Shown here piece after piece: positions 1-44,991 of a stretch of 44,991 nucleotides of DNA (within the stretch, counting starts at the first letter, position 1; every line of letters begins with the position of its first letter). Below the pieces are notes generated by a model. It saw nothing but the letters and a program-made list of their open reading frames with translations. It made no database searches and was not told the origin of the DNA. Location of the stretch: contig JAIBEO010000128.1 in the NCBI GenBank assembly GCA_019459185.1, positions 1 through 44,991 on the forward strand. The letters are read 5' to 3'. The stretch comes from Rhizobium sp. (GTDB lineage Bacteria; Pseudomonadota; Gammaproteobacteria; Xanthomonadales; Xanthomonadaceae). Position numbers and translations under genes: made by a program.

Positions 1-53
1 CCCGGCACCGCATGTGGGGGGGGGCGTTCCGGGGGCGGGGGGGGTCGTCGTAG

Positions 54-395
54 CGGCGGGGGGCCATCGGGGCGCGCAACGCCTGCGGCGACGAAGCCAC
101 CCGCGCCGCCGGCGCGCGCCTGGCCGAACACCTCGACGGCCTGCTGCGCGCCGGCTACCCCGGCCTGCGTTACGCCCAGACCCGCCGCAACGGCACGGTG
201 CTGCTGGAAGTGGGCCAGGACACGCTGGTGGCGCGCTATTTCGAGATCGAGGGCGAACGCGTGGGCGAGTGCCTGTACGACGACCCCGCCGCCCTGGCCG
301 GCGCGCTGCGCGAGGCCTGGTTCCGGGTGGAGCGCGAACCGGGCCGGCTGCTGCTGGAGCCCGTTGGTGTGCAGTCGCCGGGCTCGGGCCGATGA
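54..395 (+). CDS. 3' part of an unrecognised protein (5' end unreliable)
   Basis: An open frame runs from just after an in-frame TAG at 51-53 to a stop at 393-395. It has strong high-GC coding character and reads ...GDEATRAAGARLAEHLDGLL...GTVLLEVGQDTLVARYFE... The first 50 bases are long G runs that look like poor sequence at a contig edge, so the TAG and the frame upstream are not trustworthy and the true start probably lies outside the window or is corrupted. The fragment has no signal peptide, membrane segment or motif that I recognise. Its stop overlaps the ATG of the next gene (392), which suggests translational coupling with the phosphodiesterase. No function is proposed. Confidence 0.5.
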   Translation, partial: RRGAIGARNACGDEATRAAGARLAEHLDGLLRAGYPGLRYAQTRRNGTVLLEVGQDTLVARYFEIEGERVGECLYDDPAALAGALREAWFRVEREPGRLLLEPVGVQSPGSGR

Positions 396-1519
396 CCCGG
401 GCGCACGTGCCGTTGCGCGCCGCCCTGCTGGGCGTGGCGTTATGGTTGGCAGGTTGCCAGAACCCTCCGAAAAGCGGGCCCGACCCGATGGCTGAAACAC
501 CCGAGATGCAGGTCATCGCCCACCGCGGCGCCAGTGCCTGGCTGCCCGAGCACACGCTGGCCGCGTACGCGCGCGCCATCGCCGACGGCGCCGACGCCAT
601 CGAGCCCGACCTGGTGATGACCCGCGACGGCGTGCTGGTGGCGCGCCACGAGAACGAAATCTCCGGCACCACCGACGTGGCCACGCGCCCGGAGTTCGCG
701 GCCCGCAAGGCGCGCAGGCAGGTGGACGGCGAATGGGTGGAAGGCTGGTTCACCGAAGATTTCAGCCTGGCCGAGCTGAAAACCCTGCGCGCGCGCGAAC
801 GCCTGCCGCAGCTGCGCTCCACCGCCAACGACGGCCGCTTCGAGGTGCCCACCTTCGACGAAATCGTGGCGCTGGTGGCGGCGGAATCCGCGGCGCGCGG
901 GCGAATGATCGGCCTGGTGCCCGAGATCAAGCACCCCACCTACTTCGCAGGCCTCGGCCTGGCGATGGAACAGCGGCTGCTCGACGCGCTGGCCGCGCAC
1001 GAGTACACGCGGCGCGCGCCGGTGCTCATCCAGTCCTTCGAAACCGCGAACCTGCGCGCGCTGCGCGCCGTGGTGCCGCGCGGCGGAAACATCCGCCTGC
1101 TGCAGCTGGTGGGCGCGCCCGACCAGGCGCCCTACGACACCGTGGCCGCCGGCGCGCCGGTGCCGTACGCGCGGCTGGTTTCGCCCGAAGGCTTGCGTGG
1201 CGTGGCGGCCTACGCCGACGCCATCGGCCCGCCGGCCCCGATGCTGCAGCTGCAGCCCCGGGGTGACGGCTGGCGCAGCGCGCTGGTGGACGCGGCGCAC
1301 GCCTCCGGTCTCGACGTGGTGGCCTACACCTTCCGCCCCGAGAACCATTTCCTGGGGCCGCCGTTCCAGGACGCCGCCGGCCCGGCGGCAAGAAATGAAC
1401 CTGGTTCAAGAAATGAACCTGGTTCGATTCGCGAAATCCGCAGCTACCTGTCGGCTGGCTTGGATGCTTTCTTCACCGACGACCCGGCGCTGGGCCGGGC
1501 GGCGGTGGACGGGCGCTGA
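392..1519 (+). CDS. Glycerophosphodiester phosphodiesterase, lipoprotein
   Basis: A 375-residue GDPD-family enzyme that should hydrolyse glycerophosphodiesters to glycerol 3-phosphate and an alcohol at the periplasmic face. The start at 392 gives a lipoprotein signal with lipobox LAGC (Cys22). The family's metal and catalytic residues follow: HRG at 44-46, E71 and D73 in IEPDLVMTRDG, and H86. PEHTLAAY (about 52-59) fits the usual P-E-N-T-L-A-A-Y segment with H in place of N. Length and the long insert between the first motifs resemble periplasmic GlpQ. The frame could extend upstream to a GTG at 14, but that part is a shadow of the preceding gene. Residues about 334-345 carry a perfect in-frame duplication (see the tandem repeat). 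The gene is convergent with the DUF3293 gene, 3 bases away. Confidence 0.88.
   Translation: MTRAHVPLRAALLGVALWLAGCQNPPKSGPDPMAETPEMQVIAHRGASAWLPEHTLAAYARAIADGADAIEPDLVMTRDGVLVARHENEISGTTDVATRPEFAARKARRQVDGEWVEGWFTEDFSLAELKTLRARERLPQLRSTANDGRFEVPTFDEIVALVAAESAARGRMIGLVPEIKHPTYFAGLGLAMEQRLLDALAAHEYTRRAPVLIQSFETANLRALRAVVPRGGNIRLLQLVGAPDQAPYDTVAAGAPVPYARLVSPEGLRGVAAYADAIGPPAPMLQLQPRGDGWRSALVDAAHASGLDVVAYTFRPENHFLGPPFQDAAGPAARNEPGSRNEPGSIREIRSYLSAGLDAFFTDDPALGRAAVDGR
1390..1425 (+). repeat. Two perfect 18-bp tandem copies inside the GDPD gene
   Basis: The unit AAGAAATGAACCTGGTTC occurs at 1390-1407 and again at 1408-1425 with no mismatch. It adds two R-N-E-P-G-S-type hexapeptides in frame. Each unit contains the imperfect palindrome GAACC-T-GGTTC. 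The repeat is less GC-rich than its surroundings. Confidence 0.95.
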
Positions 1520-1522
1520 GGC

Positions 1523-2020
1523 TCAGCCCGCCTCGTTGTCGAACAGGCCGGCCGGCCAGCAGGGCTCCGGCCCTTCGCCGGCGCGCGGGTAGCTGCAGGG
1601 CGCCAGGTGCGGGCGGCCTTGTTCGTCGATGCGCACCCAGGCGGCCTGGCGGTAGGCGCGGGCCAGCATGTCCACGGGGTCGCCGTCGCCGCCCAGCACC
1701 AGGAAACCGGGTTCGTTCCAGCTGCCGTCTTCGCTGCCGCCGTCGGAGGGCAGGCGCGCGAGGCCGAGCACGTCGATGGCGACCGCGAGCGCGGCGTTCG
1801 CGGTGGCGTTGGCCTCGTCGGACTGCTTCCGGCCGAAGGGGTTTTCGCCGGTGACCAGGCCGGCGTGCGCCACGCCGTGGCGTGCCAGCAGCTCGGCCAT
1901 GGCCGGGTTGGCCTGGCCGATGCGCAGTTCGATCTTCGAATCGCCGTCGTAGACGCCGTAAACCGCGTCGGCGAAGGCGGCCATCATGGCGGCGGGCGGG
2001 GGTAGGCGGGGGTCGGTCAT
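1523..2020 (-). CDS. DUF3293 domain protein
   Basis: A 165-residue soluble protein of unknown function. The pattern fits DUF3293: an early segment with the hydrophobic core LLARHGVAHAGLVTGENPFG, then an N-rich helix (ANATANAALAVAIDVLGL), a W-x-E-P-G-F-L-V-L segment and a late A-R-x-Y-R-Q-A-A-W motif. The family is usually described as small cytoplasmic proteins with the core I-T-A-x-N-P; here that position reads V-T-G-E-N-P. There is no signal peptide or membrane segment. It is convergent with the phosphodiesterase gene and lies 26 bases downstream of the phnE-like gene on the same strand, so it may be read through from the transporter operon. I do not infer a role from that. Confidence 0.75.
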   Translation of the reverse strand: MTDPRLPPPAAMMAAFADAVYGVYDGDSKIELRIGQANPAMAELLARHGVAHAGLVTGENPFGRKQSDEANATANAALAVAIDVLGLARLPSDGGSEDGSWNEPGFLVLGGDGDPVDMLARAYRQAAWVRIDEQGRPHLAPCSYPRAGEGPEPCWPAGLFDNEAG

Positions 2021-2046
2021 CGGGCAATTATGGGGTTCCCGGCCCG

Positions 2047-3057
2047 CTAAAGCAGCTGCCTGCGGACGCGGCCGGTGGCCAGCTCCAGCGCCAGCACCGC
2101 CAGGAAGATCACCAGCAGCATGGTCGCCACGTGCTGGAACTGGAACATTTCAAAACGTCCTTTCAGTTCCTGCCCGATTCCGCCGGCGCCGACGATGCCG
2201 ATGACCGTCGCGGTGCGAATGTTGCGCTCCAGGATGTACTGCATGTAGCCCATGTAGGACGGCATGACCTGCGGAAGCACGGCGAAGCGCAGCACCTTCA
2301 GCCTGCCGGCGCCGGCGGCGCGCAGCGCGTCCTGCGGTCCACGCGGGGCGTTCTCGATGTCCTCGGCGAAGAACTTGCCCAGAAACCCGGCGGTGTGAAG
2401 GCCCAGGGAGAGGATGCCGGCGATCGGTCCGAAGCCGAAGGCCAGCACGAAGAACAGCGCGCTGATCAGGTCCGGGATCGAGCGCAGGAAGCTGGCGAGG
2501 CCGCGGGCGGCAAACATCACCAGCGGGTGCGGGCTGTATCCGCGGGCACCCAGCAGCGCCAGCGGCGCGCCGACGATGATCGCCACCAGCGTGCCCCAGG
2601 CGGCGATCTCCACGGTCTGCAGCATCAACCACACCACCTGCAGCAGATAGCCGAACGGCTCGTACAGCACCTCGCGCGTTCCGACGACCTCGGTCACCTG
2701 GAGGGTTTCAGGGTCGAGGGCGCGCTCGCTGGTGGGCTCGCTCAGCAGTCGTGCGCCCCACGGCAGGTTCTCGCGGTCCAGGTCGGGCAGGCGCGCCAGG
2801 TCGGTGGTTTCGGACAGCTGCAGCGGCAGGAGGTTGCGCCCGATCCGGGCCAGGCCGTCGGCCACCTGCGAGGTTTCACCACTGCCAAGCGCCGCGCCCA
2901 CGGCCTGCGCGCTCAGCGCCACCAGGCGGTCCATCTGCGAGCGCTCGGCCGACACGCCGGCCAGCACCATGGCCAGCAGCAGCAGCGCGACGGTGCGCGC
3001 CCGGATCCACGGGCGCAGCGTCCAGTTCATCGGGGTGGCGGAACTTGCGTCATTCAT
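2047..3057 (-). CDS. phnE: Phosphonate/phosphate-type ABC transporter permease (PhnE-like)
   Basis: A 336-residue inner-membrane permease. The start at 3057 overlaps the stop of the ATPase gene by 4 bases (ATGA), and the more upstream frame belongs to the neighbour. A first membrane segment lies near residues 20-37. It is followed by a long periplasmic stretch of about 90 residues, then a run of membrane segments from about residue 130. The cytoplasmic EAA-type loop with ...LPQVMPSYMGYMQYILERN... and the following GIVGAGGIG are typical of PhnE-type permeases. Together with the ATPase and binding protein this is a complete importer for phosphonate, phosphite or a related phosphorus oxyanion. 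The large periplasmic insert after the first segment is longer than in Escherichia coli PhnE. Substrate is inferred from family and context only. Confidence 0.87.
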   Translation of the reverse strand: MNDASSATPMNWTLRPWIRARTVALLLLAMVLAGVSAERSQMDRLVALSAQAVGAALGSGETSQVADGLARIGRNLLPLQLSETTDLARLPDLDRENLPWGARLLSEPTSERALDPETLQVTEVVGTREVLYEPFGYLLQVVWLMLQTVEIAAWGTLVAIIVGAPLALLGARGYSPHPLVMFAARGLASFLRSIPDLISALFFVLAFGFGPIAGILSLGLHTAGFLGKFFAEDIENAPRGPQDALRAAGAGRLKVLRFAVLPQVMPSYMGYMQYILERNIRTATVIGIVGAGGIGQELKGRFEMFQFQHVATMLLVIFLAVLALELATGRVRRQLL

Positions 3058-3836
3058 GCGGCGCTGGCCTGCAAGGGTTGGGAGTGATCGCCCCGGGCGT
3101 ACAGGCTTTCCAGCAGTCCCGCGTCCAGTGCGCCCGAGACCTCGCTGTCGTACACCAGCCTTCCGGCGCGCAGGCCGACGATGCGGTCGGCGAACTCCCG
3201 CGCAAGGTCGATCTGGTGCAGGCTGCACAGCACGGTGGCGCCGTGCGCTCGCGCCGCGCGCCGCAGCAGCTCCATCACCGCGCGGCTGGTGCCGGGGTCC
3301 AGGCTCGAGACCGGCTCGTCGGCCAGCACCAGGGCGGGCTCGGCCATCAGCGCGCGGGCGATGCCGACACGCTGTTGCTGCCCGCCTGAAAGCTCGCTGG
3401 CGCGGCGGTACAGCTGGCGCTCGTCGAGCCCGACTTCGCGCAGCAGCCCGCAGGCACGGCGTTGGCGCTCGCGGCCGAAGGCACCGGACAGGGCGCGCCA
3501 CAGCGGCACCCGCGCCAGGCTGCCGGTTAGCACGTTGTCCAGCACGCTCAGGCGTGGCGCCAGGTCAATGCCCTGGTGGATGGTGGCAATGCGCCGGCCG
3601 CGCGTGCGCATGTCGCCGTCGCGCAGCGGCTGGCCGTCGAGCACGATCCTGCCGCTGCTGGCGCGGGCCAGGCCGTTGACCAGCCGCAGCAGGGTGGACT
3701 TGCCGCTGCCGGAGGCGCCCAGCGCCACGCAGAACTGGCCGCGTGGCAGTTCGAGGTCGATGCCCTGCAGGGCCTGGGTTCCGTCGGGATAGCGCAGGCC
3801 CAGGTCGTGCAGTTGCAGCAGCGGCGCCCCGATCAT
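3054..3836 (-). CDS. phnC: Phosphonate/phosphate-type ABC transporter ATPase (PhnC-like)
   Basis: A 260-residue ABC ATPase that powers the PhnE-like permease. Walker A GASGSGKST lies at 40-48, the Q-loop glutamine at 88, the signature LSGGQ at 149-153 and Walker B LVLADEP at about 169-175, followed by the SSLDP D-loop. A late SLHQIDLA supplies the switch histidine. Length and the order of motifs are normal for PhnC. Start and stop overlap the genes on either side by 4 bases, so phnD, phnC and phnE form a translationally coupled set read leftward. Confidence 0.92.
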   Translation of the reverse strand: MIGAPLLQLHDLGLRYPDGTQALQGIDLELPRGQFCVALGASGSGKSTLLRLVNGLARASSGRIVLDGQPLRDGDMRTRGRRIATIHQGIDLAPRLSVLDNVLTGSLARVPLWRALSGAFGRERQRRACGLLREVGLDERQLYRRASELSGGQQQRVGIARALMAEPALVLADEPVSSLDPGTSRAVMELLRRAARAHGATVLCSLHQIDLAREFADRIVGLRAGRLVYDSEVSGALDAGLLESLYARGDHSQPLQASAA

Positions 3837-4780
3837 TGGGCGCCCGCCTTGCGCAGCATCGCGGCGCGCACCTCGTCGTCGACGCGCGACAGGGTCCTGG
3901 CCGGGCCGTCGAAGGCCGACTCGGGGAAGTTGGCGTCGTAGCGGTCGACGCGCTTTCCGCCATAGCCGCGGATCAGTTCCGGGGTGGCCGCCGCGGTTTC
4001 GTGCACTCGGCCGAAGGCTTCCTTCAGCGCCTGCTTGAGCGGCGCCGGCAGGCCGGTGTGCAGCGCCATGGGCGGGTTGGGGATCGGATTGCTGCGGGCG
4101 AGGACGCGGAACGCGTCCGGCTCGATGATCCCGCTGTCGAGTGCGCGCACGTACGATTCGAAGCTCAGGCAGGCGGCATCCACCTGGCCCTCGGCCAGCG
4201 CCGACAGGCTGGCGGCGTGGCTGCCGGTGAGGCGGATGGCGCCCAGGTCACGCGCCGGGTCCAGGCCCTTTTCCAGCATCATCGCCACCTGGTAGGTGAA
4301 GCTGGAACCGGAGTTCACGTCGCCGAACGCCACCGACTTGCCGCGCAGCTGTTCGATGGAGGTGACCGGCGAATCGCGCGGCACGAAGATGGCCGCGTAA
4401 TACACCGACTGTCCATCGAGCACGGACACCGCCAGCAGCTCGGCGGCGCCGGCGTCGCGGGCCTGCACATAGGCCACCGGGCCCAGCCAGGCGACGTCGA
4501 CCAGGCCGGCCTTCATCGCCTCCACCACGGCCGAGTAGCTCTGGCCGACCCGCAGGTCGAACTCCAGCCCGGTCTGCTCGCCAACCGCCTTGAACAGCGG
4601 CGCGAAGTCGGCGAGCGTGCCGGTGGCGGTGCCACCGTCGGCCGGGATCAGCATCACCCGGAGCGGCGCCTGGCGCGCGGGTTCGGCGTCCTTGCCGCAG
4701 CCGCCCAGGGCGAAGGCCAATGCCAGGGTGAGCAGGGTCGCCAGCGCCAGTTTCAGCGCGCGAAAGGAAGTGGTTTTCAT
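3833..4780 (-). CDS. phnD: Phosphonate/phosphate-type ABC transporter binding lipoprotein (PhnD-like)
   Basis: A 315-residue solute-binding protein anchored as a lipoprotein: signal segment at residues 5-25 and lipobox LGGC with Cys28. It has the PhnD-family body, including the early PADGGTATGTLADFAPLFKA, the SYSAVVEAMKAGLVDVAWLG segment, GKSVAFGDVNSGSSF and the LSALAEGQVDAA segment. This family binds phosphonates, phosphite, phosphate and similar ligands, so the name gives the transporter type and not a proven ligand. It is the first gene of the coupled importer cluster and lies 88 bases downstream of the HAD phosphatase gene on the same strand. Confidence 0.9.
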   Translation of the reverse strand: MKTTSFRALKLALATLLTLALAFALGGCGKDAEPARQAPLRVMLIPADGGTATGTLADFAPLFKAVGEQTGLEFDLRVGQSYSAVVEAMKAGLVDVAWLGPVAYVQARDAGAAELLAVSVLDGQSVYYAAIFVPRDSPVTSIEQLRGKSVAFGDVNSGSSFTYQVAMMLEKGLDPARDLGAIRLTGSHAASLSALAEGQVDAACLSFESYVRALDSGIIEPDAFRVLARSNPIPNPPMALHTGLPAPLKQALKEAFGRVHETAAATPELIRGYGGKRVDRYDANFPESAFDGPARTLSRVDDEVRAAMLRKAGAQ

Positions 4781-4868
4781 GGGGATTCTCTTGGCGCGCC
4801 GTCAGGCGCTCAGGCTAAAGGCGGGACATTTCAGTGCAATGAAGCGGGCGGCGCGTCGGCCGCCCCAT

Positions 4869-5540
4869 TCACGGGACCAGGAGCGGGCGAAGGGCGGTGA
4901 AGTCGGCCACCGCCCGGTGCGGCGATGCGATGCCCGGCCCTCCGTAGCCATGGGCCATGATCACCGCGGCGACGCCGCAGCGCGCCGCACAGCGCGCGTC
5001 GACTTCGCTGTCGCCGACCATCACGCAGTCCGACGGCGGCGAACCCGCTGCGTTCATCAGCCAGCGCAACGGGTAAGGGTCGGGTTTGCGCCGCGGCAGG
5101 CTGTCGCCGCCCACGACCTCCCTGAAGAAGCCCAGCAGGCTGAAGTCGCCCAGCAGCCGGCGCACGATCGCCTCTTCCTGGTTGCTGCAGATCGCCAGCC
5201 AGGCGCGACGCTCGCGCAGGGCCTCAAGCAGCGGCAGGGCCGCGGGGTAGCAGCTCACCCGGGATGCGGCGGCGTCGAGGTAGCGCTCGCGCAGCGACGC
5301 CTGCAGCTGGCGAAGCAGCCCCGGCGGCGGCAGCGTGCCGCTGGCCTGGAGGGCGGCCAGCAGCATCGCCGGCAGGCCCTGGTGGGTGGCACGCCGGATC
5401 TGTTCCTCGCCAACGGGGTCGCGGCCCAGTTCGCCCAGGAGCCGGTTGATCTCGCCCACCATCGTGTCTCGCGTGTCCAGCAGGGTGCCGTCCAGGTCGA
5501 AGACCACGCAGGGGTAGGGCAGGGGGTAAGTCGGGATCAT
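4869..5540 (-). CDS. HAD-family phosphatase, phosphoglycolate-phosphatase-like
   Basis: A 223-residue cytoplasmic HAD hydrolase. All four motifs are visible: FDLDGTLLDT (nucleophile D15, acid D17), the serine in ICSNQ, the lysine in RRKPDP and the metal-binding VMVGDSEVD. The alpha-helical cap between motifs I and II fits the Gph/PhnX-like group. I chose the ATG at 5540 because the extra 23 residues of the longer frame (to 5609) are hydrophilic, low in conservation character and run towards the divergent regulator; the longer start cannot be excluded. It heads the leftward phnD-phnC-phnE cluster and could remove phosphate from the imported compound or its breakdown product. That role is inference; phosphoglycolate is the safest family substrate. 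Confidence 0.85.
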   Translation of the reverse strand: MIPTYPLPYPCVVFDLDGTLLDTRDTMVGEINRLLGELGRDPVGEEQIRRATHQGLPAMLLAALQASGTLPPPGLLRQLQASLRERYLDAAASRVSCYPAALPLLEALRERRAWLAICSNQEEAIVRRLLGDFSLLGFFREVVGGDSLPRRKPDPYPLRWLMNAAGSPPSDCVMVGDSEVDARCAARCGVAAVIMAHGYGGPGIASPHRAVADFTALRPLLVP

Positions 5541-5653
5541 CGTGTGCTCGTGTGTGGGAAGCTCCTTGCCCCGAGACGCCGGGGTGCGGCGGTCGTCATG
5601 CGCGTGCAAGAAGGTTCTGGGTAAATCCGCCCATCTTCGAAGCAGGGGCAGAC

Positions 5654-6580
5654 ATGCGATTCATGACCGGGTTGCGCGCGTTCCATTACGTCGCGCGCTG
5701 CGGCGGCACCACGGCGGCGGCGCAAGCCATGGGCGTGGGGCAGTCCACGGTCTCCACCCATGTCGGCGCGCTGGAAAGGAAGTTCGGCGTGCAGCTGTTC
5801 GTGCAGGTGGGCAGGCGCCTGGTGCTGACCGAGTTCAGCGAAGGCCTGCTGGCCATGACCAACCGCCTGTTCGAGCTCGAGGACGAGGCCCTGTACCTGC
5901 TTACCGAAGCGCATGGCCTGCAGCGCGGCCACCTGCGCATCGGCGCGGTCGGGCCATACAACGTCATGAAGATCCTGGCGCCCTATCGCGAGCGCTATCC
6001 GGGGATATTCGTGACCCTGTCCGTCGGCGATTCCTCGCAGGTGGTCGATCGCATCCTCAACTACCACGTCGACATCGGCGTGCTGGTCCACGACGTCCAG
6101 GACGAGCGCGTGCACAGCATTCCCTTCCGGCGCCAGAAGCTGGTGGTGTTCGCCCACCACGAGCATCCCCTGGTCGGCCGGCCGCTGCGGCTGACCGACC
6201 TGGAGGGCCAGGCGATGATCGTGCGCGAGCCCGGCTCCACCACCCAGCAGGTGGTGAACCGCCGCCTGCAGGAGGCCGGCGTCCGGGTACGCCCGGTGAT
6301 GGAAATCGCCAGCCGCGAATCGGTGCGCGAGGCGGTGGCCTGCGGGTTCGGCCTGGGCGTGGTCAGCGACGTCGCCTACATGCCGGACTCGCGCCTGCGC
6401 CAGTTGGACATCGTCGATTTCGACGCGTGGAGCCACGCTCATGTGATCTGCCTGAGGGAGCGGATGAAATCCCGCCTGGTCATGTCGTTCCTGGAAATGC
6501 TGGGCCCCCTGTCCGGAGGCGCGGCGACCGGGGCTAACGCGGGTGCCGCGACAGGGACGCCGGCTAGCGGCGTGCCGTGA
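5654..6580 (+). CDS. LysR regulator, aminoethylphosphonate-associated type
   Basis: A 308-residue LysR-type transcription regulator. The N-terminal helix-turn-helix covers about residues 5-60 (AFHYVARCGGTTAAAQAMGV... ALERKFGVQLF) and the rest is the effector-binding domain. It resembles the LysR group associated with aminoethylphosphonate catabolism (TIGR03339), with shared stretches such as GLQRGHLRIGAVGPYNV, IVREPGSTTQQVV and EIASRESVREAVACGFGLGV. The ATG at 5654 follows AGGGGCAG; the frame extends upstream to 5552 but without LysR-like sequence. It is divergent from the HAD-phnDCE cluster across about 110 bases and overlaps the end of the convergent PHP-hydrolase gene by 17 bases. It probably controls the divergent cluster. 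Confidence 0.88.
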   Translation: MRFMTGLRAFHYVARCGGTTAAAQAMGVGQSTVSTHVGALERKFGVQLFVQVGRRLVLTEFSEGLLAMTNRLFELEDEALYLLTEAHGLQRGHLRIGAVGPYNVMKILAPYRERYPGIFVTLSVGDSSQVVDRILNYHVDIGVLVHDVQDERVHSIPFRRQKLVVFAHHEHPLVGRPLRLTDLEGQAMIVREPGSTTQQVVNRRLQEAGVRVRPVMEIASRESVREAVACGFGLGVVSDVAYMPDSRLRQLDIVDFDAWSHAHVICLRERMKSRLVMSFLEMLGPLSGGAATGANAGAATGTPASGVP

Positions 6581-7982
6581 CCAGCAGCGGCTGGGTCCAC
6601 GCCATCTGCGTGTCGCCCGCCTTGAACGGGTTGGGATGCGGCTTCGTGGAAGTGATCCGCGCACGCACGTAGAGCTCGTCGCCCTTGGCCGTGTAGCGGG
6701 CCGTGGTGCCGTGCTGGGTGTCGAGCACCACGCCGATGGCGTCCGAGTAGCGCATGGACGCGCGGCCCTGCAGGTCGGCCGGCAGGTCCCGGGCCGGGCG
6801 CCCGCGCAGGTCGGTGCCGCGACGCGTTCCGATGAACTCCACGGTGTACTCGACGCCGGGCTCGGCCTCGATCTCCAGCGAGACCTGGTTGTCCGCCGAT
6901 TCCAGCGTGGCGAGCGTGACGCCGGTGGTGGCGTAGAAGTCGCCTTCCTTCATCGCACCCACGATCGAATCCGGGGTCAGCCGGTTGGCGCGGACCATCA
7001 CCCAGCCCCGTCCCGGGTTGGCGTTGGCGCCGACTTCCCAGCGCGTGTAGGAGTGCGCGTCGTCGTTGGCGATGCCGTACATCAGCGCGCCGTCGCCTTC
7101 GGCGATGCGCTTGGCCAGGATCACGTCCCACATCTTTTCCAGCCCCATGCGATGGGCGTCGCCGTAGTTCTCCACGCCATGGTGGCCGTTGTAGAGCTCG
7201 AAGAAGCCTTCGCCGGTGGCGTAACGCAGCGGCAGGATGTCCTCGACGGTGATGCCGTAGCGGAAGTTGGGATGGTTGATGTGCGCCAGCACGTCGCGAC
7301 CGGAGCGCGCGCCCTGGTCGAGCACCGCGTTGAGGTTGTTCTGGATCACCTGCGCCGACGTGGCGCCGTTGCGGGGCTGGATGATCTCATGGACATTGAC
7401 CGCGTTCATGTGGAACGGGTTGGACTGGTAGCTGTCGGTGATCTCCTCGCCGCTGATGAAGGCGAATTCGCCCGGCGCCTCGAAGAAGTGCCGGAACTCG
7501 TCCAGGGTCTTGAGCCGCACCTCGGTCACGCCCTTGTCGCTGGTGCGCGTCTGCACCCAGTCCTGGCCGAAGTGCTTGCGGTAGGTCTCCAGCGCGTCCC
7601 TGCGGGCGTCGTCCTCGATCGGATACCACTGGCTGTAGCTCAGTGCCAGTGTTCCGCGGGCGATGCTGTCCTGCTGCATGCGGTTGTGGTCGCTCAGCAC
7701 CAGGAACTGGTAACCGTGCTCTCGATACCAGGCCGCCACGTTTTCAGGCGGGCTGTCGCCGTCGCTCCACCAGGTGTGGGTGTGGGTGTTTCCTTTCCAC
7801 CAGCGCGCCTGCGCGGCGTGGTAATCGCCGCGCAGGCCCTTGTAGTAGGCCGAGGCGGGAGCCGCCGACGAGGTTGCCGCCGCGGGGGCGCCGTGGTCGG
7901 AGTGGTCGTGCGCAAGGGCGAGGCCGGGAAGGGCCAGGGCCATGGCCGTGGCCATGGCGAGCATCAGGGTCGTGGGCTTCAT
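6564..7982 (-). CDS. Secreted PHP-domain metallohydrolase (CehA/McbA-like)
   Basis: A 472-residue protein with an N-terminal signal peptide (residues 1-24, ending ALA) followed by a short histidine-rich linker. The PHP active site is clear: NTHTHTWWSDG gives H67, H69 and D74, LVLSDHN gives D98 and H99, a central FISGEEI supplies a glutamate, HINHPN a histidine, and the late ANDDAHSYT the closing Asp and His. PHP enzymes of this kind cleave phosphoesters, while CehA/McbA relatives cleave carbamate esters, so the bond attacked is not settled by sequence. A C-terminal beta-rich region follows the PHP barrel. It is 9 bases downstream of the TonB receptor gene, on the same strand, and so probably acts in the periplasm on the compound the receptor brings in. 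Confidence 0.87.
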   Translation of the reverse strand: MKPTTLMLAMATAMALALPGLALAHDHSDHGAPAAATSSAAPASAYYKGLRGDYHAAQARWWKGNTHTHTWWSDGDSPPENVAAWYREHGYQFLVLSDHNRMQQDSIARGTLALSYSQWYPIEDDARRDALETYRKHFGQDWVQTRTSDKGVTEVRLKTLDEFRHFFEAPGEFAFISGEEITDSYQSNPFHMNAVNVHEIIQPRNGATSAQVIQNNLNAVLDQGARSGRDVLAHINHPNFRYGITVEDILPLRYATGEGFFELYNGHHGVENYGDAHRMGLEKMWDVILAKRIAEGDGALMYGIANDDAHSYTRWEVGANANPGRGWVMVRANRLTPDSIVGAMKEGDFYATTGVTLATLESADNQVSLEIEAEPGVEYTVEFIGTRRGTDLRGRPARDLPADLQGRASMRYSDAIGVVLDTQHGTTARYTAKGDELYVRARITSTKPHPNPFKAGDTQMAWTQPLLVTARR

Positions 7983-7991
7983 GGACCGGCC

Positions 7992-10205
7992 TCAGAACTG
8001 GTGGGAATAGGAGACGAAGAAGCTGCGCTCCTTGCCCTGGAACGTGTAGGGATAGAAGTACTCGGGGTCGCGGTTGGTGTACTCGCCACGGATGTAGGCC
8101 GAGCCGTAGTACTGGTTGCCGAACGAGGCGCGGCCGCCGTACTTCTCGTCGAAGATGTTCACCACGCGCAGCTGGAACCGGTGCTCGCGGTCTTCGCCCA
8201 TCCAGAACTGCACGCTGCCGTTGAGCACGAACCAGTTTCCGTAGTTGTATTCGGGCAGGCCGCTGACCGCCGGGGCCTGGATGGTCTCCTTGCCCTGCCA
8301 GCGCGGCAGCAGCGTGAAGTGCCAGCGCCCGGAGTCGGAGCTGTAGCGGATGTTGCCGGTGGCGAACCACTCGGGGGTGGCGTTGATCTGCACGCTGCTG
8401 CCGTGCAGCGAGGCGTCCTGGCGGGTGTAGCTGAAGGAGGCGCTGAGGTTCTTGGGGAAGTCGTACTGCACGTCGGCGACCAGGCCGCGGATCTCGGTCA
8501 CCGCCTCGTTGTTGTAGCGGGTGTTCGGGGTCAGGCCCTGCGTGGTCTGGATGCGGTTGCTGATGTCGGTGCTGAAGGCGCCGAGGTCGAACGTCAGCAG
8601 GCTGCCGTTGACCGGGCGCTGCATGCCGAAGCCGTAGTTGAGGGTCTTGGTCTCCTCCGGCTTGAGGTCGGGGTTTCCGACGACGGTTTCGCTGTTGTAG
8701 AAGAGCTCGTTGGTCTTGGGCAGGCTGAAGGAGGTGCCGCCGTTGGCGCGCACGTAGAAGCCGCTGTCGAAGTCGTGGCGCAGGCCGAACTTGCCGATGG
8801 TCTGCGAGCCGAACGAGTCCTCGAAGTCCGTGCGGCCGGCGATCGAGATCGAGGTGTTGGGGCTGAAGGACGGGTTGAGCAGCAGGTCGGCGATGATGGC
8901 GTTGTTCGACACCAGGTCGTCGTCGATGTTGATGCGCGGGTCCGAGGTGTCGCGGTAGTTGATCGACTGCAGGCCGAGCACCATGCTGAGCGAGTCGTTG
9001 AAGGTGATGCGGTTGAGCGCGGTCACCACCAGCTCCTCGAAGCCACCCGGGATCGATGCATCGCCGATGCCGCGGCCGGCCTGGGCGTCGAAGCCACCCG
9101 TCCAGTTGCCGAACGGCGTGGTGACCGCCGGGTTGGTGGCGCTGGGGCAGCCGGTGGGAATGCGGCACACCTGCGGCACGAACTTGGTGTTGTACAGGGT
9201 GGGGTTGCGGTAGGAGGCGGTGATGTCGGTGGAGAGCCGCTCCGACCACGTCTTGTCGTACTTCACGATCGCCGCCGGCATCTCCACGCGCGTGGGGCCG
9301 TAGATGACGGTGTTGGGGAAGGTGTCCTGGAACCGGGACTCCACGTACATCAGGTCGGCGTTGAGCGTGCTGGTGTCGTCGATCTGCCACTGGTACTTGA
9401 CGCCGGTGGTGTCGCGCGCGGTGCTGTAGTCGGTGATGCCGCCGGCCGCCAGGTGGTTGTCGGTCTGCGATTCCGGGGTGAACAGGGTGGGGCCCGACGA
9501 GGCCTGGCGGCTGCCGTAGGCCATCAGGCTGTGGCGGCCGTCCTTGTCCAGCGGGAACGAGTAGTTCGCCCACAGGTCGCGCGTGTCGAAGCTGCCGTAG
9601 CTGACGCCGAATTCGCCCTTGCTGGTGCCGTCGGGCTTCTTGGTGATGATGTTGACCAGGCCGATGCCGGCGTTGGAGCCGAAGTACAGGCTCTGCCCGC
9701 CGCGGAACACTTCCACCGTGTCGATCATGTGCGGGTCGATCAGGGTGGCGCCCCAGATTTCCTCGATGCCCGGGCCGCGGTCGTACAGCGGCATGCCGTC
9801 GAGCGCGACCAGGGTGTCGCGGTCGCCGCCGCCGTCAAGGCGGATGGTGAACTCGCCTTCGTCGGGCGAGTAGCCGATGTTGGCGCCGCGGATCAGCCCC
9901 TGCGCGATCTCGGCCATGTTGGTGTAGCCGCCGGCGGAAATGTCCTCGGCGGTGACCAGCTGTACCTGGTTGCCGTACTGCTCCAGCTTGGCTGCGGTTT
10001 CAGTGCCGGCCTTTTCGCCTTGCACCTGGATCGCATCGAGCAGGGTGGCACTGGTCTCGTCCTGGACGATTTCTTCGGAGGCCGGTTCCTCGGCGCCGGC
10101 CGGCGCCTGCTGCGCCGCCACGGGTCCCGCGGCAAGGATTGCGAGGGCGCTGGTGACCGCCAGCCAGCAGCGGGAGCGGGAATGGGTGGAGAGTCTTGAC
10201 TTCAC
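7992..10205 (-). CDS. TonB-dependent outer-membrane receptor
   Basis: A 737-residue outer-membrane receptor. I chose the GTG at 10205 because it opens a standard signal peptide (basic start, hydrophobic core LAVTSALAILAAG, cleavage after VAA near residue 31); the longer frame to 10331 adds cysteine-rich non-signal sequence. After a TonB-box-like LLDAIQVQGE comes the plug with ...DTLVALDGMPLYDR... and VEVFRGGQSLYFGSNAGIGLVNIITKK, then a beta barrel ending in the aromatic YSHQF. It resembles receptors for ferric siderophores and other scarce compounds, but ligand cannot be read from sequence. The coupled downstream PHP hydrolase and the nearby phosphonate-type importer suggest an organophosphorus ligand. 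Confidence 0.93.
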   Translation of the reverse strand: MKSRLSTHSRSRCWLAVTSALAILAAGPVAAQQAPAGAEEPASEEIVQDETSATLLDAIQVQGEKAGTETAAKLEQYGNQVQLVTAEDISAGGYTNMAEIAQGLIRGANIGYSPDEGEFTIRLDGGGDRDTLVALDGMPLYDRGPGIEEIWGATLIDPHMIDTVEVFRGGQSLYFGSNAGIGLVNIITKKPDGTSKGEFGVSYGSFDTRDLWANYSFPLDKDGRHSLMAYGSRQASSGPTLFTPESQTDNHLAAGGITDYSTARDTTGVKYQWQIDDTSTLNADLMYVESRFQDTFPNTVIYGPTRVEMPAAIVKYDKTWSERLSTDITASYRNPTLYNTKFVPQVCRIPTGCPSATNPAVTTPFGNWTGGFDAQAGRGIGDASIPGGFEELVVTALNRITFNDSLSMVLGLQSINYRDTSDPRINIDDDLVSNNAIIADLLLNPSFSPNTSISIAGRTDFEDSFGSQTIGKFGLRHDFDSGFYVRANGGTSFSLPKTNELFYNSETVVGNPDLKPEETKTLNYGFGMQRPVNGSLLTFDLGAFSTDISNRIQTTQGLTPNTRYNNEAVTEIRGLVADVQYDFPKNLSASFSYTRQDASLHGSSVQINATPEWFATGNIRYSSDSGRWHFTLLPRWQGKETIQAPAVSGLPEYNYGNWFVLNGSVQFWMGEDREHRFQLRVVNIFDEKYGGRASFGNQYYGSAYIRGEYTNRDPEYFYPYTFQGKERSFFVSYSHQF

Positions 10206-10438
10206 GATGGGGCCCCAAGGGAGTGGAAAGGGATCCCCGGCGCGGCACGCACCGCAGGGTGCGGGGCGGGTGGAAAAGCGCGCCAGGTAGGGGCGCCAAG
10301 CTAGGCAGGCAATCTGTCTGATCCACGACATTCCAGTGAAGGTTCAAATACCATCGGCTGGATTGGCCTAGGCATCGAGCCAATCGATACGTCGCCAACC
10401 TCTTGCCGATGGGCACCTCCGGTGGTACGCGGCGGGCC
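10206..10438. other. Intergenic region upstream of the TonB receptor
   Basis: This 233-base gap holds the promoter region of the leftward receptor and the 3' side of the leftward LysR gene. I see no convincing -35/-10 pair, no hairpin with a T tract and no small gene. Confidence 0.5.
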
Positions 10439-11290
10439 TCAGGGCGCCAGGCGGGCCACCACGAACTCGATGAGAGCGCGCAGCCGTGCCAGGTGCCGGA
10501 GGTCGCGGTGGTAGCCCATCCAGGTGTCCCGGCCGGGCGGGTTTTCGCCCAGGTCCAGGCGCTCCAGGCCCGGCAGGCGGTCGCCGAGCGGACGTGGCAG
10601 CACGCACACGCCGGCGCCCTGCAGGCACAGCCGCGCCTGCACGTCGCGGTTGTTGCTGCGAACCGCGACGTGCGCGTGCGGCAGCTGCGCCTGCAGCCAG
10701 CTGTCGTCGGGGGCGCCCGAGAACGCCGAGTCCAGTGCGACCAGGGCCGTGCCACGGCCGTCGCCACGCTCGGGCCGGGGCGCGCCCGAGCATTGGTAGG
10801 CGGCGTAGGGAATGTGCAGAAGCTTTTTCGCCACCACGTCGGGCTCGGTGAAGCGCCGGATGCGGAAGGCCAGGTCGGCTTCGCGGCGCGACAGGCTGAG
10901 GAAGCGTGCATCGGTGATCAGTTCCACCATCACCCGCGGATGCTGGCGCGAGAAATCGGCCAGCACCGGGGCCAGCAGGTTCACGCCGAACCAGTCCGAG
11001 CAGGTCACGCGCAGGGGGCCCTCGAGCTGCTGGGCCTGGCCGGCGATTTCGCGCTCGATCGCCAGCGCCTCGGCCTCCATTCGCTCGGCATGGTGCAGCA
11101 CGCCGTTGCCTTCCCGGGTGAGCACGAAGCCCTCGGCGGTGCGGTGGAACAGCGGGTGGCCAATGGCCGCTTCGAGCGCGCGCAGGCGGCGGCCCATGGT
11201 GGGCTGGGACTGCGCCAGCGTGCGTGCGGCGGCGCCCAACTTGCCTTCGCGGGCAATGGCCAGGAACACACGCAGGTCGCTCCAGTCCAT
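10439..11290 (-). CDS. LysR-family transcription regulator
   Basis: A 283-residue LysR regulator starting MDWSDLRVFLAIAREGKLGAAARTL, with the helix-turn-helix at about 15-60 (QSQPTMGRRLRALEAAIG) and a standard C-terminal sensing domain. The start at 11290 fits the family; the frame continues 22 codons upstream without LysR character. It resembles the AaeR/PtrR-like single-domain regulators that control a neighbouring transporter or enzyme. It is divergent from the CPBP-protease gene across 150 bases, which makes that gene its natural first target. Inducer unknown. Confidence 0.88.
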   Translation of the reverse strand: MDWSDLRVFLAIAREGKLGAAARTLAQSQPTMGRRLRALEAAIGHPLFHRTAEGFVLTREGNGVLHHAERMEAEALAIEREIAGQAQQLEGPLRVTCSDWFGVNLLAPVLADFSRQHPRVMVELITDARFLSLSRREADLAFRIRRFTEPDVVAKKLLHIPYAAYQCSGAPRPERGDGRGTALVALDSAFSGAPDDSWLQAQLPHAHVAVRSNNRDVQARLCLQGAGVCVLPRPLGDRLPGLERLDLGENPPGRDTWMGYHRDLRHLARLRALIEFVVARLAP

Positions 11291-11440
11291 GGCATGTCCA
11301 GTACGGGAAGGCCATGCAATTATGCATGGGCGTCGTGCCGTGATGGCCGTATCCATACACTGATGCCACCGCTACCGTGGCAGCGCCGGCGCCTTCGTGC
11401 AGGCGCGATCCGGCGCAACCCGGCGGAAAAGGAGCCCAGG

Positions 11441-12304
11441 GTGTCGACACTGAAGGTGCTGCTGCGGTTGTTGAAGCACGGTCTGCCGGGCCTGCTGCTG
11501 GTGGTGGCTGCCGTGCTGGTGGTGCGCCAGGGCCTGGTGCCCCTGGCCACGGCCGCGTTCGGCCTCGAGCCGGCGACGGCGAGCTTGCTGCGCCGGAGCG
11601 CCATTTTCCTGGCCGTGCTGCTGGCCTACGCCGCGTGGCGGCGATGGGTGCTGCCGGGCCCGGCACACGACCTGCGTTTTCGTCCGCTCGCGGTGCTGGC
11701 CGGCGGGCTGGGAGGTGGGGCGCATGCCGCGGTGATTACGCTGGCGGGATTTGCCGCCGGCTACTACGTGGTGGTGGCGGTGCCGGGCGGCTCGCCGGCG
11801 CTGCTGGGCGTGGCGGGCCTGATCGCCATCGCGGCCTTCCTGGAGGAAGTGGTCTACCGCGGCGTGCTGTTCGGCACGCTGGAAGACGGACTGGGCAGCA
11901 CCGCGGCGATGTGGCTGCAGTCACTGGTCTTCGCGGCGATGCACCTGTCCAATGCCCCCGCCAGCCCCGTCGAGCTGGCCACCACGCTGGTGGCGGGCAC
12001 CCTGATAGGCGCGCTCTGGACCGCGCTCTACGCCTGGACGCGCAGCCTGTGGGTGGTGACGGCGCACCATGCGTGCTGGAACTTCGCCATCATCCTCACC
12101 GGCTTGCCGCTGTCGGGCATCGGCGACTGGCGCGCGCTGGCGCCGCTGGAAAGCGCCTACCGCGGCCCGGCCTGGCTGACCGGTGGCGTCTTCGGGCCGG
12201 AAGACGCGCTGCTTTGCCAGGGCGTGGTGGCGATATCGCTGGTCGTGTTCATCCGCCTGGCCAGGCGCAGCGGGCGATGGTTTCCCGCCGGTGGGCGGGC
12301 CTGA
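11441..12304 (+). CDS. CPBP-family intramembrane glutamic endopeptidase
   Basis: A 287-residue polytopic membrane protein with several hydrophobic segments from residue about 15 onward. The CPBP (Abi, Rce1-like) active-site motifs are all present: EEVVYR with E135, E136 and R140, then H168 and N171 in MHLSN, then H210 and N214 in HACWN. These enzymes cleave within or next to the membrane; in bacteria roles include bacteriocin immunity and prenyl-protein-like processing. The start is the GTG at 11441, set by a good ribosome site (AAGGAG, 6 bases before it). The upstream frame is a shadow of the divergent regulator. Substrate unknown. Confidence 0.88.
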   Translation: MSTLKVLLRLLKHGLPGLLLVVAAVLVVRQGLVPLATAAFGLEPATASLLRRSAIFLAVLLAYAAWRRWVLPGPAHDLRFRPLAVLAGGLGGGAHAAVITLAGFAAGYYVVVAVPGGSPALLGVAGLIAIAAFLEEVVYRGVLFGTLEDGLGSTAAMWLQSLVFAAMHLSNAPASPVELATTLVAGTLIGALWTALYAWTRSLWVVTAHHACWNFAIILTGLPLSGIGDWRALAPLESAYRGPAWLTGGVFGPEDALLCQGVVAISLVVFIRLARRSGRWFPAGGRA

Positions 12305-12408
12305 TCTCTTACGACTTTTTCTCCCCGCCTGCAAAGCACTCGCGGTGCGCCACTTTCGGGGGTTAGGGTGGGCACTGGCCACGGGGACGGGGCGGGGCAC
12401 GACGACGG

Positions 12409-14298
12409 ATGATCATCTACAGCGGCACGCGCGCCAGTTTCCTGAAGGATGCCGACGGGTTCATCGAGGATCGCGTGGCCGAGGCCTACCTCAAGGCCAC
12501 CGGCCACTACGCCCCGGACGCGGAGTTCCGGTCGTGGAAGGCCTCGCTGGTGGAAATGGCCAAGGTGCTGCGCGACCCGGCCCTGCCCGACGAGATGGGC
12601 GTGGGCATCGAGTACCAGATCCCGCAGAGTTCCAAGCGCATCGACCTGCTGTTGACCGGGCATGACCTGGACGACACGCCGCACCTGGTCGTGGTCGAGC
12701 TCAAGCAGTGGTCGGACTGCAGGGTGAGCGAGAAGGACGGCATCGTCATCGCCAACCGCGGTGGCGGCGCCGAGCGCGACGGCACGCACCCGTGCTACCA
12801 GGCCTGGTCCTACGCCGAGGCGCTGCAGGGTTTCAACGAGGCCGTCTACGAGGGCGACATCCACCTGCGCCCCTGCGCCTACCTGCACAACTACCGCCGC
12901 GACGGGAAGATCGACGACGCCCGCTATTCGGATTACCTGGCGCGCGCGCCGCTGTTCCTGCACGGGCTGGAGGAGCAGGAGAAGCTGCGTGCCTTCATCC
13001 GCCGGCACATCCACCGCGGCGACCGGGCCGAGCTGCTGTACCGGATCGAACACGGCCGCATCCGCCCCTCGAAGCAGCTGGCCGATGCCGTGGCCGGCAT
13101 GCTGGCCGGCAACCGCGAGTTCGTGCTGCTGGACGAGCAGAAGGTGGCCTACGAAACGGCGCTGGCGCTGGCGGAGCAATCCGTGGCGGGGGCGAAGCAG
13201 GTGCTGCTGGTGGAGGGCGGGCCGGGCACCGGCAAGTCGGTGGTGGCGATCAACCTGGTGGCCGAGCTGACGCGGCGCCGGAAGCTGGCGAAGTACGTTT
13301 CCAAGAATGCGGCCCCGCGCGCGGTCTACAAGCAGAAGCTGCGCGGGCATCGGCCGCTCACGGTCATCGATGGCCTGTTCGGCAGCTCCGGTTCATTCTT
13401 CGAGGTCGCCGCGGATTCCTACGACGTGCTGGTGGTCGACGAGGCGCACCGGTTGAATGAGAAATCCGGTCTGTACGGCAACCTCGGCGAGCACCAGGTC
13501 AAGGAGCTGATGCAGGCGGCGCGCTGCTCGGTGTTCTTCGTGGACGATGCGCAGGTGGTGACGCTCTCCGACATTGGCGAGTCCGGTGAAATCGCCGCAT
13601 GGGCGGACAAGCTGGGCATCGGGCTGACGCGCCTGGACCTGCCTTCGCAGTTCCGCTGCGGTGGATCCGACGCCTACCTGGCCTGGCTGGACCACACGCT
13701 GGGCATCCGCGAAACCGCCAACCCGACGCTCGACCCGGGCGAGTTCCGCTTCGAGGTGGTGGACACGGCCACCGAACTGCACGAGCGCATCATCGCGCTC
13801 AACGCCGCGGCCAATCGCGCTCGCGTGGTGGCGGGCTATTGCTGGGACTGGAAAAGCAAGAAAGACCCGAAGGCCTGGGACATCGAAATTCCCGAGCAGG
13901 GCTATCGCCGCCAGTGGAACCTGGACCGCGACGGCAGCCTGTGGATCATGGCCAGGGAGTCTGTGCAGGAAGTGGGCTGCATCCACACCTGCCAGGGGCT
14001 GGAGGTCGACCACATCGGCGTGATCCTCGGCCCCGATCTGGTGGTGCGCGACGGCCGCTTCGTCGCCCGGCCCGAGTGCCGCTCGAAGATGGACCGCTCG
14101 ATCCGCGGCTGGAAGAAGCTGGTGAAGGAGCAGCCCGAGGCCATGGCACGAGTGGACCGCATCATCCGCAACACCTACCGCACGCTGATGACGCGGGGGA
14201 TGAAGGGCTGCCTGGTGACGTCGGTCGATCCAGAGACCCGCGACTATCTCCGCCAGGCCAGCAATGGTCGCTCCCCGGGGGAGCCTCGGTTGGGCTAG
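12409..14298 (+). CDS. PD-(D/E)XK nuclease-DUF2075 (Schlafen-type) helicase fusion
   Basis: A 629-residue protein in two parts. The first 110 residues carry a PD-(D/E)XK-like core: E68, D79 in RIDLLL, then VVVELKQW with E97 and K99. Residues about 240-610 form the DUF2075 / Schlafen group-3 type superfamily 1 helicase: Walker A GGPGTGKS (270-277), Walker B VLVVDEAHRL (D344, E345), a QFRCGGSDAYLAWLDHTL segment and the late CQGLEVDHIGVILGPDL motif. A nuclease joined to a helicase suggests action on foreign or damaged DNA or RNA; related proteins occur in defence and restriction settings, but no function is proven for this architecture. It is a single gene with no partner. A second, truncated copy of its 3' part lies 15.8 kb downstream. 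Confidence 0.85.
   Translation: MIIYSGTRASFLKDADGFIEDRVAEAYLKATGHYAPDAEFRSWKASLVEMAKVLRDPALPDEMGVGIEYQIPQSSKRIDLLLTGHDLDDTPHLVVVELKQWSDCRVSEKDGIVIANRGGGAERDGTHPCYQAWSYAEALQGFNEAVYEGDIHLRPCAYLHNYRRDGKIDDARYSDYLARAPLFLHGLEEQEKLRAFIRRHIHRGDRAELLYRIEHGRIRPSKQLADAVAGMLAGNREFVLLDEQKVAYETALALAEQSVAGAKQVLLVEGGPGTGKSVVAINLVAELTRRRKLAKYVSKNAAPRAVYKQKLRGHRPLTVIDGLFGSSGSFFEVAADSYDVLVVDEAHRLNEKSGLYGNLGEHQVKELMQAARCSVFFVDDAQVVTLSDIGESGEIAAWADKLGIGLTRLDLPSQFRCGGSDAYLAWLDHTLGIRETANPTLDPGEFRFEVVDTATELHERIIALNAAANRARVVAGYCWDWKSKKDPKAWDIEIPEQGYRRQWNLDRDGSLWIMARESVQEVGCIHTCQGLEVDHIGVILGPDLVVRDGRFVARPECRSKMDRSIRGWKKLVKEQPEAMARVDRIIRNTYRTLMTRGMKGCLVTSVDPETRDYLRQASNGRSPGEPRLG
14001..14223 (+). repeat. Direct repeat, copy 1 (3' part of the DUF2075 gene)
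   Basis: Bases 14001-14220 match 29781-30000 in the same orientation with 16 mismatches by my count (about 93% identity). The first 165 positions carry only three. Similarity fades after about 14250, where the C-terminal ends differ. Confidence 0.9.
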
Positions 14299-14365
14299 GA
14301 AGTCCACTCACGCCGGGCGGCTCCGCGCGGCTGCGCGCGGGGCGCCTCGCAGGGGGAGGGGGCCG

Positions 14366-16273
14366 TCAGGCGACGTCGCAACGAATCGTGAGCCAGGACA
14401 GGGCCTGCGCAGCGGCTTCGCGTGAATCCGGATCGGCAAGTTTGATGCCCGCCCAAGCGCCCAGGCCGTCGACGTCGGGATGGACGCGAACCGAGCGGGC
14501 GGAGAGGCTGGCCAGGGCGAGGGTTTCGCGAATCACGTATTCGGTCTGCCAGCGCCGCAGCTCGACCTTGTTGATCTTGCCGACCGCGGTAAGGGGGAGG
14601 GCGTCCACCAGGATCACGTCCCGGGGCATGGTTGCCCGTTCCCCCAAGGTTTGGCCCAGGTATTCGAGCAGCGCCGCCTTGTCGATGGCGTGGCCCGCGC
14701 GGAGCTGGACGTACGCCACCGGAACTTCCCCGGCATGGGCATCGGGCCGACCGACGGCAGCTGCCAGCTGGACGGCCTCGTGCGCGTGCAGGGGCTGTTC
14801 GATGGCCGCCGGATCAATGTTGTGTCCGCCCCGGATGATCAGGTCCTTTGCGCGGCCCGTCAGCCAGAAATACCCATCGGGGTCGCGGTAGGCGAGGTCG
14901 CCGGTGTCGAGCCACTCCCTTCCGTCGCCACAATCGAGCCACGCGGCACGATGCCCCATCGAGCCAAGGTATCCGGCGAAGACGTTCGGCCCGCTGATCA
15001 CCACGTGGCCGGGCTCACCATCGATGGCATCGCGCACGTAGCGGCCGTCGGCATCCATGACCACGACCTTCATGGACTGCCCGGGAAGACGCAGCCCGAT
15101 CGAGCCCGGCCGCCGTTCGCCCAGGGGTGGGTTCAGGCTGCTCACGCAGGTTCCTTCGGTGAGTCCGTATCCCTCGAGGACACGCACCCCCGTTTCGCGT
15201 TCAAACCTGAGCAGCAGCTCCCGGGGCATCGGGGACGCGCCGCAGAGGCCATATTCCAGCGAATCCAGCTTGCGGCCTTCGCGGGGAACCTGCAGGACAG
15301 CGCCATAGACGGTGGGCACGGCGCTGAAGAAGTTGATCCGATGGTGCTCGACGATGCGCCAGAAGTTGTCGATCAATCCAGGGCTGCGGTAGCCGTGGGG
15401 CGTGCCAACGACCACGTGTGCGCCCACCGAAAATGGAAGCAGGCCCGTCACCAGGAGCCCGTTTGCGTGGAAGAGGGGAAGGCCGCAGAAGACGCTCTTC
15501 CCGGGCCCCAGGACGTCGCCAAGGGCCTGGCTAGTGCTCCAGGCGTTGGCGACTTCATTGCCATGGCGGCGCATGGCGATCTTGGGCGCGCCAGTGGTGC
15601 CGCCGGTGCAGAGGAAGGACGAATAGTCTTCCGGCGAAGCTTTCGCCGCACCGGGCAGCCGCGCGTCCGGCTGGTTGAGCAGGAGCCTCGAGAAATCGTG
15701 CACCGTGAATTGGGCGCCATGGCGCGAGCGGGCCCAGGTGGCCTGGTCGCGATGCGTGCATGCGTTCCCCATGTCGGAGGGGCCGACGAGGAGCACGTGC
15801 TTCAGCGTTGGGACGCGTGCCAGTCGAGGCTCGAGCGCCGACCACAGGTCCATTCCGTCGGCAGCGACGGAGGTGACCAGGATGCTTGCCCCGGCCGCAT
15901 CGACGAGATTGGCGATCGCCTCGGGATCAAGCAGGTAGTTGACGGGGAAGGCGATCCCGGCCGCCTGTGCACCCCAGGTCGCGAAATGCGTAGCCGGCAG
16001 GTTCGGCAAGACGATGGCAATGACGGAGCCCCTCGCCGCGCCCAGCGATTGGAAGGCATTCGCTGCCCTCGTGATCTCCGAGAGGAGCTCGCGGTAGGTC
16101 CACGTTTGCGGGCGGGCGAAATCGGCGGCGACTCGGAAGAAGCTCAGTGCCGGGGCATCAGGATTCCGCGCGGCGGAAGCCTGGAGCAGGTCGTAAGTGC
16201 CTGGCGGAAGGGCGTGCGGCGGGCCCTGCCTCTCTACGGCCAGGACGTCAGAATGACTGGCGATTCCACGCAT
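14366..16273 (-). CDS. AMP-forming acyl-CoA synthetase (FadD-like)
   Basis: A 635-residue member of the ANL superfamily, which activates a carboxylic acid with ATP to an acyl-adenylate and then to the CoA thioester. Visible motifs are the phosphate loop FLCTGGTTGAPK, GYGLTEG, the WLDTGD aspartate that binds the ribose, the hinge region TGRAKDLIIRGGHNIDP and the C-terminal lysine in GKINK. I placed the start at the ATG 16273; a TTG at 16288 would add five residues and abut the stop of the upstream gene. The N-terminal 30 residues are extra to the adenylation domain. Chain length of the substrate is not readable. It is 15 bases downstream of the MgtC gene on the same strand, so the two are probably cotranscribed; a link in function is not obvious. 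Confidence 0.9.
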   Translation of the reverse strand: MRGIASHSDVLAVERQGPPHALPPGTYDLLQASAARNPDAPALSFFRVAADFARPQTWTYRELLSEITRAANAFQSLGAARGSVIAIVLPNLPATHFATWGAQAAGIAFPVNYLLDPEAIANLVDAAGASILVTSVAADGMDLWSALEPRLARVPTLKHVLLVGPSDMGNACTHRDQATWARSRHGAQFTVHDFSRLLLNQPDARLPGAAKASPEDYSSFLCTGGTTGAPKIAMRRHGNEVANAWSTSQALGDVLGPGKSVFCGLPLFHANGLLVTGLLPFSVGAHVVVGTPHGYRSPGLIDNFWRIVEHHRINFFSAVPTVYGAVLQVPREGRKLDSLEYGLCGASPMPRELLLRFERETGVRVLEGYGLTEGTCVSSLNPPLGERRPGSIGLRLPGQSMKVVVMDADGRYVRDAIDGEPGHVVISGPNVFAGYLGSMGHRAAWLDCGDGREWLDTGDLAYRDPDGYFWLTGRAKDLIIRGGHNIDPAAIEQPLHAHEAVQLAAAVGRPDAHAGEVPVAYVQLRAGHAIDKAALLEYLGQTLGERATMPRDVILVDALPLTAVGKINKVELRRWQTEYVIRETLALASLSARSVRVHPDVDGLGAWAGIKLADPDSREAAAQALSWLTIRCDVA

Positions 16274-16288
16274 CGAGTGTGGCTCCAA

Positions 16289-17032
16289 CTAGTTGCGGAC
16301 AGGGGTGATGTTGAATCTGGCCAGGCCGTCGAAGTCGGCAAGCTCTTCTGCCAGCAGCGCCGGTGATGTCGCCCGGGACCTGTCCACCGCGATCGCGGCG
16401 AAGCGCCAGACCGGCTGGCAGTCCGCGAACTGGATGGTCAATGTGTCGCGATGGACCTGGTAGCCGCGTGCCCTGGCTACAGCGGCCACTTCCTCGAGGT
16501 TCGGCCTGAAGCCAGGGCGGAACGTCAGTGCGATGTCGAGGGTCGCGCGACCGGGAAGCCGCAGCTCCAGTCGCTGCAGGATCGACATGGACAAGGCGCA
16601 AAGGAGGGCCAGCAGTAGTGCGGCGGCATAAAAGCCGGCCCCAAGCAGGACGCCGACGGCGGAGACGGCCCAGATGGATGCCGCGGAGGTCAATCCCCGG
16701 ATGCTCAATCCATCCTTCAAGATGACGCCTGCGCAAAGGAAGCCGATGCCGGTGACGACGCCTTGAACCACCCGGGTTGGATCTACCTGCATGCCCGTGG
16801 CCGACCCTCCGTACCACAGGGGCGCGAAGCCAACGACGACGGTCAGGGCGGTCGATGCCATGCAAACCAGCCCGTAGGTTCGCATGCCGGCTGCCCGTCC
16901 CTGGAACGATCGTTCGTACCCGACCAGCATGCCAAGGAACAGGGCGCCTACCAGGTTGAGCCCGATGAGGGCGTTGGCCGCGAGGTAGTCGCCGGTCCAG
17001 TAAAGATGGAGATCGTGGAGTGGTATTGGCAT
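16289..17032 (-). CDS. MgtC/SapB-family membrane protein
   Basis: A 247-residue inner-membrane protein. The MgtC core covers about residues 20-150: a first segment with GALFLGMLVGYERSFQGRAAGMRTYGLV, where the E-R pair is the family hallmark, and later VQGVVTGIGFLCAGVILK and SIRGLTSAASIWAVSAVGVL. A soluble C-terminal domain of about 80 residues resembles the ACT-like tail of MgtC. MgtC proteins affect growth in low magnesium and inhibit F-type ATP synthase in pathogens; this is family knowledge and not shown here. The start at 17032 leaves 145 bases to the divergent regulator; the longer frame upstream is its antisense. Confidence 0.88.
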   Translation of the reverse strand: MPIPLHDLHLYWTGDYLAANALIGLNLVGALFLGMLVGYERSFQGRAAGMRTYGLVCMASTALTVVVGFAPLWYGGSATGMQVDPTRVVQGVVTGIGFLCAGVILKDGLSIRGLTSAASIWAVSAVGVLLGAGFYAAALLLALLCALSMSILQRLELRLPGRATLDIALTFRPGFRPNLEEVAAVARARGYQVHRDTLTIQFADCQPVWRFAAIAVDRSRATSPALLAEELADFDGLARFNITPVRN

Positions 17033-17177
17033 CGCGTTGGCCAAGGTCAGGTGCCGGCGACTGCAACGGTATCCGGTGGTGCCGGCCGGGAGGTCAGGAA
17101 ACGGTCGGGATTTTGTCCACCACAAGTGCCGCGCGCCGGCTGGTGGTATCTTTTCCTCCATCGCGAGGAAAGATGGC

Positions 17178-20084
17178 ATGGTTGGCGAACTGACCCGTTC
17201 CGGGGCACTGCACGTCCGGTTCGACGACTTCGAGCTTGACGAGGCGAATGCCCTGCTGCTGCGCGGCGGTGCCGCGGTCGCCCTGGCGCCGACACCGTTC
17301 GGGCTCCTGTGCGCCCTGGCACGGCGTCCCGGCGCCTTGATGACCAAGCATGTGCTCCTGGACACCGTTTGGGGGCACAGGTTCGTCAGTGATTCCGTGC
17401 TCAAAGGGGCGGTGAGCGAAATCAGGAGCGCGCTGGGAGACGACCCGAAAGCGCCGCGTTATATCGAGACGGTGCCTCGGCGGGGATACCGCTTCGTCGT
17501 GGAGCCGGTGTCCGTGCCGGTTCCGACGCCGGCCGCCCTGTCTTCGTCGGCCACCCGGGACGTCTCCCGTGCCGGCATGGCCTTTGTGGGCAGGGAAGCC
17601 GAGTGGGCAGCCCTTTCGGAGGCTTGGGTGCGTGCCTGCAGCGGGCAACGGGTGATCGCATGGGTGGCCGGGGAGCCGGGCATCGGCAAGACCAGCCTCA
17701 TCGACTCCTTTATTGCAGGCGCCGTCAACGGTGTCTGTGCGCGTGGGCAGTGCGTGCAAGGCTTTGGCACGGGCGAGCCCTACCACGCAGTCCTGGAAGC
17801 CTTGGGTTCGCTCGCGCGGCATGACGAGTCCGTCGCGCTCCTGCTGCGTACGGCGGCGCCGACCTGGCTGATCCAGTTGCCGTGGCTCTGCAGTCCCGAG
17901 CAGCGCGAGTCCCTGCTTCGTGAACTGGTAGGCGTGAATCCGGAGAGGATGCTGCGGGAGATGGGGGAGTTTCTCGACCGGTACACCGAGCAGCGACCGC
18001 TCCTGCTCGTGACAGAGGACCTGCATTGGGCCGATCGCGCCACCGTGAAGCTGATCGAGTACGTTTCGAACCGGCATGGCAGTTGCCGTTTGCTCTGGCT
18101 TTCCAGCTTCCGCCTTACCGAAGTTGTCGCCCTCGACCACCCGCTGGACGCTTTGAGGCACTCGCTGCGGGCGAAGGGCGCCTGCACGGAGGTCGTCCTC
18201 GATTCGTTCACTCGGCAGGAAGTGGACGACCTGCTCCGGCTGCAATACCCGGCATTGGCTTCCGACGAAACCTTTGCCCACGAGCTTTACGAGCGCACCG
18301 AAGGCGTGCCTCTATTCGTTTCTGCCGTCGCCGAGGAGGTCGTCGGGCGGGTGGGCACGGGACGGAGTCCGAGCGAGGTGCTCGCCGATTCCCCCATACC
18401 CAACAGCCTTTCCTCCCTGATCGAGCACCATCTCTCTTCCCTCGATCCGGAGGGTCGCGCCCTGCTCCGGGCAGCCGCCATCAGCGGCGCGGTGGTCAGG
18501 ACCACGACCTTGTCCCAGGTTCTTGAGCGCGATGCCTTGGAAGTGGAGAACGCATGTGAGGCGCTGGCACGGGATCGGTCGTGGTTGATCCGCGTCCCGG
18601 AGGAAGGCGGCGAGGGCCAGGGTGCACCAAGGGGTTACGCATTCCGGCACGCCATGTACCGGCAGGCGCTGATCGACCGTGCCTTGCCTTCGGTGCGGGT
18701 CGACCTGCACCGGCGGGTCGCCGCTGCCCTTCAGCAGGAGCGCCAGCAGGGTGAGCTTGTCCCTGCGGCGGAGATCGCCACGCACTTCGAGTATGGGCGC
18801 TTGGCCGGCGCCGCCCTGGAGTACTACGCCGAAGCCGCGCATGCGGCCCTGCGCCAGCTGAGCCCCGCCGAGTGTCTCTCGCTGACCGGGCGAGCACTTG
18901 CCTTGCTCAACCAGGTTCCGTCAGGCTCCGAGCGGGCCGAACACGAGTTGACGCTTTCTACCCTGAAAGGGGTGGCGGCGTTCCACGTCTTTGGCGCAGG
19001 GAGCACGGCGCGTGATGCGTTCGTACGTGCAGCCGTTTGCCTGGGCGCCGTTCCCGACCATCCGATGCGCGGATTGCTGCTGCATGGACTGGGCTTCCTG
19101 TTGAGCCTGCGGGCGGAATACGACGATGCCCTCGTGGAGGTCGCACGGGCCGAGGCCCTGGGTGCCGTCAGCGGCGACACCTTGCTGGCCGTTGCCGCCA
19201 GTACTGTCCAGGGCCAAGTTCACAATGTGCAGGGCCGGCCCGTGGCGGCCAGGAAGGCGCTGGAGCGTAGCTTGCCGTTGATCGAGTCCATGGGCGAGGC
19301 CATGGAGACCCGACTGCTGGGCTTCATCGCCGACCCCCAGGTAACGGCAAGGGCGATGCTTGCCCTGCCGCTGGTGCACCTGGGCCTGGTGCGCCAGGCC
19401 CAGGCGCACCTGGAGGGCGCCATGGATCGCGCGCGCAGTCTGGGCCAGCCGATGGCGTTGATGGTTTCGCTCTGGTTGGGGTCGCTGGTCGCGATCCGCC
19501 TGGAGGATGTGGATCGCGTGGCCGCGTTCGCCGAAGAAATGCAGGCGCTGGTGGACAGGTACTCGCTGGCGCAGGGCCAAACGGCGTGTCGCTGGTTCCT
19601 GGGCTGGGCCGACGCGAAGCGCGGCCGGCCCATGGACGGTTACCGGCGAATTCGCGATGCCCTCGCGGAAAACGTCGCGCTCGGCATGGTGTCCGGTGCG
19701 ACCGAGACCATGGGTTATGCGGCCGAGGCGTTGCTGGAAGCCGGCGACTTCGAAGCCGCCCGCCACCAGTTGGATGAGGCCTTCCTGAAGATCGAGCAGA
19801 CGGGTGAGCGGATCTACCTGCCGCAGTTGAAAGTGATCGAGGCGACGCTTGAGCGCATGCATGGCAACAGCGCGCAGGCGATCGCGGCGGCGCGACGCGC
19901 CCTGGCCGAGTCAAGCGAACAGGGCGCGGTGTGGTTGGAACTCCAGGCGTTGGTCGCGCTGGGTGACTGCGGGGGGCTTGAGGACGCAGACACGCGCCGG
20001 CTCACGGAGTTGGTAGACAGCCTGGAGGAAGGCCGCGGCACCCGGCCAATGGATCGCGCGCACAGGCTCCTGCACAAGGCCTGA
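17178..20084 (+). CDS. Winged-helix / AAA ATPase / TPR transcription regulator
   Basis: A 968-residue regulator. Residues about 10-105 form an OmpR/CadC-like DNA-binding winged helix (FDDFELDEANALLLRGG... LLDTVWGHRFVSDSVLKGAVSEIRSALGDDPKAPRYIETVPRRGYRF). After a proline/alanine linker comes a STAND-type ATPase (FVGREAEW, Walker A GEPGIGKTS, LLLVTEDLHWADR as Walker B) at about 135-380. The C-terminal half is helical with TPR-like repeats. No transmembrane segment is seen, so it should be cytoplasmic, switching on nucleotide and ligand binding like MalT-type regulators. The ATG at 17178 follows GAGGAAAG. It is divergent from the mgtC-acyl-CoA synthetase pair, the obvious candidate targets. Confidence 0.9.
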   Translation: MVGELTRSGALHVRFDDFELDEANALLLRGGAAVALAPTPFGLLCALARRPGALMTKHVLLDTVWGHRFVSDSVLKGAVSEIRSALGDDPKAPRYIETVPRRGYRFVVEPVSVPVPTPAALSSSATRDVSRAGMAFVGREAEWAALSEAWVRACSGQRVIAWVAGEPGIGKTSLIDSFIAGAVNGVCARGQCVQGFGTGEPYHAVLEALGSLARHDESVALLLRTAAPTWLIQLPWLCSPEQRESLLRELVGVNPERMLREMGEFLDRYTEQRPLLLVTEDLHWADRATVKLIEYVSNRHGSCRLLWLSSFRLTEVVALDHPLDALRHSLRAKGACTEVVLDSFTRQEVDDLLRLQYPALASDETFAHELYERTEGVPLFVSAVAEEVVGRVGTGRSPSEVLADSPIPNSLSSLIEHHLSSLDPEGRALLRAAAISGAVVRTTTLSQVLERDALEVENACEALARDRSWLIRVPEEGGEGQGAPRGYAFRHAMYRQALIDRALPSVRVDLHRRVAAALQQERQQGELVPAAEIATHFEYGRLAGAALEYYAEAAHAALRQLSPAECLSLTGRALALLNQVPSGSERAEHELTLSTLKGVAAFHVFGAGSTARDAFVRAAVCLGAVPDHPMRGLLLHGLGFLLSLRAEYDDALVEVARAEALGAVSGDTLLAVAASTVQGQVHNVQGRPVAARKALERSLPLIESMGEAMETRLLGFIADPQVTARAMLALPLVHLGLVRQAQAHLEGAMDRARSLGQPMALMVSLWLGSLVAIRLEDVDRVAAFAEEMQALVDRYSLAQGQTACRWFLGWADAKRGRPMDGYRRIRDALAENVALGMVSGATETMGYAAEALLEAGDFEAARHQLDEAFLKIEQTGERIYLPQLKVIEATLERMHGNSAQAIAAARRALAESSEQGAVWLELQALVALGDCGGLEDADTRRLTELVDSLEEGRGTRPMDRAHRLLHKA

Positions 20085-20137
20085 GGTCCCTGGGGCGGCA
20101 CCGCGACAAGTAGTTTCGATCCGATCCACGGCGGCGA

Positions 20138-20764
20138 TCACACCTGTTCGGCCAGTTCCCCGATCCTGGCGAGGCGAGTGGCCAAGGCCGCGGCATCCGC
20201 GAGCGCTTTCTCCTTCTGCGCCTCCCCCCTGGCCAGGCCTTCGGCATAGATGAACCGGACGTCCTCGATGCCCAGGAAACCGAGCACCAGGCGCAGGTAG
20301 GCGGTCTGCGTGTCCAGTGGCGTGCCCGCGTACGCCCCGCCGCGGGTGCAGAAGACGAAGGCCTTCTTTCCTGTGAGCAAGCCCACGGGCCCCGACGCCG
20401 TATAGCGGAACGTCAGTCCCGGGCGGGCCACGTGGTCGAGATACGCCTTGAAGGTTGAAGGAACGCCGAAGTTGTACATCGGCATGCCAATGGCCACGAC
20501 GTCCGCAGCGAAAAGCTCTTCGATCAGTGCGTTCGAGTAACGGATCGCAGCCGCCTGGGCGTCCGAATGCGAATGCAGGTGGGAGCGGAGGGCATCGAAG
20601 CGCTCGGCATCAAGATGGGGTACCGGGGGCGTGGCGAGGTCGCGGACGATGGCGCGACCCGTGGGATTTTCTTCAAGCCAGGATTGGGCGAAACCGGTGG
20701 CCAGGCGGGTGGACGCGCCCGAATCCGAGAACAGGCTCGTATTGATCTGCAATAGCGTCGACAT
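20138..20764 (-). CDS. azoR: FMN-dependent NADH-azoreductase
   Basis: A 208-residue flavodoxin-fold reductase of the AzoR family, which uses FMN and NAD(P)H to reduce quinones and azo compounds in the cytosol. Seen: the N-terminal strand LLQINTSLFSDSGAST that binds the flavin phosphate, PMYNFGVPSTFKAYLDHVARPGLTF around the flavin ring, and CTRGGAYAG. The start at 20764 follows GAGGA by 6 bases. It is convergent with the large regulator gene. It probably serves quinone or electrophile detoxification. Length is normal. Confidence 0.92.
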   Translation of the reverse strand: MSTLLQINTSLFSDSGASTRLATGFAQSWLEENPTGRAIVRDLATPPVPHLDAERFDALRSHLHSHSDAQAAAIRYSNALIEELFAADVVAIGMPMYNFGVPSTFKAYLDHVARPGLTFRYTASGPVGLLTGKKAFVFCTRGGAYAGTPLDTQTAYLRLVLGFLGIEDVRFIYAEGLARGEAQKEKALADAAALATRLARIGELAEQV

Positions 20765-21001
20765 GGGAATTCCTCGCTTGTCGTCTGTGCATGCCGGTGG
20801 CGGAAGCCCCGGGTGGACTGCCCGCAAAGCCTAGGGAGCCGCCTTTCCCCGCAGGTCAGGAAGACATGGGCGTTTGGTGGGACCTTCGTCGCCGGCGAAC
20901 CCACGCCACGCCTCTTTTCCGACCCAATCCCCACGGTTCCATGACCAGTTGCAGGGAGCCCCCGCGTAGCCTCCCTGGCATTCCTTCCGCCGGTTCCGAC
21001 C
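20765..21001. other. Intergenic region between azoR and the small ORF
   Basis: A 237-base gap with the promoter region of azoR (leftward) and of the 70-residue ORF (rightward). No clear promoter boxes, terminator or repeat seen. Confidence 0.45.
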
Positions 21002-21214
21002 ATGGCCATGAATGCCGATTCCAAGTACCCGAACCGCCGCGCCTACGTGGTCAAGGTGCGCAGCGACGCCACGCGGGGTGCCCTGCGGGGGCGCCTCGAG
21101 AACCTGATTACCTGCGACCAGCGTGACTTCGAGTCCGCGCAGGAGCTGCTTGACCTGATCGAAAGGGACCTCGACAAGCCCGCGCCCAGGCACCGATCCC
21201 CGACGGATCGCTGA
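21002..21214 (+). CDS. Small conserved-type protein of unknown function
   Basis: A 70-residue, soluble, basic-ended protein reading RRAYVVKVRSDA...LRGRLENLITCDQRDF... ELLDLIERDL. I recognise this layout from many short proteobacterial proteins that begin with a strand (Y-V-V-K-V), then a R-G-R-x-E-x-L stretch and end with a helix around E-L-L-x-L-I, but know no function. There is no strong ribosome site before the ATG. It precedes the efflux operon by 57 bases on the same strand and could share its promoter. Confidence 0.6.
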   Translation: MAMNADSKYPNRRAYVVKVRSDATRGALRGRLENLITCDQRDFESAQELLDLIERDLDKPAPRHRSPTDR

Positions 21215-21271
21215 CGGTTGCCAAACCCTTTGCGCCCACCCGACGCCTAGGCTTCCCCCATCGAACATCAC

Positions 21272-22825
21272 ATGCGATCCGCGATGTCCACAAAACTCAC
21301 ACAGTTGAATCCGGTTGCGTCGCCGCGGCCGTCCCTCTCCCCACGCCTCCCCCTGCGTGTGGCCGCGGCGACTCTTTTTATTTCCACGGCCGTGTTCACC
21401 GCTGGCTGCACGACACCAATGCTTCGCCCGGGCATCGATGTCCCGGCGGACTTCGCGGCGAGCCCCAAGTCGACCGCCGCCGAATCGGCTGAAGCGGCGT
21501 GGTGGAGCCTGTATGGCGACCCCGTGCTCGCCGCCCTGGTGGAGCGGGCCGCCCGGGAGAACCGCGACGTGCTCATCGCGGCCGAGCGGGTCCGCGCCGC
21601 GCGCGCGGGCGCAACAGTCTCGCGCTCCTGGCTGCTGCCCGGCGTCTCGCTCCAGGCCAATGGTTCCAGGAGCAACAACGAGTTCGGCTCCGAAGCGCAG
21701 GCTGCGATTCCCGAATCGGAAGGCAGCTCCGCGGGGCTGGCGGCTTCCTGGGAGATCGATCTCTCGGGCCGCTTGCGCGCCGGTGCCAAGGCCGCAGCGG
21801 CCGATGCCGAGGCGGCGGAGGGCATGGCACGCGGCGTCAGGCTGATGGTGCTGTCCGATGTCGCCACCAACTACTTCACGCTGGCCGGGGCGCTTCGCCA
21901 GCTCGAAGCGATGAAGGAGATCTCCGGCGCGCAGGACGAATCCCTTCGCCTGGTCACCGCTCGCGAGCGGGTCGGGCTTGCCTCGCCCTTCGACGTGCAG
22001 CGGGTGCGCGCCGACGCGGAGCGTCTTCGCGCCGCCATCCCGCGGCTTGAGTCGGCCGTTGCGGTCTCGAGGCACCGGCTGGCTGTGCTCGTGGGCGACC
22101 TTCCCGAGACGGCCAGCAACCTCACGCCCTGGTCGGGCGATGTCGTCGTGCCGGACGTGGCTGCGGGCCAGCCGGCACGGTTGCTTGAACGTCGCCCGGA
22201 CCTTCTCTCACTCAAAGCGCAGCTGGAGGCCTCCAACTGGCGCCGCCGCCAGGCCGTGGCCGAGTGGTTCCCCCGGGTGGTGGCAAGTGCCCTCTTCGGG
22301 CGCCAGGACGTCGATTTCAATGGACACGGGCTTGGCAGCGCGCGCTTCGGAAATGTCGCCGGCTTCCTGTCCATGCCGGTCTTCGACTACGGACGCACCA
22401 AGGCCATCAACCAATCGGCCGACGCCGCCCAGCGCGAATCGCTGCTGCGCTATGAGGACGGCATCGCCCGGGCGCTGGAAGACGTCGAGAATGCGCTCGT
22501 CCAACTTCAAAGTGGACGCCAGCGTTCGAAGTACATGGACGCCTCGGCGCGTTCCGCCGACGCCGCCCTGGGCCATGCCACCTCCTTGCACGAGCGCGGC
22601 CAGGTCGACCTGTTGCCCCTGCTCGATGCCCGCCGAATCCAGCTGCAGGCACGAATGGCCGCGAACGATGCCGAGACCGAATTGCTGATCGCCTCGGTCC
22701 AGTTGTTCAAGGCGCTCGGCGGCGGCTGGCAGGCTTTCGAGCCAGCCCTTGCCAACGAACTCACCCATGACGGCGAAACGCCGAATTCCAACAACCTCGC
22801 AGCCACCACCGAGGACTCCCTGTGA
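21272..22825 (+). CDS. Efflux outer-membrane factor, NodT/OprM type lipoprotein
   Basis: A 517-residue outer-membrane channel of an RND tripartite pump. A hydrophobic signal segment ends in the lipobox TAGC, giving a lipidated cysteine near residue 46. Two OEP repeats follow; typical pieces are WWSLYGDPVLAALVERA near the N-terminus, SWEIDLSGRLRA, and ARERVGLASPFDVQRVRAD and HERGQVDLLPLLDARR before the helical hairpins. ATG at 21272 or 21284 are both possible starts; both give a signal peptide. Its stop overlaps the GTG of the next gene (GTGA), so the three pump genes are coupled. Confidence 0.92.
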   Translation: MRSAMSTKLTQLNPVASPRPSLSPRLPLRVAAATLFISTAVFTAGCTTPMLRPGIDVPADFAASPKSTAAESAEAAWWSLYGDPVLAALVERAARENRDVLIAAERVRAARAGATVSRSWLLPGVSLQANGSRSNNEFGSEAQAAIPESEGSSAGLAASWEIDLSGRLRAGAKAAAADAEAAEGMARGVRLMVLSDVATNYFTLAGALRQLEAMKEISGAQDESLRLVTARERVGLASPFDVQRVRADAERLRAAIPRLESAVAVSRHRLAVLVGDLPETASNLTPWSGDVVVPDVAAGQPARLLERRPDLLSLKAQLEASNWRRRQAVAEWFPRVVASALFGRQDVDFNGHGLGSARFGNVAGFLSMPVFDYGRTKAINQSADAAQRESLLRYEDGIARALEDVENALVQLQSGRQRSKYMDASARSADAALGHATSLHERGQVDLLPLLDARRIQLQARMAANDAETELLIASVQLFKALGGGWQAFEPALANELTHDGETPNSNNLAATTEDSL

Positions 22826-23943
22826 AAACCCATCCGCTTGCGACGCCACTGGCCGCCACGATCGCCGTCCTGCTTGCCGCGTGTTCCCCGGACGCGCCCC
22901 CGGCCGCCACTCATCGCCCGGTGCGCGCCGTGGAACTGCACTACCAGGCCAACTCAGAAACCAGCCGGTATTTCGGCTCCATCCAGTCGCGCTACGAGAG
23001 CGATCACTCGTTCAGGGTCGGCGGCAAGGTCGTCGAGCGCCGCGTGGACGTGGGCCAGCGGGTTCGCTCGGGAGACATCCTCGGGGTCATCGACGCCACG
23101 GATCTTCGTCTCGCCGAAGACGCGGCGCAGCGGCAGTGGGAGGCTGCTTCCGTGCGCGCCACGCAGGCTGAATCGGACTGGTATCGATTGCAGGCACTGA
23201 AGAGCGACGGCTCCGTCAGTGCGTCCGAGGAGGAGCGGGCAAGAAGTGCTTCCGAGACCGCGCGCGCGGCCGCCAAGGCCGAAGCGCGCCGGCTTGAAAT
23301 CGCCCGGAACCAGGTCGAATACGCCACGCTCAGGGCCTCGCGGGACGGGGTCGTCACGGCGGTCCGCTTCGAGGTGGGACAGGTTATGGGCGTTGGCCAA
23401 CCCGCGCTTGCGATAGCCGACGAGGGCCAGGCGGAGATCGTGGTGGACGTGCCCGAGGGCCACCTCGATGCGTTCAAGAAGGCTACCTTCCGCGCTTCGC
23501 TTACCACCGCGCCGGATGAAACCTTCGAGGTCGAGCTGCGCGAAATGGCGGCGCAGGCCTCCCCGCAGACGCGCACGTATCGCGCGCGCCTGGTCGCAGG
23601 CCCCGGTGCACGCCTTCCCTTGGGGGCAAGTGCGACGCTCGTTGCCAAATCCGTGGCGTCCGGCCCGTCCGTGGCCGCCATTCCCTCTGGTGCGCTGACC
23701 CAGGCCGACGGCAAGCCTGCCCTCTGGATCGCGCGGCCGGTTGAGGGCGAGCCCTCGGTCGCCCGCGTGGAGCTCGTGCTGGTGGAGGTCCATGGCTATC
23801 GCAACGAACGCGTCCTGGTGGAAGGGCCGGAGGAGGGAGCCCTGGTGGTCGCCGCGGGCGTACACAAGATGTCGCCGGAACTGCTCGTTTCCCTTTCCGC
23901 GGCTTCGGCGGAGCCGGGCTCGCACGAGCGGAGCAAGCAATGA
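22822..23943 (+). CDS. RND efflux periplasmic adaptor (membrane fusion protein)
   Basis: A 373-residue HlyD/AcrA-like adaptor linking the inner-membrane pump to the outer-membrane factor. It starts with GTG at 22822 and has a lipoprotein-like signal (LLAACS, Cys near residue 18). Then come a lipoyl-like half (FRVGGKVVERRVDVGQRVRSGDIL), a helical hairpin rich in Ala/Glu/Arg, the second lipoyl half (GVVTAVRFEVGQVMGVGQPAL) and a beta-barrel domain. It overlaps the neighbouring genes by 4 bases on each side. Confidence 0.92.
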   Translation: MKTHPLATPLAATIAVLLAACSPDAPPAATHRPVRAVELHYQANSETSRYFGSIQSRYESDHSFRVGGKVVERRVDVGQRVRSGDILGVIDATDLRLAEDAAQRQWEAASVRATQAESDWYRLQALKSDGSVSASEEERARSASETARAAAKAEARRLEIARNQVEYATLRASRDGVVTAVRFEVGQVMGVGQPALAIADEGQAEIVVDVPEGHLDAFKKATFRASLTTAPDETFEVELREMAAQASPQTRTYRARLVAGPGARLPLGASATLVAKSVASGPSVAAIPSGALTQADGKPALWIARPVEGEPSVARVELVLVEVHGYRNERVLVEGPEEGALVVAAGVHKMSPELLVSLSAASAEPGSHERSKQ

Positions 23944-26900
23944 AATCCTTCAACCTTAGTGCATGGGCGTTGGAGCACCGTGCCGTCGTGCTGTTCCTGA
24001 TCCTGGTGATCGTTGCGGCCGGCGCCATCGGCTTCCCGAAACTGGGACAGCTGGAAGATCCCAATTTCTCGGTGCCGTCGATGACTGCGATGGTCATCTG
24101 GCCCGGCGCGACGTCCCAGCAGATGCAGGACCAGGTGCTGAGCCGGATGGAGAAGAAGTTCGAGCAGATCGACAACTTCGAGAAGGTCGTTACCTTCGCC
24201 CGGCAGGGTTTCGGAGGAATGACCCTGACCGTCGAGGGCGGAACGTCAAAGGAAGACCAGCAGGAGGCCTGGTACCAGGCGCGCAAGAAGCTCGAAGACA
24301 TCCGCCTGGAGCTCCCGGAGGGCGTTATCGGGCCCCTCGTGAACGACGAGTATGGCGATGTCTACAGCCTGATGTACGCCGTGAAGGGTGACGGGTTCGG
24401 GATTGGCGAGCTGTCCGACGTGGCGGAGGAGGTCCGGCTGCGCCTGTTGCATGTCCCGATGGTCAAGAAGGTGGATATCCTGGGCGAGCAGCCGGAGCGC
24501 GTTTACGTCGAATTCTCGCATGAGCGGCTGGCTGCGCTTGGCATCACGCCGCATGCCATCGCCGACGCGCTTCGTACCCAGAACGGCATCGTCGCCGCCG
24601 GCTCCGTCGACACGCGGGAAGATCGCGTGCAGGTGCGGGTCAGTGGCCAGTTCACTTCGCTCGATGAGATCCGTGATTTGCCGATCTCCGTAGGCGATCG
24701 CCAGGTCCGCCTGGGGGATTTCACCAGCGTCCGCCGGGGCTACGAGGAGCCGGCGAACTACACCATCAGGCACAACGGGCAGCAGGTCCTGATGCTCGGC
24801 ATCGCGATGACCAACGACGGCAACGTCGTCGAGCTTGGCAAGGCGATCTCCGAAGAGGTCTCGCGCGTGCAGGGCGAACTTCCCCATGGCGTGGACCTCG
24901 AGTTGGTCGCCGACCAGCCCACCAATGTCAGTGGCGCCGTCTGGGAGTTCGAGCGAGCCCTGCTGGAGGCACTGGTGATCGTCATCATCGTCAGCCTGCT
25001 CAGCCTTGGCTGGCGCAGCGGCATCGTCGTGGCGATGTCGGTCCCGCTCGTGCTGGGCGTGGTCGCCGTGGCGATGCTGGCGCTGGGGTGGAACCTCGAG
25101 CGGATTTCGCTCGGCTCCCTCATCATTGCGCTTGGACTGCTCGTGGATGACGCCATCATCGCCATCGAGATGATGGTCTCCAAAATGGAAACCGGCTGGG
25201 ACCGTGCCAAGGCCGCGGCGTTCTCCTACCAGGCAACCGCCATTCCCCGCCTCACGGGCGCGCTGATCACGGTCGCCGCGTTCATGCCCATCGGCTTCTC
25301 GAAGTCGACCACCGGCGAATACGCCGGCGGCATCTTCTGGATCGTGGGCATCGCGGTGCTGTTCAGCTGGATCGTCTCCGGCATGTTCACTCCCTACCTT
25401 GCCGTGAAGATGCTTCCGCAGGACCTGGGCCATGGCCACCACGAAAGCCCCTATCAGAGCCCGATGTTCCGTCGCCTTCGCTCGTGGATCGAGCGCGCGC
25501 TGGAGCGTCGCTGGTGGGTGGTGGGTGGCACCGGCCTGGCCATGGTGCTGGCGATCGCCGGCCTGGGCCTGGTGCCGCAGCAGTTCTTTCCCAGCAGCAC
25601 CCGGCCGGAGCTGATCGTTGACATGCGCGTCAAGGAAGGCGCGTCCCATGCCGCCACGGCGGCCCAGGTCGAGAAGATGGAAGCTGTCCTGGCCAAGGAC
25701 GAGGACGTTCGCATGTACACCGCCTACACCGGTGCCGGCGCGCCTCGCTTCTACCTGTCCCTCAACCCGGAGCTGCCGAACCCCGGATTCGCGCAGTTTG
25801 TCGTCCTGACCAAGGACATCGAGGCGCGCGAGCGGGTTCGTACGCGCCTGATGGAGCTAGCCAACAACGACTTCCCCGAGGCGTGGATCCGCGTCACCCG
25901 GCTTGAGCTGGGACCGCCGGTCGGCTTCCCCGTCCAGTTCCGCGTTGTCGGGCCGGACACCCAGGTCGTGCGCCGCATCGCCAGGCAGGTCGAACTCGTG
26001 GTGGCGGGTAGCCCGCACGTGCGTGACGTTCAGCTGGATTGGAACGACCCGGTCCGCACGATGCGGATCGAGCTAGACCACGACAAGGCCCGCGCGCTCG
26101 GCCTTTCGCCCGAGGACATCGCTATGGTCACCCAGACGCTCATGAACGGGATGCCCATGACGCAGTTGCGCGAGGGCGAGGACGTCGTCGGCGTGGTCGC
26201 GCGCGCCATCCCGTCCGAGCGGCTCGACATCGAGACCCTGAAGCACGTCAACCTCTACACCCGGACGGGGACCGCCGTGGCCCTGTCGCAAGTGGCGCGC
26301 GTGGTGGAGTCCCTCGAGGAGCCGGTGCTTTGGCGCCGGAACCGGGACATGGCGATCACCGTTCGTGCCGACGTCATCGATGGCCAGCAGGGCGTGTCGG
26401 TCACGCAGGCGATCCGTCCCCAGCTGCGGGAAATCGAGGCGAAACTGCCCCCCGGTTACCGGATCGACGTGGGTGGCGCGGTCGAAGAAAGCGACAAGGC
26501 GAACGCTGCCTTGCTGGCCGTTGCCCCGGTCATGCTGGTGACCATCCTATTGATCCTGATGCTGCAGCTGCAGAGCTTCTCCCTGATGACGATGGTCTTC
26601 ATCACCGGACCGCTGGGCTTGATCGGTGTCGTCGCCGCGCTTCTGTTGTTCCAGGCACCGCTCGGGTTCGTGGCCATCCTCGGCATCGTGGCGTTGTCGG
26701 GCATGATCATGCGCAACTCGGTGATCCTGGTCGACCAGATCCGACTGGAGCTCGTGGCCGGGCGCGACCCGTGGAGTGCCGTCGTCGAGGCGGCGGTGCA
26801 GAGGTCGAGGCCGGTGGCATTGGCCGCGGCGGCCACCGCGCTTGCGATGATTCCCCTGATCAGCAGCGTCTTCTGGGGCCCGATGGCGATCGCGATCATG

Positions 26901-27038
26901 GGTGGGCTTATCGTCGCAACGGTGCTGTCGATCTTCTTCGTCCCGGCACTGTATGCGGCCTGGTTCAAGGTCGAGCGCGCGCCCTGCACCGGTGGGGAAC
27001 CGGAGTCGTCGGCCGTGCCGGTGCAGGTGACCGAATGA
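23940..27038 (+). CDS. RND-family multidrug efflux pump
   Basis: A 1032-residue inner-membrane proton-driven pump of the AcrB/HAE-1 superfamily. It has a first membrane segment at about 15-32, a large periplasmic domain, a block of six segments with the proton-relay acidic pair in LGLLVDDAIIAIE, then a second periplasmic domain and six more segments ending in GMIMRNSVILVDQ and SRPVALAAAATALAMIPL. Length is normal. Only one adaptor gene accompanies it. The ATG overlaps the adaptor stop, and its own stop overlaps the TetR start (ATGA). Substrates cannot be predicted. Confidence 0.94.
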   Translation: MKSFNLSAWALEHRAVVLFLILVIVAAGAIGFPKLGQLEDPNFSVPSMTAMVIWPGATSQQMQDQVLSRMEKKFEQIDNFEKVVTFARQGFGGMTLTVEGGTSKEDQQEAWYQARKKLEDIRLELPEGVIGPLVNDEYGDVYSLMYAVKGDGFGIGELSDVAEEVRLRLLHVPMVKKVDILGEQPERVYVEFSHERLAALGITPHAIADALRTQNGIVAAGSVDTREDRVQVRVSGQFTSLDEIRDLPISVGDRQVRLGDFTSVRRGYEEPANYTIRHNGQQVLMLGIAMTNDGNVVELGKAISEEVSRVQGELPHGVDLELVADQPTNVSGAVWEFERALLEALVIVIIVSLLSLGWRSGIVVAMSVPLVLGVVAVAMLALGWNLERISLGSLIIALGLLVDDAIIAIEMMVSKMETGWDRAKAAAFSYQATAIPRLTGALITVAAFMPIGFSKSTTGEYAGGIFWIVGIAVLFSWIVSGMFTPYLAVKMLPQDLGHGHHESPYQSPMFRRLRSWIERALERRWWVVGGTGLAMVLAIAGLGLVPQQFFPSSTRPELIVDMRVKEGASHAATAAQVEKMEAVLAKDEDVRMYTAYTGAGAPRFYLSLNPELPNPGFAQFVVLTKDIEARERVRTRLMELANNDFPEAWIRVTRLELGPPVGFPVQFRVVGPDTQVVRRIARQVELVVAGSPHVRDVQLDWNDPVRTMRIELDHDKARALGLSPEDIAMVTQTLMNGMPMTQLREGEDVVGVVARAIPSERLDIETLKHVNLYTRTGTAVALSQVARVVESLEEPVLWRRNRDMAITVRADVIDGQQGVSVTQAIRPQLREIEAKLPPGYRIDVGGAVEESDKANAALLAVAPVMLVTILLILMLQLQSFSLMTMVFITGPLGLIGVVAALLLFQAPLGFVAILGIVALSGMIMRNSVILVDQIRLELVAGRDPWSAVVEAAVQRSRPVALAAAATALAMIPLISSVFWGPMAIAIMGGLIVATVLSIFFVPALYAAWFKVERAPCTGGEPESSAVPVQVTE

Positions 27039-27556
27039 GCCGCCAGCCCCACGCCCGGTCGCGGATTCTCGAGGCCTCCCGGAGCCTGATCAGGTCGGGA
27101 GGCGCGAGAAGCCTGACCCTAGGCAAGCTCAAGGTTGCCGCCAGCGTCACCAACGGCGGGGTTCTTTACCACTGGCCGAACCGGGAGGCATTGCTCGAGG
27201 CGCTGGTGAGCCAGGACATCGACATGTGGATCCAGCAGAGTCAAGCCCTCCGGGGAGATCGTGATGCGGTGCTGGGGCACGTCCGCAGCGCCCTCTCCGC
27301 GGACGAGGGCATCGGAGAGGTGGCCGCCAGCCTGCTCCCCGAGCTTCGTCGGTATCCGGCGTTGCAGCTGCGCATCAGGTCGCGTTTCGAGGGTCTGTTC
27401 CATGGCTGGCATTGGGACGAGGCCGACGTGTACCGATACGCCCTGCTGCTTGCAGCCGAAGGAGCATTCTGGCGGCGCCTCCATGGCATGGCGCCGGTCG
27501 TTCCGCAGTTGGACGCCCGGTTGCTGGCACTGATCGAGGAGCGAATCGATGGATAG
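27035..27556 (+). CDS. TetR/AcrR-family regulator in the efflux operon
   Basis: A 173-residue regulator with an N-terminal helix-turn-helix (about residues 8-55: RSRILEASRSLIRSGGARSLTLGKLKVAASVTNGGVLYHWPNREALLEALV) and an all-helical ligand domain. It is shorter than the usual 190-210 residues. Coupled by a 4-base overlap to the pump gene, it should repress its own operon. This placement downstream of the pump is unusual, since such repressors are more often divergent from it. Confidence 0.85.
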   Translation: MSRQPHARSRILEASRSLIRSGGARSLTLGKLKVAASVTNGGVLYHWPNREALLEALVSQDIDMWIQQSQALRGDRDAVLGHVRSALSADEGIGEVAASLLPELRRYPALQLRIRSRFEGLFHGWHWDEADVYRYALLLAAEGAFWRRLHGMAPVVPQLDARLLALIEERIDG

Positions 27557-28601
27557 TCTGGGAATCGGGGAGGCAGCGGGCGGCCATGGATGGGGCATCA
27601 CCCGGCATTGTGTTGCCTCCGTCCTGTTTGGTGCTGCCCTGTGCGTGGGTGGTCCCGCTTGGGCGCAGGACGGTGCCGTCACGTTGTCGATCGAGAACGA
27701 CGTATTCACCGGTTCCGACGACAGCTACAGCAACGGGTTCGGCGCAAGCTGGGTTTCCAGGGACATCACCAGCTATGGGCAGTCCAGCTTCATCCGTCGA
27801 TGGGCTCGTTTCTGGGACATCCTTCCCTACGTTGGCGACGAGGGTTACACGACTTACGCCGCATGGTCCGTCGTGCAGGAGATGCACACGCCGGCGGATA
27901 TCGGCCTTGAGGTACCCCTTGCGAGCGACCAACCCTACGCCGGGGTCCTGTATGTCAACAGCACGCTCTACGCCCGGTCCGATCGTTGGTCCCATGCCTG
28001 GGAGCTGAAGCTGGGTGTCGTCGGGCCATCCGCGCAGGCTGACACCGTACAGCGCCAGTTCCACCAGTTGATCGGCGCGGATGAGCCGATGGGCTGGGAC
28101 GCTCAGCTGCCGGACGAGCCGGTGGCCAACGTGGGCCTGACCAGCACTTATCTCTGGAAAGAGGGCGGCTTGGGGCGGTCTGCACAATGGCGCCTGCTGC
28201 CGGTTGGCAGTGTCTCGCTGGGCAACTACTTCACGGGCGTGGGCGCCGGCATGTACGGCGAGCTCGGCTGGAACCTGGTGGACGCGTTCGGAGGCAGTTC
28301 ACTGCGCGAAGGGCTGAGTGCGGCTTCGACGGTAGGGGTCGGCCCGGTCGATGGTTGGTCGCTGTCGTTTTTTAGCGGCCTGAGCCTGCATGCCGTCGGC
28401 TACTACCTGCCATTGGACGGGACGATGGCACGGGACAGCCGGTCGGTCGATTCCAAGCCGGTCGTTGGCAGTGCCAGCTTGGGCGCCGCCGTTCGCCATG
28501 GCCGTTGGGTCCTCAGCCTTTCGCTGACTGATTCGACCAAGGCCTTCGAGGGGCAGGACGATGGCGCCGAGTTCGGGGCGCTCAGTCTGTCCTGGTTCTG
28601 A
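27549..28601 (+). CDS. LpxR-like outer-membrane lipid A deacylase (DUF2219)
   Basis: A 350-residue outer-membrane barrel with an N-terminal signal peptide ending AWA (near residue 39). The LpxR signature is clear: SIENDVFTGSDDSYSNGF, where the N-D and D-x-Y-x-N-G residues bind calcium and shape the active site. LpxR removes the 3'-acyloxyacyl chain of lipid A in Salmonella and relatives; activity here is inferred. It overlaps the TetR gene by 8 bases, so a lipid A modifying enzyme is produced with the efflux pump. The C-terminal end ...LSLSWF has the terminal aromatic of outer-membrane barrels. Confidence 0.84.
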   Translation: MDSLGIGEAAGGHGWGITRHCVASVLFGAALCVGGPAWAQDGAVTLSIENDVFTGSDDSYSNGFGASWVSRDITSYGQSSFIRRWARFWDILPYVGDEGYTTYAAWSVVQEMHTPADIGLEVPLASDQPYAGVLYVNSTLYARSDRWSHAWELKLGVVGPSAQADTVQRQFHQLIGADEPMGWDAQLPDEPVANVGLTSTYLWKEGGLGRSAQWRLLPVGSVSLGNYFTGVGAGMYGELGWNLVDAFGGSSLREGLSAASTVGVGPVDGWSLSFFSGLSLHAVGYYLPLDGTMARDSRSVDSKPVVGSASLGAAVRHGRWVLSLSLTDSTKAFEGQDDGAEFGALSLSWF

Positions 28602-28683
28602 TTCGGGATGCCGTCTTTCACAACAACGCAATCCGGGTGGCGGCTGCCGCCGCCCGACAGGACCCAGGGAAGACCCACCTGAT

Positions 28684-29388
28684 ATGGACAAATCACCAGT
28701 GCCGAGGCCAAGTCGGCCCCAGTCGCTGCCGTCGCGTGCGTCGGGATCGGGGGAGGTCGACAAGCTCGGCGCGCGCCTTCGCGCCTACGGCTATTCAGAG
28801 AATGACCTTCGGGCCTTGGACGCGTTCAGGCGTTCCTATGCAAGTGCTTATGAGTACACCGTTGGCGTCATTCGTGACGAGCTTCGTGTGGCGCCAACGG
28901 GTCGGCCGGCCAAGTCGACCAGTGCCATTCGAGACAAGCTCCATCGATCGTCCACGCGATTGAGCCAGATGCAGGACATTGCGGGTTGCCGGCTAGTGGT
29001 GGGGAACCGAAGGCAGCAAGACGCCCTCGTGGCCCGCATCACGGAGCTTTTTCCCGGGAGCACCGTCGTAGATCGCCGGGAGCGGCCGAGCAACGGCTAT
29101 CGGGCGGTGCACGTGATCGTGTGGTTGCAGGACAAGGCCGTCGAGGTCCAGGTGCGAACGGAACCCCAGCACGCCTGGGCGGAGTACGCGGAGAAGCTGG
29201 CCGATACAATCGATCCGGCACTGAAGTATGGGAGCGGGCCGGAGAATCAGCGTTCGATCCTTCATGCACTGTCGACCGTAGCCCATTTCGTCGAGCAGAT
29301 CGAACTCGAAGTCGAGGGGCAACACCAGCAGTTCGCTGCTGCATTGGCGGAAGTCGCCCGAAAGCTCGCAGACCTGCACAAGGAGTAG
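28684..29388 (+). CDS. Single-domain RelA/SpoT-type (p)ppGpp synthetase
   Basis: A 234-residue cytoplasmic protein with only the RelA/SpoT synthetase fold; no HD hydrolase and no TGS/ACT tail, so it belongs with the small alarmone synthetases or their toxic relatives. Key pieces are GRPAKSTSAIRDKLHR (about 73-88), LSQMQDIAGCRLVV (93-106), RPSNGYRAVHVIV (134-146) with the stacking tyrosine Y139, and AVEVQVRTEPQHAWAEYAEKL (152-172), which has the catalytic glutamate E154. The start at 28684 has a weak ribosome site. The stop lies 3 bases before the ATG of a small acidic ORF, as in toxin-antitoxin pairs. Housekeeping role or toxic role cannot be told from sequence. Confidence 0.86.
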   Translation: MDKSPVPRPSRPQSLPSRASGSGEVDKLGARLRAYGYSENDLRALDAFRRSYASAYEYTVGVIRDELRVAPTGRPAKSTSAIRDKLHRSSTRLSQMQDIAGCRLVVGNRRQQDALVARITELFPGSTVVDRRERPSNGYRAVHVIVWLQDKAVEVQVRTEPQHAWAEYAEKLADTIDPALKYGSGPENQRSILHALSTVAHFVEQIELEVEGQHQQFAAALAEVARKLADLHKE

Positions 29389-29391
29389 GAG

Positions 29392-29646
29392 ATGCTATTT
29401 CTGATCGAATATGACCGGCTGCGCGGGGACATCGTGAGCATAGCCACGTTTTCGGATGACAAGCGGGAGCAAGTCAACGACGCTCGACTTGAGTTGGAGT
29501 TGCGAATGCGCAGCGATGCCCCGGGGCGGGAAGTGGTGGTGCTTGACGCAGTCGACGAAGACGCGCTGAGACTGACGCATGCGCGCTACTTCAAGTCCGC
29601 ACAGGCGTTGCTCCCTGTTGCCCCCGGGTTGCCCGTGGCGTCATGA
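29392..29646 (+). CDS. Small acidic protein coupled to the RelA/SpoT gene
   Basis: An 84-residue, strongly acidic soluble protein (MLFLIEYDRLRGDIVSIA... SDDKREQ... VLDAVDEDALRLTHARYF). It begins 3 bases after the upstream stop, with AGGAG just before the ATG, so it is translationally coupled. I recognise no domain. Size, acidity and position fit an antitoxin or a regulatory partner of the synthetase, but it could also be an unrelated conserved protein; this placement in other genomes would decide. Confidence 0.7.
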   Translation: MLFLIEYDRLRGDIVSIATFSDDKREQVNDARLELELRMRSDAPGREVVVLDAVDEDALRLTHARYFKSAQALLPVAPGLPVAS

Positions 29647-29775
29647 GACTCGTGTGCCATGGAAAGCTGTTGAGGCTCGCCCACAAATGACAGCCCCTGC
29701 GCACCGCGATTGACCATGTCCGCTGGCCAAGGCCAGGTCTCTGCTTGCGGCAATCCAGCCATGCGTGCAGCTGAC

Positions 29776-30069
29776 GGCCTGGAAGTCGACCACATCGGCG
29801 TGATCCTCGGCCCCGATCTGGTGGTGCGCGACGGGCGCTTCGTCACCCGGCCCGAGTGCCGCTCGAAGATGGACCGCTCGATCCGCGGCTGGAAGAAGCT
29901 GGTGAAGGAGCAGCCCGAGGCCATGGCCCGCGTCGACCGCATCATCCGCAACACCTATCGCACGCTCATGACGCGCGGCATGAAGAGTTGCACAGTGACC
30001 TCGCTGGATGAGGAGACACGTGCCTACATTAAGGGGCGGATATACGCCTACAACGGACCAATGAGCTAA
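29776..30069 (+). pseudogene. 3' remnant of a second DUF2075 helicase gene
   Basis: From 29776 the frame reads GLEVDHIGVILGPDLVVRDG... and continues to a stop at 30067-30069. It is the last fifth of a DUF2075 helicase and matches the gene at 12.4-14.3 kb closely up to about base 30000, then ends in a different tail (ETRAYIKGRI). The ATP-binding half and the nuclease part are absent; upstream (29647-29775) there is no matching sequence. The frame is open from an ATG at 29710, so a 119-residue product is possible, but it has no Walker motifs and is most likely inactive. The divergent tail suggests descent from a paralogue and not a simple copy of the intact gene. Confidence 0.8.
29781..30003 (+). 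repeat. Direct repeat, copy 2 (DUF2075 remnant)
   Basis: Partner of the segment at 14001-14223, offset by exactly 15780 bases without indels. Recombination between the two would remove the acyl-CoA synthetase, mgtC, the AAA regulator, azoR, the efflux operon and the RelA/SpoT pair. Confidence 0.9.
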
Positions 30070-30087
30070 TTGGAGGCGCAATTCTAC

Positions 30088-30145
30088 CCTTTATAGGCAA
30101 TTAGTATAAAAGGCGGTAAGCTGCCCTTTAATGGCGTATAAGAGG
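30088..30145 (+). promoter_or_regulatory. Inverted repeats upstream of hipB, candidate operator/promoter
   Basis: AT-rich for this genome. Near-perfect arms CCTTTATA (30088-30095) and TATAAAAGG (30105-30113) surround a 9-base spacer. A second, weaker pair, CCTTTAA (30125-30131) and TATAAGAGG (30137-30145), follows. HipB-type antitoxins bind such inverted repeats to repress their own operon. The TATAAA at 30105-30110 could also serve as a -10 element. Confidence 0.5.
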
Positions 30146-30168
30146 TTAGAAAGGCAGAATCCCGCCCC

Positions 30169-30468
30169 ATGAGCGCTATCAATTTCCAGACGCCAGAAGA
30201 GATCCAGTCCGAGCTGGGAGAACGGCTGCGCCAGCTTCGGCTTGGCAGGCGGTTGACCCAGGCGGGGCTGGCCAGCCGGGCGGGTGTTTCCCCCCGGGCG
30301 CTGCGCGCCCTGGAAAGCGGTGAAGGCTCGAACCTGGTCACCTTGATCCGGGTGCTGAAGGCGCTGGAGGCGCTTGCCAGCCTTGACGCGCTGGCACCGC
30401 AGCCCACGGTGAGCCCGATGGCCCTGCTTACCGGCAGCCGCCTGCCCAAGCGTGGCACCCGGAACTGA
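30169..30468 (+). CDS. hipB: HipB-like XRE-family antitoxin
   Basis: A 99-residue DNA-binding protein with an XRE helix-turn-helix at about residues 16-70 (LGERLRQLRLGRRLTQAGLASRAGVSPRALRALESGEGSNLVTLIRVLKALEAL). The C-terminal 25 residues are polar and should contact HipA. It should neutralise the kinase encoded 6 bases downstream and repress the pair through the inverted repeats at 30088-30145. No strong ribosome site is visible before the ATG. Confidence 0.88.
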   Translation: MSAINFQTPEEIQSELGERLRQLRLGRRLTQAGLASRAGVSPRALRALESGEGSNLVTLIRVLKALEALASLDALAPQPTVSPMALLTGSRLPKRGTRN

Positions 30469-30474
30469 CAGGGC

Positions 30475-31755
30475 ATGAAGCACGTCGAGGTCATCGAGGT
30501 GCGCATCTGGGGCAAGCGGGTGGGCGCCGTGGCGCGGGACCCGAGCCTGGACGCCTATGTATTCGAGTACGCCGACAGTTGGCGCGGGTCTGGGGTGGAG
30601 CTGTCCCCCTTCCTGCTGCCGCTGGGCGCGCCCGGTGGCCTCTTCTCGTTCCCGGCCCTGGACCCGGAGGCCTTCCACCGCTTGCCCGGCCTGCTGGCCG
30701 ACGCCCTGCCCGATGATTTCGGCAACCAGCTCATCAACGGCTGGATGGCCAGCCACGGCGTCCGCGCGGACCAGGTGACCACGCTGGACCGCCTGGCCTA
30801 CATGGGCCGGCGCGGCATGGGCGCGCTGGAGTTCAAGCCCATGCGCGGCGCCAGCGCCGAAAGCGCGGCCCCGATCGAGATGAAGGCGCTGGTGGAAGAG
30901 GCCCGCAAGGCCGTGCACGGCGACCTGGGCGGCGACCGTGAGGCCCGCGCGGCACTGGCCAACATCATCCGCGTGGGCACCTCGGCCGGCGGCGCGCGGG
31001 CCAAGGCGGTGGTGGCGTGGAACCCGGCCACCAACGAGTTGCGCAGCGGCCAGTTCGACGTGGCGCCGGGCTTCGGGCACTGGCTGCTGAAGTTCGACGG
31101 CATGGGCGCGGACAAGGAGCTGGGCCAGAGCCAGTGCTACGGCCGGCGCGAGTTCGCCTACCACCTGATGGCCACCACTGCCGGGGTCACCATGAGCGAA
31201 TGCCGCCTGATGGAGGAAAACGGCCGCGCGCATTTCATGACCCGGCGCTTCGACCGCGACGGCAATCGGAAGATCCACGTGCAAACCCTGGCCGCGCTGC
31301 AGCACATGAGCCACCGGCAGCGTCGAACCCACGCCTACGAATCGCTGTTCATGACGGCACACCAGCTGGGACTTTCCAGCGCGGACCTGCAGCAGTTGTT
31401 CCTGCGCATGGCCTTCAACGTGGCTGGCAAGAACCATGACGACCACGCCAAGAACTTCGCCTTCCTGATGCGCGAAGGCGGGCCGTGGGAACTGGCGCCA
31501 GCTTACGACGTGACCCACGCCTACAACCCGGCCGGTGAATGGACGCGGTACCACCTGATGGGCGTGGCCGGCAAGTTCGACGGGATTACCGCCGCCGACC
31601 TGAAGCAGGTGGCGGCCCGTTTCTCGATACCGGGGGCGGGCGGGCTGATCGACCAGGTCAATGCGGCCGTGGCGCGCTGGCCGGAGTTCGCGCGCGCGGC
31701 GGGGCTGCCGGCGGCGGACCGGGACGAGGTTGGGAGGCTGCTGGTGCGGCTGTAG
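30475..31755 (+). CDS. hipA: HipA-like serine/threonine kinase toxin
   Basis: A 426-residue HipA-family kinase. Seen: the ATP-loop-like GTSAGGARAK (168-177), the catalytic loop NHDDHAKNF (320-328; catalytic aspartate in the D-D-H), and the metal-binding D345 in PAYDVTHAY. HipA of E. coli phosphorylates glutamyl-tRNA synthetase and causes growth arrest; relatives hit other targets, so the target here is open. Length and motif order are normal. Six bases separate it from hipB. The N-terminal subdomain is present in this gene, so it is a two-part and not a three-part HipBST system. Confidence 0.9.
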   Translation: MKHVEVIEVRIWGKRVGAVARDPSLDAYVFEYADSWRGSGVELSPFLLPLGAPGGLFSFPALDPEAFHRLPGLLADALPDDFGNQLINGWMASHGVRADQVTTLDRLAYMGRRGMGALEFKPMRGASAESAAPIEMKALVEEARKAVHGDLGGDREARAALANIIRVGTSAGGARAKAVVAWNPATNELRSGQFDVAPGFGHWLLKFDGMGADKELGQSQCYGRREFAYHLMATTAGVTMSECRLMEENGRAHFMTRRFDRDGNRKIHVQTLAALQHMSHRQRRTHAYESLFMTAHQLGLSSADLQQLFLRMAFNVAGKNHDDHAKNFAFLMREGGPWELAPAYDVTHAYNPAGEWTRYHLMGVAGKFDGITAADLKQVAARFSIPGAGGLIDQVNAAVARWPEFARAAGLPAADRDEVGRLLVRL

Positions 31756-32150
31756 GGATGGTGTTGCGCGAGGAAAACCGACCACCTGTGCGCACCGAAG
31801 GTTGACCAGCCGCGCTGGTCGACGCCAAGGCTATGCCCGCGGAAGGAATGGCGAAATCCAGGCTGGCGTTCTGGTCAATCCAAGCCGCGCAAGATTGTCC
31901 TTTACTGGTAGATATTCGCCGCGCATCAACACCATCGATCCCGGTCCGAGTGGCGGGACCACCGGTCGAGCCACGGGGACGATGGCTCACGTGAAGGAGT
32001 CCGCCGGAAGTCCGGCGCGGGGACGACGATCTCCCTTGTGACCTGCTTTCCAACCAGGAGGCGTTGTCTGGATGGACGGCGACCCGTCCGGTGATACTCC
32101 CCGCCGATTGACCGTTGTAGACCAGCTCTAGCAGCTGCAGGAGAGCACAC
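31756..32150. other. Gap between hipA and the lipase gene
   Basis: This 395-base region has no supported gene. It contains the short perfect stem GACCAGC-CGC-GCTGGTC at 31804-31820, about 50 bases past the hipA stop, without a T tract, so a terminator is only possible. The last bases (CAGGAG 8 bases before ATG 32151) are the ribosome site of the lipase gene. Confidence 0.5.
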
Positions 32151-34121
32151 ATGTTGGGTTCCACTATTCTTGAAGTCGCAATTGGCCTGACATTTGTCTT
32201 TCTGCTGCTGAGTCTTTGCGCGACGGCCCTAGTCGAGGGCATTGTGGAGTGGCGGCAATGGCGCGGGCGGCTCCTTCATGGGAAGTTGCAGAGCCTGCTG
32301 GGCCCGGACCTGCGCGATGTTCTTTACCAAGACCGCCGCATCGCCGACTTGGCCAGCGGTGATCCAGTGCCCCCCGCGCGGTGGGAGGCATGGATCGCAA
32401 GATGGCCTTGGGCGTCGAAGCAGCTTGCCTCATTCCGTCGTAGTGGTGTGTTCATGGTCACCTCGCATTTCGAGGCAGTGGCTGCGGCGCGCAAGTTGAA
32501 CGCGCGGCGGCTGCCATCCCGGATTCCGGACGAGGTTTTTGTCGAGATCGTCTTGGACTGGCTGCAAGGTGTTCAGCTGCCGCAGCAGATGCACCCTGAC
32601 TTCGCTAATGAGCGCACGCTACCGTATCGCCTGGCCACACTTTGGCATGCGATGAATCTTCGGGCGGATGGATCGCAGCCAGCGCTGCGCGAGGAGTTGC
32701 TTCGCTGGTATCGGCAGGCGATGGATAGGGCATCCGGGGAGTACAAGCGACGCATACGTCTTGCGCTCTACGCCATAGGCGCGATTCTCGTGATGTTTAC
32801 CAATGCCGATACGCTCTACATTGCAGGTCGACTCCACGAAGACCCAGCGCTACGCGCCAGCTACGTGTCGCTGAGTGAACGCGTGGCAGCTGAGTGTCCT
32901 CAAGGCGTAGACGCCTGCTCATCGCTGGATCGGATCACCAAGGACATTCTAAAGAATCCTGCCTTGGGCTCTAGCGGACTGCTTGGTTGGTCGGATGAGG
33001 CGTGGCACAGCTTGTCATTGCAGTCTCTATTGGGGTGGTTGCTCACAGTCTTTGCCATTGGGTTAGGCGCAGATTTCTGGTTTGGCGCCCTAAGGAAGAT
33101 GTTGAGCATTCGAAGTGCAGGTGTCCCTGCTGCCGAGGCAGTCGGCACGCGAGTGGAACGGCAACCCGACACGCTCGCGCCGCGTGCGGGCGCGCCACGC
33201 CATCCGCTCGATCTGTCGGCACCGCAAGTCAAGGGATTGCGTGGGTTCCAGCCACTTCGCTATGCCGAGAGCGACGTGCACGCCTTCTGGCTAGCCCACT
33301 TCGCTAGCTTCGCCTACAGCGAGGCCGAGCAGCTGGTTGAAAGCCCGCTTATGAAGGCGCACGGTATTGAGGTGCAGCCTTTCGATACGGCGGGCACCCA
33401 AGGATTTATTTTTTCTTCGGATGCCGCCTGCATTCTGGCGTTCCGCGGAACCGAAATGACCTTGGAAGATTGGATGACCGACGCTGACGCTCGCCAACAT
33501 GAGCCGCCTTGGGAAGAGGCTGGAGAGGGGGTGGGAATCCACAAGGGCTTTCACGATGCGCTAGAGCGTGTATGGGACGAAGTCGCCACGCGTCTGACTG
33601 AGGCCAGGAGGCCCATCTGGATTACCGGCCATAGCCTGGGTGGTGCCTTGGCGCTTCTGGCTGCATCACGATTGACGCGTGAAAGGCCGGCATTGCCGGT
33701 GGCCGGGGTCTATACGTTTGGACAACCGCGCATCGGAAGCAACGCTTGGACGAAGACACTTCCGATCCAATTGCAGCAGCGGATATTCCGCTACGTGAAC
33801 GACAATGACATTGTACCCTTGGTGCCGCCGCAGAGCCCGATTGATTACGAGCATGTCGGGCAGGCACGATACTTTGACGGAAGTGGGCGGTTGCACCATA
33901 CGCGCACGGTATGGGAGCGAATCGCCGAGCAGATAACGCCTGCCTTGAGCATTATTTCGGCTGGAGGCGACGCATGGGCAGAGCACGCGCGGGACCACGT
34001 AAAGGATCGCGTGGCCGATCACAGCATGGCGAGGTATATCGAGTGTCTCGAACGACTCGATGCGGTACGGGCACTGTGGAATCCAGAAGGCTCTGCTCCT
34101 GCGCTGCCGCAATCCAACTGA
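32151..34121 (+). CDS. Membrane-anchored class 3 lipase fusion
   Basis: A 656-residue protein in two parts. The N-terminal half has membrane segments at about 5-29, 203-222 and 291-313, with the conserved MDRASGEYKR (191-200) and NADT (218-221) of a widespread membrane domain of unknown function. The C-terminal part (about 360-600) is an alpha/beta-hydrolase of the class 3 lipase family: FRGTE (431-435), the nucleophile elbow GHSLGG with Ser495, YTFGQPRIG (521-529), the acid in NDNDIVPLVPP (Asp553) and H568 or H582 as catalytic base. It should hydrolyse lipids or phospholipids at the inner membrane. It has a strong ribosome site (AGGAG). Its position in the defence-like island suggests a membrane-damaging effector, but that is inference. 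The gene ends just before an IS remnant; the last residues may have been replaced. Confidence 0.8.
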   Translation: MLGSTILEVAIGLTFVFLLLSLCATALVEGIVEWRQWRGRLLHGKLQSLLGPDLRDVLYQDRRIADLASGDPVPPARWEAWIARWPWASKQLASFRRSGVFMVTSHFEAVAAARKLNARRLPSRIPDEVFVEIVLDWLQGVQLPQQMHPDFANERTLPYRLATLWHAMNLRADGSQPALREELLRWYRQAMDRASGEYKRRIRLALYAIGAILVMFTNADTLYIAGRLHEDPALRASYVSLSERVAAECPQGVDACSSLDRITKDILKNPALGSSGLLGWSDEAWHSLSLQSLLGWLLTVFAIGLGADFWFGALRKMLSIRSAGVPAAEAVGTRVERQPDTLAPRAGAPRHPLDLSAPQVKGLRGFQPLRYAESDVHAFWLAHFASFAYSEAEQLVESPLMKAHGIEVQPFDTAGTQGFIFSSDAACILAFRGTEMTLEDWMTDADARQHEPPWEEAGEGVGIHKGFHDALERVWDEVATRLTEARRPIWITGHSLGGALALLAASRLTRERPALPVAGVYTFGQPRIGSNAWTKTLPIQLQQRIFRYVNDNDIVPLVPPQSPIDYEHVGQARYFDGSGRLHHTRTVWERIAEQITPALSIISAGGDAWAEHARDHVKDRVADHSMARYIECLERLDAVRALWNPEGSAPALPQSN

Positions 34122-34134
34122 GCCCGACGCTGGC

Positions 34135-34330
34135 GGCTTGGCTGGGCATTGCCGCGACGAGCGCCTCAACGAGCCCTGGTTTGCCAACCTGCTGCAGGCT
34201 AGGGCAGTGTTTGAGTCGTTGCGCCGCAAATGCAGCGAGGAAAAGACCGAAGAATGCACTCGGCGGACTGACGCCCGCCGCCCATGCCAAGCGGACGGCC
34301 CAGATCAGCTACCCTAACTTTGGACTCTGA
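34135..34330 (+). pseudogene. IS3-family transposase remnant (frameshifted)
   Basis: From about 34141 the +1 frame reads GHCRDERLNEPWFANLLQAR..., matching the R-D-E-x-L-N-x-x-W-F end of the DDE integrase core in IS3-group OrfB. About 90 bases on, the reading shifts by one base and continues as NALGGLTPAAHAKRTAQ... to a stop at 34328-34330, matching the L-G-G-L-T-P-x-E-x-A tail of the same family. The 5' two thirds of the transposase are missing. No terminal inverted repeat is identified. Confidence 0.7.
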
Positions 34331-34365
34331 ACAGTCCAGTTTCTGAAAGCAGAGGGCATCGAAAC

Positions 34366-34668
34366 TCAAAGGCCCGGCGGCTGTTCGACAGAGACTACAC
34401 AGGTGCACTTGGCTCCGATTCCGCAGACGCCAGGGTCAAAAGTGTAGATCGCCCCGTCGCCACATGATGAGACGCATCTGCTCTCGGCCTTGCGTGCCTC
34501 CTGCTCACAGAGTCCCGTTATACCCGACTTGCCAAAGATCGACGCCGCAAGCTCGTGCCGGCTCTTCCGAGCAGATGATGTAGATTCGTGGTCAATATTT
34601 CTCGGGGTGCCCACGGTCGTAAGTGTTGCAGCAACGAGAAAGAAGGTTAGTGCGGTTGCTCCGTTCAT
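34366..34668 (-). CDS. Small secreted six-cysteine protein with defensin-like (CSab) spacing
   Basis: A 100-residue precursor. An uncharged hydrophobic leader (residues 1-20, ALTFFLVAATLTTVG) is followed by a polar stretch and then a cysteine-rich domain: C54-x10-C65-x3-C69-x12-C82-x5-C88-x1-C90. This is the disulfide layout of cysteine-stabilised alpha-beta defensins (C-x3-C in a helix, C-x-C in the last strand). CEQEARKAESRCVSSC is a likely helix, and GVCGIGAKC carries the G-x-C gamma-core. In insect defensins the C4-x5-C5-x-C6 part is the same. I chose the ATG at 34668 because GGGAG sits 7 bases before it; an ATG at 34674 would be too close. No positive charge in the leader is a weak point. 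Function is unknown; antimicrobial, toxin and structural roles are all possible. Confidence 0.55.
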   Translation of the reverse strand: MNGATALTFFLVAATLTTVGTPRNIDHESTSSARKSRHELAASIFGKSGITGLCEQEARKAESRCVSSCGDGAIYTFDPGVCGIGAKCTCVVSVEQPPGL

Positions 34669-34674
34669 CGCCAT

Positions 34675-34905
34675 ACTCCCGAGAATAAGTTTCAAATCTA
34701 AGAGGTGTTCCGGCGTAGCTTGGTCCGCGCTGTCGGCCCGGCGGACAGGTTCTGAGTGCTTCCGGAACGACGCTAGAGTGATTCGTGAGGCATCATGAGG
34801 TAAGCAGGAATTCGCCAGAGTTCTTGTAGGAGTTTTCCTACATTCCTGTGGAAACCGTCGTCGGGGTAGAACCCGAGTTAGTTCCTTAGGAACGGAGAAA
34901 GATGG
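34675..34905. promoter_or_regulatory. Divergent promoter region with two palindromes
   Basis: It separates the cysteine-rich peptide gene (leftward) from the nuclease gene (rightward). TGTAGGA-GTTT-TCCTACA at 34825-34842 is a perfect 7-base inverted repeat, and GTTCC-TTA-GGAAC at 34881-34893 lies directly before the ribosome site of the nuclease gene (GGAGAAAG). The second could be an operator or a translation-blocking structure. The base composition is poorer in GC than the flanks. Confidence 0.5.
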
Positions 34906-36333
34906 ATGGGCGAGGCAAAACGCAGAGGGGCATTCGAACAGCGCCGGATGGAGGCGATAGCCCGGGCGAAGCGTCAACTCGTTGAGAAACTTGGCGGCTC
35001 TGATCCCGAGCGGGACCGCGATCTGCAGCGCGCGTTCGACGCGTTCGTTGGTCGCCTAGGTGCTGACGAGTGGAAGCGACGGAGGAAAGGCGTTATTGAC
35101 CAACTCACTGCATCAGTCCAGGCGGTTGGCGCCGTCCCTTTCGTGCCGCTTCGAGTTCAGCAGGATGAAATAGCTTGGTATCTCCTGTTGGCTGAGCTCG
35201 CCCTCGAAGATCCGCTGAGCCTCGAAGTGAGTCAGGCTTCTCGAGCTCTTCCGTTTCTTGCGGCCATCGGCATGCGCCTAAACTTCGCAGATCGCGTTCT
35301 CTGGCTCAACGAACGATTTGACGACGCGCTAACCAAATATAGAGCCGATCCTGATGGAACGATATTCGAAGTATTGGTCGCGCTTTCTTACGCCTCCTCG
35401 GGTTGGGATGTGGAGCTGCTTCCGTCCTCGAAGACTTCCAAGCAGCCAGATATGCGCGCGGTGAAGGACGGTCTTACGCTTTACATTGAGTGTAAGCGGC
35501 TATCCAGAAGCTCCGAATATGGGGAAAAGGAGCGAAGTCACTTCCTGGAAATGTGGAACGGAGTATCCGACCTGCTCGCTAAGAACAGTCAGTGGCTGTG
35601 GTTGAGGGCAAACTTCAAAGTCGAAGCCAGCGCACTTCCTAAGTCATTCCTCAAAGACTTGGTCTCGAGATCGCTTCCCGTCCCTAACGCCGAGACAAAC
35701 ATCTATGACGGGCCCGAGGCGACTATCGACATCAGGCATATCGATAAGAAGGCTGTCGCACGTCACATGGAGCAATACAGAGTCAAGATGAACTCACCCG
35801 CGATGACGGCGCTCTTGGGGGGCGATTGGGCGCCGTTGGACTCTGCGGTCAGCATTGCCACACTCGTGAAGATCAGTCACGTGGTGGATAGTCCCATCGA
35901 ATTTCTTGCGCAATACGTCGATGAAATCGGGTGGGCCTCGGGTATCACCCGTCACTTTACGTCGCCACGGTCAATTGCCGGAAAAGCGCGAGACATACGG
36001 AAGCGTTTAGCTGATGCTGTGCAACAGTTGCCCCCCGACGAGCTGTCTGTAGTGCACATCGCATACGAAACGATGGATGGGCCCGATGTAGAGGACCTCC
36101 GATTCCAGCGAATAGCAGCTACGCTGAACAAATTCGTGGCTGACAAGCCATTAGCCGGTGTGCGTGTGCACATGCTGCAAGCGCATCAGACCATCGACCA
36201 GTTGTGGGATATCGAAGAGTCGGTGGCCGGTTGGGATCGGAACCCCACACTTCTCAAGGACATTCCAGCGCAAGTGGTGGTCGATCCGGAGGCTGTTCTA
36301 AAGGCTGGTCGGCATTGGGATGCCATGCGCTGA
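34906..36333 (+). CDS. PD-(D/E)XK nuclease-like protein, stand-alone
   Basis: A 475-residue soluble protein. The N-terminus MGEAKRRGAFEQRR is a basic start seen in many nucleic-acid-linked proteins. Residues about 150-200 carry a PD-(D/E)XK core: E155 in TIFEVLVAL, PDM with D182, and LYIECKR with E195 and K197. The remaining 270 residues are alpha/beta without known motifs. No methylase, helicase or partner gene is adjacent on this strand, so a substrate is not suggested. Codon use is AT-richer than the flanking chromosome, which points to transfer. The ribosome site (GGAGAAAG) supports ATG 34906 over the ATG at 34902. Confidence 0.75.
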   Translation: MGEAKRRGAFEQRRMEAIARAKRQLVEKLGGSDPERDRDLQRAFDAFVGRLGADEWKRRRKGVIDQLTASVQAVGAVPFVPLRVQQDEIAWYLLLAELALEDPLSLEVSQASRALPFLAAIGMRLNFADRVLWLNERFDDALTKYRADPDGTIFEVLVALSYASSGWDVELLPSSKTSKQPDMRAVKDGLTLYIECKRLSRSSEYGEKERSHFLEMWNGVSDLLAKNSQWLWLRANFKVEASALPKSFLKDLVSRSLPVPNAETNIYDGPEATIDIRHIDKKAVARHMEQYRVKMNSPAMTALLGGDWAPLDSAVSIATLVKISHVVDSPIEFLAQYVDEIGWASGITRHFTSPRSIAGKARDIRKRLADAVQQLPPDELSVVHIAYETMDGPDVEDLRFQRIAATLNKFVADKPLAGVRVHMLQAHQTIDQLWDIEESVAGWDRNPTLLKDIPAQVVVDPEAVLKAGRHWDAMR

Positions 36334-36604
36334 CATCAGCGACGCTCCTACTAGTTGCGCCGGTTTTTCGTCAAGCAGCTCTACTGAGTCACAACCTTCT
36401 CGTGAGCTAGACGAGTAGTTCGTCCTCAACATATGGCTTGAATCCAGATCATCGCGTCCTGGTCTACCAGATCCTTCGCGCTCGGGTGTTCCCGTAACCG
36501 ATAAACGGCCGATTCAATCGGCAACGTCTGAACGAATCTGCAAGGTCACTTAATCTACTAGACGCCACAGCGAGGAACAGCGTGATCTCGATGGGGGAGA
36601 TTGG
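36334..36604. other. Gene-poor stretch 3' of the nuclease gene
   Basis: About 270 bases with no supported coding sequence and with low GC for the window. It contains the perfect short inverted repeat GCCGAT-TCA-ATCGGC at 36508-36522. No T-run terminator is evident. Confidence 0.45.
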
Positions 36605-36772
36605 ATGGCCACTGAAAACCCTGCAGGGCAAAGTAAGAGGCTAGCTTTCCACGCCGGGTCGAAGCTGGGATCGCCAGACATACAGTCAGACTGCGAGGCG
36701 AAATTGATCGGCGACAGCATCGGCCGTGACAAGCCCGGGACGAGCCCTCCAGCACTTACCATATATCGGTGA
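36605..36772 (+). CDS. Possible 55-residue protein
   Basis: An ATG at 36605 is preceded by GGGGGAG at 5 bases, a strong ribosome site, and the frame reads MATENPAGQSKRLAFHAG... to a stop at 36770-36772. It is polar, without a membrane segment or motif. It ends one base before the stop of the convergent specificity gene. I do not recognise it; it may be chance, since a second ATG (36591) uses the same region in another frame. Confidence 0.25.
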   Translation: MATENPAGQSKRLAFHAGSKLGSPDIQSDCEAKLIGDSIGRDKPGTSPPALTIYR

Positions 36773-38230
36773 CTATTCGAAAGATTCGGTGTGCCCAGAG
36801 AGAAACCGCGCAATCAGAAGTTCCGCATCATGTGCAACTTCTCGCTCCAGCTCGTCAGCCTCATCACGCGTAGTTGCCGCTTCATCCATCAAATCAGCAA
36901 GAAGGTCTTCCGTCTTTTTCCCGAGCCGGGGAATAGCCACGTTTGCAATGTCGTTCGGAGAGAGCTCCGGCACGCTGGATCCAAATGCAAACCGAATGAT
37001 CTGGGGACGGCCCAGCCTAGGATGACCAAGCGCGCACTGCAGAAACCCACCGCGCACTCCCTTTGCGGGGACAACCCGCATCAAGTGGTTCGTATAAACG
37101 CGCCCAATATGCGACTCGGTTGCGAGAACCGAATGGCCCAAATTGCCATAAACCTGACCAGAGCAAGGAATCAGAATCCAACCTGGCTCGATGTGGTAGG
37201 CCTTCTGCTCACTCTCGCTCAACGAAAGCACGAACTTCGTGATGTCGGGATTTACTTCGAGGATATCGGCGCTGTCCAAATAGGGCATTCCATCGTCGCC
37301 GTAGACGTGCTTGAAGCGACCTGGAACAAATATCCGCGAAGTCATCCCCGAGAGGAGATCAACTTGCCGTGCATCCGCGTTGAACGCAGAGATGATCCTG
37401 TCCACTTCTGGGACGTAGCAACTTGCATCAAGTCTTCGGCGGCGCGAGAACATCTTTCTAGCGCTAATGGAGAAGCCCAGAGAGGCCGGTTCCTCCGTGT
37501 AGGAGGGGAAACAGTCTTCAAACTTTCGCTCCGCAGTCGCAGCTGCCTCGAAAGATCTATTTCGAAGCGAGAGTATTCGGGACACCTTTTGCTGATAGGC
37601 GTCCAAGATCTGTTCGCGCGGTAGCGGCACGGGCAGGGAATCTAGATGCGCCACTTCGAGATGCTTGATGATATGGCCATACTGAGCTGCTCCCATCATT
37701 GCTCTGCCCTGCGGACTCCGCAGGAATGCATAAAGCCAGCCCCAATGCTTCGGGTCACGCGGACTAATGCGCAGAAGGTCGTGAGAGATCAGTGTGTTGT
37801 TATGTGCGACGGTTGAAATAGTCGCCCGTCCGACGCTGCCGGAACACGTAATCAGGATCTGGCCCGGAGTGAGCAGGCGTTCGGAGACGTTGTCCGTTCG
37901 GTCCAGCGACAGGAATTTTCTGGGCGCGGGGCGCAGATCGAAAACTTGAGTTGCTGCAAGGAACGGCGTTCCAAAGTCTTTGCTAACTTGAATTCCCTTG
38001 AGCCGGGACGGCTGCCATACGCGAGCAACGTCGGAAAGAACGCCGCGACCCGCTATGCGCGCATCCATTGCAAGACGGATGCCGTAGCCGCCGGAAAGGT
38101 AGTTCTCTGCCTCCATCCTTCGATCCTTGCATGCAAGAATCGACGCCGGAAGGGCGCTCCACTTCGGCTCATGCCAGGTCCATTCGCCCTGGTCTGGCTT
38201 CGGGGCGCTTAGCGCTGGTCTGATAGCCAT
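36773..38230 (-). CDS. Restriction-modification specificity subunit (HsdS-like)
   Basis: A 485-residue protein with two target-recognition domains separated by helical regions. The first TRD is near residues 75-210 (TPFLAATQVFDL... LLTPGQILITCSGSVGRATI) and the second near 300-440 (MPYLDSADILEVNP... EPGWILIPCSGQVYGNLG). The repeated L/W-I-L-I-x-C-S-G segment is characteristic of HsdS. The last 40 residues form a coiled-coil-like helix. The start overlaps the upstream methylase stop by 22 bases, so the two are coupled. It should choose the DNA sequence for the nuclease-methylase subunit. No separate HsdR gene is present nearby. Confidence 0.87.
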   Translation of the reverse strand: MAIRPALSAPKPDQGEWTWHEPKWSALPASILACKDRRMEAENYLSGGYGIRLAMDARIAGRGVLSDVARVWQPSRLKGIQVSKDFGTPFLAATQVFDLRPAPRKFLSLDRTDNVSERLLTPGQILITCSGSVGRATISTVAHNNTLISHDLLRISPRDPKHWGWLYAFLRSPQGRAMMGAAQYGHIIKHLEVAHLDSLPVPLPREQILDAYQQKVSRILSLRNRSFEAAATAERKFEDCFPSYTEEPASLGFSISARKMFSRRRRLDASCYVPEVDRIISAFNADARQVDLLSGMTSRIFVPGRFKHVYGDDGMPYLDSADILEVNPDITKFVLSLSESEQKAYHIEPGWILIPCSGQVYGNLGHSVLATESHIGRVYTNHLMRVVPAKGVRGGFLQCALGHPRLGRPQIIRFAFGSSVPELSPNDIANVAIPRLGKKTEDLLADLMDEAATTRDEADELEREVAHDAELLIARFLSGHTESFE

Positions 38231-40173
38231 TTTCGGAAAGTCTGTGCAATCTGAAGGGTGTTGTCGTCGACAACCTTGCGGAGCGTCTTCTGTTTCTTAT
38301 ATATCGGGGTGCCTTCCTCGTATTCCTTCACCGTCTCAATGATCTCTTCAACGATTTCGTTGCCTTTCTTGTCACGCACATACGTCCGGACGCCACGCTT
38401 GTCATGGCCGACATGGTTTGCAACAGCCATGAAGACCGAGTACTCGGACCGGGCGCCCGCGGCATCCTCGATCGCAATTTGCTCACTGGTCTTCCGCTGC
38501 AAGACGAGCAAGCTCGTCTGCACACTTACGTTTGGCTGAAATGTATCCGGATGCAGATCTATGGATGCGAGAACCTGGGTGTTTCGCAAGATCCACTCGC
38601 GGACATAACCAAGTCCCGGCGAGCCGAGGATGCCGTCCGGCAGGACCATTGCCACTCGCCCTGTTCCGGGCTTCAAGAAATTGATGCAGCGTTCAATGAA
38701 TAGGATTTCAGGCGGCTGCGAGCGCTGGATGCCTGAGCCCATGGTCCATCTGTCCGTGTCCGCGCTATAACTCCATGTATGGCCAAGATCAAACTTTTCG
38801 AGAATTGCGGGCTCATCGATGGGGATCTTCGATCCGAACGGCGGATTGGTGAAAATTAGGTCCACCTTTCCAAGCAACTTTCTGTCGCGCAGCTCTTCGT
38901 CCCATGTCGCTGGGCTCGCCAGCGAATTCGCTTGGAAGAGGCCGCCAGCCCCATCGTTATTCATGACCATGTTCATCTTCGTGGCCTTGACTAGTTCCGG
39001 GTTGAAGTCAAGGCCAACGATTGAAGCGCCCGCGAACTTTGCGATTCGGGCGGCGATTTTCTGCTCGGCGCGCTTTAGGTCTCCCTTCCACTTCTCAATT
39101 TCGGCCGCGCGAATCTTCTCGATCACATGGTTCATGGCGGCAATCAGAAACCCGCCGGTTCCGCATGCAGGATCGAGAATTAGCTGTCCTTCCGCCGGAT
39201 CCAGCATTGCAACTGCCATGTTGCAGATGTTGCGGGGCGTAAAGAACTCCCCGCGGTCGCCACGCAAGTTTGCGCCGACGATCTCTTCATACGCTTGCCC
39301 CTTTACGTCAACATCGCTTTCCAGCAGGCAATACATCTGCAGCTGAGACACGATGTAGGCAAGGACCGAAGGCTTCAGTGCAATTTCGTCGTTTTCGGCA
39401 AAGATCGACGGATAGTCAGCACGCACGGCGGAGAACAAGCCATCGATGCGCTTTTTTACCTTCAGGTCGCCATTCAAGCCATTCCTCTCGCCCGGTGCGG
39501 CGTAGAACTGGACCTCCTGACTCTCACGCTCGTCATGAATTTTGCAGAAGATCAGCTTCAGGAGCTCCCAGAACGCTTGGGGCTTTTGAAGGCCCTGATT
39601 TCCTGCGATGTAGTTGTGGCAGCGCCGGAATGCGAAAAGCAATGCATCAGAGTTTGCCGGCTTCAGTTGGTCAAAGTGCGGGCGTTCAGCCTCGTCCTCG
39701 CTCTGACCAAAGCTGGGTAGATCCGGGATCTCTAGGAAGGAAATCTTCCCTTTCGACTCAACCTTTCGGTAACAGAATCGCTCGACCCCATTCGTCCACA
39801 TGCCATACGCGGCGTTAGGGCACGCTGACATGTAACTGTGGAGTTGTCCTACGCCCTCCTTCCGGTCGGAAGACTTCACCCGCTTCTCTTTGCACTCGAT
39901 GATAATGTTGGCGTTCTCTTGGTCCCTTCGTGCCGGATCAGAGAAAACTACCAAGTCGGCCCGCGGCTTGCGGGAGCCCAAGCGCAACACGAATTCGACC
40001 GCTACTACATTTCGCGGATAGCCATATTCACGAACGAGTGACTTCGCGATCTCCTGACGGACATATTCTTCCGGCGTCTCAACTCGCTGGGTTCGTCCGT
40101 CGATGAAGTCGAGAACTCGTCCTTGCTGGACGATGACGGCGACCGGCACGCCGTGTTGCAACGAAACGCTCAT
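38209..40173 (-). CDS. Nuclease-methyltransferase fusion (type I/IIB-like M subunit)
   Basis: A 654-residue protein. Residues about 35-130 form an HSDR_N-type PD-(D/E)XK domain: E60 (AVEFVLRLG), D73 in PRADLVVF, then IIIECKEKR with E93 and K95 and a downstream GQLHSYM helix. Residues about 290-560 form an N6-adenine methyltransferase: TPRNICNMA, motif I LDPACGTGGF (about 333-342), then NPPFGSK (443-449) as catalytic motif IV. Combining nuclease and methylase in one chain, with a separate specificity subunit, is the architecture of BcgI-type (type IIB) systems; a helicase motor (HsdR) is missing. I chose the ATG at 40173; the frame extends 27 codons upstream without domain character. Confidence 0.86.
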   Translation of the reverse strand: MSVSLQHGVPVAVIVQQGRVLDFIDGRTQRVETPEEYVRQEIAKSLVREYGYPRNVVAVEFVLRLGSRKPRADLVVFSDPARRDQENANIIIECKEKRVKSSDRKEGVGQLHSYMSACPNAAYGMWTNGVERFCYRKVESKGKISFLEIPDLPSFGQSEDEAERPHFDQLKPANSDALLFAFRRCHNYIAGNQGLQKPQAFWELLKLIFCKIHDERESQEVQFYAAPGERNGLNGDLKVKKRIDGLFSAVRADYPSIFAENDEIALKPSVLAYIVSQLQMYCLLESDVDVKGQAYEEIVGANLRGDRGEFFTPRNICNMAVAMLDPAEGQLILDPACGTGGFLIAAMNHVIEKIRAAEIEKWKGDLKRAEQKIAARIAKFAGASIVGLDFNPELVKATKMNMVMNNDGAGGLFQANSLASPATWDEELRDRKLLGKVDLIFTNPPFGSKIPIDEPAILEKFDLGHTWSYSADTDRWTMGSGIQRSQPPEILFIERCINFLKPGTGRVAMVLPDGILGSPGLGYVREWILRNTQVLASIDLHPDTFQPNVSVQTSLLVLQRKTSEQIAIEDAAGARSEYSVFMAVANHVGHDKRGVRTYVRDKKGNEIVEEIIETVKEYEEGTPIYKKQKTLRKVVDDNTLQIAQTFRKWLSDQR

Positions 40174-40198
40174 TTCTTGCTGCCCCAGATCCTGAATA

Positions 40199-40227
40199 CA
40201 CGGGCAGCGCCCCGGGCGCTGCCCGTG
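40199..40227. repeat. Perfect 12-bp inverted repeat between the methylase and integrase genes
   Basis: CACGGGCAGCGC and GCGCTGCCCGTG enclose CCCGG. It lies just past the integrase stop and 26 bases before the methylase ATG on the same (minus) strand. It is not followed by a T run, so it may be a weak terminator for the integrase, a regulatory hairpin or a recombination-related site. Confidence 0.8.
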
Positions 40228-40274
40228 CACTTTGGCACGGAGGAGGGGGGGCAAGCCAGCCTCTGGAGCCTAGA

Positions 40275-41489
40275 TCATCCGGATCCAGCCAATTTGTTGA
40301 CTGCGGCCGCCAAGTGCTCTGGCGCGAGGTGAGCATAACGGAGGGTCATCGCTAGATCGGCGTGGCCTAGGAGCTCTCGGACGGTGTTCAAGTCCACACC
40401 CGCCATCACCAGCCGGCTGGCGAAGTGATGCCGCAGGTCGTGAAATCGGAAGCTCTCGACCTCCGCCGCGACTAGCAAGCCCTCCCAGGCGCTCTTGACG
40501 CTGGCCACGCCGAAAACTGAGCCCTCGACTGGGCCGCTGGTCTTCCAAGTAGTCAGGACAGCCAGCGCCTCTGCGTTCAGCGGGACGTGTCTCTGTTTGC
40601 CGCTCTTCGCTTGCTCGCGCCGGACTGTCAGCATCCGGGCGTCGAGGTTGATGTCCGACCACTGAAGGGAGAGCAGCTCTCCACGGCGCAAGCCGGTATT
40701 TAGCGCGAGCAGCACCACCGGCGTCAGGTGGTCGCTGTAGGCTCCCGGCGCAACGGTTGGCAGCAACGTTCGCTTGCGCGCCTGACGCCATGAGTTGGCA
40801 GAGGCGCGCGCTGTAGCCGCGGCCGCATCCCGGTCAGCCAGCGCCTTCCGCAGACGCCGCTCCTCCGCTGCGCTAAGGAAGCGCACAACCGTCCGGGGCT
40901 GGGCTGCCTTTACGCGTAGGCTGGCCAGAGGGTTCGCGTCGAGCATTCCCCACTTCACCGCCTTGGAGATCACTGAGCGCAGGCTAGCCAGATCACGCCA
41001 AGCCGTCGCCTTCGAGATCGTCCCGCCGCCGGGCGAGGGCGTCTGCAGCCGCTGGCTCCACCAGCGCTCCACCCACGCGCTGTCGACGGTCACGAGCGCC
41101 CGGGGTAGGGCGGTCGCGAATACGCGCTCAATGCGCTCTAGATAGCTGTCAGCGCCCTTGAGTTCGGCCCGGGCCCATGGCGCGTAGTGATCACGCAGGA
41201 ACGCCCCCAGCGTGATCTTGGGCGTCTGGGGCTTGGCGATGCTGGGCAGTCCCGTCTGGATGAACTCGGAAATGACCTTCGAGGCGATCTCCCGGGCGTT
41301 GTCCAGGGCCAGGTGTCCAGCTGACCCCAGCGTCCGACGCTTACCGTGAGTCCAGGTGACGATCCACGCCTTGTGCCCGCTGGGCTGCACCCTGAGAACC
41401 AAACCACGAACCTGAGCGTCCCTGAGCTCAAAGGGGCGATCCTGGGGCTTGAGGGTCGCGACGAAACGCTTGGTGAGCTGAACTCGCAT
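40275..41489 (-). CDS. Tyrosine-type integrase
   Basis: A 404-residue phage/island integrase. The N-terminal arm (MRVQLTKRFVATLKPQDR...GLVLRVQPSGHKAW) resembles DUF4102-like arm-binding domains of tRNA-targeting integrases. The core-binding SAM-like domain covers about 93-185. The catalytic domain has R268 in NTGLRRGELL, K295, H350 and R353 in FHDLRHHF, H376 in LLGHADLAM, and the nucleophile Y385 in TLRYAHL, so all six residues are present. It lies next to, and points away from, tRNA-Met. It should have inserted the accessory DNA to its left. The gene is GC-rich, unlike parts of the cargo. Confidence 0.9.
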   Translation of the reverse strand: MRVQLTKRFVATLKPQDRPFELRDAQVRGLVLRVQPSGHKAWIVTWTHGKRRTLGSAGHLALDNAREIASKVISEFIQTGLPSIAKPQTPKITLGAFLRDHYAPWARAELKGADSYLERIERVFATALPRALVTVDSAWVERWWSQRLQTPSPGGGTISKATAWRDLASLRSVISKAVKWGMLDANPLASLRVKAAQPRTVVRFLSAAEERRLRKALADRDAAAATARASANSWRQARKRTLLPTVAPGAYSDHLTPVVLLALNTGLRRGELLSLQWSDINLDARMLTVRREQAKSGKQRHVPLNAEALAVLTTWKTSGPVEGSVFGVASVKSAWEGLLVAAEVESFRFHDLRHHFASRLVMAGVDLNTVRELLGHADLAMTLRYAHLAPEHLAAAVNKLAGSG

Positions 41490-41600
41490 GCTTTGGCTTC
41501 CGTAAGTGGCTGATAAGCCAACTTAGGAAGGGCCGCGCGACGAGGTTCGGATGCGGATCGACCGCATCCAATATGGAAGTGGCGGAAGTCCTTGATCCAC
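41490..41600. promoter_or_regulatory. Promoter region of the integrase gene with inverted repeats
   Basis: GGATGCGG-ATCGA-CCGCATCC at 41549-41569 is a perfect 8-base inverted repeat, and TTGGCTT (41493-41499) / AAGCCAA (41515-41521) form a second pair. These are candidate arm or operator sites for the integrase. No direct copy of the tRNA 3' end lies here. Confidence 0.45.
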
Positions 41601-41626
41601 AAAAAAACCCGCAGAAATGCGGGTTT
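41600..41626 (-). terminator. Rho-independent terminator of tRNA-Met
   Basis: Read leftward: AAACCCGCA, loop TTTC, TGCGGGTTT, then T's (41601-41607 on the plus strand are A's). The stem is nine perfect base pairs, followed by a U tract. Confidence 0.9.
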
Positions 41627-41630
41627 AGTA

Positions 41631-41707
41631 TGGTGGCTATGGGTGGACTCGAACCACCGACCCCGTCATTATGAGTGACGTGCTCTAACCGGCTGAGCTA
41701 CATAGCC
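41631..41707 (-). tRNA. tRNA-Met (elongator), anticodon CAU
   Basis: The minus strand reads GGCTATGTAGCTCAG...TCATAAT...GGTTCGAGTCC...CATAGCCACCA, a full cloverleaf with encoded CCA. The 7-base acceptor stem pairs GGCTATG with CATAGCC, and the anticodon loop contains CAT. It closely matches the E. coli elongator tRNA-Met layout, and it lacks the initiator-type mismatch at the stem end. Its 3' end faces the integrase, as expected for an integration site. Confidence 0.95.
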
Positions 41708-41850
41708 ATGGGGCAACGCGGCCTGTCCGTTGCAGACAGGGCCGCGAATTTTGGGCCCTGGCGGGGCACCCTGTCAAATGCCGGGCCCGTGCTTGTGGGG
41801 GCTTCCGGGGCTGTGGCAGTCTGGCCGCAGTAGATTTTTGGAGTCCGATC

Positions 41851-42411
41851 GTGGTCGATCCGGACGGTTATCGCCCCAACGTGGGCATCGTGCTCATGCA
41901 TGGCGACGGTCGCCTGTTCTGGGCCCGGCGGGTCAACCGCGACGGTTGGCAGTTCCCGCAGGGCGGCATGAACACCGACGAGACGCCGCTCGAGGCGATG
42001 TTCCGCGAACTCCGCGAGGAGACCGGCCTGCTGCCCGAGCACGTGGAAGTGCTGGGCTCCACGCCGGGCTGGCTGCGCTACCGCCTGCCGCGCCGCTGCA
42101 TCCGCCGGGGCAACCGGCCGGTGTGCATCGGCCAGAAGCAGGTGTGGTTCCTGCTGCGCCTCACCGGCCAGGAGCAGGACGTGCGCCTGGACCTCACCGA
42201 AAAGCCCGAATTCGACAGCTGGCGCTGGGTGGACTTCTGGTACCCGGCCGAGCACGTGGTCAGCTTCAAGCGCGAGGTTTACGTGCGGGCCCTGGAACAC
42301 CTGGCCCCCCGGGCCCGGGCCGTGGCCGGCGACCAGGCCGTGCCGCCGGCGGGCGAGGGCGTGCTTGCCCTGCTGCCGGCCATGCCCCCCAAGGCTCGCG
42401 CCGCCCGGTAG
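41851..42411 (+). CDS. rppH: RNA pyrophosphohydrolase
   Basis: A 186-residue Nudix enzyme that removes pyrophosphate from the 5' end of mRNA and so starts degradation. The Nudix box is complete: G38-x5-E44-x7-R52-E53-x2-E56-E57-x-G59, inside [15 protein letters not shown]. Start is the GTG at 41851 ([15 protein letters not shown]), with GGAG 7 bases before it. The last 35 residues are a low-complexity tail. Confidence 0.95.
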
Positions 42412-42442
42412 TTGACAATCATTCGCATCTGAGGCGTAATGC
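42412..42442 (+). promoter_or_regulatory. Candidate Fur box and promoter of bfd
   Basis: TTGACAATCATTCGCATCT (42412-42430) is a good match to the Fur half-sites around A-A-T-C-A-T-T, and its first six bases are a consensus -35. A TAATGC lies 19 bases on. Iron-dependent repression of bfd would be normal in proteobacteria. Confidence 0.6.
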
Positions 42443-42470
42443 GAACCGTTCCCATCCAGAACGGTGCGCC

Positions 42471-42671
42471 ATGTACGTCTGCCTTTGCCACGGGGTTACC
42501 GACCACGACATCCGCCGGGCGGCCGAAGCCGGCTGCGGTTCGCTGGCCGAGCTGACCATGCGCACCGGCCTGGGCAGCGGCTGCGGAAGCTGCGGCGAGC
42601 TGGCGTCCGAGATCCTGGGCGAGGCCAAGGGCCGCGAATTGCCGTTGGCGGTGTTCGCCGCCGCGGCGTGA
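42471..42671 (+). CDS. bfd: Bacterioferritin-associated ferredoxin
   Basis: A 66-residue [2Fe-2S] protein with four cysteine ligands C4, C6, C38 and C41 (C-x-C...C-x2-C). It donates electrons to bacterioferritin so that stored iron is released. MYVCLCHGVTD and GLGSGCGSCGE are diagnostic. It lies upstream of bfr on the same strand under a probable Fur box. Confidence 0.95.
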   Translation: MYVCLCHGVTDHDIRRAAEAGCGSLAELTMRTGLGSGCGSCGELASEILGEAKGRELPLAVFAAAA

Positions 42672-42749
42672 TGAAAGTGAGTGGCATTTAAGCCACGTGC
42701 GGCGTAACGGGGTAGGCTTCGGGTCCAACCCACGGAAGCGGAGGCGCCC

Positions 42750-43220
42750 ATGAAAGGCGACGCCAAGGTCATCGAGCACCTCAACAAGGCGCTCTACAAC
42801 GAACTCATCGCCATCAACCAGTATTTCCTGCACGCCCGCATGTTCCGGAACTGGGGTCTGAAGGAGCTGGGCGAGCACGAGTACAAGGAATCGATCGACG
42901 AGATGAAGCACGCCGATCGCCTGGTCGAGCGCATCCTGTTCCTCGACGGCCTGCCCAACCTGCAGAACCTCGGCAAGCTCTTCATCGGCCAGACGCCGAA
43001 GGAAGCACTGGAGTGCGACCTCAAGCTCGAGAACCAGGCCGTTCCCGACCTGCGCGCCGGCATCGCCCACTGCGAACAGGTGGCCGACTACACCAGCCGC
43101 CAGCTGCTGGCCGACATCCTGGCCTCCGAAGAAGAACACATCGATTGGCTTGAAACCCAGCTGGCCCTGATCGAGCGCATCGGCGAGCAGAACTACCTGC
43201 AGACCAAGATCGGCAGCTGA
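42750..43220 (+). CDS. bfr: Bacterioferritin
   Basis: A 156-residue haem-binding ferritin-like iron store, cytosolic and assembling as 24-mers. The diiron site residues are in the four helices (E18, E51, H54, E94, E127, H130 by alignment with E. coli Bfr), and the haem ligand is Met52 in DEMKHADRL. The start has GGAGG at 5 bases. It ends at a strong terminator. Confidence 0.97.
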
Positions 43221-43239
43221 GCCGGTCCGCTTGAAACTG

Positions 43240-43279
43240 AACAAAGGCCTGCCCGCGGTTTGGGCAGGCCTTTGTTTTT
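43240..43279 (+). terminator. Rho-independent terminator of bfr
   Basis: The hairpin arms ACAAAGGCCTGCCC and GGGCAGGCCTTTGT pair around a short loop and are followed by TTTT. A strong stem. Confidence 0.93.
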
Positions 43280-43320
43280 ACGGGGCTTTCCAGCGGTCGT
43301 TTTGTTCAGCTGCGTATAAA

Positions 43321-43371
43321 AGTTTCAGTTGAAACTGTGTGCTGCGTCGCAAAATGACAATTTTTGCACAC
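43321..43371 (+). promoter_or_regulatory. Palindromic element upstream of the subtilase gene
   Basis: AGTTTCA-GT-TGAAACT at 43321-43336 is a perfect palindrome. It is followed by nested inverted arms GTGTGC (43337-43342) / GCACAC (43366-43371) and GCAAAA (43349-43354) / TTTTGC (43362-43367). A TATAAA (43315-43320) lies just before it. This could be an operator plus a 5' leader structure. Confidence 0.5.
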
Positions 43372-43434
43372 ACCCTCTAAGTTCCCATACCCGGCCCCGT
43401 ATTGGGTCCGGCACTTACGGGGAGTTCCTTGCAC

Positions 43435-44817
43435 ATGAAGTCCGTCTTCCGCACCACCCTGCTGGCCGCGGCCACCCTGGCCGCCCTCGGCACCGCTTCC
43501 ACCGCCTTCGCCGGCGGCCGTCCCGACCTCGTCGCCCGCGGCATCGCCCAGGGCAAGCCGTTCCAGGCCGACCAGGTGATCGTCCAGTTCCGCGCTGATG
43601 CCACCGACGCCGACAAGACCCGCGTGATGGGCCGCGTCAACGGCAATCGCGCCGACGTGCTTTCCCGCGGCCGTGGCCGCAGCGGCGACGTCGAGCTGCT
43701 CAACGCGCGTGGCCACGCCGACATCGTCGACCTGCTGGCGGAGCTCTACGCCGACGAGGCCGTCGAGTTCGCCGAGCCGAACTGGATCGTGCAGCACGCC
43801 GCCACTTCGAACGACACCTATTACACCAACGGCTCGCTGTGGGGCGTCTACGGCAACGCCAGCTCGCCGGCCAACCAGTACGGCAGCCAGGCCGCCGAAG
43901 TGTGGGCCGCGGGCGGCACCAACTGCTCGAACGTCGTCGTCGGCATCATCGACGAGGGCTACATGTACACCCACGCCGACATTGCCCCGAACGCGTTCAA
44001 GAACCCGGGCGAAATCGCCGGCAACGGCATCGACGACGACGGCAACGGTTACGCCGACGACGTGTACGGCTGGGACTTCGACGGCAACAACAACTCGGTG
44101 TTCGACGGCACCGCCGACGACCACGGCACCCACGTGGCCGGCACCATCGGCGCGGTCGGCGGCAACGGCACCGGCGTGGCCGGCATGTGCTGGTCGGTCA
44201 ACCTGATGAGCGCCAAGTTCCTGGGCAGCCGCGGCGGCACCACCGCCAACGCCATCAAGGCGGTCGACTACTTCACCGACATGAAGCAGCGCCACGGCCT
44301 GAACCTGGTCGCCACCAACAACTCCTGGGGCGGCGGCGGCTTCTCGCAGGCGCTGAAGGACGCCATCGACCGCGCCGACGCGGCCGGCATCCTGTTCATC
44401 GCCGCGGCCGGCAACAGCGGCACCAACAACGACGCCACCGCTTCGTACCCCAGCGGCTACGCCAGCAACAACGTCATCGCCGTCGCGGCGCTGACCAACA
44501 CGGGCGCGCTGGCCAGCTACTCGCAGTATGGCGCCACCACGGTGGACATCGCGGCCCCGGGCTCGGGCATCTGGTCCACGGTTCCGGTGGCCAGCGGCAA
44601 GGGCAAGAACGCCACGGTGGGCTCCGGCTACGCCAGCTACAACGGCACCTCGATGGCCACCCCGCATGTCACCGGTGCCGCCGCGATGTACGCGGCCCGC
44701 CACCCGGGTGCCACCGCGGCGCAGATCAAGGCGGCCATCCTGAGCAACGCCGCCCCGACCCCGTCGGTGCAGGGCAAGGTGGCCACCAACGGCCGCCTGA
44801 ACGTCGAAACCTTCTGA
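43435..44817 (+). CDS. Secreted subtilisin-like serine protease (S8)
   Basis: A 460-residue extracellular protease. Signal peptide of about 26 residues (cleavage after AFA). A propeptide of the inhibitor I9 type spans about 45-120 (DQVIVQFRADATDADKTRVM...). The triad is D173 in VVGIIDEG (usual I-D-T-G), H230 in DDHGTHVAG, S406 in NGTSMATPH, with the oxyanion-hole N327 in AAAGNSG. It has calcium-type loops with GIDDDGNGYADD, and no C-terminal PPC domain, so the mature form ends at the catalytic domain. The ATG 43435 follows GGGGAG at 11 bases. Such enzymes are typical of secreting lysobacters. Confidence 0.94.
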   Translation: MKSVFRTTLLAAATLAALGTASTAFAGGRPDLVARGIAQGKPFQADQVIVQFRADATDADKTRVMGRVNGNRADVLSRGRGRSGDVELLNARGHADIVDLLAELYADEAVEFAEPNWIVQHAATSNDTYYTNGSLWGVYGNASSPANQYGSQAAEVWAAGGTNCSNVVVGIIDEGYMYTHADIAPNAFKNPGEIAGNGIDDDGNGYADDVYGWDFDGNNNSVFDGTADDHGTHVAGTIGAVGGNGTGVAGMCWSVNLMSAKFLGSRGGTTANAIKAVDYFTDMKQRHGLNLVATNNSWGGGGFSQALKDAIDRADAAGILFIAAAGNSGTNNDATASYPSGYASNNVIAVAALTNTGALASYSQYGATTVDIAAPGSGIWSTVPVASGKGKNATVGSGYASYNGTSMATPHVTGAAAMYAARHPGATAAQIKAAILSNAAPTPSVQGKVATNGRLNVETF

Positions 44818-44842
44818 CGTAAAGCCCCAAGGCAAAAACGAA

Positions 44843-44875
44843 GGGCCCGGCCGCGATGCCGGGCCCGTTCTTTTT
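44843..44875 (+). terminator. Rho-independent terminator of the subtilase gene
   Basis: GGGCCCGGC (44843-44851) and GCCGGGCCC (44858-44866) form a perfect 9-base stem, followed by TTCTTTTT. Confidence 0.93.
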
Positions 44876-44991
44876 GTTATTCTACCAAGTCCGGGATGGC
44901 TTGGGCGGTTCTTCGCTGTCCACCGATCTGGCGCCGGCCCCACCGCGAAGGCGAGGGTCGCTTCCTGCTCGGTGAAGCCTTTATCTCCCAG
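44876..44991. other. Window end, no gene called
   Basis: The last 116 bases show no supported start codon with good coding character. They may hold the start of a downstream gene beyond the window. Confidence 0.4.

What the first reader, a model, noticed from the sequence alone, without database searches (positions are those of the whole stretch)
34366..34668. Bacterial peptide with the cysteine layout of CSab defensins
Seen: six cysteines at 54, 65, 69, 82, 88 and 90 of the predicted 100-residue precursor, spaced C-x10-C-x3-C-x12-C-x5-C-x-C, after a hydrophobic leader and a 30-residue polar stretch. Known: this C...CxxxC...C...CxC pattern, with a G-x-C gamma-core, defines cysteine-stabilised alpha-beta defensins of insects, plants and fungi, and the last spacing (x5, x1) equals that of insect defensin A. 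Defensin-like peptides are rare in bacteria and have been reported from myxobacteria. Inferred: a secreted antimicrobial or predation-related peptide, or an antagonist of eukaryotes, made in an accessory island.
Basis: partly seen in the sequence, partly recalled or inferred. Interest (0 to 1): 0.85.

Follow-up and report, generated by a model that had tools for sequence, protein, structure and literature searches.

The report
Bacterial defensin-type peptide family in Arenimonas
A small bacterial peptide with the six-cysteine layout of insect defensins turns out to belong to a family in Arenimonas and related bacteria that the family libraries searched do not know, and whose long-precursor relatives are each paired with a membrane protease gene, so it is most likely a weapon or signal used between microbes.

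Summary
A 100-codon gene on the MINUS strand (34668-34366) encodes C-x10-C-x3-C-x12-C-x5-C-x-C after a hydrophobic leader; the family pattern occurs in 0 of 300 shuffled windows. It is not a lone oddity: I accept 18 relatives in Lysobacterales, 9 in Arenimonas and 9 in other genera. Fifteen of the 19 have six cysteines; two lack exactly Cys2 and Cys5, the expected disulfide partners; two membrane-anchored ones lack Cys1. A profile of 14 six-Cys members finds three variants of insect defensin ARD1 in the PDB (E 0.0028-0.0087), six cysteines in register; a reversed control finds nothing significant. No Pfam, NCBIfam or PHROG model covers the representatives scanned. Outside Arenimonas, 7 of 7 long precursors are followed by a Rce1-like (CPBP) membrane protease gene with its catalytic motifs. 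No Arenimonas copy has that neighbour; the window copy lies in a low-GC integrase/tRNA-Met island with restriction genes. Best reading: a Lysobacterales lineage of bacterial CSab peptides, probably bacteriocin-like (inferred). Antimicrobial action and eukaryotic targets are untested; this core is slightly acidic.

The parts
34366..34668 (-). gene of the six-Cys CSab-type peptide precursor, 100 aa (102 aa if ATG 34674 is used)
   Evidence: translation; homologues; start chosen by GGGAG 7 nt upstream
34603..34668 (-). hydrophobic N-terminal leader (residues 1-22), weak Sec-type signal
   Evidence: hydropathy (best 12-residue mean 2.04); cleavage site not predicted
34510..34602 (-). polar pro-region or N-terminal tail (residues 23-53)
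   Evidence: sequence
34399..34509 (-). Cys domain (residues 54-90), C-x10-C-x3-C-x12-C-x5-C-x-C with GVC before the last hairpin
34676..34680 (-). GGGAG, candidate ribosome-binding site
   Evidence: bases printed; not tested
40275..41489 (-). tyrosine integrase of the island that carries the peptide
   Evidence: PF00589 E 2.6e-31; GC 0.55-0.60 over 32-40 kb against 0.63-0.69 on either side
41631..41707 (-). tRNA-Met beside the integrase, probable attachment site
   Evidence: ARAGORN; no exact repeat of 12 bp or more of it elsewhere in the window
36773..40254 (-). restriction-modification genes of the same island (HsdS-like 36773-38230; N6-methylase with HSDR_N 38209-40254)

Best explanation
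The gene makes a small exported peptide whose C-terminal 37-47 residues fold as a cysteine-stabilised alpha-beta (cis-defensin-type) domain with pairing 1-4, 2-5, 3-6. It belongs to a family of such domains in Lysobacterales that is not in the family libraries searched. Inferred action: the precursor is exported through the inner membrane, the cysteines are oxidised in the periplasm, the N-terminal region is removed, and the domain acts outside the cell on competing bacteria, in the way of bacteriocins. In distant relatives a CPBP membrane protease encoded directly downstream either releases the domain from its hydrophobic anchor or protects the producer. Step by step: coding and conserved, shown (0.97); CSab framework, strongly supported by sequence (0.85); exported, probable (0.85); interbacterial bacteriocin-like role, inferred (0.45); protease as processing enzyme rather than immunity, open (about even).
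For: Nine Arenimonas relatives with the six-Cys layout; together with the window copy they lie in 8 of 27 genus genomes. Five more six-Cys members in other genera. Profile of 14 of the 15 six-Cys members (L018, nearly identical to L013, left out) against 177,635 PDB sequences: 4 hits at E<=10, three variants of insect defensin ARD1 at 0.0028, 0.0055, 0.0087 with six Cys in register and a scorpion alpha-KTx at 0.67, all CSab peptides; reversed control only E 2.3; hhalign score 25.3 against at most 16.6 in 120 column-permuted controls. Two four-Cys relatives lack exactly Cys2 and Cys5. Outside Arenimonas the gene right downstream is PF02517 in 7 of 7 long precursors, the seventh predicted before it was looked at; EExxxR, FxxxH, HxxxN motifs present in 7 of 7. 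CAAX/CPBP proteases are common in bacteriocin clusters as immunity, processing or receptor proteins (PMC9298176, passages).
Against: No structure model. Core net charge -2 here and mixed in the 18 members measured (7 negative, 5 zero, 6 positive; -4 to +3), unlike typically cationic antibacterial defensins. No CPBP gene beside any Arenimonas copy (two of these contigs are only 3.4 and 10.2 kb), and no evident immunity gene among the small ORFs beside the window copy. Xanthusin-1, the tested Myxococcus CSab peptide, had no antimicrobial activity (PMC11561630). GxC in 12 of 15 six-Cys members, not all. Two membrane-anchored relatives have five cysteines (Cys1 missing), leaving one without a partner. 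With the four-Cys rows in the profile the ARD1 match weakens to E 0.095; with Arenimonas rows alone the best PDB hit is a scorpion CSab peptide at E 1.4; the single sequence has no such hit.
Confidence: 0.5

Rival explanations
1. CSab-type peptide that is a secreted signal or a sensor ligand, not a killer: the CPBP protein with its extra N-terminal region would be the processing enzyme or the receptor.
For: Core charge not cationic here and mixed in the family; a response-regulator-like gene (recognised by eye, L066 4830-5597 minus) lies divergent upstream of one CPBP-linked precursor; the CPBP partners carry a long region before the protease core, with cysteines conserved in the four partners of family f7; CAAX proteases are linked to maturation of signal peptides in S. 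aureus and S. anginosus (PMC9298176); xanthusin-1 inactive as antimicrobial.
Against: In the other listed loci I saw no kinase or regulator directly beside the precursor (by eye); up to four copies in a genome and patchy distribution look more like competition genes.
Confidence: 0.25
2. Defence-island effector: in Arenimonas the peptide is part of anti-phage islands and helps them, for example as a toxic peptide released on infection.
For: Three of the four Arenimonas copies outside the exeA-putA site lie beside restriction genes: window (HsdM/HsdS), G002 (type IIG enzyme, McrBC), G004 (GmrSD and HsdM/HsdS).
Against: Six of ten Arenimonas copies sit at one chromosomal site between exeA-like and putA-like genes, the tenth beside a transposase-like gene and sugar-epimerase/acyltransferase-like genes (by eye); an exported peptide is an odd anti-phage effector; islands collect unrelated cargo, and no background rate was computed.
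Confidence: 0.12
3. Antagonist of eukaryotes (protists, fungi).
For: Best structural match by sequence is the insect defensin ARD1; AdDLP of Anaeromyxobacter acts on Plasmodium (PMC5116183 passages).
Against: Fold class does not predict target; nothing in the loci that I listed points to eukaryotes.
Confidence: 0.1
4. Cys-rich peptide of another fold that only imitates the CSab spacing, or a chance ORF.
For: No model; the Cys3-Cys4 loop is 11-13, longer than x9-10 in C6 defensins; Cys pattern alone can mislead.
Against: 0 of 300 shuffles; 18 homologues; profile and hhalign controls; paired absence of Cys2 and Cys5.
Confidence: 0.08

Closest known systems
Insect defensin ARD1 and C6 (invertebrate-type) cis-defensins
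   Same: Six cysteines in register, first loop x10, CxxxC, CxC (ARD1 alignment)
   Different: Cys3-Cys4 loop 11-13 here against 9 in ARD1 and 9-10 in the C6 motif; Cys4-Cys5 x5 here against x7 in ARD1; bacterial leader; core not cationic in the window copy
Bacterial cis-defensins of classes I-V (PMC11561630), including xanthusin-1
   Same: Six-Cys CSab peptides of bacteria with GxC; class IV has a 21-53 residue N-terminal tail, comparable with the 31 residues here
   Different: Its main text has 0 occurrences of Arenimonas, Lysobacter, Xanthomon, Stenotrophomonas, Luteimonas, CAAX (supplements not seen); its screen took Cys3-Cys4 loops up to 12 and precursors up to 130 aa without membrane segments, so the 11 of 15 six-Cys members here with loop 13 fall outside (the window copy, loop 12, would fit the pattern)
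Actifensins / actinomycesin (PMC6989792, PMC8819291)
   Same: Bacterial CSab peptides, proven antibacterials
   Different: 69-aa precursor with ABC transporter genes nearby; Cys3-Cys4 loop 9-10; the 2021 survey found such peptides only in actinobacteria and myxobacteria
AdDLP of Anaeromyxobacter (four Cys, CSH motif only)
   Same: Four-Cys defensin-like bacterial peptide, proposed ancestor
   Different: AdDLP keeps only the CSH motif and lacks GxC (PMC5116183); the four-Cys relatives here lack Cys2 and Cys5 and keep 1, 3, 4, 6
CPBP/Abi (PF02517) proteins of bacteriocin loci
   Same: Membrane protease encoded next to a small-peptide precursor
   Different: The examples in the passages read (PMC9298176) are streptococcal and staphylococcal; here beside CSab precursors in Gammaproteobacteria, with a long region before the protease core

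Membership tests
CSab superfamily (cis-defensins) | Cysteine array C...CxxxC...C...CxC, six cysteines | tested here: met
   window and 14 relatives
CSab superfamily (cis-defensins) | GxC gamma-core before Cys4 | tested here: met
   GVC in the window; 12 of 15 six-Cys members
CSab superfamily (cis-defensins) | Sequence similarity to a solved CSab structure | tested here: met
   A5 profile, ARD1 E 0.0028-0.0087, controls; weaker with other row sets and none for the single sequence
CSab superfamily (cis-defensins) | Helix plus antiparallel sheet | not testable with these tools
   Structure prediction switched off
CSab superfamily (cis-defensins) | Disulfides 1-4, 2-5, 3-6 | tested here: inconclusive
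   Joint absence of Cys2 and Cys5 in two relatives fits 2-5; 1-4 and 3-6 not separated; five-Cys forms lack Cys1 only
CSab superfamily (cis-defensins) | Exported peptide | tested here: inconclusive
   Hydrophobic leader in the window is weak; no signal-peptide predictor available
C6 defensins in the narrow sense (arthropod/fungal loop motif) | C-x5-12-C-x3-C-x9-10-C-x4-5-C-x-C (PMC6989792) | tested here: not met
   Loops 1, 2, 4 and 5 fit; Cys3-Cys4 is x12 in the window, 11-13 in the family. So not filed as a C6 defensin; ARD1 itself has x7 in loop 4
Bacteriocin (functional class) | Kills or inhibits related bacteria, with self-immunity | not testable with these tools
   CPBP neighbour in 7 of 7 long non-Arenimonas precursors is circumstantial; no such neighbour in Arenimonas

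The most novel reading that the evidence does not exclude
A Gram-negative two-gene system in Lysobacterales: a CSab domain made at or near the C-terminus of a long exported or membrane-anchored precursor, usually directly after a hydrophobic segment, and set free (or countered) by a dedicated CPBP intramembrane protease. Arenimonas has stripped the system down to stand-alone exported peptides and carries some copies on islands. Two-disulfide relatives that lack the 2-5 pair would then be natural intermediates for how CSab peptides gain or lose disulfides in bacteria.
Probability: 0.35. Interest if true: 0.8.

Novelty: new variant of a known kind. Interest (0 to 1): 0.6.

Why it matters
It adds a lineage to the few bacterial CSab peptides, in an order for which I saw none named in the passages read, and gives it a conserved protease neighbour that can be tested genetically. 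Four-Cys and six-Cys members side by side bear on the debated bacterial origin of eukaryotic defensins (Zhu's hypothesis, as told in PMC11561630 and PMC5116183). Members with a Cys3-Cys4 loop of 13 or precursors over 130 aa lie outside the published screen (PMC11561630), so such peptides may be commoner than counted.

Tried and rejected
Viral contigs: 5 pattern matches, 0 relatives. Plasmids: no match for the window peptide or for one long precursor; the phage collection was not searched. The one scan of named genomes used the sister copy, not the window copy: 21 pattern matches, 2 relatives. Class-level search, 369 genomes: 6 non-own rows, none with six cysteines; L072 keeps only C-x10-C-x3-C. 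Phylum-level, 299 genomes: 1 non-own row, rejected (L103). In the wide searches only about 16-23 first-look candidates per genome were scored, often fewer than half, so members may have been missed. Rejected after printing the frame, as wrong frames, stops or partial patterns: 3 of 13 rows, 9 of 19, 8 of 22, 1 of 7, 3 of 5, 5 of 20. G119, G393 and G658 among them may be decayed copies; in these and in G466 and G458 my own CPBP profile found no neighbour (several are short contigs). If they were counted as members, the CPBP link would not be complete.

Several weak hits (L060, L061, L088, L101) share C-x10-C-x3-C in S/R-rich frames without a hairpin; left out as probable chance frames. DUF6970 (E 0.0087 for one row of 15; 0.08 for that whole protein) rejected as below cut-off. 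Attachment repeat for the island: no exact repeat of 12 bp or more. Promoter scan: none. Halocin C8 (toxin plus immunity in one gene; recalled) was considered for the long precursors; no sequence test was made and the listing was not followed up.

My first pass wrongly called L006, L007 and L008 junk because minus-strand loci were read on the plus strand (note); corrected.

Full report
What is there. The gene lies on the minus strand. From ATG 34668 (GGGAG 7 nt upstream) it encodes 100 aa ending at 34366; the cysteines are at 54, 65, 69, 82, 88 and 90. The tool places the window in an unnamed 3.1-Mb genome. Two same-genus genomes hold contigs equal in length to named records (10,202 and 3,359 bp): Arenimonas malthae CC-JY-1 and a TPA Arenimonas MAG, so the genus is Arenimonas (Lysobacteraceae). 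The family spacing occurs once in the window and in 0 of 300 dinucleotide shuffles; a loose CSab-like pattern occurs in 8 of 300.

The family. A protein search of 199 related genomes gave 13 rows, of which 10 are real on inspection. A profile search of 27 genus genomes found 10 members in 8 genomes. They come in a short form (83-104 aa, seven genes) and a long form (203 aa, three genes). Six of the ten lie between an ExeA-like and a PutA-like gene (named by me from sequence; both neighbours found in A. malthae and, by tblastn, in the other five). That site holds the short form in three genomes and the long form in three. The window genome has both a copy at that site (contig C48) and the island copy studied here.

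Beyond the genus. In 297 family genomes, 299 and 398 order genomes (overlapping samples), 39 genomes of family f7 and 43 of f9, I accept nine further members in six genomes: five six-Cys (L063, L065, L066, L068, L090), two four-Cys (L005/L032, L042/L069) and two membrane-anchored five-Cys (L063:5877-6173, L064:5806-6099). L042 was only marginal by score (E 0.0024) and is kept because of its alignment and its neighbour gene. Class (369) and phylum (299) samples gave no further six-Cys member, but the wide searches scored only part of their candidates in most genomes. Loops of the 15 six-Cys members: x10 and x3 in 15 of 15; third loop 13 in 11, 12 in 2, 11 in 2; fourth x5 in 14 and x6 in L090; x1 in 15; Gly after Cys4 in 15, GxC in 12.

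Fold. No structure could be predicted. By sequence: the single peptide has no relevant PDB match; the Arenimonas-only profile gives a scorpion CSab peptide at E 1.4; adding other genera with four-Cys rows gives insect defensin ARD1 at 0.095 and two unrelated chains at 0.36-0.39; 14 six-Cys rows (L018 left out) give three ARD1 variants at 0.0028, 0.0055 and 0.0087 and a scorpion alpha-KTx at 0.67, nothing else at E<=10. The reversed alignment gives one hit at 2.3. hhalign against ARD1 scores 25.3; 60 all-column permutations reach at most 13.0, 60 with the cysteines kept in place at most 16.6, the reversed rows 10.4; ARD1 had been picked, so that test is not independent. The two four-Cys relatives lack exactly Cys2 and Cys5 (aligned), as expected if these pair; they sit in different families of the order, but independent loss is inferred and no tree was made.

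The partner. Outside Arenimonas the gene next downstream on the same strand, 20-197 bp away in the six measured cases, is a PF02517 (Rce1-like, CPBP) membrane protease in L063, L065, L066, L032, L068, L069. I wrote down the prediction that further members would have it; the one new clear member found, L090, does. So 7 of 7 long precursors. Five doubtful or rejected hits looked at (L067, L091-L094) showed none. All seven carry EExxxR, FxxxH and HxxxN. The 13 genomes searched have 1-8 PF02517 matches each, so adjacency by chance is unlikely. L064 has no such neighbour. No Arenimonas copy has one; the nearest in the window is 22 kb away. Of the CPBP-linked precursors measured (six long plus L063's anchored one), 6 of 7 have a hydrophobic 15-residue stretch in the 25 residues before the Cys domain (mean hydropathy 1.36-2.75; L068 is the exception at -0.06), while the ten Arenimonas ones reach at most 1.17 (L090 was not measured). 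This suggests release by intramembrane cleavage, but it is inference, and membrane topology was not predicted.

Surroundings in the window. The peptide lies between a Lipase_3 protein (32151-34121) and a 475-aa protein without a family above cut-off (34906-36333), followed by HsdS-like and HsdM-like genes, an integrase and tRNA-Met. GC falls to 0.55-0.60 over 32-40 kb against 0.63-0.69 on either side. Two other Arenimonas copies (G002, G004) also sit among restriction genes. With three cases and no background rate I treat this as cargo of defence islands.

Action. Most likely an exported interbacterial peptide. Against it: a slightly acidic core here, mixed charges in the family (7 of 18 negative, 5 zero, 6 positive), and the inactivity of the one tested Myxococcus CSab peptide (PMC11561630). 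For it: the CPBP partner in relatives, up to four copies in one genome, patchiness, and the proven bacteriocin actifensin in the same fold class (PMC6989792). A signalling role is the main rival; on rechecking I saw a response-regulator-like gene beside one precursor (L066), which I had first overlooked.

Literature seen. PMC11561630: parts 1-3 of 7 and passages. PMC5116183, PMC6989792, PMC8819291, PMC9298176: passages. Searches for Arenimonas with bacteriocin or defensin, Lysobacter with defensin, bacterial defensin with Gammaproteobacteria, and CPBP with defensin terms listed no paper that by its title or shown abstract describes this family; only the top rows were listed where there were more, and the library holds open-licence papers only. 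Dash et al. 2019, which by PMC11561630 lists CSab-like peptides of many bacterial phyla, was seen only as a citation and may include members. Insect defensin A spacing, the CSab class of alpha-KTx peptides and the gene names exeA and putA are recalled.

Noticed in passing
window 40275-41707: Integrase beside tRNA-Met with a low-GC stretch to about 32 kb: a genomic island whose left end and attachment repeat were not found.
   Followed up: partly
window 34906-36333: 475-aa protein without a family above cut-off (weak Hjc-like nuclease match, E 0.015) opposite the peptide gene; possibly the missing nuclease of the restriction system.
   Followed up: no
window 30169-31755: Small helix-turn-helix-like ORF plus HipA (HipAB-like toxin-antitoxin pair) near the island; HipA by Pfam, the partner by eye.
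   Followed up: no
window 32151-34121: Class 3 lipase domain behind an N-terminal hydrophobic region, convergent with the peptide gene.
   Followed up: no
L063 5877-6173 and L064 5806-6099: Short membrane-anchored five-Cys relatives in one genome (G405); one follows the CPBP gene in the same cassette, the other stands next to a MAPEG gene.
   Followed up: partly
CPBP partners, e.g. L063 6275-7288, L090 6269-7240: Long region before the protease core, with cysteines conserved in the four f7 partners by eye; may bind the peptide.
   Followed up: no
L066 4830-5597: Response-regulator-like gene divergent upstream of the long precursor; could hint at regulation or signalling.
   Followed up: no
L091 (G658) around 4280-4366: Three-Cys relic C-x10-C-x3-C followed by a stretch resembling the C-terminus of the L068 precursor.
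   Followed up: no
L004, L006, L007: Long Arenimonas precursors share an extra domain (THLVWEDSLGRR) that the short forms at the same chromosomal site lack: loss or gain of a pro-domain.
   Followed up: partly
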